Shown here: positions 1 to 37,149 of the stretch, piece after piece
Numbering within the stretch: the stretch's first letter is position 1
Layout: the number at the start of each line of letters is the position of its first letter
DNA from: Thermoplasmata archaeon
GTDB taxonomy: Archaea; Thermoplasmatota; Thermoplasmata; Lutacidiplasmatales; UBA184
Assembly: GCA_022749845.1 (NCBI GenBank)
Contig: JAKIWX010000009.1
Span: 1 to 37,149, forward strand
DNA length: 37,149 nt
Direction: 5' to 3'
Position numbers and translations under genes: made by a program
The notes under the pieces: model-generated
Database searches by the model: none
Told to the model about the DNA's origin: nothing
The model's input: only the letters and a program-made list of their open reading frames with translations

Positions 1-200
1 GGTTCCCACCTGGTAACGGTGCCGAACTCGACTTCGCCGTCCGTCAACCTCCCTCCCGAGTGCGGCTCGAGCCGGATTCCGCTCCGAGCCAGGTTGTCGC
101 CGAGTTGGCGGGCAAGAACTCGGAACGCCTCGGACGGAGTCGTGTCGACGGTGAATTGAACGAGAAGGTCGGGTCCGGGCAGGTCATCCTCGGCCGACAC
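1..200 (-). CDS. SRPBCC/AHSA1-like protein, N-terminal part (runs off left edge)
   Basis: Reading leftward from GTG at 200 gives an open frame of about 66 codons to the window edge. The only in-frame start is this GTG, because a TAA lies a few codons upstream. A TATA-like element at 224-230 is centred 27 nt before the GTG, so the transcript is probably leaderless. The fragment has an alternating strand-helix-strand look: LLVQFTVDTTPSEAF, then RLEPHSGGRLTDGEVEFGTV and a Trp-Glu. The GG(R/K) turn followed by G-x-V-x-x-W-E is typical of the AHSA1-like branch of the START/SRPBCC fold, which binds hydrophobic ligands or acts as a co-chaperone. The family call is an inference from a short fragment; the ligand is unknown. 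The gene lies downstream of the Kelch/PKD gene on the same strand but has its own promoter. Confidence 0.6.
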   Translation of the reverse strand, partial: MSAEDDLPGPDLLVQFTVDTTPSEAFRVLARQLGDNLARSGIRLEPHSGGRLTDGEVEFGTVTRWE

Positions 201-223
201 GGAGGTTGGAGTATTCGTCTGGG

Positions 224-230
224 GTTAATC
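224..230 (-). promoter_or_regulatory. TATA box of the left-edge SRPBCC gene
   Basis: On the minus strand this reads GATTAAC, centred 27 nt upstream of GTG 200. That is the archaeal TATA-to-start distance expected for a leaderless mRNA. The rest of 201-405 shows no other feature. Confidence 0.45.
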
Positions 231-405
231 GTTTCGAGGAGCTCGTGAGTCAGAAGTCCAAGAGTGAGGGCAGCCTGTCGAAATGGTCGGACCCGAACCC
301 CTGGTCCTGGTCCCCTCAGCGGCTGCCGGCCGGCCGGAACGATGGGAGTCACCGAATCAACGCGTGCTCGTCCGAGAACACCACTGCGATCCTCCGGTCG
401 GATGC

Positions 406-2691
406 CTACTCTTCGGGAGGCGGGGTGGCGCGGCGGCGCCGGCGCACGACCAACGCACTCCCTGCCGCGACGGCGGCCGCCGCGAGGCCGACTCCGACCC
501 AGATGAGCGCTGAGCTCGCGAGGGGCGCGGAGGAGCCAGAACCCCCCGCCGCTGCGACCGTCACGCTCGTGGTCGAGTTCGCGGTCGCCCCGAGCCCGTC
601 GGTTACGCTCACGTGGATGACGTAGCTTCCCGGCGTCTGGAAAGCGTGCGCTACGGTCGTCCCGTTGAGGACGGCTCCGTCCGGGAAGCTCCACTGGACC
701 TTCTGCGGTTGCACCCCTCCCGCCACGTTGGCGGACCAGGTGCCCGAGACGGCCGCCGTCAACGTCGTCGGTCCCGCGAGAGTCAGCGCGGGGTAGGCAG
801 CGACCTGCACCTGGGCGGAGGATCCTTGGCTCGATCCTGTCCCGTCCATCACGAGCAGTTGAACGATGTGCGCCCCCGCCGTGGCGAAGATGTGGGTGGG
901 CGAGACGGAAGAGGAGTTCGTCCGGTCATCGAACATCCACCGGTACGAGTACGGAGCCTCTCCCCCCGTCACCTCCCCGCCCAGCGGAACAGCCCGTCCG
1001 GCATCTGCAAGCACCGAGCCGTTGATCTGAACGAGGAGCGCCGGGTAGATGCTCACGTTCGCGTGGGCGGTCCCGGTCCCTCCGACTGAGTCGGTGACCG
1101 TCAGGGTGATGGGATAGGTGCCCACCGCGAGGTACGAGTGCTGGACGGAGGCGCCAGTTGCATGGAAGCCATCGCCGAACTGCCATCCGAGCGAAAGGGT
1201 TCCTGTTCCCCCGGAGGCGGCGCCGACGAACCTGAGCGCGATCCCGACGTCACCGGACGCGGGAGCCGAGTTGAGGACGGCGGCGGGGCCCGAGGTGACA
1301 AGAATCGAGGCGTTCAGCTCCGCAGCGTGGCCCGCTGCGTCTTGCACGTGGACGCGGACGGTGAAGGCTCCGGTCGCATTGTACCAGTGCGTCGAGCTCA
1401 CGCCACTCCCTGGTCCGCCGCCGTCCCCCCAGTCCCAGGTGAAGGTGCGCTGCGGAACACCGCCCGTCGCGGTTGCGGTGAAGGTAGCGGCTTCTCCCAC
1501 TTCGGAGCTCGTAGGACCGGTGATGTTGGCCACCGAGAGGGGCGCGGAGAGGACGTCGGTCGCAAAGTAGTAGGGATTTCCTCCTGCGACCACGAGGGTG
1601 TGCGCCGAGGGGTCCCACGCGCTCGGTCCGTACGCATGGTCCGAGGGATGGCCAGCCACCGGTAACGCGAGCCACGAGGAGCCGTTGAAGGTCCAACTCG
1701 CCGTGTTGTTCACCTGGGTCGATCCGACGAAGCCAAACCCACCGGTCAGCAGGATATGCCCGAGGTCGGGGTCGTAGAGTAGCGAGTTCGCGCAAAGAGG
1801 GCCGGGGGGTCCGCTCCCCACGCTCGCGGCGTTCGTCCAGCTCCCGTTTGCGAACATCCAGGTGTCTCCGAGACACTGGCCGGCGGCGTTCATCCCTCCG
1901 AAGACGACGATCTCCCCGAGTCCCGGGGCGTAGGCGATCGGCGCCCACGTACGAACGGGCGGGGGGTTGCTTGCGCTGATCATGCTCCAGGCGCCGGCTT
2001 TGTACAGCCACAGGTCGTTGAGGAGCGTTCCACCCGTAGGGTTCCGGTTGTCGTAGCCACCGAAGAGGACAACCCCGCCGAGCGCGGAGTCGTACACCAT
2101 CGAGCCGGCGAGCCGGGCCGGTGGGGACGGGCTCAGGTGGGCCGAGCTCCACGTACCACCGGAGTAGGTCCAGGTGAGGTTCGTGTACGTGAACGGAGCG
2201 TAGGAGGCGAGGCCACCGTACATCACGACCTGAGCCGCCGGGGGGTCGTAGGCGAGCGCCGGACCGTCCAGCGGTCCCGGATTGCCCGAGGTACTGAGCA
2301 CACTCCACGAGCCTACGGAGTACGACCACGAGCTCGCGAGATTCGCTCCGGCCCAGTTGTCTCCGCCGTAGTAGAAGAGGTAGCCATCGGCCGCGTCCCA
2401 GGTTCCTTCGGTGAACCACATGTTGGGCGGCATCGTCGTGCTCTCGGAGGTAATGTTCGACCACGCAAGCGTGAGCGTGGCTGGCGAAGGCCCCTTGGAC
2501 GAGGGGTGGACGATAGACATGCCCGCCCGGGGAGCTCGCTCAGCGAAGGACACGGGAGAGCCCGTTCGAGGCGAAGGCGGAGACCCGGATCCTGCGGTGT
2601 GGACCAGCGGGAGACCGCTCACGAGCAGAACGAGGCAGCTGAAGGCGACCAGCAGAATTCTACACACTCGGGGAGGAGGAACGAGCGCCAC
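406..2691 (-). CDS. Secreted Kelch-repeat/PKD surface protein with C-terminal membrane anchor
   Basis: The product has 761 residues if started at GTG 2691. That start puts a signal peptide (hydrophobic run RILLVAFSCLVLLVSGLPLV) at the N-terminus. The open frame continues upstream to 2883, but there it crosses the transposase remnant and is unlikely to be coding. Residues about 45-385 hold Kelch-type units with repeated W-T-Y/W-x-F, D-P and GG/FGG motifs (VVLFGGYDN, IVVFGGMN), as in galactose-oxidase-like propellers. Residues about 387-716 hold four PKD domains with W-x-F/W-GDG cores (WDWGDG, WQFGDG). A membrane helix at about 725-748 is followed by five arginines, so the C-terminus is cytoplasmic and the protein is displayed outside. 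Many N-x-S/T sites fit glycosylation. A likely role is adhesion or carbohydrate binding; no catalytic residues were identified. It is similar in layout to the protein at 25524-27680. Confidence 0.85.
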   Translation of the reverse strand: MALVPPPRVCRILLVAFSCLVLLVSGLPLVHTAGSGSPPSPRTGSPVSFAERAPRAGMSIVHPSSKGPSPATLTLAWSNITSESTTMPPNMWFTEGTWDAADGYLFYYGGDNWAGANLASSWSYSVGSWSVLSTSGNPGPLDGPALAYDPPAAQVVMYGGLASYAPFTYTNLTWTYSGGTWSSAHLSPSPPARLAGSMVYDSALGGVVLFGGYDNRNPTGGTLLNDLWLYKAGAWSMISASNPPPVRTWAPIAYAPGLGEIVVFGGMNAAGQCLGDTWMFANGSWTNAASVGSGPPGPLCANSLLYDPDLGHILLTGGFGFVGSTQVNNTASWTFNGSSWLALPVAGHPSDHAYGPSAWDPSAHTLVVAGGNPYYFATDVLSAPLSVANITGPTSSEVGEAATFTATATGGVPQRTFTWDWGDGGGPGSGVSSTHWYNATGAFTVRVHVQDAAGHAAELNASILVTSGPAAVLNSAPASGDVGIALRFVGAASGGTGTLSLGWQFGDGFHATGASVQHSYLAVGTYPITLTVTDSVGGTGTAHANVSIYPALLVQINGSVLADAGRAVPLGGEVTGGEAPYSYRWMFDDRTNSSSVSPTHIFATAGAHIVQLLVMDGTGSSQGSSAQVQVAAYPALTLAGPTTLTAAVSGTWSANVAGGVQPQKVQWSFPDGAVLNGTTVAHAFQTPGSYVIHVSVTDGLGATANSTTSVTVAAAGGSGSSAPLASSALIWVGVGLAAAAVAAGSALVVRRRRRATPPPEE

Positions 2692-2713
2692 GGGCCCAGC
2701 CTCATCGATGACC

Positions 2714-3364
2714 TCACGGGGGGTTCTTGAACCTCTCCAAACGATGTTGTCGGCGGGCCCGACGACGCGACGCTTGCGGACGGACCTGCTTCGGCAGAGC
2801 GCCCGATAACGGCTTGGGCTGCTCCGGGAACATTCGGCGCCCTCGCGCGACAGGAATTCGCACTCCTCGGACCCAGCCCGCAACCCCGGCCTTGCCGCCG
2901 TCGCCTTCGGATCGCGACCCGGAGCGAGGAACTCCAGCGGCCGGTGGGAGCCACCGACATCCTAGCTCCCGGAGTATCCGCCAGAGCCCGCTCCGCGAAT
3001 AGCGGACCCCCCAGGTCTGCGCCGCGGCTTCCGTCAGTCGGGCCAAGGTCCACGCGTCGTCGGCGAAGCCGTGCACCTTGGCTCCGCTCGAGATGATTGC
3101 GAGCAGGTCCCCCCTGATTGTCCGCGGGACGAAGGGAGGACGGCCCGGTCGCAGTGCGGAGCGTAGCCCGTCGGGTCCCGTCTTCGCGGCCCGCCTGCGC
3201 CACCGGCTCACCGCCGCACCGCTCACGCCGAGTTTCCGGGCGACCTCGACTTGACTGAGACCACGACGAAGAAGCTCCCAGCCTTCGAAGCGCCGCGCCT
3301 CGAGCATGCTCGTGTCCCTCCTCCGCTGAGCCCAGCGCGCCACGCCGGGGCCAGCAGGGCTCAA
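2714..3364 (-). pseudogene. IS630-family transposase remnant (HTH part only)
   Basis: The first roughly 130 residues match the IS630 N-terminal region: a helix-turn-helix (LSQVEVARKLGVSGAAVSRW), then a Gly-Leu-Arg...PGRPP linker and a winged-helix part ending in WGVRYSRSGLWRILRELG. After this point the frame reads a basic low-complexity tail with no DDE catalytic domain. The other two minus-strand frames are also open but show no recognisable DDE motif. The gene is therefore truncated, probably frameshifted just after RELG. It ends about 20 nt before the start of the Kelch/PKD gene. No terminal inverted repeats or target duplication could be recognised. A domesticated DNA-binding protein is possible but less likely. 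Confidence 0.65.
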
Positions 3365-3392
3365 ACTTAACTCATTTAGTGAACGGTCGGTA

Positions 3393-3399
3393 CTTATAG
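3393..3399 (+). promoter_or_regulatory. TATA box of the VOC gene
   Basis: CTTATAG is centred 25 nt upstream of ATG 3421. It decides the start: the upstream ATG at 3409 lies only 13 nt after the box and would not be transcribed. The same CTTATA core precedes the glycine-rich gene and the tRNA-Gln gene. Confidence 0.55.
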
Positions 3400-3420
3400 C
3401 GCCAGTAGATGAACCGCCCC

Positions 3421-3822
3421 ATGGCGAAGGTCAAGCCCACTTTTTTCGGCCCGATGCTGATCGTCCGGGACTTTGCGGCGTCGCTTGAATTCTACCGCGA
3501 GGTGATCGGACTCGAAGGAGCGGGGGAGAGCCCGTACGCGGAGTTCGTCGCGAACTCCTGCGCGCTCGTCCTCCTCGACCACGCGTTCTGGAAGACCGTG
3601 GGGGGGCTCGGAGGGCCTTCCCCGCGCGTGTGGAAGCGGGAGGGGGTCGTGCTTGCGCTGAAGGTTGGGAACGTCGACGAGGAGTACCAGCGGATCAAGT
3701 CGAAAGGAGTTGCCATCGCCTCTCCGCCTGCGGATCGCCCGATGATGGGGCTGCGCAACTTCCAGGTGTACGACCCGGACGGGAATCTCGTCGAGCTCAC
3801 CTCCCCGCTCCAACGGAAGTAA
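3421..3822 (+). CDS. VOC superfamily (glyoxalase/bleomycin-resistance-like) protein
   Basis: This 133-residue protein has a single VOC module. It begins FFGPMLIVRDFAASLEFYREVIGL, the classic first beta-strand plus helix (V-x-D-x-x-x-S-x-x-F-Y). It ends NFQVYDPDGNLVEL, the classic final strand with the metal-ligand Glu of the DPDGNxxE motif. Proteins of this fold bind a metal through paired beta-alpha-beta-beta-beta units and act as dioxygenases, isomerases, thiol transferases or drug-binding proteins; one module per chain implies a dimer. The substrate cannot be told from sequence. The start at 3421 is chosen because of the TATA position. The gene stands alone, downstream of and divergent from the transposase remnant. 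Confidence 0.85.
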   Translation: MAKVKPTFFGPMLIVRDFAASLEFYREVIGLEGAGESPYAEFVANSCALVLLDHAFWKTVGGLGGPSPRVWKREGVVLALKVGNVDEEYQRIKSKGVAIASPPADRPMMGLRNFQVYDPDGNLVELTSPLQRK

Positions 3823-4118
3823 CTCGCGAGTCACGTGCGGAGCCTCGACGTATCCTGGCAAGCGGCTCCCCGTGACGAAGGGCCGCGAGGGCCTCGTGGC
3901 GAATCGAGTGCGGTTGAGTGGATCCTATCGGACCGCTAAGGTTGGTGCGGGGGAGTCTCCCCTCCTGGCGCATGGTGCTCCGCGTCCGAGAGATCTCCAA
4001 CGAGGAAGGCACCCGACTCCGGACCGCGGGCCGTCCCCGACTTTGGGCAGGTAACACGCTCCCAGAGCGGCGGGCCCCGACACTCGGAAAGGCGCGGAAT
4101 CTGCGGGGCGCCGGGATT
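3823..4118. other. Intergenic stretch, nothing recognised
   Basis: About 300 bases lie between the VOC gene and the promoter of the glycine-rich gene. Short open frames exist on both strands but have no family resemblance, start context or promoter. I see no RNA gene or strong repeat here. Confidence 0.5.
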
Positions 4119-4126
4119 CTTATACC
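4119..4126 (+). promoter_or_regulatory. TATA box of the glycine-rich protein gene
   Basis: The box CTTATACC is centred at about 4122. Transcription would begin near 4149, after the first in-frame ATG (4136) and before ATG 4160. The site therefore supports 4160 as the translation start with a leader of about 11 nt. Confidence 0.5.
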
Positions 4127-4159
4127 GGAACTTGAATGCCGCGCCTGCCGGGTTTTACC

Positions 4160-7081
4160 ATGTTGGAGAAGTCGAGAGTTGTACGTCGAGTGGGATTCGT
4201 CGCAGTCGTAGCCGGTTTCTTGCTCCTTGCCTACGCCCCGGGACTCGTGGCCGGGATGACGGGAACGGTCTCACCGCCCGCTCACCTCGGCGTAGCGCAT
4301 CCGCGGCCGAACGTGGTCACCCCGTGCACCCTGTCGACCTTTGTGAGCGATGTGATGGCCGGGGGGCTGGTCCAGTTCGGAGGGCCGTGCACACTCACTC
4401 TCACTTCCGCCATCACGATTCCATACACCTTGTCGGTCACCATCACGTCGGGCGGGTTTGCGGTCACCCTGAGCGGCGGATACACGAACCAGCTGTTCAT
4501 CGTCAAGGGAGGCCACCTCACCATCTCGAACATCACACTTCAAGCCGGCCGGGTAACGGGAACCGCCGGCATCGCAGGAACGACGGGCAGCGCGGGCTCG
4601 CTCGGGTCGAACGGGGTCACTGGGACCAGTGGCACGGGGGGAACCGGCCAGGCCGGCGGCGCCGGCGGAGTCGGGACGAGCGGGGGGAGTGCCGGTGCGG
4701 GGACCAACGGGGCGTCCGGGACCGTCGCGAAGGGCGGTGCGATCATGATCCAGAACGGCACCGTCAACTTGATGGGTGACACGATCAATTCGAACGCCGC
4801 GACAGGCGGCGCCGGAGGATACGGCGCCTCCGGCGGCGCCGGCGGCTACGGCGGAACCGGTGGCCAGGGCGGCTTCGGAGGGAGCGCGGTCTCTCCCTCG
4901 AGCGGCTCGGGCGGTGCCGGGGGGGCTGGCGGCTCCGCAGGAGCCGGCGGGGCTGGCGGGAACGGCGGGAACGGCGGTGGCGGTGGAGCCGCGCTCGGAG
5001 GCGCGATCTACAATGGCGGGACGCTGAATCTCTCCGGCGACAGCTTCTCGAGCGACTCGGCTACCGGAGGGACCGGCGGGTACGGCGGGTCGGGGGGGTC
5101 CGGCGGTAGCGGCGGGTCTGGCGGTTATGGCGGCGGCGGCGGGACAGGCGGAACCCCGACCGGCAGCGGCACCGGGGGCACGGGGGGAGCGGCGGGCCCG
5201 AACGGTGCATGTGCCGTCGGCGGCAAGGCCGGGTCGGGTGGCGCCGGCGGTGTTGGTGGCGCGGGCCAGGGGGGCGCGATCTACAACGCGGGCAACCTCT
5301 CCATCAAGTCGACGACGTTCTACAATTCCTACGCCTACGGAGGTAGCGCGGGCGGAGGGGGGAGTGGCGTGGCCGGAGGCCCCGGTGGCACGGGAGTTGG
5401 TTCGTATCAGGCCGGCAGCGGAGGCACCGGTGGAACCCCCAGCTCCACGGGAGGTAGCGGGGGTGGCGGCGGCTCCGCCGGAGCGGCGAAGGCTGGATCG
5501 AACGGAGCGGCCGGGGGGGCTGGAGGCACCGGCGGCGCCGGCGGAGTCGGTGGCGCTGCCCAGGGCGGCGAGATCTACAATGTCGGCACGATCGTAGGCG
5601 ATTCGACCCTCTACCAGTACGGCCGCGTCTACGCTGGCACCGGCGGGAGCGGCGGCTACGGGGGCAACGGCGGCTACGGGGGCGCAGGCGGGGCGGGCGG
5701 CACGGGCGGTTCGGGTGGAGCCGGCGGGTCCGGCGCTGCTGGCTCGCTACCGGGGACCGGTGGGTCGGGTGCCTCGGGTGTCTCCGGGTCCGCTGCGGGT
5801 GTGCCCGGCGCAGGTGGCATGCCGGGAGTTACGGGGAACGGCGGTGCGGGTGGAGCCGGCGGGGCGGCGCAAGGCGGGTGCGTCTTCACCCTCGGTAGCC
5901 ATTCCTCCTTCCATGACAATAATTCGAGCTACACTTCCTGCAGCGCGACCGGCGGCACCGGTGCCTCCGGCGGCTCGGGCGGCGGCGGATACGGCGGCGC
6001 GACCGGGGGCGCAGGAGGACCCGGCGCGAACGGGGGGTCTGGAGGCTCGGGCGGGTCGAACAGCCCCGCAGAGAACGGAGGGACCGGTGCGGCCGGCCTT
6101 ACCGGAACGGCCGCGAAGGGCGGCGTTTCGGGAGGCAACGGTGGAGCCGGTCGTCCCGGTGGCGCCGGCGGAGCCGCGTTGGGCGGCGCCCTGTTTGCCG
6201 GCGGAAATACGACCATCACGAACGGGACCTTCTCCTATGACATCGCCACCGGGGGCGGCGGCGGAGCGGGCGGACCGGGGGGATCCGGCGGTGCGGGCGG
6301 CTACGGCGGCTCGGGCGGGAGCGGCGGCTACGGAGGCTCGGGTGGAAGCGGGGTCTCGGGCGGCACGGGCGGCCACGCTGGCGCGGGTGGCGCGGGGACA
6401 GCTGGCGGCATCGGAGCTGCTGGCGCGAAGGGTGGCAACGGCTCGGCTGGAGGAGCCGGCGGGCTCGCCGAGGGCGGCGCTCTCTACAGCCCGTTGTACA
6501 GCTCGACGACCCATCTGAGGCTCCTCGACGATTCCTTCACCTACAACGCGGCGGTCGGAGGCCAGGGTGCCACCGGCGGTCCCGGGTCCCCAGGCGGGGC
6601 GGGCGGCGCAGGGGGAAGCGGCGGCTACGGTGGATCCGGCTCGACGGGCGGCGGAGGCACCTCCGTCGGCAGCGGCGGAAAGGGTGGTAACGGCGGCAAC
6701 GGTGGGAGCGGCGGAAAGGGCGGGACCGGCGGCGGATCCGGCGCAGCAGGCAACGGAGGCAACGCGATCGGTGGGGCGATCTACAACGTGACCCCTGTGT
6801 ACTACGAGGTCGGTGTCACCTTTGCCGCGAACAGCGTCGTCGCCGGCAACGGGGGCGTAGACAACTGCGCCGCCGGGTCCGCGTGTCCCGGGACGGCGGG
6901 CGCCGGCGGGTCTGCGGGAGCGGGGACCACCGGAGGCACGGGAGGCACCGATGGGGCAGGGCACAACCGTCAGGCGAGCGGCACGACGGGCGTGGCCGGG
7001 TCCAAGGGGGCGAAGGGCTCGATCGGAGTGAACGGTCTCGGTGGCGTAGCAGGAATCGCCAAGGATCAGAACCAGAACTAG
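4160..7081 (+). CDS. Secreted glycine-rich beta-helix protein (PE_PGRS-like repeats)
   Basis: The product has 973 residues from ATG 4160. It begins with a basic stretch and a hydrophobic signal segment (FVAVVAGFLLLAYAPGLVAG). Residues about 50-130 look like the first rungs of a right-handed parallel beta-helix (VTITSGGFAVTLSGG, LTISNITLQAG). The rest alternates eight times between a short rung-like unit of the type GGAIYN-x-GTLNLSGDSFSSDSATGG and 60-75 residues of GGxGG runs with Ala, Ser, Asn and Tyr. The GGAIYN...S...A pattern is known from polymorphic outer-membrane and autotransporter beta-helices. The GGxGG runs resemble mycobacterial PGRS sequence. No C-terminal membrane helix or sorting signal is visible, so the protein is probably released or held in the cell envelope. 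The role is unknown; adhesion, matrix or ice/ligand binding are only possibilities. It has its own promoter and no operon partner. Confidence 0.8.
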   Translation: MLEKSRVVRRVGFVAVVAGFLLLAYAPGLVAGMTGTVSPPAHLGVAHPRPNVVTPCTLSTFVSDVMAGGLVQFGGPCTLTLTSAITIPYTLSVTITSGGFAVTLSGGYTNQLFIVKGGHLTISNITLQAGRVTGTAGIAGTTGSAGSLGSNGVTGTSGTGGTGQAGGAGGVGTSGGSAGAGTNGASGTVAKGGAIMIQNGTVNLMGDTINSNAATGGAGGYGASGGAGGYGGTGGQGGFGGSAVSPSSGSGGAGGAGGSAGAGGAGGNGGNGGGGGAALGGAIYNGGTLNLSGDSFSSDSATGGTGGYGGSGGSGGSGGSGGYGGGGGTGGTPTGSGTGGTGGAAGPNGACAVGGKAGSGGAGGVGGAGQGGAIYNAGNLSIKSTTFYNSYAYGGSAGGGGSGVAGGPGGTGVGSYQAGSGGTGGTPSSTGGSGGGGGSAGAAKAGSNGAAGGAGGTGGAGGVGGAAQGGEIYNVGTIVGDSTLYQYGRVYAGTGGSGGYGGNGGYGGAGGAGGTGGSGGAGGSGAAGSLPGTGGSGASGVSGSAAGVPGAGGMPGVTGNGGAGGAGGAAQGGCVFTLGSHSSFHDNNSSYTSCSATGGTGASGGSGGGGYGGATGGAGGPGANGGSGGSGGSNSPAENGGTGAAGLTGTAAKGGVSGGNGGAGRPGGAGGAALGGALFAGGNTTITNGTFSYDIATGGGGGAGGPGGSGGAGGYGGSGGSGGYGGSGGSGVSGGTGGHAGAGGAGTAGGIGAAGAKGGNGSAGGAGGLAEGGALYSPLYSSTTHLRLLDDSFTYNAAVGGQGATGGPGSPGGAGGAGGSGGYGGSGSTGGGGTSVGSGGKGGNGGNGGSGGKGGTGGGSGAAGNGGNAIGGAIYNVTPVYYEVGVTFAANSVVAGNGGVDNCAAGSACPGTAGAGGSAGAGTTGGTGGTDGAGHNRQASGTTGVAGSKGAKGSIGVNGLGGVAGIAKDQNQN
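4735..6810 (+). repeat. About eight-unit glycine-rich coding repeat, period roughly 275-305 bp
   Basis: The rung-like motif (GGAIMIQNG, GGAIYN, GGEIYN, GGCVFT, GGALFA, GGALYS, GGAIYN) starts near 4735, 4999, 5275, 5569, 5875, 6182, 6475 and 6772. Between these positions the DNA is dominated by GGC/GGN codons. The unit length varies by about 10 codons, so the repeats have diverged and are not a recent tandem amplification. The minus strand over this region shows long spurious open frames. Confidence 0.75.
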
Positions 7082-7350
7082 CGAGACCGGCGGTCAGGAC
7101 CAACAGGTTCGGGGCCGGGCGCTCCTGGGCGGCGACGAGCCGACCTGCGACCGAGGAGACCCGGCCGTGGGGACACCTCCCACACGGGCCAAGCGGGAGC
7201 CTCGGTGCCGCTCGGCGTTCGACGGACCGCGTGCGGGGGGTGGCTCGCCCGCGGAATCTTCCGCCCCGGAGGTTCCGGGGCGAGGAAGTTGAAGTCGGGG
7301 AAAGACGCCTTATTGTGAGATTCGGTGCGTCCGGCGAAGGGGAGAATGGG

Positions 7351-7794
7351 ATGGCAGAGTACGCGGAGGAAGGAGTGTTTCCGATTCCGAGAGCGCTACT
7401 GTGGAGCTTCATCGAGCAGCATGCGGACCCTGCAACCGTCGTGAAGATCCACCCGGACATCGTCAGCCAGACCGTCGTGAGCCGAACCGGCGACGAGCTC
7501 GTCGTGGACCGCGGCCTCAAGTTCCGCAAGGCGGTCCTCCACGCTCACTGGAAGCTCACGGCCCAACGGCCGGACTCCTACCGCTGGGAGATCCTCGATG
7601 GCAACGGACCGATCTTGCCCGGCAGCCACATGATCAATACCTACTCCGAAGTGGCGGGCGGCACTCGGATCGTTTCACGCGGCGACGTCCGCATCCTCAA
7701 GGTGCCGGGCTTTCTCACGAAGCGGGTCATCAAGGGAGTCTTCCGGGACATCGACCGGCAGGATCGGGCGTTCCTGCACCTTCCGCCCGAGTAG
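7351..7794 (+). CDS. SRPBCC (START-like) domain protein
   Basis: The product has 147 residues from ATG 7351, which is preceded by GGGGAGAATGGG as a Shine-Dalgarno-like element; an AT-rich box lies near 7311. The frame is open further upstream, but that part overlaps the end of the glycine-rich gene and is not coding-like. The sequence opens EEGVFPIPRALLWSFIEQHADPA, matching the first strand and helix of polyketide-cyclase/coenzyme-Q-binding START-like proteins, and continues with an alternating beta pattern (RWEILDG, HMINTYSEV, GTRIVSRGDVRI) and a final helix. Such proteins bind lipids, polyketides or aromatic ligands in a deep pocket. The ligand is unknown. It is a distant fold-mate of the fragment at 1-200. 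Confidence 0.7.
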   Translation: MAEYAEEGVFPIPRALLWSFIEQHADPATVVKIHPDIVSQTVVSRTGDELVVDRGLKFRKAVLHAHWKLTAQRPDSYRWEILDGNGPILPGSHMINTYSEVAGGTRIVSRGDVRILKVPGFLTKRVIKGVFRDIDRQDRAFLHLPPE

Positions 7795-7942
7795 GTGGGT
7801 CGCCGGCGACCGATCCGCCGGTTTCTCTCGAACTGCCGGGGTCAAGTAGGGGGGCCCTCCATGTTGGGCCGTCGGCGCGGCCCTCCGTGGCCGCCCGGGC
7901 CGTCCGCGAGCCTCGGACGCCCCGGCGATTCTGAGGGCAAGC

Positions 7943-8752
7943 ATGCGGAACGAGCGAGAGAAGGGGTCGCTCCTCGGGGTCATCCGGCTGCTCCGGGTGA
8001 CCGGCTGGGTGATCCTGATCGTTCTCGCGTCGTACCTCGCGCTCGCAGGGTACTCCGCCGTGACGCTCCGGCCGAACGGTACCGGTAGCGCGGAGTACGC
8101 GCTCCTCCCTGACGGCACGGTCACAATTCTCACCACGATCAACCTCAGCAATCCAGGGTACTTCGCCTTCACGCAGCTCTCTATCGCCTCGGCGATCACC
8201 CTGCCGAACGGGACGAGCCCCTGGCTTGAGGCCGTCTCTCCGTCCGTTACCCTCCCCGCCCAGGGGAGCGCGCAAGTACCGCTAAGGTTCAGCCTCACGC
8301 TCACCTCGCTCGGACCGGCGAAAGCGCTCCTCACTCAGGACGAGGTGCTGAACGAGAGCGACTACCTGAACGGCACGTACGCCACCTTCGTCGGATTCGA
8401 GCTCCACGCGGGCGAGCGGCTCAACTGGGGCGCCCCGTTCCACGCGTTCCGCGCGAGGGCGGGAACCCCTGTGGCCGAGCCGAACGGAAGCTTCCGCGTG
8501 CCGGTGACGCTCTCCTTTGGGAACGATGCGTCCTTCGCCGTCACAGGAGCCCTCCTCGCCTCCCTCACGTCAGCGGGCGGAGCCACCTGCGCCCAGGTGA
8601 ACCTCCCGATCAACGACCTCCCGCACAGCACGACGAACCAGACGCTCACCCTCTACCTCCCCTCCGGCTGCTCACTCGCCGGCGGGAGCCTTCGATCGAC
8701 GTTCGTCGCTCCCGGGTTCGCGGTCCCTCTCCCCCCGGAGGCACTCCCGTGA
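7943..8752 (+). CDS. Membrane-anchored extracytoplasmic protein of unknown function
   Basis: The product has 269 residues. A membrane segment lies at about residues 15-38 (TGWVILIVLASYLALAGYSAVTL), followed by an outside domain rich in beta-strand-like sequence with several N-x-S/T sites. The domain looks like one or two immunoglobulin-like folds (NLSNPGYFAFTQLSIASAI; VPVTLSFGNDASFAVTG), but no family is recognised. The downstream gene begins inside its stop codon (GTGA overlap at 8749-8752), so the two are translationally coupled and probably work together. The 148-base gap upstream is GC-rich and shows no clear promoter. Confidence 0.65.
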   Translation: MRNEREKGSLLGVIRLLRVTGWVILIVLASYLALAGYSAVTLRPNGTGSAEYALLPDGTVTILTTINLSNPGYFAFTQLSIASAITLPNGTSPWLEAVSPSVTLPAQGSAQVPLRFSLTLTSLGPAKALLTQDEVLNESDYLNGTYATFVGFELHAGERLNWGAPFHAFRARAGTPVAEPNGSFRVPVTLSFGNDASFAVTGALLASLTSAGGATCAQVNLPINDLPHSTTNQTLTLYLPSGCSLAGGSLRSTFVAPGFAVPLPPEALP

Positions 8753-9234
8753 GCTTCGGCCCGGACCCTCCCGGGGCGGAGCTCCCGTCGGTGCCGAGGC
8801 GAGCGACGCTCGGCCTCCTCCGGGTGTTCCCTCTCCTGATCCTCCTTGTCGGAGTGCCCACGGCGATACTCGACTATCTCGCAGGTGCCGGGGTGCGGTC
8901 GGAGACGAGCGTCTTCACGGTGAGTGTGGGAGGTCTTGCCTTGACCGCCCTGTCCACGGCTCGTTACATCGCGCGGCCCACCGCCGCGTACGGGCCGGTG
9001 GGCCTCGTCCGTTCGATCGTCGCCTTCGGCTACCTCTGGTTGCTGCTCCCGACCGCCTCGGTGCTCCTGCCCGCGGGCTCCCACGTGACGCTCGCGCTCG
9101 ACTACTCTTCCGTCGTCGAGGCGCTGTTCGTCATCCCGGCGCTCCTGTTCGTCACCGCCGTCCTCGTGACGGTCCAGGACCAACGGAACCTCGGCGCGCG
9201 GCTGCGGGTCGACTTCCCGGGCCGCCTCCGCTAG
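8749..9234 (+). CDS. Four-helix integral membrane protein, unknown function
   Basis: The product has 161 residues from GTG 8749, which overlaps the stop of the preceding gene by four bases. It contains about four hydrophobic segments (roughly residues 23-45, 54-70, 85-108 and 121-142) separated by short loops, and ends with a basic tail (RNLGARLRVDFPGRLR). No enzyme or transporter motif is visible. Coupling to the anchored beta-rich protein suggests the two form a membrane complex. Confidence 0.65.
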   Translation: MSFGPDPPGAELPSVPRRATLGLLRVFPLLILLVGVPTAILDYLAGAGVRSETSVFTVSVGGLALTALSTARYIARPTAAYGPVGLVRSIVAFGYLWLLLPTASVLLPAGSHVTLALDYSSVVEALFVIPALLFVTAVLVTVQDQRNLGARLRVDFPGRLR

Positions 9235-9258
9235 GCGACCTTCGGCCCGCCACCCTGC

Positions 9259-9723
9259 CTAGCTGACGGTAGCCGCCTCGATCCGGACGGGCTCCTTCGG
9301 ACGGTCGTTCCGGTCGCGCGGGAGCTTCGAGATCGCATCCGCCACCGCCTGCCCCTCGACGATCTTGCCGAAGATGGCATGTTTTCCATCGAGCCAGGGG
9401 GCCGCCGCGACGGTGATGAAGAACTGGCTCCCGCCGGTGTGCGGTCCGGCGTTCGCCATCGACAGCATTCCCGGTCCCGTGTGCTTGAGGCCCGGCGCGA
9501 ACTCGTCCCGGATGGTGTAGCCCGGTCCTCCCATGCCGGTGCCGTCCGGGTCCCCGCCCTGGATCATGAACCCAGGGATCACCCGGTGGAACGTCACGCC
9601 GTTGTAGAAGCCCTTCTGGACGAGCTTGAGGAAGTTCCCTGCGGTGATGGGGGCCTCCTTCTCGAACACTTCGATCCGGATCGTGCCGTGATTCGTCTTC
9701 AAGCTCACCTTTGGATTCGCCAT
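9259..9723 (-). CDS. Cyclophilin-type peptidyl-prolyl cis-trans isomerase
   Basis: The 154-residue cytoplasmic protein is a minimal cyclophilin domain. It accelerates cis-trans isomerisation of Xaa-Pro bonds and assists protein folding. Active-site elements are all present: [14 protein letters not shown] (residues 45-58, catalytic Arg47 and Gln55), the MANAG turn (89-93), QFFI (100-103) and the HAIFGK segment (115-120). The start is ATG 9723, with a TATA element centred 27 nt upstream (9747-9753), giving a leaderless mRNA. A longer reading to 9930 would cross this promoter and is rejected. It is transcribed divergently from the membrane protein gene at 9866. Confidence 0.95.
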
Positions 9724-9746
9724 CGAGGGCGGACTGCGGCGACGGG

Positions 9747-9753
9747 GTAAAAC
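9747..9753 (-). promoter_or_regulatory. TATA box of the cyclophilin gene
   Basis: GTTTTAC on the minus strand, centred 27 nt before ATG 9723. It fixes the start and implies leaderless translation. Confidence 0.5.
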
Positions 9754-9865
9754 GGCTCGCCTCGCCGGGCTGCCTGACGGTCCCCCATTCGCCGTCGAAG
9801 GCCTCGGGAGCCCCCGCGCGTGTCCGGCGAAGGGTATTAGACCTCGGCTCCGCTCGTAGCGCTCC

Positions 9866-10597
9866 GTGCGAGCGACGAAAGGCGCCCGCGCGTTCTCGCT
9901 CCGTGCCTCGCTGGCGTTCCTTTTCGCCATCCTCCTCCTCGCACCCCTCGTTCCCGTTGGTGCAGCTTCTTCGGGAACTCGAAGCGGAACGAACCCGCCC
10001 GGGACTCCCGGGGGAGGGTTCCTCTACGGAGTGAGCTGGAACGGACGTGCGACCGCCAACGCCACCACGACCGGCAGCGCGCTGACCGTTTCGTTCGGGT
10101 CGACGATCACGATGCAGTTCCACTGGACCAACTCGGGAACGAACGGTCCGCCGGGAGGCGTGAGCGAGGTGGAGTTCCAGGCGTTCCTCTTCGGCTACTC
10201 CTTCCTCACCCGCGCGCTCACCAACAGCCCCGCGCTCACCACCCCCACCGGGGTCACGAACCTCACCTGGGACCCTGGGGCGCTCAACTACATCATCTCG
10301 GGGGTCTACCTCTGTCTCGCCTCGATCTTCGCCCCCAACGGCACCACCCTCTGGTCCGAATCGTTCTACATCAAGGCGAACGCGCCGTACACCGTGGGCG
10401 CCCTCCTGCCGCTCATCCTCCTCGTTCTGCTCGTCTACGAACTCTACTCCGTGCTTACGGTGAGGCCGACCCCGCCGAAGGGCGTGCGGCCGTGGTCTCC
10501 CACCGACGGGACGGAGAAGGGTGCGAAACCCGGCGCCGAGGACGCTGGGAAGGCGGACGCCTCCGGCCCCACGGCCGAGGACGGTAACAAGCCATGA
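9866..10597 (+). CDS. Type I membrane protein with signal peptide, unknown function
   Basis: The product has 243 residues from GTG 9866. It has a signal peptide ([23 protein letters not shown]), an outside domain of about 140 residues with N-x-S/T sites and beta-strand-like stretches ([17 protein letters not shown]), a membrane helix near residues 173-197 ([23 protein letters not shown]) and a charged Ala/Gly/Lys/Glu-rich cytoplasmic tail. A TATTAGAC element near 9834-9840 lies about 29 nt upstream, consistent with a leaderless transcript. The next gene starts within its stop codon (ATGA overlap), so the two form an operon. No family is recognised. Confidence 0.65.
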
Positions 10598-10815
10598 GCG
10601 CCACGAGCTCGGGCGTCGTGTCGGGGATCATCTTCGGCTTCGCGCTCGTCTTCTTCCTTCAGCAGATCGGCCTTCTCAGCTTGAGCGGCCTCGCCACCGG
10701 CCTTCTCTACCTCCTCCTCTTCGTGGTGGTGTTCGCGGTCCTGTTCGGGCTCATCGGCCACGCGCTGGGGAAGCGGAGAGCGCGCAAGCTCCTACCGCCA
10801 ACCGCCCCAACTTAA
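10594..10815 (+). CDS. Small two-helix membrane protein
   Basis: The 73-residue protein starts at ATG 10594 and overlaps the stop of the preceding gene by four bases. It has two hydrophobic segments (residues about 9-27 and 31-58) and a basic C-terminus (KRRARKLLPP). The tight overlap suggests co-translation and complex formation with the type I membrane protein. The function is unknown. Confidence 0.65.
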   Translation: MSATSSGVVSGIIFGFALVFFLQQIGLLSLSGLATGLLYLLLFVVVFAVLFGLIGHALGKRRARKLLPPTAPT

Positions 10816-10900
10816 CCGCTCGAGCGTGCTACTTAGGGCGTAGAGGAGCACGGGGGCTCGCGCCTCCGCGCGCCTCGAGAGTGGTTCGAGGTATCGCATC

Positions 10901-11413
10901 GTGAATCGTGCACTCACCTCCCTCGGCGCGCTCCTCCTTGCCCTCGGCGTCGTCGGGCTCATCGTGGCGGTCGCGTCGCCGGAGCTTGGCCCGCCGGCCC
11001 TGCTTCTCCTTGCGTCGACGTTTCTCCTCGCGTTCGGTCTGATGCTCACCCTCTACGGGCTCTCCCGCCCCGACCCCGAGGTCACGACGGTCGGCGGCTG
11101 GTTCGGGAGCGCCGAGGAGAACCTCCTGCGCCGCGAGCACGCGGGCGGAGAGCGTCCGCCGGACCGCCGGTACCTGCCCTCCCCGCGGGAGTCGGTCCAC
11201 TGCGTCGGCTGCTACACCATTATTCCCTCGACCGTCCTCCAGTGCCCGCGATGCGCCCGGGCCCGACGCTGCGAGAGCTGCGGCCGACCGCTCTTCTTCC
11301 TCGCGGGGGCGGTGCGCTGCGCACCGTGCATCAAGGACGAGGTCTACTGCTCCTGCCCGCGCCTCGCGCACCACTCGGCCGGCCCCGGGCGGCGGCGGCC
11401 CGCAGGAGCCTAG
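10901..11413 (+). CDS. Membrane protein with C-terminal double zinc-ribbon
   Basis: The 170-residue protein starts at GTG 10901. Two membrane helices occupy about residues 5-27 and 31-53. The cytoplasmic part holds a chain of cysteine pairs: CVGC (residue about 101), CPRC, CESC, CAPC and CSC. This is enough for two treble-clef or zinc-ribbon knuckles, as seen in many archaeal membrane-bound ribbon proteins. Such modules bind protein partners or nucleic acid; the partner is unknown. The next gene, RNase HI, begins four bases after its stop, so the two are probably co-transcribed. Confidence 0.7.
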   Translation: MNRALTSLGALLLALGVVGLIVAVASPELGPPALLLLASTFLLAFGLMLTLYGLSRPDPEVTTVGGWFGSAEENLLRREHAGGERPPDRRYLPSPRESVHCVGCYTIIPSTVLQCPRCARARRCESCGRPLFFLAGAVRCAPCIKDEVYCSCPRLAHHSAGPGRRRPAGA

Positions 11414-11417
11414 CCCC

Positions 11418-11954
11418 TTGAGCGCTCCGGAGAGTAGGCTCCCGCGCGGGACCGTGCTCTACCCTGGGGTCGTGGATGTCCACTTCGACGGCGCGTGCAA
11501 CCCGGCGCGGGGCGGGGGCATCGCGACCTACGGCTTCACCATCGAAGGGGAGCGGCTGCGGTACGAAGAGCGGGGCCTCGCAGTACGTCCAGGGGCGGCC
11601 CACGCCACGAACAACGTCGCCGAGTACACGGGGGCCATCCGGGCCCTCGAATGGCTGCGCTCGAGGGGGTTCCGCGGCGCCGTGATCCTCCGCGGCGACA
11701 GCCAGCTCGTGATCCGCCAGATGAACGGCGAGTACGCGATCCGGAAGGAGCACCTCAAGGCGTACCACGAGCACCTGAGTGCGCTCGCCCGCCAGTTCGT
11801 CGAGGTGAGCTTCCGCTGGGTACCTCGCGAAGAGAACACCCGGGCGGACGAGCTTACGAAGCTCGCGCTCGAGGAGGCTCGCGCGGAAGCCGCGGGGGTC
11901 TCCCCGAGCGCGGACTTGGGTCGCGAGGAACCCGCGGCAGGCCACGAAGGGTAG
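11418..11954 (+). CDS. Ribonuclease HI family protein
   Basis: The 178-residue product carries the complete RNase H active site: D24 in VDVHFDGACNP, E69 in NNVAEYTG, D94 in LRGDSQLV and D144 in NTRADELT. The NPARGGG and AEYTGAI segments fit archaeal/bacterial short RNase HI, which degrades the RNA strand of RNA-DNA hybrids using two metal ions. The start used is TTG 11418, four bases after the upstream stop. An in-frame GTG at 11472, which would begin just before the first beta-strand, is also plausible. The last 30 residues are an Ala/Glu-rich tail outside the fold. Confidence 0.9.
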   Translation: MSAPESRLPRGTVLYPGVVDVHFDGACNPARGGGIATYGFTIEGERLRYEERGLAVRPGAAHATNNVAEYTGAIRALEWLRSRGFRGAVILRGDSQLVIRQMNGEYAIRKEHLKAYHEHLSALARQFVEVSFRWVPREENTRADELTKLALEEARAEAAGVSPSADLGREEPAAGHEG

Positions 11955-11975
11955 TCGGGTCGGCGCTCGACCGCG

Positions 11976-12197
11976 CTACGCCCACCGAACCGTGTAGACG
12001 AGGGTGCGGCCTTCCATGGCCGCGCGCGCTCGAGCAGAGTCGACGTACGTGGCGAACGCTGCGGCGGCGGAGGGGCTCAGATGCGGCCGGACACCGATGC
12101 CCCTGGGGGTGGCGGACCCGAGTAGGAACCGTTCCGCGGGGCCCGTGGGCCGGGGGAGCGTCGCCTCGGGGATGGGAGGTCGCGCTCCCCGGTTCAC
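11976..12197 (-). CDS. Small protein, second gene of a two-gene operon
   Basis: The 73-residue protein starts at GTG 12197, which overlaps the TGA stop of the upstream small gene (GTGA). This overlap is the main reason to call both real. The sequence is Pro/Arg/Ala-rich at the N-terminus, then predicted helical (SPSAAAAFATYVDSARARAAMEG), and ends in a strand (RTLVYTVRW). No family is recognised. It converges on RNase HI, with 21 bases between the stops. Confidence 0.5.
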   Translation of the reverse strand: MNRGARPPIPEATLPRPTGPAERFLLGSATPRGIGVRPHLSPSAAAAFATYVDSARARAAMEGRTLVYTVRWA

Positions 12198-12367
12198 TCG
12201 CCCGAGCCTCCGTCCAGGGAGTTGGCCTCGAGCTCCCCGGGTCCGAAGGCGAGTTCGGGCGGAATGTAGGCGATCGGCATCGAAGGTTCGAAGGTCGGGT
12301 GCTCGGGCGCGCCCAGCCCGGCGAGGAAGATCGGATTCTCCTCCGAAGGAGCCACGGTCGCTTCCAA
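12194..12367 (-). CDS. Very small acidic protein, first gene of the operon
   Basis: Reading from TTG 12367 gives 57 residues; GTG 12355 would give 53. The product contains NPIFLAGLGAPEHPTF and MPIAYIPPELAFGPGELEA, then an acidic Gly/Ser end. Third codon positions are almost all G or C, as in neighbouring genes. The stop overlaps the start of the next gene by four bases. A TATA-like TTTATG at 12388-12393 lies about 23-25 nt upstream of TTG 12367. An in-frame stop lies just upstream, so the gene cannot be longer. The function is unknown. Confidence 0.5.
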   Translation of the reverse strand: MEATVAPSEENPIFLAGLGAPEHPTFEPSMPIAYIPPELAFGPGELEANSLDGGSGE

Positions 12368-12387
12368 TTTGTCAGACGCATGTCATA

Positions 12388-12393
12388 CATAAA
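12388..12393 (-). promoter_or_regulatory. TATA box of the small-protein operon
   Basis: TTTATG on the minus strand lies inside an AT-rich island in an otherwise GC-rich stretch, 21-26 nt before TTG 12367. Bases 12394-12563, between this promoter and the cysteine-rich gene, show no other feature. Confidence 0.4.
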
Positions 12394-12563
12394 GCTCCTC
12401 TTTCGAGTCGAAACGGAGGGGTCCGCTGCGCGTTCTCGACGTGAGAAAGGGGCGGACGAACGGCGGACACACCCCCCCATTTCCTGTGGAATCTCGGCGG
12501 CCGACGACAGCCCTCCGGATTCGGCCGGTAGGCTCAAGTGGTCGCTCCGGTCGGCCCACGCGG

Positions 12564-12803
12564 ATGACCGCCGACCACGACTGCAGGTTCTGCGCCTGCG
12601 TGAAGTGTTACCCGTGGGAGGAGGGCGTGCACAACTTCAAGCACAAGGGCAACACCGTGCGCTGCTCCTGCGACGCGTGCCCGGCGGAGAAGCCGTACTA
12701 TCCAACCGTGGGGGATTCCGGGACCTCCGTCCTCCCGACTCCGGCCCCTGGTACGCCACCGGTATCGCCCGCGAAGCCAGCCGGCGAGGCGCCGATCACC
12801 TAG
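12564..12803 (+). CDS. Cysteine-rich zinc-binding mini-protein
   Basis: The 79-residue protein starts at ATG 12564; the open frame extends upstream but with no coding features. Two cysteine clusters, CRFCACVKC (residues 7-15) and CSCDAC (residues about 34-39), frame a His/Lys/Asn loop (EGVHNFKHKGNTVR). The spacing suits one or two zinc knuckles. The C-terminal 35 residues are Pro/Ala-rich and disordered-looking. The stop codon overlaps the stop of the opposite-strand gene (CTAG, 12800-12803). No family is recognised; nucleic-acid or protein binding is plausible. Confidence 0.6.
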   Translation: MTADHDCRFCACVKCYPWEEGVHNFKHKGNTVRCSCDACPAEKPYYPTVGDSGTSVLPTPAPGTPPVSPAKPAGEAPIT

Positions 12804-13720
12804 CGTTCACCCGCGACGGATGGCGGCGCGTACCCGCATTCCCCTAGAGTCGAGGCGCGCGTGAGCGGTGTGCCCGGCCGCGGAACGCCGTGCAGGAAGT
12901 ACGCGTACTCGATATCGGGAGGGAACTCCGACCGGCTCCCGAGGTACTGGCCCTCGCGTCCGAAGTAGTTCCGACACGCTCGTGCTTCGGTCGGCGCGCA
13001 CGGGTCGCAGATCTCGGGGTTCTCCGCGTCCGCCCCAGGGTCCGAGGCCATCTCCAGGAGCTGGTGGCCCAAGGCGAGCGCGAAGCTGTCGCTCGGATCG
13101 TCGAGACGAAGCCCGGAGCCTCGCACGTTCAGGAAGAGGTACGGGAGGCGTGCCGAGGCGTGGTACCCGCGCGCCCCCGACGAGCCCTCCGCGTCGCTGT
13201 TCACGACCGAGGGAGGCGCGAGCACCACGCACCCGGCGGCCTCGGGCGTGGTAGCCACAACCCGGTTGACCCACTCGGCGACCTGGGAGTCGCAGAAGCG
13301 GTTCGAGGCGAGAGCGACTGCCATCTCGTGGACCACGGGCGCAGGCGTCAACTCGACCTTGACGAAGGGGGCGAGGTAGCGTTCCAGCAACGGCGCTACC
13401 CGCGTTAGGTAGAGGGCGATCTGCTCCGTGTCTTCGGGTCCAACCGCGAAAGGCCCCTTGCGGGTTTGGAAGGTGGGGCGTAGGACGAGAAGGGAGCCCA
13501 CGAGTCCCTTGGAGACAGGTTCGCTCCGGAGTCGAGGAAGCTTCCCGTGTGCGAGTGCGTCGCGCAGCAGGTAGCGCATCGAAGGGTCGGAGCCGTCGAG
13601 GATGCTGCGGAAGCCCTCGACCGGTTCGCTCGGCGGAAGGAGGTCCGGTACGGTGCGCTGGAGGAAGCGAGCGGTCTTCAGGAACCGGGTCTGACACGGG
13701 CCCGGCGCGAGAAGGTCCAC
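12800..13720 (-). CDS. Zincin-like putative metallopeptidase homologue, catalytic Glu replaced
   Basis: The 306-residue protein is the last gene of a minus-strand operon, starting three bases after the VKOR gene. Residues 186-241 contain GYH, then PYLFLNV, H219-Q-L-L-E223-M-A-S-D227-P and EICDPC (236-241). This order resembles a bacterial putative zinc-peptidase family with YHS..., HELxEAxTDP and EIxDxC, where His, Glu and Asp bind zinc. Here the Glu directly after the His, the usual general base, is Gln, so hydrolysis is doubtful. The segment 238-249 has three cysteines, and there are others, which fits a thiol-linked role. No signal peptide is visible. Co-transcription with VKOR and DUF929 suggests a part in oxidative folding or its quality control. 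The family match was made by eye. Confidence 0.55.
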   Translation of the reverse strand: MDLLAPGPCQTRFLKTARFLQRTVPDLLPPSEPVEGFRSILDGSDPSMRYLLRDALAHGKLPRLRSEPVSKGLVGSLLVLRPTFQTRKGPFAVGPEDTEQIALYLTRVAPLLERYLAPFVKVELTPAPVVHEMAVALASNRFCDSQVAEWVNRVVATTPEAAGCVVLAPPSVVNSDAEGSSGARGYHASARLPYLFLNVRGSGLRLDDPSDSFALALGHQLLEMASDPGADAENPEICDPCAPTEARACRNYFGREGQYLGSRSEFPPDIEYAYFLHGVPRPGTPLTRASTLGECGYAPPSVAGER

Positions 13721-13723
13721 GCC

Positions 13724-14176
13724 CTACTCCGGCGTCTCGACCCGCGCGAGCCGCAGGCGCGTGAGCAGCAGGGCGAGGAGGAGAATGGACGCGTTCGAAA
13801 GGTAGGCGCCGAGGCAGATCGGGCAGAGGGCGTGGATGATGTCGAGCTCCACGTAGCCGAGGTAGAGGGAGACCCCGAGCCCGACCCCCGAGAGGAGCAA
13901 CACGGCCCCCAACAGGCGTGCGTCGAAGGTGGCTAAGAGCGGGAGGTCGAGCGCGAGGAGGACGAGAAATCCGCCGAGCCCGATGGACCAATCGGGCAGC
14001 GGGCCGATCGAAGTGTGGCCGCTCTGGTCGACCGCTCCGCAAGAGAAGAACGCCGAAACGGAGCAGCTCGATTGGAGCGCGGGGTCGAGCACCTCCGCCG
14101 TGGCGTAGAGGGAGAAGCCAATACCGGCAAGGATGCTTACGAGTAGGAGGCGGTGGAGGAGGCGTGCATCTACCAA
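13724..14176 (-). CDS. VKOR-family thiol oxidoreductase (DsbB-like)
   Basis: The 150-residue membrane protein has four hydrophobic helices (about 8-28, 64-83, 88-108 and 112-139). It carries the two redox cysteine pairs of the VKOR family: a loop pair C38/C46 and the active CPIC (C118/C121) next to the quinone site. Ser/Asp-Trp-Ser (DWSIGLGG, residues 62-69) also fits. Such proteins reoxidise a thioredoxin-like partner by passing electrons to a quinone, which drives disulfide formation outside the membrane. The partner is probably the DUF929 protein encoded immediately upstream; the genes are nine bases apart. The start ATG 14176 gives the first helix directly. Confidence 0.9.
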   Translation of the reverse strand: MVDARLLHRLLLVSILAGIGFSLYATAEVLDPALQSSCSVSAFFSCGAVDQSGHTSIGPLPDWSIGLGGFLVLLALDLPLLATFDARLLGAVLLLSGVGLGVSLYLGYVELDIIHALCPICLGAYLSNASILLLALLLTRLRLARVETPE

Positions 14177-14185
14177 CGGCGCCTC

Positions 14186-15349
14186 CTAGCTGATCTGACC
14201 CAGGAACGCTTGGACCTCGGAGTCGCTACTGACCGACTGCGGCGGCGTGATGTTCGAGAGCTGGCAGGCCTTCGCGAAGTACGCCTCGAACTGAATCTGC
14301 GCTGCGTGCACGGCGGCATAGACGGAGCCTTGTCCGCTCGCGATGTCCTGCGCGACCACCTGCGGGTTGAGCGGCGTACCGCTCCCGGACTGCTGACCTG
14401 GCGCCGTCGTCAGCTGCGACGGGTCCACGAGGGTGCCGACGTGGAAGTAGATGCCGTCCACCACGACGAACGGGATGTTGCCTGCTTGGTCGTACGCCTG
14501 GACGTAGGCGTTCTCCTTGGCCGAGAGTGCGGGCTCGGAGATCGCGCTCGGGTTGGAGCCCTCCTTCGAGTCCCAGCTCAGGTAGTTGCTGCTGAAGCTA
14601 GACGCGTCTAGCCGGATCTCGGGAGTGCTCGGGAAAGTGTCCGACGGATTCGAGGTTCCGTACGGCGCATTCGACAAGGTGCCGAACGCCTTCAGGGCAC
14701 CGGCGAGCGCCCAACTCGTCGCCGAGCAGTACGGGCAGGCGATCGAGCCAAGGAAGAAGACGACAGGGTGGTTGGAGTCGGTCCACTGGGCATTCGGCGC
14801 CGCGCTCCAGCTGCCCGGCTCGGAACGGATGTTCGGAGAGAGGACCGGAATGCCTGCTTCGAGGGCGATTAGCGCGACGCTGCCCGAGATCACGAGGCCG
14901 AGGACGACCCCAACGGCCACGACCTTGCGCAGGCTCGCAATGTCGCGGAGGGAGCCCCCGATGACGAAGCCGGCCCCCAGGAAGACGGCGCCAGCTACGA
15001 TCACACCGACCGTGTACGGAACTACCGGCAGCAGCGTCCTCACGATCGGTTCTGCCAGCGCGATCAGCGTCCAGATCACGCCGATGAGGAGCAGTACGAT
15101 GCCGAGGGGGAGAAGGCGAGCGGGCCAACGCGGGTGGGCAGCGTCCTCCTCCGGGTCCTGAGCGCTCCGGTCCCCGGAGCGTCCCGATTGCCGTCGCTTG
15201 GACTTGCGCTCAAGGTAGAGCGCCTTGAGGGCCCGTCCTGGAGTGCCGGCGCTCACCTCAGTGCGGAACTCGACCTTCGGATCCTCGGCGATTGCCTCCC
15301 AGTCGTAGCCCTTGGCCCGGAGTCGTTCGACACGATTCCAGTCCGTCAT
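14186..15349 (-). CDS. DUF929 thioredoxin-like membrane protein (DsbA-like partner of VKOR)
   Basis: The 387-residue product begins with a cytoplasmic region of about 75 residues that looks like a small helical DNA- or protein-binding domain (WNRVERLRAKGYDWEAIAEDP) and a basic linker. Three or four membrane helices follow (about 79-100, 109-132 and 143-165). The outside domain, residues 190-387, has a thioredoxin-type first strand and active site: VVFFLGSIACPYCSATSW with C205/C208. It also has a later NIPFVVVDG segment containing the cis-Pro position. This is the DUF929 layout known from archaea. The likely job is to oxidise substrate thiols, with VKOR as its recycler. It is first in the three-gene operon. 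Confidence 0.85.
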   Translation of the reverse strand: MTDWNRVERLRAKGYDWEAIAEDPKVEFRTEVSAGTPGRALKALYLERKSKRRQSGRSGDRSAQDPEEDAAHPRWPARLLPLGIVLLLIGVIWTLIALAEPIVRTLLPVVPYTVGVIVAGAVFLGAGFVIGGSLRDIASLRKVVAVGVVLGLVISGSVALIALEAGIPVLSPNIRSEPGSWSAAPNAQWTDSNHPVVFFLGSIACPYCSATSWALAGALKAFGTLSNAPYGTSNPSDTFPSTPEIRLDASSFSSNYLSWDSKEGSNPSAISEPALSAKENAYVQAYDQAGNIPFVVVDGIYFHVGTLVDPSQLTTAPGQQSGSGTPLNPQVVAQDIASGQGSVYAAVHAAQIQFEAYFAKACQLSNITPPQSVSSDSEVQAFLGQIS

Positions 15350-15420
15350 GCTCAGATTCGTTGGGAGAAGCCGACTAGTTGACTAAAGGGTTTAGGGCCG
15401 ACCGGTCGCTCGCGGGCTGG

Positions 15421-16293
15421 TCAGACGCGCACTCCTACCTCGAGCCGAGAGAGCTCTCCCTCCAGGGCAGGCTCGGTGAGGATTGACGAGAGTTCGCGTA
15501 GCCGTCCGTCTCGCTCTCGCCACCTTTCCCGTTTCCATCGTTGCAGGCGACGGGACCCATTGTCCGCCAAGTTTCTGGCAAGGAGCAGCTCTAGGTCGTG
15601 CAGCTTCCCAATCGATAGGAGCAACCTGCGCGTGCGAGCTGGGTACGCGGTTGAGCCCTCGAAGACTCCCGAGTCGCGCAGGATGCGCATGCCCCTCACA
15701 TACTTCCGGAGCCGATGGAAATTCACCACCGTGGGACGAGCGCGGGTTCGTTGGAGCGCGGTCCGAATCTGGTCGCGGAGTTCGGCGGCGGTCCGGGCGA
15801 AGCGCTTGGCCCATCTTGTCTGGAGGTGCGACGGGAGGATTCTCTCGAGGAGAAACTTGAGGCCGCGAATCCTGCCTTCCCTCACGAGCACTCTCGCAAC
15901 CCTCGCCAGCAGCTCACGCCCACGCCGGGCCCGTGCGCTCAGGCGAGCGCGCCACTCCGCGAGGCTACCTGCCCCGGGCGCCTTCTGCGCGACCCAGTAA
16001 TCGACCTGGGTCCGCGCGACGTCGATGTCCCGAACCTTCCCGCACGCTCGAGCGAAGATCCCTAGCTCGGCGTGCAGCGCCCGCCCGAGCGCGCGGTCCT
16101 CCGGTCGAAGGAGCTCCCTCCATGGACGGAACCCGACCCGGAAGCGTCTAAGATCGCGATGGAGTTCGTGGAGCTCCCCCACCCGGATATCGTCGCGCCG
16201 CACTAGACGGTCGAGCGACGCAGCGAGCTGTCTCGAGAGTTGGATCAGTTGGGCGCGTGCAACGGAAGCAGATCGCTTTCGGGACGCTCGCAT
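15421..16293 (-). CDS. CHAD-domain protein (polyphosphate-binding type)
   Basis: The 290-residue cytoplasmic protein is all-helical and very basic. It shows both halves of a CHAD domain: HELHRDLRRFRVGFRPWREL ... ARACGKVRDIDV (about residues 40-95) and FHRLRKYVRGMRIL ... SIGKLHDLELL (about 190-235). The conserved His, Arg and Lys residues line a surface known to bind inorganic polyphosphate. No CYTH triphosphatase domain is attached. The start ATG 16293 is preferred over ATG 16317 because GGAAGGAGAG lies just upstream of it. A TATA-like TCTTTACA near 16350 would start transcription before either ATG. The gene diverges from fhs; bases 16318-16582 show nothing recognisable. Confidence 0.85.
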   Translation of the reverse strand: MRASRKRSASVARAQLIQLSRQLAASLDRLVRRDDIRVGELHELHRDLRRFRVGFRPWRELLRPEDRALGRALHAELGIFARACGKVRDIDVARTQVDYWVAQKAPGAGSLAEWRARLSARARRGRELLARVARVLVREGRIRGLKFLLERILPSHLQTRWAKRFARTAAELRDQIRTALQRTRARPTVVNFHRLRKYVRGMRILRDSGVFEGSTAYPARTRRLLLSIGKLHDLELLLARNLADNGSRRLQRWKRERWRERDGRLRELSSILTEPALEGELSRLEVGVRV

Positions 16294-16582
16294 CCTTCTC
16301 TCCTTCCCGCGTCCCATGTTCGGCGACCGCCAACGGGAATCCCAGGCTTGTAAAGAGCCGCCCGTGGCGCGTTGCCACGAATTGACCCCGTGGGAGGACT
16401 CCCTCGCCCCGGCTTCCTCGTTCGCTAGCCACGGTGAAAGCCAACAGGAACTCGGACCACCAGGGAGAATCGGCGCTAGGCGCGAAGAGTTGAAGCGCCA
16501 CTCGCCTTGGAGGGATCAGGTCTCGAGTTGAGAGCAATCCTTCTCGCGCCGCACGGCAACGACCAGTCGCAGGGGTGAGGAA

Positions 16583-18217
16583 TTGGCAAACATCAGCGAG
16601 GTCGTAACCCAACTCGAGCTTCCCCCCTCGGAAGTGACCCTGCTCGGTAGGACCATCGCGAAGGTCCCGGTCGCGACCGTACGGGCCCTCGTTCGAGACC
16701 GGTTGCCGGGTACCATCGTGCTGGTCACTGGGATGACTCCCACGCCTCACGGCGAGGGAAAGACCGTCACCGCGATCGGTCTCGCCATGGGACTGCGACG
16801 ACTCGGGCGGCGCTCGGTCGTGGTCCTCCGCCAACCCTCCCTCGGTCCGACCTTCGGCCTCAAGGGTGGTGCAGCGGGATCCGGCCGGACGAAGCTCGAG
16901 CCGTTCGACGACATCAACCTCGGACTCACCGGCGACATCGAGGCGGTCACCGCGGCCCACAACCTCCTCTCGGCGATGGTCGACAACCAGCTCTACCACT
17001 CGAATCCGGTAAAGCTCGACGCGGGGCAGGTCGTGTGGCCGAGAGCGCTCGACACCGAGGACCGCACCCTTCGTGCGATAGAGACCCGACCCGAGAAGGG
17101 ACCGGGAGCGGCGACGCGCAGGGCCTCCTTCCTCATCACCCCGGCTTCGGAAGTGATGTCAATCCACGGGCTGGCCGAGGACTACGCGGACCTGAAGCGA
17201 CGGTTGGGGAAGATTGTCGTCGGGTTCACCGCCTCGGGAGCTCCGGTTCGGGCCGCCGATCTCTCCGCCGCTGGTGCGATGGCGGCGCTCCTTCGACGAT
17301 CGCTCGAACCGAATGTCGTGCAGACCTCGGAAGGCACCCCCGCACTCGTCCACGGCGGCCCGTTCGGCAACCTTTCGCACGGAACCGCGAGCCGGATTTC
17401 CATCGAGCTCGGGCGGGCCACTTCCGAGTTCTGTGTCGTCGAGGTGGGATTCTCCACGGAGCTGGGGCTCGAGAAATTCGTGGACATCGTCGCCCGTGCC
17501 GCCCGCTTCCACGCCTCTGTCGCCGTGATCGTGGTCACCGCCCGAGCCATCCGCTACCACGGAGTACCGAAAGTCGGCGGCGTCGAACCCCCACCGACGA
17601 ACCCCTTGGGCCCTGGCCTCGAGAATCTGGAGCAGCACATCGCGAACATCCGCGCGTTCGGCCTGCTACCCATCGTGGCCCTCAACCGGTTTGAAGGCGA
17701 CTCCGAGGGCGACCTGGCGGCGATTGCCAGCTTCTGCCGGGAGCAATCCGTTCCTTGCGAGCTCTCCACGGCCCGCGACCAGGGTGGGGGAGGTGCGGAA
17801 CAGCTCGCCAAGGCCGTGATCGAAGCTGCCTCCTCGTCGAAACGCAGCTCACCGATCTACGAGCTCGAGGACTCCCTTCCCTCCATCCTGGGCACGCTCA
17901 CCGTGCGGCTCTACGGCGGGTCGAGTGTCGAACTCCTACCTGGTGCGAGCGCCGACCTAGAGCGTCTGATGAGCTACGGCGAAGCGCGGGGGCCTATTTG
18001 CGTGGCCAAAACGCCCCTCTCGCTTTCGGACGACCCCAAGCGCTTGGGTCGCCCTCGGGGTTTCACGGTGAGGGTGAACCGGTTCGCGCGCGCGTCGGGG
18101 GCCGAGTTCACCCTCGCCTACTTGGGGACGGTCACGGCGATGCCGGGGCTGCCCGAACACCCCGCGGCCGAGCGAATCGACCTGACGGCGGACGGCCGGA
18201 TCACCGGACTAGCCTGA
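16583..18217 (+). CDS. fhs: Formate-tetrahydrofolate ligase
   Basis: The 544-residue protein covers the full length of the family (about 550). It joins formate to tetrahydrofolate with ATP, giving 10-formyl-tetrahydrofolate for one-carbon metabolism. Diagnostic elements are the P-loop TPTPHGEGKT (residues 52-61), GPTFGLKGGAAG (89-99), the DINLGLTGDIEAVTAAHNLL stretch with the MVDNQ motif, the VHGGPFGNLSHG segment and a C-terminal GTVTAMPGLPEHPAAE end. The start is TTG 16583, preceded by GGTGAGG. FTHFS is sporadic in archaea and is known in Thermoplasmatales relatives. No other folate gene is adjacent. Confidence 0.95.
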   Translation: MANISEVVTQLELPPSEVTLLGRTIAKVPVATVRALVRDRLPGTIVLVTGMTPTPHGEGKTVTAIGLAMGLRRLGRRSVVVLRQPSLGPTFGLKGGAAGSGRTKLEPFDDINLGLTGDIEAVTAAHNLLSAMVDNQLYHSNPVKLDAGQVVWPRALDTEDRTLRAIETRPEKGPGAATRRASFLITPASEVMSIHGLAEDYADLKRRLGKIVVGFTASGAPVRAADLSAAGAMAALLRRSLEPNVVQTSEGTPALVHGGPFGNLSHGTASRISIELGRATSEFCVVEVGFSTELGLEKFVDIVARAARFHASVAVIVVTARAIRYHGVPKVGGVEPPPTNPLGPGLENLEQHIANIRAFGLLPIVALNRFEGDSEGDLAAIASFCREQSVPCELSTARDQGGGGAEQLAKAVIEAASSSKRSSPIYELEDSLPSILGTLTVRLYGGSSVELLPGASADLERLMSYGEARGPICVAKTPLSLSDDPKRLGRPRGFTVRVNRFARASGAEFTLAYLGTVTAMPGLPEHPAAERIDLTADGRITGLA

Positions 18218-18336
18218 TCCCGACGTGGGGAACGAGTCCGACGCCGCCCGGCCATTTCCGAACCTCTCGCGGTTGCCCGGTTCCTACCAATCCGGCTGTC
18301 CGCGCCTCAGACACACCCAGCGCGGTTTACCTAGAA

Positions 18337-18349
18337 CCTAATAATTAGG
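18337..18349. promoter_or_regulatory. Palindromic operator candidate for the DtxR-family regulator
   Basis: CCTAAT-A-ATTAGG is a perfect 6-bp inverted repeat around one base, five bases upstream of the TATA box of the regulator gene. A further half-site, ACCTAG, lies just upstream at 18329-18334. TTAGG/CCTAA half-sites are typical of DtxR/IdeR boxes. Binding here would cover the BRE/TFB region and block initiation. The regulator gene and the Zn/Mn transporter follow directly, so self-regulation by metal is inferred. Confidence 0.55.
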
Positions 18350-18354
18350 GCCAC

Positions 18355-18362
18355 CTTTAAAT
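18355..18362 (+). promoter_or_regulatory. TATA box of the metal regulator/transporter operon
   Basis: CTTTAAAT, centred 27 nt before ATG 18386. This spacing predicts a leaderless mRNA. Confidence 0.6.
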
Positions 18363-18385
18363 CTTCTGCTCGGGTTCTCCTTCTC

Positions 18386-18808
18386 ATGGAGCCCCTGCAG
18401 CGGCTGACTCGCCGTCAGCTCGATGCGTTGCGGTCGATTGCGACGGAGGAGAGACCGGGGCCGGGTGTCCCGCTCAACAACACCGCCTCCGCGCTCGGAG
18501 TGCGTGCGCCCTCCGCTCTCGGCTACCTGACCCCCTTGGAGGAGCTAGGGCTCATCTCGCGCCACCGCGGGAAATCGAAGCTCACCCCGAGGGGCCGAAG
18601 TACCCTCGTTGAGTACCAACGGCACCACCGAGTCGCGGAGAATCTGTTCAGTCGGCTCGGGCTATCGCCGAAGGATACGTGCGCGGCGGCCCGTGAGGTC
18701 GACCTGGCCATGTCGCACGCGACGGTCGAACGTGTGTGCGTGGCCGAACAGCATCCAAGCGTCTGTCCCCACGGGCAGCCCATCCCCCCGTGCTCCGCGG
18801 ACCGGTAA
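18386..18808 (+). CDS. DtxR/SirR-type metal-dependent transcriptional regulator
   Basis: The 140-residue protein has an N-terminal winged helix (NNTASALGVRAPSALGYLTPLEELGLISRHRG, residues about 31-62) and the DtxR dimerisation/metal region (EYQRHHRVAENLFSRLGLSP ... VERV ... HPSVCPHGQPIP). The HPxxCPHGxPIP end is diagnostic. There is no C-terminal SH3/FeoA domain, as in MntR-like short forms. In place of the usual Glu-His ligand pair (W-E-H-x-x-S in DtxR) the protein reads REVDLAMS, with Asp and Leu, so the metal site differs. It probably represses the downstream importer genes, 12 bases away, by binding the palindrome at 18337. Confidence 0.85.
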   Translation: MEPLQRLTRRQLDALRSIATEERPGPGVPLNNTASALGVRAPSALGYLTPLEELGLISRHRGKSKLTPRGRSTLVEYQRHHRVAENLFSRLGLSPKDTCAAAREVDLAMSHATVERVCVAEQHPSVCPHGQPIPPCSADR

Positions 18809-18820
18809 GGGCGCCGAGAC

Positions 18821-19834
18821 ATGGCCGGAACGACGACGGACACGGGGCATCCCATCGCTCCGGTCCCGGGGTCCCCCCACGCGTCGCTCGGCACGCGCTC
18901 CCCATCGCACAAGAGCTCCCGGGCCGCGCCCATCGCCCTTGTCGTCCTCCTCCTCCTCGCGGGGACGCTCGTAGCGATCCACTTGAGCGCCAAGCCGGTC
19001 CCTCTCGGCACCTCCTGCGGTGGGATCCAGGTCGTCGCGGCCGAGAACTTCTGGGGGAGCCTGATCGGGCAGCTCGGCGGCACCCGCGTGTGCGTCGTGA
19101 GCATCGTGTCCGACCCTAACGCCGACCCTCACGAGTACGAGACGAGCACGGTGGATGCGGTTGCGATCGCGAACGCGCATCTCGTGATCGAGAACGGTGC
19201 GGGCTACGACGATTGGTGCCTCCACCTCGTGTCGGCGAGCAACTCTCCCCACCAGATCGTCCTCAACATCGCGACGCTCCTCGGGAAGGTCTCCGGCGAC
19301 AACCCGCACTTCTGGTACGGCGCGGCGTACGTGAACGCGAGCCTGGCCGCGATGTTCGGGGACCTCGTCGCCATCGACGGGACGGACCGCGCCTACTTCC
19401 AGTCGCAGTACGCGCTCCTCAACGCCTCCCTGACGCAGGAGGTCCTCCTCCGCGAGAACGAAATTCGGGCGCAGTATGTCGGAACGGCCGTAGCGTCCAC
19501 CGAGAGCATTTTCGTCTACCTGGCGAACTCGACGGGACTCGACCTCGTTTCTCCCCCAGCCTTCATGAACGCCGTCTCCGAAGGGAACGACCCGCCGATC
19601 GCGAGTGTCACCGAGTTCGAGAATCAGTTGCAGAGCGGGAACGTGAGCCTGCTCGTGTACAACGAGCAGACGCTGACGCCGCTCACCGAACAGATGAAGA
19701 ACCTCTCGGTGCAGCACCACATCCCCGTCGTCGGAGTGACCGAGACGATCCTGCCGTCGGGCACGAGCTTCGAGGTGTGGATGGGGGGACAGTTGCTCGC
19801 TCTCCAGAACGCCCTCGCCCAGCGGGCTCCCTGA
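18821..19834 (+). CDS. Zinc/manganese ABC transporter substrate-binding protein
   Basis: The 337-residue protein has a polar N-terminus, a membrane anchor at about residues 36-56 (APIALVVLLLLAGTLVAIHL) and a cluster A-I (ZnuA/TroA) binding domain. Visible ligand motifs are NADPHEYE (first His), GDNPHFWYG (second His) and VASTESIFVYL. The long acidic/His loop of ZnuA is absent, which is more like manganese or generic metal binders. It captures the metal ion outside the cell and delivers it to the permease encoded two genes downstream. It is the second gene of the regulator operon; two bases separate it from the ATPase gene. Confidence 0.9.
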   Translation: MAGTTTDTGHPIAPVPGSPHASLGTRSPSHKSSRAAPIALVVLLLLAGTLVAIHLSAKPVPLGTSCGGIQVVAAENFWGSLIGQLGGTRVCVVSIVSDPNADPHEYETSTVDAVAIANAHLVIENGAGYDDWCLHLVSASNSPHQIVLNIATLLGKVSGDNPHFWYGAAYVNASLAAMFGDLVAIDGTDRAYFQSQYALLNASLTQEVLLRENEIRAQYVGTAVASTESIFVYLANSTGLDLVSPPAFMNAVSEGNDPPIASVTEFENQLQSGNVSLLVYNEQTLTPLTEQMKNLSVQHHIPVVGVTETILPSGTSFEVWMGGQLLALQNALAQRAP

Positions 19835-19836
19835 GA

Positions 19837-20736
19837 ATGAGCGCAGCGGGCCAGGGGCCACGGACTCCCCCGTCCTCCGCACCGGCGACCTCGGTCGTGC
19901 GTGCGAACCGCCTGGAGGTCGGTTATCGAGGAGCCCCGGTCTGGCAGGACGCGAACTTCTCAATAGAGCGGGGAGAGTTCGTGGCGGTCATCGGCCCGAA
20001 CGGCGCCGGCAAGACGACCTTGTTCCGACTCCTGCTCGGCCTCCACCCCCCGCTCGGCGGCACCCTGTCGGTGTTCGACGCACCTCCGCGCCGGGGAAGC
20101 CCGAAGATCGGGTACGTACCCCAGCGGCACACGATCGATTACGAGACCCACGTGCGCTGCTTCGAACTGGTGCGGCTCGGCTTCTCCGGCCATCGCTGGG
20201 GCTTTCCACTCTCGAGGCGCGCGGAGACGGAGGCCGCTTGGGAAGCGCTCGAAGCGGTGGGAGGGGCCGAGTTCGCCGACCGCCCGCTGAGCGCCCTCTC
20301 GGGGGGGGAGCTGCAGCGCGTGTTCCTCGCCGAGGCGCTCGTGAGCCGCCCGGAGCTGCTCCTGCTCGACGAACCGCTCTCGAACCTCGACCTTCGACGC
20401 GCGAAGGAACTCGTGGGACTCGTGAACGGGATCGTCCGCTCGAGGGGCGTGACGGCGTTCCTTGTGGCCCACGACATCAATCCGCTCATCCAGTACTTGG
20501 ACCGGGTCCTCTACCTCGCGAACGGCCGGGTGGCGAGCGGCACTCCCCAGGAGGTGCTCACCTCCGAGAGCCTGTCCCAGCTCTACGGGGTTCCCGTGGA
20601 GGTGTTGCGCGATTCGAGGGGCAACATCGTGATCGTCGGCGGCGAAGGTCACGTCGAGGGGGAGCTCGTCGGAGGAGAGGATCATCACGAGGGCGAACTC
20701 GCGGGCGGCGGCTTCCGCGGAGGAGGGGCCGGATGA
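19837..20736 (+). CDS. Zinc/manganese ABC transporter ATP-binding protein
   Basis: The 299-residue ATPase has Walker A GPNGAGKTT (residues 53-61), Q-loop VPQRH (94-98), signature LSGGE (154-158), Walker B LLLLDEP (174-180) and the switch His in AHD (211-213). The ATG 19837 start follows the binding-protein stop by two bases. After the normal end the protein has a 30-residue tail rich in Gly, Glu and His (GEGHVEGELVGGEDHHEGEL), which may bind metal. It powers import together with the overlapping permease. Confidence 0.93.
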   Translation: MSAAGQGPRTPPSSAPATSVVRANRLEVGYRGAPVWQDANFSIERGEFVAVIGPNGAGKTTLFRLLLGLHPPLGGTLSVFDAPPRRGSPKIGYVPQRHTIDYETHVRCFELVRLGFSGHRWGFPLSRRAETEAAWEALEAVGGAEFADRPLSALSGGELQRVFLAEALVSRPELLLLDEPLSNLDLRRAKELVGLVNGIVRSRGVTAFLVAHDINPLIQYLDRVLYLANGRVASGTPQEVLTSESLSQLYGVPVEVLRDSRGNIVIVGGEGHVEGELVGGEDHHEGELAGGGFRGGGAG

Positions 20737-21650
20737 GCGCGTTCAGCTACGACCTCATCGGCGACGTCCAGCAGATGCTCCGGTACCAGTTCATGGTGCA
20801 CGCCTTCGAGGCCGGCACCCTCATCGCGATCGTCGCCGGCATCGTCGGCTACCTTGTCGTGCTGCGTCGGTCCGCGTTCGCAGCGCACGCGCTAGCCCAC
20901 ACGGGCTTCGCCGGGGCCGCCGGCGCGGTCCTCCTGGGGGTGAACCCCGTCTTCGGTTTGCTCCTGTTCACGACGGTGAGCGGCTCGGCGATGGCCACCC
21001 TCGGCCGCCGCGCCGCGCACCGGGACGTGGAGATCGGCACCGTGCTCGCGTTCATGCTGGGGCTCGGACTCCTGTTCATCAACCTCTACCGTGGCGGGGT
21101 CGCGACCGAGACCTACTCCATCCTGTTCGGGGAGATCCTGGGCATCAGCGGCGACGCCGTCCTCCTCACCCTCGAGGCGTTCGTCGTGCTCCTTCTCGTG
21201 CTCGCCGTCGTGTACCGTCCCCTCCTGTTCTCGGCGCTCGACGAAGACGTCGCCGAAGCGAAGGGGCTCTCCATCCTGCTCCTTGGCGTGATTTTCATGC
21301 TGCTCGTCGCGGTCGCGGTGTCGATGGCGGTCCAGGTGGTGGGCGTCCTCCTCGTCTTCTCGCTCATGGTGACTCCGGCGGCCATCGCGGTCCGCCTCTC
21401 GAATCGACCGGGGTACGCCATCGCCATCTCCATCGGGGTGGCGCTCGGCGCAACCTGGGCCGGGCTCTTTGTCGCCTGGTACGAGCCCTACCCGGTGAGC
21501 TTCTTCATCACGAGCATCGTCTTCGCATTGTATCTCGCGGTTCGGGCGTCGCAGGCGCTCGCCGAGTGGGCGGGGAAGCGAAATCGCGCGATGAGCATCA
21601 CCTCCCGCCTACGGAAGCTTCTGCGCAAGTCTGACCCGCGAGGGACCTAG
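20733..21650 (+). CDS. Zinc/manganese ABC transporter permease (ABC-3 family)
   Basis: The 305-residue membrane protein starts at ATG 20733, overlapping the ATPase stop by four bases. It has eight or nine hydrophobic helices and the ABC-3 hallmarks: an N-terminal YQFMVHAFEAGTLIAIVAGIVGYLVVLR, SAFAAHALAHTGFAG, and the QVVGVLLVFSLMVTPAAIA coupling segment. This family forms the membrane channel of ZnuB/MntB-type importers. It closes the operon begun by the DtxR-type regulator. Confidence 0.93.
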   Translation: MSAFSYDLIGDVQQMLRYQFMVHAFEAGTLIAIVAGIVGYLVVLRRSAFAAHALAHTGFAGAAGAVLLGVNPVFGLLLFTTVSGSAMATLGRRAAHRDVEIGTVLAFMLGLGLLFINLYRGGVATETYSILFGEILGISGDAVLLTLEAFVVLLLVLAVVYRPLLFSALDEDVAEAKGLSILLLGVIFMLLVAVAVSMAVQVVGVLLVFSLMVTPAAIAVRLSNRPGYAIAISIGVALGATWAGLFVAWYEPYPVSFFITSIVFALYLAVRASQALAEWAGKRNRAMSITSRLRKLLRKSDPRGT

Positions 21651-21667
21651 TACCCTCCGGGAGACCT

Positions 21668-22336
21668 GTGAGCGAACCGAGCGCCAAGGAAGCGAGGGTC
21701 AGGGTGGCCGCCCAGGTCAAGAAACTCGGGCTCTTGCCCTTCACCGACTCGAAGGCCCCCTCGTTGGTCTCACTGGTTGCCGGTGCGCCCATCGCGGGTT
21801 CCTGGTGGGGCCATCCCGCGGGGGGGCTGATCTACGAGGTGGGCGAAGCGCTCGAGGCGGAACCCGGAGTTCTCCTCGTACGGCTCTGGCGAGGGAAGCG
21901 AACGTTGGTGGACCGGCGACTTTGGCCGGCGCTCGTTCGGGTAGGGGAGTCCCACGAAAGCTGGCAGACCCAAGGGCTCGATGGGCCCGCCTCCGAACTG
22001 CTCGCGCTCGTAAGGGGCGCAGGTTGCGTTCGTAACGACTCTCTCTCGGGGTGGGGGCCGAAGGGCGCCTCGCGGCTATCGGATCCCTTTCGCACTCTGG
22101 AGCGGCGGTTGCTTGCGGTTACCCGTTCGGTGCACACATCTTCGGGAGCGCACGCCCTCGAGGCCGAGAGCTGGAGCTCTTGGAGCAGCGGCCGACACCT
22201 CCCCAAGTTCCGGGGCACCGTCGCCCAGGCGCAACACGAGATCGAGGATGCGTCCCGGAGGCTCGCACCGGGCGTCGACCCCAGGAATCTGCTGCCTTGG
22301 GGAGTTCGGGGAGGAAGCAGGCCGACCCGAGGCTGA
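21668..22336 (+). CDS. Conserved-looking protein of unknown function
   Basis: The 222-residue soluble protein starts at GTG 21668, 17 bases after the permease. Features are LVAGAPIAGSWWGHPAGGLIYEV (residues about 35-57), a TLVDRRLWPALV stretch, ERRLLAVTRSVHTSSGAHA and SWSSWSS. Aromatic-rich WW-GHP and the HT-x3-GAHA pattern suggest a conserved fold, perhaps nucleic-acid related, but I recognise no family with certainty. It may be read through from the transporter operon. Bases 22337-22527 downstream contain nothing recognisable. Confidence 0.6.
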   Translation: MSEPSAKEARVRVAAQVKKLGLLPFTDSKAPSLVSLVAGAPIAGSWWGHPAGGLIYEVGEALEAEPGVLLVRLWRGKRTLVDRRLWPALVRVGESHESWQTQGLDGPASELLALVRGAGCVRNDSLSGWGPKGASRLSDPFRTLERRLLAVTRSVHTSSGAHALEAESWSSWSSGRHLPKFRGTVAQAQHEIEDASRRLAPGVDPRNLLPWGVRGGSRPTRG

Positions 22337-22527
22337 GCGCCCCTTGCTGGCCCTCGGACTGGGACCGAATGCGATCAGTGATTCGGGCCCGGGAAGCGGC
22401 TCGAACGACGATCCGGTCGGCCCCTAGCGAGGCGAGCACCGGGGCCCGGCTCGACCAAGCGGGACGCGGCGGGAAGTAGCCCAGCAGGGCAAGCCGACCG
22501 TAGCGGAAACGAACCGATCCAAGCGGT

Positions 22528-24684
22528 TCAGCGGGAGGGAGGTACCTCGGTTACTCTCCTTCGGAACTGGAGGACAACGGCAAGCAACGCGACGCCTAGT
22601 CCTGCTGCGAGGATTCCGAGCCCTACCGCCTCGATCCACGGAACCGACGCCGAGGCGATCGGCGCCAGCTCAATGTGGACGTACGTCGCGGAACCGGGGG
22701 AGATGGAGATGTTCTCTCGGTAGGTCGAGTACCCGGGGTGCGCAACCACGAGGAGGTAGGTTCCGGGCTTGAGTTGATCTACCAAAAAGATGCCCCCGAC
22801 CGGACCCGGAACGGTCGCCCCGTTCAGAAGAATTGTTGCCGACGTTGGAGTCACGGTACCGTCGAGCGAGCCGTTGAACTCAAGAAACTGTATCGTCCGC
22901 TGAAGGTTCTGGCCCGCCACGGTCAGCGCGATCGTGAGAGAATAGAAGCCGCGGGCCTCGGTCGATGGGGACACTTGGTAGGATCCGTTCGCGAGAGAGA
23001 AGTTGAGGTCGGGACCGAAGCTCACCTGGGTCACATTGCCGATTTGAACCAGCCACGTGGAGCCGTTGGGGAGACCGGACTCGGAGAAGGTCACGACCCC
23101 CTCCGTCTCGGACCAGGGTACGGCAACGGTTACATTCGACCCGCTGACGTTCAACGATTGGAGTTCGTTCTGAGGGTGGAATCCGGCGACGTAGCCAATT
23201 CGAAGCGGGTAGTTTCCGTTGGGCAACCAGAACCCAACGGTGGAGGTCACCGAGTTGTTGGCGAAGCCCGACACGGATGCCAACCATCGGGTCCCCGAAG
23301 GCAGCCCGGATTCGTTCACGTTGATTCGGTAAAGCTCCTGATACCCCAGGTGGAGCGTCGTCGTGGTGTTCCCGTGGACCCAGACTGCGAAGCCTCCGTA
23401 GCCGTTGCTCCCTTGACTGACCTGGAACGTGTAGTTTCCTGAGGGAAGGGCAAGAGCCACCCATCCTCCTCGGAATCCGATCCGATGTCCGAGGCCCGCC
23501 TCGACGGAGAGTCGGCCCTGCTGCCCCGGCCTGCCGGAGGACGCTGCGCCGGCAAAGTAGGCCATCATGTTTCCGTAGGAGAGGTCGACTTCGACGATTA
23601 GCTGGCCCCAGAGGCTCGGACTGATCGGCTTGTAAAGGAGTCCGCGTCCCGCGCCCAGGTGCCACCCCCATCCCAAGTACTGGCCGCCGTTGGTGGCGTT
23701 CTCGACGATGTTGTTGACTGTTTCGGCGGTGTTGCTGCCGAAGTTGTAGGTGTACGGAGCGGTCTGGTAGTTGTAGGCGTTCGCGAAGTAGAGATAGAAA
23801 TTCATGTCCGCGGCCGACACTGTCGTGGTCTCGCCGTTCTGCTCGCCTCCGAGGATGAACTCCGCGTCGTAGAACAGGTTCGCCGGATTGTAGCCGTACC
23901 CGTCGACGAGGAACCGGGATTCGCTGAATCCGGCGGCCCAAGGGAAGCTCACCGAGTCGAAGAGATTGATTCCGTTCCCGTCGTTGAAGTAGAACGCTAC
24001 GGTGGGGACACCCGCCTCGAGGTCGGTCGCGACGTTCAGCGTGAGAGAGTACGGGGGCGTGAGCTTGGTGCAGGACCCGGTGTTCGTCCCTCCTCCGCTG
24101 TTGCACGAGTCGAATCCGTAAAAGGTCGTGCCCTTGAAGTTGACCAATTGGCCCTGCCCCGAGAGCGTCGTCGGCAGAATATTGGCGCTTGGAGCGCTCA
24201 GGTTCCAGATGTTGTTGTTGATGTCCATGTGGCCGTTCGACGTGTTGTAGTCGGCGACGTCCTGGATCCAGTAGTCGTACTGGGATCCCTGAAAACAGAA
24301 GACCTGGCAAAGGGCCAGGTTCACGTTGAGCTGGAAGCTCACGCTCGGGTTGGTGCCCGACGCGTTGAGGGCCTGGATGGAGTTGATCGACGCGTCCCCC
24401 TCGAAGCTCGTGGTCACGTACTGGTAGGGAAACCCGAAGGTATCGACCCCGTAGTCGGTTATGCCCATGGGCGCGGGCTCAAACCGGTAGTTCTTCGAGA
24501 CGTTCACGGCATGGGCGGGGGTCAGGGCGGGCCGCTGCGTCACCGTCCGAGGGGCTGCGGTGTGTGGGTGCTTCCCGTCCGAAAACTTGGCTACCGGCGG
24601 TTGGGGAGCCAACGTCGACGAGAGCAAGCCCGGGAGGGGAGAGACCAGGAGGAGGACCACCAGCCCGGTCCATACCGTGTTCAT
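22528..24684 (-). CDS. Thermopsin-family (A5) acid peptidase, membrane-anchored
   Basis: The 718-residue protein has a signal peptide (VWTGLVVLLLVSPLPGLL), a short pro-like region and a thermopsin domain at about residues 60-440. Typical segments are EPAPMGITDYGV, SINSIQALN, VSFQLNVNL, YDYWIQDVADY and YGYNPANLFYDAEFILGG. Thermopsins are secreted acid proteases active at low pH. Next come two modules beginning F/V-x-E-S-GLP-x-G-T/S-x-W (about 455-600), a PEGA-like beta domain (about 607-675) and a membrane helix near 685-705 with a basic end. The protein is therefore displayed on the outer face. Two CxxxxC-type pairs (CQVFC; CNSG...C) could form disulfides made by the VKOR system. Confidence 0.88.
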   Translation of the reverse strand: MNTVWTGLVVLLLVSPLPGLLSSTLAPQPPVAKFSDGKHPHTAAPRTVTQRPALTPAHAVNVSKNYRFEPAPMGITDYGVDTFGFPYQYVTTSFEGDASINSIQALNASGTNPSVSFQLNVNLALCQVFCFQGSQYDYWIQDVADYNTSNGHMDINNNIWNLSAPSANILPTTLSGQGQLVNFKGTTFYGFDSCNSGGGTNTGSCTKLTPPYSLTLNVATDLEAGVPTVAFYFNDGNGINLFDSVSFPWAAGFSESRFLVDGYGYNPANLFYDAEFILGGEQNGETTTVSAADMNFYLYFANAYNYQTAPYTYNFGSNTAETVNNIVENATNGGQYLGWGWHLGAGRGLLYKPISPSLWGQLIVEVDLSYGNMMAYFAGAASSGRPGQQGRLSVEAGLGHRIGFRGGWVALALPSGNYTFQVSQGSNGYGGFAVWVHGNTTTTLHLGYQELYRINVNESGLPSGTRWLASVSGFANNSVTSTVGFWLPNGNYPLRIGYVAGFHPQNELQSLNVSGSNVTVAVPWSETEGVVTFSESGLPNGSTWLVQIGNVTQVSFGPDLNFSLANGSYQVSPSTEARGFYSLTIALTVAGQNLQRTIQFLEFNGSLDGTVTPTSATILLNGATVPGPVGGIFLVDQLKPGTYLLVVAHPGYSTYRENISISPGSATYVHIELAPIASASVPWIEAVGLGILAAGLGVALLAVVLQFRRRVTEVPPSR

Positions 24685-24720
24685 CGCGCCTCACCAGGGA
24701 TGGAGGTGAGAAGGGCTCCG

Positions 24721-24728
24721 GATATAGG
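24721..24728 (-). promoter_or_regulatory. TATA box of the thermopsin gene
   Basis: CCTATATC on the minus strand lies 40 nt before ATG 24684. This gives a leader of about 14 nt containing GGTGAGG, a plausible ribosome-binding site. Bases 24729-24947, up to the divergent DUF1801 gene, show no other clear element. Confidence 0.5.
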
Positions 24729-24947
24729 AACCCTCGCCCGCGGCACGGCGGGGTTCGCAATCCAACGGAGCGGATCGCCCGGCGGAATGGCGGTGACTCC
24801 TCCCCCGCCAGGCTGAGCGGGCTCCGACCTGCCTTGAGGAATGCACCCCTGGCACGCTCGTGTCTCCCTTCGTCGATCCCACGCTCCCCTCCGACATATG
24901 GGGCCCTAAACTCGTACCTCAAGCCGATCAAAAAAGTGCGTCGTCCC

Positions 24948-25502
24948 ATGGCGGGAAAGAAAAGAACGCAGCTGGTCTCACCGAACTCCGCGGGCGGATT
25001 CACGGACCAGGAACGAGCCGCGTTTAGAGAGACCGTCCGCGAGCGAAGATCTCCCCCACGGCCAGGCACGGGGGACGGGAAGACCAACGTCCTCGCCAAG
25101 ATCGCCGAGATGCAACCGTCGGATCGGCGCATGGCCGAGCGAATCCATGCCCTCATCCGGGCCGCTGCCCCAGGCCTCACTCCGAAGACTTGGTACGGGA
25201 TGCCGGCCTACTCCAAAGACGACAATCTGCTCGGCTTCTTCCGGAGCGCCGAGAAGTTCAAGACGCGGTACCCGACGCTCGGCTTCAGCGACGAAGCGAA
25301 CCTCGACGAAGGTCGCATACGGCCGACCGACGACGCGCTCGTGGAGCTGACGGGAACGGAAGAGGCGCGGATTGCCGCCCTCGTGAAAAGAGCCGTGGGT
25401 TGTAGCTCTAGGTTGAACGTAACCATGCAACTGGCCGGACCGCGCTCCGGCCCGAGATCAGCGACCGAGCGAACTGACAGGCGCCCGGCGAGTAGCGAGT
25501 AA
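24948..25502 (+). CDS. DUF1801/YdhG-like protein
   Basis: The 184-residue protein starts at ATG 24948; a longer frame upstream overlaps the divergent promoter region and is not used. The central part (residues about 60-150) matches the DUF1801 fold: MAERIHALIRAAAPGLTPKTWYGMPAY, then GFFRSAEKFKTRYPTLGF and VELTGTEEARIAALVKRAVG. Relatives are small cytoplasmic proteins of uncertain, possibly iron- or stress-related, function. The N-terminal 50 residues and the last 34 are charged and low in complexity, unlike short family members. The gene converges on the Kelch/PKD gene, with 21 bases between their stops. Confidence 0.75.
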   Translation: MAGKKRTQLVSPNSAGGFTDQERAAFRETVRERRSPPRPGTGDGKTNVLAKIAEMQPSDRRMAERIHALIRAAAPGLTPKTWYGMPAYSKDDNLLGFFRSAEKFKTRYPTLGFSDEANLDEGRIRPTDDALVELTGTEEARIAALVKRAVGCSSRLNVTMQLAGPRSGPRSATERTDRRPASSE

Positions 25503-25523
25503 CACCAAATCCTGAAGGGGTGC

Positions 25524-27680
25524 CTAGCGCTGGAAGGGTGGGGCGGCCACGCCGTCCGGGGGAGCGGGCGTCGAGGGGCCGGGAGCGTTGGTGCGGCCAC
25601 GGCTCCGGCGCTGGATCAAAAGTGCAAGACCGACGACGACGGCGACGACGAGAACTCCGAGGAGCACATACCCGAGCAATCCCGAGAGCCCAAAGATTCC
25701 GGCCGTGGCGGGTTCGGACACGGTGATATTGAGATGGGCTACGGAAGAGGCCCCTGCACCATCGTCGACCGTCACCTGTACGTCGTAGTTGCCTTTGGAA
25801 CGATAGCTGTGCGTGGCCGTCGCGCCGGAGGCGCTTGAGCCGTCGCCGAGGTTCCACGTGATAGAGTACGGTTGGGTGCCCCCCGTGACGGTCACCGCGA
25901 GCGTGACGGACTGGCTCGTGCTGGGCGACCGGTCGGAGCTTGTCACGGAGACGGCCGGAAGCGGGTTCACCTGGATGTGGGTCGAGGCGGAAGCCACAGC
26001 CCCGGCAGCGTCGGTCACGTTAACGATGGCTGTGAAATTCCCTGCGCTCGCGAAGGAGTGGGACACGTTCTGCGTGGTCGCAGCGACGCCGTCCCCGAAC
26101 GTCCACCGGAACGCGAACGGGGGGGTGCCGCCCGAGAGCTGCGTGACGAACGATGTGGCCTGCGTGACGTCGAGGGGAGCCGGAGCGGCGGACGCTTGGA
26201 CGGCGGCCGCAGGATGCACGACGATCGTCAGGGATGCTGTCGAGGTGATGCCGAACGAGTCCACGACCGTCAGGTTCACGGTGTACCGTCCGGGGAGGCT
26301 GAACGCATGCCCTGGGCTCGGCAGGAGGCTCGTCCCCCCGTCCCCAAAGGTCCAGCCGAAAGTGTCGGGTCCGACCCCACCGGAGACGTTCGGGTTGAGC
26401 TTCACGGGCAGCCCGACGTCGGTCGGGTCAGGGATCGCGGAGATCCCGGCCCCGAGCGGTGCCGCGAGCGCCCACTGGCTGTCCGTCGGCTTGTTCACCG
26501 AGAACGAGTCGTTGAAACCGTCGAACAGGAGCAGATAGGCCTCGGGGCTATCCCAGACCAGGACGCCATCGGTCCTGGCTGTAGGCGTCGCCCCGGTCAG
26601 CCGTGTCCAGCCGCCCCCCGCAAACGACCAGCTGTCCCAGAAGTCGTTGCTCGCCGTTAGGTTGATCCCGCCGAACAACACGAGCTCCGCGCCTGCCGGA
26701 TCGTACGCGAGGCTGAACGAAGTTCGCGCCGAAGGTGACGTAGCCGTACTGAGGTGGGTCCAAACTCCGGTCGCGAAGGTCCAGGTGTCTCCGAAGCAGA
26801 AGCTGCCGTTCTCGCCTCCGAATAGCACCCCGTACCCGTCGGCCACATCGTAGCTCATGCTGGAGCCCCATCGAGGACTTGGCGAGCTGGTGGGGTGTTG
26901 CCGGGTCCAGAGGCCGCCCGTAAAGGTCCACGTGTCCCCCAGCGCGCCGGACAGGTTGTCGCCGCCGAACATCACCACCACGGACTGCTTCTCATCGTAC
27001 GCGAGGGCCGCATCCCAGCGAGGCGGGGGGGACAACGGCGGGAAGAGCTCGGTCCAAACGCCTTGGGAAAACTTCCAGGTGTCCGAGAAATCGTTCCCGC
27101 CGTAGACGCCCCCGAACAGCAGCACGTATCCGTCCTTCGCGTCGTACACCATCGCCGGCCAGCTTCGAACGGACGGGGAAGAAGGTGGCATGAGCGGCGT
27201 CCAAACGCCCGCGCTGAACTTCCAGGTGTCCGTGAACTCCGCCGTCCGATTCCCACCGCCGAACATCACGACGTACCCGTCCGAGGCATCGTAGACCATG
27301 TTGTCGGCCCAGCGAGCGCCTGGTCGGGCACTCGAATGGTTCGTGATATTCCACCACTTCGATCCCAGCGGAAGCGTCCCTGGCACCGACGAGAACGACT
27401 GAGAGCAGACCGCGTGGTATGCCCGTACCTCGCCGCAGCCCGTCGTCCCGGCGGCGGGAAGTTCGGAACCGCGTTCGAGGGGTGCTCGAGCCTCGGCCAC
27501 CGCTCCTGCCGCAGCAGGGTGGGCGTCCGTCGTAGCCGCGGGTCGCCCTCCCGCGGAAGAGGTGGAGCACGACGGGAGCCCGGGCATCAGCAGTACGACG
27601 ACGGCGAGCGCGAGGATTCCAACAGCCCTTCGGGTGCGCCGCAAGGGAAACCAGCATCGTCGGAGCTCTCGGCCGGACAC
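25524..27680 (-). CDS. Second Kelch-repeat/PKD surface protein with membrane anchor
   Basis: The 718-residue protein has a signal peptide (RAVGILALAVVVLLMPGLPSC), which could also be a lipoprotein-like Cys site. Residues about 110-400 hold six Kelch units with the repeat pattern W-x-x-M-V/S-Y-D ... GYVVMFGG ... F-x-D-T-W-x-F ... G-x-W-T. Three PKD domains follow (about 410-488, 489-572 and 573-655) with WTFGDG and WNLGDG cores. A membrane helix at about 667-686 is followed by RRSRGR. This layout matches the protein at 406-2691, so the two are paralogues or members of one surface-protein family. A role in cell-surface binding or in presenting carbohydrate-active folds is inferred. Confidence 0.87.
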   Translation of the reverse strand: MSGRELRRCWFPLRRTRRAVGILALAVVVLLMPGLPSCSTSSAGGRPAATTDAHPAAAGAVAEARAPLERGSELPAAGTTGCGEVRAYHAVCSQSFSSVPGTLPLGSKWWNITNHSSARPGARWADNMVYDASDGYVVMFGGGNRTAEFTDTWKFSAGVWTPLMPPSSPSVRSWPAMVYDAKDGYVLLFGGVYGGNDFSDTWKFSQGVWTELFPPLSPPPRWDAALAYDEKQSVVVMFGGDNLSGALGDTWTFTGGLWTRQHPTSSPSPRWGSSMSYDVADGYGVLFGGENGSFCFGDTWTFATGVWTHLSTATSPSARTSFSLAYDPAGAELVLFGGINLTASNDFWDSWSFAGGGWTRLTGATPTARTDGVLVWDSPEAYLLLFDGFNDSFSVNKPTDSQWALAAPLGAGISAIPDPTDVGLPVKLNPNVSGGVGPDTFGWTFGDGGTSLLPSPGHAFSLPGRYTVNLTVVDSFGITSTASLTIVVHPAAAVQASAAPAPLDVTQATSFVTQLSGGTPPFAFRWTFGDGVAATTQNVSHSFASAGNFTAIVNVTDAAGAVASASTHIQVNPLPAVSVTSSDRSPSTSQSVTLAVTVTGGTQPYSITWNLGDGSSASGATATHSYRSKGNYDVQVTVDDGAGASSVAHLNITVSEPATAGIFGLSGLLGYVLLGVLVVAVVVGLALLIQRRSRGRTNAPGPSTPAPPDGVAAPPFQR

Positions 27681-27887
27681 TGACGAGGCCGGAGAATCGA
27701 GGGCAGCTAATCTAGGTTCCGCTCGGCCCGGGTCGCTCGAGCTGGGAAGGTTGCCCCCCGAAGGCGAGAGAGCGGACTCGGATTTCCGTACGGGCCCTTG
27801 GTGAGCCGCCCGAGAGCGGTTGCGGTGCCGGGTTATCGGCCGCTCCTACTGGCCCCAATGTCCGGAGTCCTACTCTCGGTAGCGCGG
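27681..27887. other. Intergenic stretch upstream of the mini-island
   Basis: About 200 bases with no coding signal. A weak AT-rich element near 27708-27717 (minus strand CTAGATTAGC) may serve the Kelch/PKD gene. Confidence 0.4.
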
Positions 27888-27918
27888 GAAGGGGACGATG
27901 GACACGGGGGTGTTTGAA
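27888..27918 (-). repeat. Displaced tRNA-Ala 3' fragment (putative attachment-site copy)
   Basis: This 31-base segment matches 29419-29449 at 27 positions. The match includes 13 identical bases, ATGGACACGGGGG, and then TTTGAA at the same spacing. In the second copy these are the acceptor/T-arm 3' part of tRNA-Ala plus 11 bases of its downstream flank. Here the other half of the T-stem is not complementary, so this is not a tRNA gene. It is in the same orientation as the tRNA, as expected for the 3' end displaced by site-specific integration. Confidence 0.55.
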
Positions 27919-27981
27919 TCCGCTCCGTTTTGGACCCTACTGTACGCGCTGGCGAAAAGAGCGCGGGTGGGAAAAACCCAT

Positions 27982-28011
27982 CACCATAGTCATCTATAAA
28001 TGGCTATGGTG
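27982..28011. promoter_or_regulatory. Toxin-antitoxin promoter: TATA box inside an 8-bp inverted repeat
   Basis: CACCATAG (27982-27989) and CTATGGTG (28004-28011) are perfect inverted copies with centres 22 bp apart, two helical turns. Between them lies the TATA box TCTATAAA (27993-28000), about 29 nt before ATG 28026. A ribbon-helix-helix antitoxin dimer pair bound here would cover the promoter, which fits autorepression. Confidence 0.65.
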
Positions 28012-28025
28012 TACTTGCCACGACA

Positions 28026-28247
28026 ATGGGCACAACCACGATCCAGCTCACTTCCGCATTGAAGGAAGAACTGACAGCGATGAAGATTCACCGTCGAGAA
28101 ACTTACCAAGAGGTGCTAGAACGAGTTCTGGAGGATCTGAGAGAGCTCGACTCGAAGACTCGAGAAGAGCTCGCCAAGGCGGAGGCAGAGATTGAGCACG
28201 GAAGGTCCGTAAAGCACCGTGAGCTTGGGGCGAAGCTGGGCTTCTGA
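28026..28247 (+). CDS. Ribbon-helix-helix antitoxin
   Basis: The 73-residue protein begins TTIQLTSALKEELTAMKI, a beta-strand plus first helix, then TYQEVLERVLEDL as second helix: the MetJ/Arc ribbon-helix-helix fold of archaeal VapB/RelB-like antitoxins. The charged helical C-terminus (KTREELAKAEAEIEHGRSVKH) would wrap the toxin. Its stop codon shares a base with the toxin start (TGATG at 28245-28249). The protein should neutralise the toxin and repress its own operon through the inverted repeat around the TATA box. The transcript is leaderless or nearly so. Confidence 0.85.
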   Translation: MGTTTIQLTSALKEELTAMKIHRRETYQEVLERVLEDLRELDSKTREELAKAEAEIEHGRSVKHRELGAKLGF

Positions 28248-28495
28248 TGCCCTTCGAGATCATTTGGTCGGACTCCGCGGCGCGGCAGCTGCAAAAGCTC
28301 GACCGGCAGGTGGGGAGGCGGATCTTCGACAAAGTGGGGGAGCTCTCCCACGAACCCTTTCGAAATGTTCGTCGCCTGACTGGTGCGCCGTACTTCCGAC
28401 TTCGAGTTGGGGACTATCGGGTCATCCTCAGAATTCGCGAGGAAGAGCTTGAGGTACTGGTCCTCAAAGTGGGGCCTCGGGAATCGGTCTACTGA
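28247..28495 (+). CDS. RelE/ParE-family toxin
   Basis: The 82-residue protein matches short archaeal RelE: FEIIWSDSAARQLQKLDRQVGRRIFDKV (strand and two helices), then YFRLRVGDYRVILRI (central strands with conserved Arg/Tyr), and a final strand ending VGPRESVY, close to the usual VGHRxxVY. RelE toxins cut mRNA in the ribosomal A-site; ParE relatives poison gyrase. The ending and the length favour RelE. Arg residues at the expected catalytic strands are present. It is translationally coupled to the antitoxin. Confidence 0.88.
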   Translation: MPFEIIWSDSAARQLQKLDRQVGRRIFDKVGELSHEPFRNVRRLTGAPYFRLRVGDYRVILRIREEELEVLVLKVGPRESVY

Positions 28496-28582
28496 CGAGG
28501 TAGCCCTGTCGGTGGAATGTCGAGGCTCTCGGACATGTGGATGCATGGGCGATTACGAGAGCCTGTTTCGTGAGGGGACCGA

Positions 28583-29371
28583 GTGACGATCGATTCAGGG
28601 AGCCTGCTCGCGAAGTGGGATTCGATGTTCCTCAGGACGGTCGACCCGACCCGCGAAAGGCGGATGGAGGCGATCCTCGGGGTGCTCGGGCCAGGCTCCC
28701 ATCGGCCGATCCGGGTCCTCGACCTGGGGACGGGCCCCGGACCGCTGGTCGCCCGGATCCTCGACCGGTTCGGGGGAAGTCGCGTTGTCGGGGTGGATGC
28801 GGACCCCGTTCTCCTCGAGGTCGGTCGTCGAGCCCTACGGCGACACGGAGAACGGGTATCGTGGGTCTTGGCCGACCTGAGGGAAAAGGATTGGAGTTCC
28901 GGGCTCCGCATGGCGAGCTTCGATGCGGCCGTCTCCTCGCTGGCATTGCACTGGCTGGAAGAGCGGGAGATTCGGAGCCTCTACCGCGACCTGCGACGGA
29001 TCCTCCGAGACGGCGGACGAGTGGTCACCGGCGACTTCCTCCCTTCCGAACGGACTCGGAAACGTAGTCGTGATCCGGGAGGTGCGAGCGGCGGGGACTA
29101 TCGAGCCCAGAAGGAAGACGCTGCCGTCCGAGCCTTCCGCGTCCAGTGGACGCGGTGGTGGAGCGCGTTGGAGAGAGAGCCGACCATGCGCTCGGCCTTC
29201 AGGGAGCGAGAGATCCGCCTGCCCGGGGCGATTCCACCCCGAAGAACCCCCGGTCCAACCGACCCCGTGACCGTCGAAACCCACCAACGCTCGTTGCGAG
29301 ACGCCGGCTTTGGTGGGACCGCCGTGGCATGGCGGGAGGACGGATTCCGCGTCTTGGTCGCAACCAAGTGA
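28583..29371 (+). CDS. Class I SAM-dependent methyltransferase
   Basis: The 262-residue protein starts at GTG 28583. It has motif I VLDLGTGPG (residues 45-53), the acidic end of strand 2 in GVDADP (D72), D98 in LADL and the FDAAVSSLALHWL segment (113-125), a signature seen in malonyl-ACP/biotin or small-molecule methyltransferases (BioC/UbiE-like). LRDGGRVVTGDFL follows. A basic insert (residues about 153-172) separates the Rossmann core from a C-terminal helical lid. The substrate is unknown. It is the last gene of the putative tRNA-Ala island, on the same strand as the toxin-antitoxin pair. Confidence 0.85.
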   Translation: MTIDSGSLLAKWDSMFLRTVDPTRERRMEAILGVLGPGSHRPIRVLDLGTGPGPLVARILDRFGGSRVVGVDADPVLLEVGRRALRRHGERVSWVLADLREKDWSSGLRMASFDAAVSSLALHWLEEREIRSLYRDLRRILRDGGRVVTGDFLPSERTRKRSRDPGGASGGDYRAQKEDAAVRAFRVQWTRWWSALEREPTMRSAFREREIRLPGAIPPRRTPGPTDPVTVETHQRSLRDAGFGGTAVAWREDGFRVLVATK

Positions 29372-29418
29372 GTGACCGGGCGTCCGATGGTCACACTTTT
29401 CGCTCGAAAGTTGGCGCA

Positions 29419-29449
29419 GAAGGGGGCTATGGACACGGGGGGATTTGAA
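29419..29449 (-). repeat. tRNA-Ala 3' end copy of the direct repeat
   Basis: Right-hand partner of the repeat at 27888-27918. It spans the tRNA acceptor and T-loop 3' half (29430-29449) and 11 bases of flanking DNA (29419-29429). Confidence 0.55.
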
Positions 29450-29501
29450 CCCCCGACCTCTGCTTTGCGAAAGCAGCGATCTTCCGCTGATCTACGTGCC
29501 C
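29430..29501 (-). tRNA. tRNA-Ala (anticodon CGC)
   Basis: A complete cloverleaf without intron. The acceptor GGGCACG/CGTGTCC contains the G3-U70 wobble pair that is the alanine identity element. The D-stem is GATC/GATC, the anticodon stem CTGCT/AGCAG with loop TTCGCAA (anticodon CGC), the T-stem GGGGG/CCCCC with loop TTCAAAT, and the discriminator A. CCA is not encoded. It reads GCG codons. Its 3' end faces the putative island. Confidence 0.95.
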
Positions 29502-29527
29502 GCGGCGCTGCCGAGCTGAGACCGGTC

Positions 29528-30202
29528 TTAAGGATTTGTGCGCCGAGGCACGAGCCGGGTCGGCGGGGGAGCGGTAGAGGTCACCGGGGCAAGCGCTTCC
29601 CAAGAGGATGTCGACGGCGGTCCCAGGGCTGGGTTTCCACCGGAGGAGGCGACGGGAGCCATGGACCCGTTCTCGCCGGCTGCGGGGTCGGACCCGGGTG
29701 GCGAGCGGCCCCCACCCTGACGGGAAGCTCTTCGGACCCTGGTGGGGAGCAGTACGTGCTCGTCGGCGTCGTACCGGAAGAGCTCCGTGAATCGTCCCCA
29801 GTTGATCACGTTTAGCTGGAGGTCGTCCGCCGGCGCGGTCGTGAAGGCGATGAGCCGGTGCACCTCCTCGTCGGTGAGCTGGTGCTCGGGGGAGTTCTCG
29901 AGCGCCCGTACGAGCGCCTTGAAGAGGGTGGTCTTGCGAAGCTGCTCACGGAGCAGCGTCTTCCGTTCCCGGATGGAAGCGCTCACGAGCTTTCGGCCGA
30001 AGGGCGTGAACGACACGCGCGCGTCCTTCACCCGCACGAGCTCGAGCGTCTCCGCGAAGTCGGCGGCGGGGAGAATCTCGTCGATTTCCAGGTCGAGGTC
30101 GTCCGCGAGGCGGGCCAGATCCTCCTCTCCTTTGTGCGAGTCCAGGAGAACGAGCAGCCCGAGCATCTCGGCGGGGGTGCACTTGGGGTACGGGGTCGGC
30201 AC
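29528..30202 (-). CDS. AAA-associated domain protein of a NitT/TauT-type ABC importer
   Basis: The 224-residue protein starts at GTG 30202, with GAGGGAG about 10 nt upstream. Residues about 1-150 match the AAA_assoc_C (PF09821) type domain found fused or next to nitrate/sulfonate-type ABC ATPases: PAEMLGLLVLLDSHKGEEDLARLADDLDLEIDEILPA, FTPFGRKLVSASIRERKTLLREQL and LQLNVINWGRFTELFRYD. It probably regulates the ATPase encoded 138 bases upstream. The last 65 residues are a Pro/Ser/Gly-rich disordered tail with no relation to the domain. It is third in the transporter gene cluster. Confidence 0.8.
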   Translation of the reverse strand: MPTPYPKCTPAEMLGLLVLLDSHKGEEDLARLADDLDLEIDEILPAADFAETLELVRVKDARVSFTPFGRKLVSASIRERKTLLREQLRKTTLFKALVRALENSPEHQLTDEEVHRLIAFTTAPADDLQLNVINWGRFTELFRYDADEHVLLPTRVRRASRQGGGRSPPGSDPAAGENGSMAPVASSGGNPALGPPSTSSWEALAPVTSTAPPPTRLVPRRTNP

Positions 30203-30340
30203 TTCGAAATCACTCCCTCAACTGAAGACTCGGAGTACCCGGCCGGTGGGCCTTAAGCGTTGTGATTTTCACGGGCGCGGCCGCCGAACCTTCCTTAACT
30301 TCGACGGATGGACGGGGGGACGAAGGGCCGCCCGGTGCCC

Positions 30341-31153
30341 TCATCCGGAGGGCTCCGGGGCGACCGCGGAAGGCGGCGGAGCGGCGGGAGCACCGGGCCC
30401 CTTCTCCGTGATGAGCGTGTAAACGTAATCGGTCAACTCGTAGAACTCGGGGCTTTTGCGGTCGCGCGGCCGCTTCAGGTTGACCGGCACCCCCGCCAGT
30501 ACGCGGCTCGGGCGGTGCGACAGCACGATGATCCGGTCGGCCATGATGAGCGCCTCCTCGATGTTGTGGGTGACGAGCACGACCGCGTCGGGTGGGAGGG
30601 CGGGGTCTCTCCAGAGCTGGAGCACCTCCTCCCGGAGACTCTCGGCCGTGAGCGGGTCGAGCGAGGAGAACGGCTCGTCCATGAGGAGCACCGCCGGCTC
30701 GACCGCGAGCGCCCGCGCGAGACCCACCCGCTGGCGCATCCCCCCCGAGAGCTCCCTGGGGTAGGCCTCCTCGAATCCCACGAGCCCCGTCACGCTCAGG
30801 TACTTGTCGATCTGCACCTCTCGGCGCTCCTCCTCCCAGCCGAGCGCCTCGAGCCCGAGCCCGACGTTCTCCTTCACCGTGAGCCACGGGTAGAGGGCGA
30901 AGTTCTGGAACACCATCGCCATCTCCGGACGGACGGACTCGACGGGTGCCCCGCGGAACTCGACACGACCGGCCGTGGGATGGTCGAGCCCCTGGATGAG
31001 GCGTAGGAGGGTCGACTTCCCACAGCCCGACGGACCGACAAGGGCGAGGAAGTCGTTCGCGGCGACGGAGAAGGTGATCCCCGCCATGATCGAGATGGTC
31101 CCGTGGTGGGACTGGAAACTTTTCTCGACGTCGACGACCTCGATGAGCGACAT
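30341..31153 (-). CDS. NitT/TauT-family ABC transporter ATP-binding protein
   Basis: The 270-residue ATPase has Walker A GPSGCGKST (residues 40-48), Q-loop FQNFALYPWL (Q83), signature LSGGMRQ (135-141), Walker B VLLMDEP (155-161) and switch THN (H196). The sequence is of the SsuB/TauB/NrtD type, which imports sulfonates, nitrate, bicarbonate or thiamine precursors. A short C-terminal extension (YELTDYVYTLITEK and a Pro/Ala-rich tail) resembles the linker that joins such ATPases to the AAA-associated domain in other species; here that domain is a separate gene. The substrate is unknown. It starts 12 bases after the permease stop. Confidence 0.92.
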   Translation of the reverse strand: MSLIEVVDVEKSFQSHHGTISIMAGITFSVAANDFLALVGPSGCGKSTLLRLIQGLDHPTAGRVEFRGAPVESVRPEMAMVFQNFALYPWLTVKENVGLGLEALGWEEERREVQIDKYLSVTGLVGFEEAYPRELSGGMRQRVGLARALAVEPAVLLMDEPFSSLDPLTAESLREEVLQLWRDPALPPDAVVLVTHNIEEALIMADRIIVLSHRPSRVLAGVPVNLKRPRDRKSPEFYELTDYVYTLITEKGPGAPAAPPPSAVAPEPSG

Positions 31154-31165
31154 GGGGATCTCGGG

Positions 31166-32983
31166 CTAGTCCACCTTGTACTTTTCGATCGCCTTACGGT
31201 ACATCGGCTTCCAGAGGAGCTCGTTCAACGCGACCACGGCGATCACGAGGGTGAGGAGGGCGGAGACCATGAGCGGGAGCCCCTGGTTGTTCGGGTAGTA
31301 CAGTCCCACGTTGATGAGCTCGCCCACGCCGAGGACCGAGAACGATTGGCTCGCGCTGTAGTGAAGGTATTCGGCGATGACGAGGGTGTTCCAGCCCCCC
31401 CCGAACGCGGTGATGGAGCCGGTGACGAACGCCGGAAAGATCGCGGGCAGGAGGACACGCCGGTAGTACACTTTCTTCGGCAGGGCCAGCGAGCGCGCGG
31501 CCTCCTCGAGGTCGGGCGGCACGCCGCGCAGGCCCGAAAGGATATTGAAAAAAAGGTACCACATCATCCCCGTGATCAGCATCAGCACGGCCGCCCCCTG
31601 GAAGCCGAAGTACGGGAGGAGCGCGAAGATGAACAGCGGGAAGAGCGCGGTCGCCGGAACGCTCGCGACCACCTCCACGATCGGAAGGCCGACGCGGGCG
31701 GCGCGGGGGCGGGATGCGATCCAGATCGCGATGGGCAGGGCGATCGCGAGCGAGAGGAGATAGGCGGCGCTGACGCGAGAGAAGGAGAAGAGGAGCGCGA
31801 GCGGAAGGAGGTCGATCTTGGCCATCACCGCCGGGACGATCGGCATCGAGTAGACGTGGTAGATGGCGACGGTGAGGGCAATGAGGAGCAACCAGACGAG
31901 AACGAGCATGGTGCCGAGAGCCGCCGTCCGTAGCGTGGAGCTGAGCCGGGTCCGGGATACCTGGAGGCGACGGGGTCGGGGTACGAGGGTGCCGAGGTAC
32001 AGAAGCGGCGTGCCTACCCGCGTGACCCCGGTCCTCACGTACCGAACGACCGCCCCGGCGGCCCGGCGCAACGGCACGGGCGGGCCCCGTCGGGTGATCA
32101 TCCCGTCCGCGGCGCCGCTCGGGGACGTGTCGTACCGGAACCGTTCGGCCCAACGGCTGAGCGGCCTCCAGAGAAACACATCGAGGGCTGCGATGAGGGC
32201 TACGAGCAGGAGGAGGGCCGCGATGAGCGCCGCCGTGTCGCCGGAGCTTGCCGCGAGCAGGAGGAAGCTCCCGATCCCCGGAAGGACGGTCGTCGATCTC
32301 GAGACGGAGATGAACTCCGCGGCCACGAGGAAGTACCACCCCGCCGTCCAGGAGAGGATCGAGTTGTAGACGAGCCGATTGGCGGTGGCGGGTAGCAGGA
32401 CGCGACGGAGTCGTTCCGTCCCCTTGAGCTGGAAGGAGTCCGAGGCCTCCCGGAGGTCCTGGGGCACGCTCTTGATCGATTCGTACACCCCGAAGGTCAT
32501 GTTCCAGGACATCGAGGTGAAGATGAGGAAGATCGAGGCGAAGTTCGGTCCGACGATGCTGTTCGGGCCGGTGAGCCCGACGAAGAAGACGATCGCTACG
32601 GGGAAGAACCCGAGGATCGGCACCGACTGCAGGACGTCGAGCACCGGGAGCAGGACCTTCTCGGCGGAACGGTGCGTCGCGGCGTAGTAGCCGTAGCCGA
32701 GGGAGAACGCGAGCGAAAGGAGGTAGGCGAGCAGCATGCGCAGAAACGAGGCGCCCAGGTCGATCGCCGCGGTGGGCAGCTCCGCCCCCACGGCATGCGC
32801 CCCGGGGAGGAGGCTTGCAGCGACGAACGGGCCGCCAAAGAGCAGTCCAACTCCCAGCAGGACGGTCCAACGCGAGAAGTGGAGGTTCGGGGGCCCCCGA
32901 GGGGCGCTCCCGTTACGTGGGTGGGGGCGCGAGGTCGTGGCCGGACCCCTTGAGGTCCCAGGTCGTGAACCGACGAACTCCAT
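31166..32983 (-). CDS. Fused double-domain ABC transporter permease (NitT/TauT type)
   Basis: The 605-residue protein, started at ATG 32983, contains two complete permease modules in one chain (about residues 35-290 and 350-600). Each has the EAA-like coupling loop: LREASDSFQLKGTERLRRVLLPA and LEEAARSLALPKKVYYRRVLLPA. About 12 membrane helices are expected. The open frame continues to 33229, but that part overlaps the divergent tRNA-Gln gene and the promoter. A TATA box at 33024-33030 would start transcription near 33000, so 32983 is the likely start. The protein forms the channel for the ATPase encoded next; no substrate-binding protein gene is in the window. Confidence 0.9.
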   Translation of the reverse strand: MEFVGSRPGTSRGPATTSRPHPRNGSAPRGPPNLHFSRWTVLLGVGLLFGGPFVAASLLPGAHAVGAELPTAAIDLGASFLRMLLAYLLSLAFSLGYGYYAATHRSAEKVLLPVLDVLQSVPILGFFPVAIVFFVGLTGPNSIVGPNFASIFLIFTSMSWNMTFGVYESIKSVPQDLREASDSFQLKGTERLRRVLLPATANRLVYNSILSWTAGWYFLVAAEFISVSRSTTVLPGIGSFLLLAASSGDTAALIAALLLLVALIAALDVFLWRPLSRWAERFRYDTSPSGAADGMITRRGPPVPLRRAAGAVVRYVRTGVTRVGTPLLYLGTLVPRPRRLQVSRTRLSSTLRTAALGTMLVLVWLLLIALTVAIYHVYSMPIVPAVMAKIDLLPLALLFSFSRVSAAYLLSLAIALPIAIWIASRPRAARVGLPIVEVVASVPATALFPLFIFALLPYFGFQGAAVLMLITGMMWYLFFNILSGLRGVPPDLEEAARSLALPKKVYYRRVLLPAIFPAFVTGSITAFGGGWNTLVIAEYLHYSASQSFSVLGVGELINVGLYYPNNQGLPLMVSALLTLVIAVVALNELLWKPMYRKAIEKYKVD

Positions 32984-33023
32984 GCGCCCACCGCCCCATG
33001 GTTTCGTGCACGACGGTCTGCCT

Positions 33024-33030
33024 CTATATT
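33024..33030 (-). promoter_or_regulatory. TATA box of the ABC importer operon
   Basis: AATATAG on the minus strand, about 44 nt before ATG 32983. It predicts a leader of about 17 nt and rules out the upstream part of the open frame. Confidence 0.5.
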
Positions 33031-33176
33031 TCGATGTGGGCGAACATGCGAGCTCCGCCAGAGGCTGTGGTCGTTCGAGCTCAGGATTCGGCCGTGCCGG
33101 AGTTCGTAGTCCTTCCGCCGCTGTTCCGCCCGGCGGACCTGCCTTCGTCGAGCGAGGCCTCCGCACCTCAAAAACA

Positions 33177-33183
33177 CTTATAG
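33177..33183 (+). promoter_or_regulatory. TATA box of the tRNA-Gln/tRNA-Leu pair
   Basis: CTTATAG, centred 28 nt before the first base of tRNA-Gln. No TATA-like element is seen in the 33 bases between the two tRNAs, so they are probably one transcript. Confidence 0.6.
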
Positions 33184-33207
33184 TCCGACCGCCCGTCGGC
33201 CGGTCGT

Positions 33208-33314
33208 AGCCCCGTAGTGTAGTGGCCAATCATGCGAGACTCTGGATCTCGCGACGCAGGTTCGAAGGAGGTCGGCGTCGCACGCGCCGGTCCCCGAAAC
33301 TCCTGCCGGGGCTA
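33208..33314 (+). tRNA. tRNA-Gln (anticodon CTG) with a T-loop intron
   Basis: Acceptor AGCCCCG (33208-33214) pairs with CGGGGCT (33307-33313), discriminator A. The anticodon stem CGAGA/TCTCG encloses loop CTCTGGA (anticodon CTG at 33242-33244). T-stem GCAGG (33256-33260) pairs with CCTGC (33302-33306), but 41 bases lie between them instead of seven. Removing 33267-33300 (34 nt) restores the consensus T-loop TTCGAAT. The D-arm (GTGT, AGTGG) matches archaeal tRNA-Gln. The mature length is 73 nt; CCA is not encoded. The intron lies between positions 59 and 60. A standard scan may miss this gene or mis-place its 3' end. Confidence 0.92.
33267..33300 (+). other. tRNA-Gln intron, position 59/60, bulge-helix-bulge
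   Basis: The 34-nt intron forms a full BHB. The outer helix is the T-stem. The central 4-bp helix is TTCG (33261-33264) with CGAA (33295-33298). The 5' bulge is AAG (33265-33267) and the 3' bulge ACT (33299-33301). The inner helix is 33268-33277 with 33285-33294, including one A-C mismatch, and closes a 7-nt loop. Cutting after the second base of each bulge gives the consensus T-loop. Confidence 0.88.
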
Positions 33315-33371
33315 CTCCGGCGGCCTCCTCCCTCACCTCTTTCCGCTGCGGGGGTGCTCCAGTTCGGCCAA

Positions 33372-33401
33372 GGCGGACTCCCTACCGGGAGCCGCGGCCA
33401 C
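33372..33401 (+). other. tRNA-Leu intron 1 (D-loop, about position 21/22), bulge-helix-bulge
   Basis: The 30-nt intron. The outer helix is TTC (33363-33365) with GAG (33403-33405). The central helix is GGCC (33366-33369) with GGCC (33396-33399). The 5' bulge is AAG (33370-33372) and the 3' bulge ACC (33400-33402). The inner helix 33373-33382 pairs with 33387-33395 with a single bulged A and a TACC loop. Splicing after the second base of each bulge gives the standard leucine D-loop. Confidence 0.85.
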
Positions 33402-33449
33402 CGAGGCAGGGCTTAGGACCCTGTTGCCCAGGGCATTCGCCGGTTCAAA

Positions 33450-33481
33450 CGCGTACGGGGCGAGCGCTCCGTCGCTGGAAC
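33450..33481 (+). other. tRNA-Leu intron 2 (T-loop, position 59/60), bulge-helix-bulge
   Basis: The 32-nt intron. The outer helix is the T-stem. The central helix is TTCA (33444-33447) with TGGA (33476-33479), one wobble pair. The 5' bulge is AAC (33448-33450) and the 3' bulge ACT (33480-33482). The inner helix starts GCG/CGC (33451-33453 with 33473-33475), has one bulged T, and continues to a GAGC loop. The insertion site is the same as in the neighbouring tRNA-Gln. Confidence 0.87.
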
Positions 33482-33524
33482 TCCGGCCCCCCGCAGCCCG
33501 CCTAGTGCACGGGACCTAGCTGCC

Positions 33525-34436
33525 GTGCCCGACGCTGCCCCCTCGTCGGTGCTGGCCCCTCGGGAGATCCTCCGTCTCGAGCCGGGGCAGGCGGACGACC
33601 TGCTCGACCGGCTAGAGGCGGAGGTGCCGGTCGCGACCGGTACCGTGGAGCTGCCCGGGCCTCCCGCGGTGGATGCGATCGTCATCGGAGACACGCACGG
33701 CGACTGGGCGAGTACGTTGGCGGCCACCAGCAGGTTCCTCGAGGCGCCGGGGGAACGCTGCTTCGTCGGCCTCGGGGATTACATCGACCGGCCGCCGGAC
33801 GATTGCCCGAACGGCTCCGTCGCGAACCTCCTCTACCTGCTTTCGCTCCGGGCCGCGTTCCCGGACCGGGTCGTGCTGATCCAGGGGAACCACGAGACGA
33901 CCCGACGGTTCCCCGTAGTACCCCACTCCCTCCCGGAGGAGGTGGACGACCTCTGGGGCCCCGATGAGGATCGGTACTCGCGGCTCATGGGGCTCGCCGA
34001 GCGAGGGCCGTACGCGGCGATCTCCCCGAGCGGGGTCTACCTCGCGCACGCCGGCTTTCCTATCGAAGGCCCGGCGCGACGTTGGCGGGAGAGCCTAGAG
34101 GAAGGGGCCGACGCTCCCGTGCTCGACGCCGTCTGGCGCTCCGCCGACGCTTCCCGGCTCGACCGCGGGTTCATCTCCTCCTTCACCGAGGCGGAGCTGG
34201 ACAAGTTCCTCGATGAGATCGGGGCGTCGGTCTTCCTGAGGGGCCACGACCCGGACCTCACCGGCCGCCCGGCCTACCACGGTCGCCTCCTCACGCTGCA
34301 CACCTCCCGGGTCTACGAGCTCTACGGCGGCGTGCTGCTCGCGCACATCCCGCTCGACCATCCTGTGCGCTCGGTCGCCGAGCTCCGTGTGGAGCACCTC
34401 GAGACCGAGACGAAACGTAGGAACCCCACCGGCTAG
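33525..34436 (+). CDS. PPP-type metallophosphatase (calcineurin-like)
   Basis: The 303-residue cytoplasmic protein starts at GTG 33525, 29 bases after tRNA-Leu. All metal-binding motifs of the PPP serine/threonine phosphatase family are present: GDTHGD (residues 55-60), GDYIDRP (84-90), GNHE (121-124), LAHAG (174-178) and a late GHDPD. Two metal ions activate water for phosphoester hydrolysis; the substrate is probably a phosphoprotein, though small phosphate esters are possible. The first 45 residues precede the fold. The gene converges on tsr3, with stop codons overlapping at 34433-34436 (CTAG). Confidence 0.92.
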   Translation: MPDAAPSSVLAPREILRLEPGQADDLLDRLEAEVPVATGTVELPGPPAVDAIVIGDTHGDWASTLAATSRFLEAPGERCFVGLGDYIDRPPDDCPNGSVANLLYLLSLRAAFPDRVVLIQGNHETTRRFPVVPHSLPEEVDDLWGPDEDRYSRLMGLAERGPYAAISPSGVYLAHAGFPIEGPARRWRESLEEGADAPVLDAVWRSADASRLDRGFISSFTEAELDKFLDEIGASVFLRGHDPDLTGRPAYHGRLLTLHTSRVYELYGGVLLAHIPLDHPVRSVAELRVEHLETETKRRNPTG

Positions 34437-35029
34437 CTCCTTCCGGCGGCGGGTGGGTGGTAGGTTCGCCGTTCGGCGGCGCGCACCTCTTCGGGCGTCG
34501 CGCAGGCGGCGTAGCTCGCGAGAGGAACTGCGTTGAGGTCGAGGAACGCCGCGCCGCCCGCAAAGCCCGAGAGGATTGCGCGGGCCCGCTCCGCTTCGCC
34601 GAGAACGCAGAGCGCCGCCCCGAACGCCTCGGCGGTGTTGAGCTCGGCCAGACGTCCGTAGTGCTGGGGATTCCCGGCGAGCAGGAACGGAAGACGTCGG
34701 CGGTGCGGTTGGTGATGGAGCCCGGGAAGGCGCTCCGGAAACCCGCCCCGGTCCCCGAGGCGGTTCCACGAACAGTCCACCCCGAGCAGCCCGCCGTCAA
34801 CCGCTCGGGGCCGGTCCGCGGAACAGAGGGGGGTCTCCGCGCGAGGGTCGAGCAGGATCGGGTAGGCTCCGTGCGGTCGGGAGCGGTCGCTCACCTTAGC
34901 CAAGCCGCGGGCGAGCAGCTTCCGTCCCGTGCAGGCCCGGGCATGGTCCTCCCCCGCGACCAGCAGGAAGAGCGGGATGCCCGGGGGGTCGCTACGGTGC
35001 GGACTCGGCGTACTCCCGGAAGATGGCAT
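34433..35029 (-). CDS. tsr3: Tsr3-type rRNA aminocarboxypropyltransferase
   Basis: The 198-residue protein belongs to the Tsr3 (DUF367) family, which moves the 3-amino-3-carboxypropyl group of SAM onto a modified uridine of small-subunit rRNA in archaea and eukaryotes. Conserved segments are GEDHARACTGRKLLARGLAK, ILLDPRAETPLCSADR, GLLGVDCSWNRL, RRLPFLLAGNPQHYGR and LNTAEAFGAALCVLGE. The only good start, ATG 35029, lies inside the aldolase gene, so the two overlap by 38 bases. The family N-terminus usually begins close to GEDH; the first 25 residues here are extra. It is probably co-transcribed with the aldolase. Confidence 0.92.
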   Translation of the reverse strand: MPSSGSTPSPHRSDPPGIPLFLLVAGEDHARACTGRKLLARGLAKVSDRSRPHGAYPILLDPRAETPLCSADRPRAVDGGLLGVDCSWNRLGDRGGFPERLPGLHHQPHRRRLPFLLAGNPQHYGRLAELNTAEAFGAALCVLGEAERARAILSGFAGGAAFLDLNAVPLASYAACATPEEVRAAERRTYHPPAAGRS

Positions 35030-35972
35030 GGAGGTTCCGGGTGAGCTCGAGGGCGTCCTTCCAAGGCCGCTGCCAGAGGTTGCGGCCGAAGATGATGCCG
35101 GTCGCGCCGGCCTCCATCGAGGAGCGGACCTTGCCGACGAGCTCCGTGTCCCCCACCTTCTCGCCGCCCGAGACGAGCACCAGCGCGCGACCCGCGCTCT
35201 CCACGACCTTGCGGAAGGCGGCCTCGGGGGACAGCGCGAGCGTCGAGTAAGGTGCGGGGCTCTCCTTGTCCTTCTCGGAGGCGACGGGGTAGTTCACTTT
35301 CACGACGTCCGCTCCGAGCTCGAGCGCGACGCGGGCGGAGTAATCGATCGCGTACAGGCTCTCCTTGCCACCCTTCTTCGCCACGGCTTCCCCCCGGGGA
35401 TAAGCCCAGACGATGAGGGGCATGCCGAACCGGTCGCAGTCAGCACGGATGCGGTGGAACTGGTCGAAGTCGCGGTCCTGCGCGGGGGAGCCGACGTAGA
35501 CGGTGTAACCGACGGCGTCCGCACCGAGCCGGACGGCATCCTCGACGGTGCCGGTGAGCGCGGAGAACGCCTGGGCATCGGAGGGGATGGCGGTCTTCCC
35601 GTTGAGCTTCAGGATGAGCGGTACCTCCCCCGCGTAGGCCGGGTAGTATTTTTCGGCGAGGCCGATGTGCACAGCGATCGCGGAGAAGTGCCCCTCCCGG
35701 GCGAGGCGGAACTGGTAGTCGGGGTCGAGCGCTTCGGGATTCGCGAAGAAGTCGACCGGCCCATGCTCGAGTCCCTGGTCGATCGGGAGTACGAGGAGCG
35801 TGCCGCCCCCGGGACCGTGGTGGAAGAGGAGCCGCTTCAGGCGTGTCCTCTTCCCGGGGGAAAGGCCCAGCCGGTCGAGCGACGGTCGCAGACTCGGGCG
35901 GTGCGAAGTCGCTCCCACCGGTGGGTGGGCCGAACCCACGGAGCCTCCCGAAGGACGCGAGACCTCGACCAT
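34992..35972 (-). CDS. Archaeal class I fructose-bisphosphate aldolase (DhnA family)
   Basis: The 326-residue protein is a TIM-barrel aldolase of the archaeal DhnA type. Motifs are LPIDQGLEHGP (residues 62-72), the Schiff-base Lys225 in ADVVKVNYP, a VSGGEKVGD phosphate-binding segment and GIIFGRNLWQR near the end. It cleaves fructose-1,6-bisphosphate, or makes it in gluconeogenesis. Related enzymes of this family make aromatic precursors (aldol-transaldolase), which cannot be excluded. The N-terminus has about 35 extra residues compared with typical members. A TATA-like CGTTAAATGG (minus strand, about 36004-36013) lies 36 nt upstream of ATG 35972. Confidence 0.9.
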   Translation of the reverse strand: MVEVSRPSGGSVGSAHPPVGATSHRPSLRPSLDRLGLSPGKRTRLKRLLFHHGPGGGTLLVLPIDQGLEHGPVDFFANPEALDPDYQFRLAREGHFSAIAVHIGLAEKYYPAYAGEVPLILKLNGKTAIPSDAQAFSALTGTVEDAVRLGADAVGYTVYVGSPAQDRDFDQFHRIRADCDRFGMPLIVWAYPRGEAVAKKGGKESLYAIDYSARVALELGADVVKVNYPVASEKDKESPAPYSTLALSPEAAFRKVVESAGRALVLVSGGEKVGDTELVGKVRSSMEAGATGIIFGRNLWQRPWKDALELTRNLHAIFREYAESAP

Positions 35973-36086
35973 GGGTTGTCTCCGGACCGGCGACCCTCGC
36001 GAGCCATTTAACGGTATGGCGAAGCGCCCCTCTCCTCACGCCTCCGAGGCAGATCGGGGCACGGTTCGGCCTCAGGCGCGGGCTTA

Positions 36087-37007
36087 ATGCGCCGGGGGGA
36101 CCCATGGAGGCCAGAACCGAGGATGCGTCCGCGATTCCTGTTCACGGCGACCGCGATCAGCGACATTGTGCTCGTGGCGCTCAACGGCGCGGTCGCGTTC
36201 ATCGGAGGGAGCCGGATCGTGCTCTCCGAGGCGGTGTTCAGTGCGGCCGACCTCCTCGGGAGCGCGATGCTCCTGTGGGGACTCGTCGCCTCGCTGCGCC
36301 CTCCGGACGAAAGCCACCCCTTCGGGAGTGGAAAGGAGCGCTTCTTCTGGGCGTTCGCCTCCTCCCTCGTCACCTTCTCGCTCACGGGCCTCGGAGTGTT
36401 CCTCGTAGGGTCGCAGCAGCTCTTCGACCCGCACCCGGTGAGCGACGTGAGCGAGGGTCTCCTCGTCGTAGGGGCGACTCTTCTCGCGAGTGTCGTCGGG
36501 ATCGTGCTGCTCCTGCGGGAGCTCCGGGCGACCCACGAGTCGCTCTCGAACTTCCTCATCTCCTCTCAGCTGGGGCTCAAGACGATCTTCTACCAGGACC
36601 TCATCGCCGGCTTCGCCTCCGCGATCGCCTTCGGCGGGCTCCTCCTGCTTTATCGGACCGGCAGCGGCTCCATCGACGGGATCACCACGATGGGGGTGGG
36701 GGCGCTCCTCGTCGGCACCGGCTTCCTGCTGGCCGCCGAGAGCCGCGAGCTCCTCGTCGGCAAGGGGGTTACGGCCGAAGAAGCGAAGGAGATGCTCTCG
36801 CTCGTAGCCCGCGCCCCGAACGTGCGCAAGGTCCGCGGCTTTCAGACGATGATGCTCGGGCCGGACGAGCTGCTGCTCGCGATGCGGATCAATTTCCTCG
36901 ACGGGCTCACCACCGACCAGATCGAGTCCACTATCGACGACCTTGCCGGGTTCCTGCGCCGGAAGTACCCGCGCTTACGGCAGATCATCATCGAACCGGA
37001 GTCGTGA
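36087..37007 (+). CDS. CDF-superfamily membrane protein, ZnT9-like, lacking two metal ligands
   Basis: The 306-residue protein (an in-frame ATG at 36123 would drop 12 residues) has six membrane helices and a C-terminal cytoplasmic ferredoxin-like domain (residues about 210-305). HPFGSGKERFFWAF between helices 2 and 3 is the CDF signature in its ZnT9-like form. In ordinary zinc exporters helix 2 and helix 5 each supply H/D-x3-D. Here they read VFSAADLLGS and IFYQDLIAGF, with Phe and Ile at the first positions, so one Asp remains in each. Zinc antiport by the usual site is doubtful. The end overlaps the opposite-strand gene by 20 bases. Confidence 0.85.
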   Translation: MRRGDPWRPEPRMRPRFLFTATAISDIVLVALNGAVAFIGGSRIVLSEAVFSAADLLGSAMLLWGLVASLRPPDESHPFGSGKERFFWAFASSLVTFSLTGLGVFLVGSQQLFDPHPVSDVSEGLLVVGATLLASVVGIVLLLRELRATHESLSNFLISSQLGLKTIFYQDLIAGFASAIAFGGLLLLYRTGSGSIDGITTMGVGALLVGTGFLLAAESRELLVGKGVTAEEAKEMLSLVARAPNVRKVRGFQTMMLGPDELLLAMRINFLDGLTTDQIESTIDDLAGFLRRKYPRLRQIIIEPES

Positions 37008-37149
37008 GCCCCGGGGCGGGCGCCCGCCGAGAGTCGAGGACCCACGCCGACGTGAGGGCAGCGAGCGTTACACCCACCGCGCCGAGGAACAGCTCGATGC
37101 CGCGGACCCCGAAGGCAGAGAACAAGAGGGAGCTCCCCGCGAGGCCCAC
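36988..37149 (-). CDS. C-terminal end of a membrane protein (runs off right edge)
   Basis: The minus strand is open from the window edge to TGA at 36988-36990, giving 53 residues with GC-rich third positions. They contain a hydrophobic segment (GIELFLGAVGVTLAALTSAWVL) followed by DSRRAPAPG, as at the end of a multi-helix membrane protein. The family cannot be told from this fragment. It overlaps the last 20 bases of the CDF gene. Confidence 0.5.
   Translation of the reverse strand: MGLAGSSLLFSAFGVRGIELFLGAVGVTLAALTSAWVLDSRRAPAPGLTTPVR

Follow-up and report, generated by a model that had tools for sequence, protein, structure and literature searches.

A tRNA-Leu(UAG) gene with two non-canonical introns in a Thermoplasmata archaeon and the endonuclease that may process it

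The locus described here, from an uncultured soil archaeon, raises the question of whether a leucine tRNA gene that standard tools do not recognise is a working gene split by two introns, and which enzyme could remove them. A sequence-only reading of the window (the whole 37,149-nt stretch of DNA analysed) had proposed a tRNA-Leu(TAG) of 86 nt after splicing, with one intron in the D-loop and one in the T-loop, and had called this arrangement unusual for a Thermoplasmata-like genome. Multiple-intron tRNAs have been listed for Crenarchaeota, Nanoarchaeum, Methanopyrus, Methanothermobacter, Korarchaeum and ARMAN (PMC4033280), and Asgard soil archaea were added to the holders of intron-rich tRNAs in 2024 (PMC11291895). 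A literature search, with subscription journals largely outside it, returned no relevant report of tRNA introns in Thermoplasmata or Thermoplasmatota. The kind of gene is already known from other archaea.

Intron-rich archaeal tRNAs have so far been linked to endonucleases with special loops (PMC6379350, PMC12397907). The (alphabeta)2 and epsilon-2 forms of EndA, with their CSL/ASL loops, are reviewed as broad in specificity (PMC6379350, PMC12397907), and the alpha'2 form as narrow (PMC6379350, PMC4033280).

Gene architecture and splice motifs

Removal of both introns from positions 33348-33495 leaves one complete tRNA of 86 nt with a defined anticodon, called tRNA-Leu(tag) by ARAGORN, so that the gene qualifies as a multiple-intron tRNA, as the sequence-only reading had proposed. 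No tRNA-Leu was returned by ARAGORN from the unspliced precursor or from a precursor relieved of one intron, nor did the precursor give a tRNA match in Rfam. In the unspliced 37-kb window, the sole tRNA detected by either Rfam or ARAGORN is an unrelated tRNA-Ala (29430-29501). Exon 2 carries the anticodon arm CAGGG-CTTAGGA-CCCTG. Both introns are non-canonical, lying at 21/22 and 59/60 and neither at 37/38, with junctions set by intron-minus orthologs (Table 1); 59/60 is a listed archaeal tRNA intron site (PMC4090602). Elsewhere in the window, a 981-aa open frame (4136-7081) has a hydrophobic N-terminal segment followed mostly by Gly/Ala-rich repeats.

Table 1. Features of the tRNA-Gln-tRNA-Leu locus (window positions; intron sites in the numbering used here)
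Feature	Position	Strand	Basis
TATA-like box CTTATA, 31 nt 5' of tRNA-Gln	33177..33182	+	
tRNA-Gln(CUG), interrupted, ~34 nt 5' of the Leu gene	33208..33314	+	BHB removal, ARAGORN
tRNA-Gln T-loop intron, 34 nt, 59/60; central helix TTCG/CGAA	33267..33300	+	
tRNA-Leu(UAG) exon 1 (acceptor 5' strand, D-arm 5' part, D-loop to A21)	33348..33371	+	ARAGORN on spliced sequence
D-loop intron, 30 nt, 21/22	33372..33401	+	BHB scan and covariation
tRNA-Leu(UAG) exon 2 (D-stem 3' strand, anticodon arm, variable arm, T-stem 5' strand, TTCAAA)	33402..33449	+	
T-loop intron, 32 nt, 59/60	33450..33481	+	BHB scan and intron-minus orthologs
tRNA-Leu(UAG) exon 3 (T60, T-stem and acceptor 3' strands, discriminator A)	33482..33495	+	ARAGORN

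Both introns sit in a strict BHB motif, with a 3-nt bulge, a 4-bp helix and a 3-nt bulge, the geometry that had been described from the letters alone. At the D-loop, the 5' exon reads GGCC-AA^G and the intron 3' end GGCC-AC^C (carets mark the borders), forming a GGCC/GGCC central helix flanked by the intron stem GCGG/CCGC and the outer exon helix TTC/GAG. This outer helix counts against the proposed splicing, being of 3 bp only, in competition with the D-stem of the mature tRNA (CTC/GAG) and broken in one relative (L046). At the T-loop, TTCA-AA^C and TGGA-AC^T form the central helix TTCA/TGGA, with the T-stem as outer helix and an intron stem GCG/CGC.

A blind scan for strict BHB motifs required 4 central, 3 intron-stem and 3 exon pairs, and candidates were removed singly and in pairs before submission to ARAGORN. 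Four candidate introns in the local region led to a single tRNA result, the Leu intron pair, which was also the only strict-BHB result giving a tRNA on both strands of the 37-kb window. The scan and the junctions of intron-minus orthologs agree with the intron borders first proposed.

Orthologs, covariation and the need for the gene

Thirteen syntenic loci from Thermoplasmata MAGs were retrieved through the protein gene located 3' of tRNA-Leu (33525-34436). Several of these MAGs bear acid-soil names of the AcS/SubAcS type, and a study of Lutacidiplasmatales includes AcS3-62 (PMC9287336); the match of names suggests assignment to that order. The gene order, consisting of a tRNA-Gln(CUG) with a T-loop intron, the tRNA-Leu(UAG) and the same protein gene, is found in 13/13 loci. 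Across them, the Leu exons retain 95-99% identity to those of the window, and intron identity falls to 27-83% (D-loop) and 17-66% (T-loop). Pairing in the intron stems persists nonetheless: among 24 distinct introns of each type, positions 1-5 of the stem are paired in 107/120 cells for the D-loop intron and 98/120 for the T-loop intron, versus averages of 64.7 and 71.9 in shuffles; for neither intron did any of 2000 shuffles match the observed pairing. Compensatory changes involve up to five pair types per position, and because intron identity is so low, inflation of the shuffle test by kinship is a minor worry.

Orthologs lacking one or both introns fix the junctions. Only the D-loop intron is absent from L054 and L057 (the latter in G065), where exon 1 runs straight into exon 2 and the sequence GGCCAA-CGAGG reproduces the predicted junction exactly. 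The D-loop intron is present and the T-loop uninterrupted in L086 (genus g5) and L088 (g4), TTCGAATCC. Both introns are absent from three loci of genus g3 (L061, L062, L064), which ARAGORN calls tRNA-Leu(tag) and which score 50-52 bits as tRNA in Rfam, with anticodon TAG; the T-loop of all five of these genes is TTCAAAT or TTCGAAT. More distantly, tRNA-Leu(UAG) has just one intron, of 13 nt in the T-loop, in another family of the order (G137), has neither intron in a further family (G087, G094), and is uninterrupted in nine Thermoplasmata genomes outside the order, read by sequence. G137 also holds a tRNA-Leu(UAA) that seems to contain three introns, in the D-loop, the anticodon loop and the T-loop (13 nt; L089, G137:C19:39700-40200, minus strand).

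The upstream tRNA-Gln(CUG) escapes detection in the same manner, being missed by ARAGORN and scoring only 18.4 bits in Rfam when unspliced; removal of its BHB intron gives a tRNA-Gln(ctg) of 74 nt in ARAGORN. Its T-loop introns, 13 distinct ones, are all 34 nt long, each with 4/4 central pairs. Twelve further loci have a TATA-like box at a similar distance (-31 to -33), and none was seen in the Gln-Leu spacer (28-37 nt across loci), so a single transcript is probable and the two genes would form a dicistron. A sigma-70 promoter and terminator scan, a search ill-suited to archaea, gave nothing.

The window's own MAG measures 1.83 Mb in 159 contigs and is 88.5% complete. Its tRNA matches include Leu CAA, GAG, TAA and CAG and no second Leu(TAG), and the relative G009, rated 100% complete, likewise has no second Leu(TAG) match. 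CTA codons are in use (15 in eight ORFs checked). With no other TAG found, the gene is probably needed and would have to be spliced, and it is probably the only CUA-reading tRNA of the cell.

The splicing endonuclease and competing explanations

EndA is encoded in the same genome by one open frame on contig C105 with two PF01974 domains, and most of the protein can be aligned with Archaeoglobus alpha'2 EndA (1r0v/2gjw). Tyr, His and Lys are the catalytic residues of the EndA family. This triad occurs only in the C-terminal unit of the C105 protein and is conserved in 22 aligned homologues of the order. As far as type can be read from sequence, alignment to solved alpha'2 enzymes settles the assignment to the two-domain, single-chain alpha'2 class. 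In 40/41 genomes of the order, PF01974 is matched exactly twice, by adjacent segments of a single frame. Relative to Archaeoglobus EndA, neither the C105 protein nor its 22 relatives has a CSL/ASL-like insertion at the inferred loop position; the lysine-bearing loop near the active site that marks broad-specificity enzymes is thus lacking from the C105 EndA.

In the proposed course of events, the tRNA-Leu(UAG) precursor would be transcribed along with tRNA-Gln(CUG), and four nucleotides at the end of each 5' exon (GGCC; TTCA) would pair with the intron 3' ends, each motif being closed by an exon helix on one side and an intron hairpin on the other. The alpha'2 EndA would then cut after the second nucleotide of both bulges, and a ligase would join the exons. 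In other archaea, the exon-joining ligase is RtcB.

Three other explanations have to be weighed. The gene could be a decaying pseudogene with two insertions, CUA being read by another tRNA: the unspliced gene is unrecognised by standard tools, and since its MAG is incomplete, an intact Leu(UAG) copy could be missing from it. This is strongly disfavoured by exons conserved across 13 loci beside divergent introns with compensatory pairing, by introns placed exactly at the junctions which intron-minus orthologs define, and by G009, complete by its rating and without another Leu(TAG) match, so that we regard a pseudogene as very improbable. An artefact of assembly, or a cloverleaf arising by chance, is less credible still. 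The contig is metagenome-assembled and high in G+C, but an artefact is already refuted by MAGs of several sources that were assembled independently and share the architecture, and chance is countered by the scan, which produced no further result in the window and a spliced tRNA in 0/300 dinucleotide shuffles of the region. On comparative evidence, the gene is functional.

The explanation with more in its favour, though still unlikely, holds that the introns are real and that their removal needs an undetected second EndA subunit or an accessory factor acting with EndA. It arises from the T-loop introns of most relatives, where G stands opposite A57 in 21/24 orthologous Leu introns, leaving a 3-bp central helix and an A-G mismatch said to be unacceptable to alpha'2 enzymes, reviewed as they are as narrow (PMC6379350, PMC4033280); in the own genome, 6/11 T-loop introns have only 3/4 central pairs. 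Against it stand the single two-domain chain in nearly all genomes of the order, the lack of a CSL/ASL-like insertion, and the strictness of both window motifs, for which a narrow enzyme would be enough. Either the helix end beside the bulge can accommodate the A-G mismatch, or the specificity of this EndA exceeds that of its relatives. We consider it very probable that the locus holds a functional tRNA-Leu(UAG), probably the sole reader of CUA and co-transcribed with tRNA-Gln(CUG), whose two BHB introns would be cut by the alpha'2 EndA.

Intron spread in the lineage and comparison with known systems

About 11 tRNAs of the own genome, roughly a third of the set, are interrupted in the T-loop at one common position: Leu UAG, Gln CUG, Asn GUU, Arg UCU, Arg UCG, Glu CUC, Gly UCC, Asp GUC, Ser GCU, Ser CGA and Ser GGA. 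Introns at 59/60 in Asn, Arg, Glu, Ser, Gly and Asp tRNAs lie at loci L027, L028, L029 and L031-L036, the Asn GUU intron being called from the T-stem parse alone. G009 has 13 T-loop introns, and such introns occur throughout most of the family. D-loop introns were read by eye in two further tRNAs: the initiator tRNA-Met, with a CAGG/CCTG BHB (L019, 1501-1605, minus strand; also L134 in G009), and tRNA-Arg(GCG), where an apparent intron precedes G18G19, with GTAGCT before it and TGGATT after it (L030, ~1455-1565; also L142 in G009, minus strand). ARAGORN misplaces some introns, e.g. that of the initiator tRNA-Met, and such borders were re-read from the sequence. Measured by the published record consulted here, the view that such a gene is unusual in a Thermoplasmata-like genome is right, but within the lineage these introns are the norm; among its group the two-intron Leu gene is nothing out of the ordinary, and the lineage-wide spread alongside an alpha'2 enzyme is of more interest.

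The universal T-loop sequence TTCRAA gives four paired and two bulge nucleotides of the splice motif, so any tRNA could host a T-loop intron, and this supply is the likely reason for the popularity of 59/60. Intron transposition between tRNAs is a conceivable source of shared intron 3' ends, but the need to pair with TTCR would lead to such ends in any case.

One possibility, put forward here tentatively, is that non-canonical tRNA introns multiplied independently in Lutacidiplasmatales-related archaea, chiefly at a single T-loop site, and that these archaea retained an alpha'2 EndA which has no such loop and tolerates the A-G mismatch. If true, the proposed rule tying intron expansions to (alphabeta)2 or epsilon-2 enzymes with CSL/ASL loops would no longer hold; since a whole group combines introns in the D-loop and T-loop with a two-domain EndA devoid of the loop, the link between loop and introns is directly testable. 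On the practical side, ordinary tools overlook some of these tRNAs (Leu-UAG, Gln-CUG, several Ser and Arg), which can then be scored absent, distorting completeness and codon-reading analyses of the group's genomes.

Among known systems, Thermoproteales share several BHB introns per tRNA at non-canonical positions, with 59/60 among the known sites (PMC4090602); tRNA-Pro(UGG) of Pyrobaculum islandicum, for example, has introns at 25/26 and 56/57 and a canonical one (PMC4090602). Crenarchaeota, however, have an (alphabeta)2 EndA with a Crenarchaea-specific loop and often relaxed motifs, whereas the enzyme here is alpha'2 by its sequence and loop-less, and the motifs of the window are strict. ARMAN-1 and ARMAN-2 (Micrarchaeota) resemble the present case in their non-canonical introns and single-chain EndA (PMC12397907, PMC4033280), but their epsilon-2 enzyme has three units and an ARMAN-specific loop, neither of which is seen here. 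The Asgard Atabeyarchaeia and Freyarchaeia are likewise soil archaea with non-canonical positions and multiple introns per tRNA (PMC11291895); in them 92-95% of tRNAs are interrupted, against roughly a third here, mostly at one T-loop site. In the enzyme, the likeness is to the alpha'2 EndA known from Archaeoglobus fulgidus and from Thermoplasma acidophilum, a two-domain chain with the triad in the C-terminal unit (PMC6379350); those enzymes are reviewed as narrow and confined to the strict BHB, whereas the present one belongs to a lineage rich in D-loop and T-loop introns.
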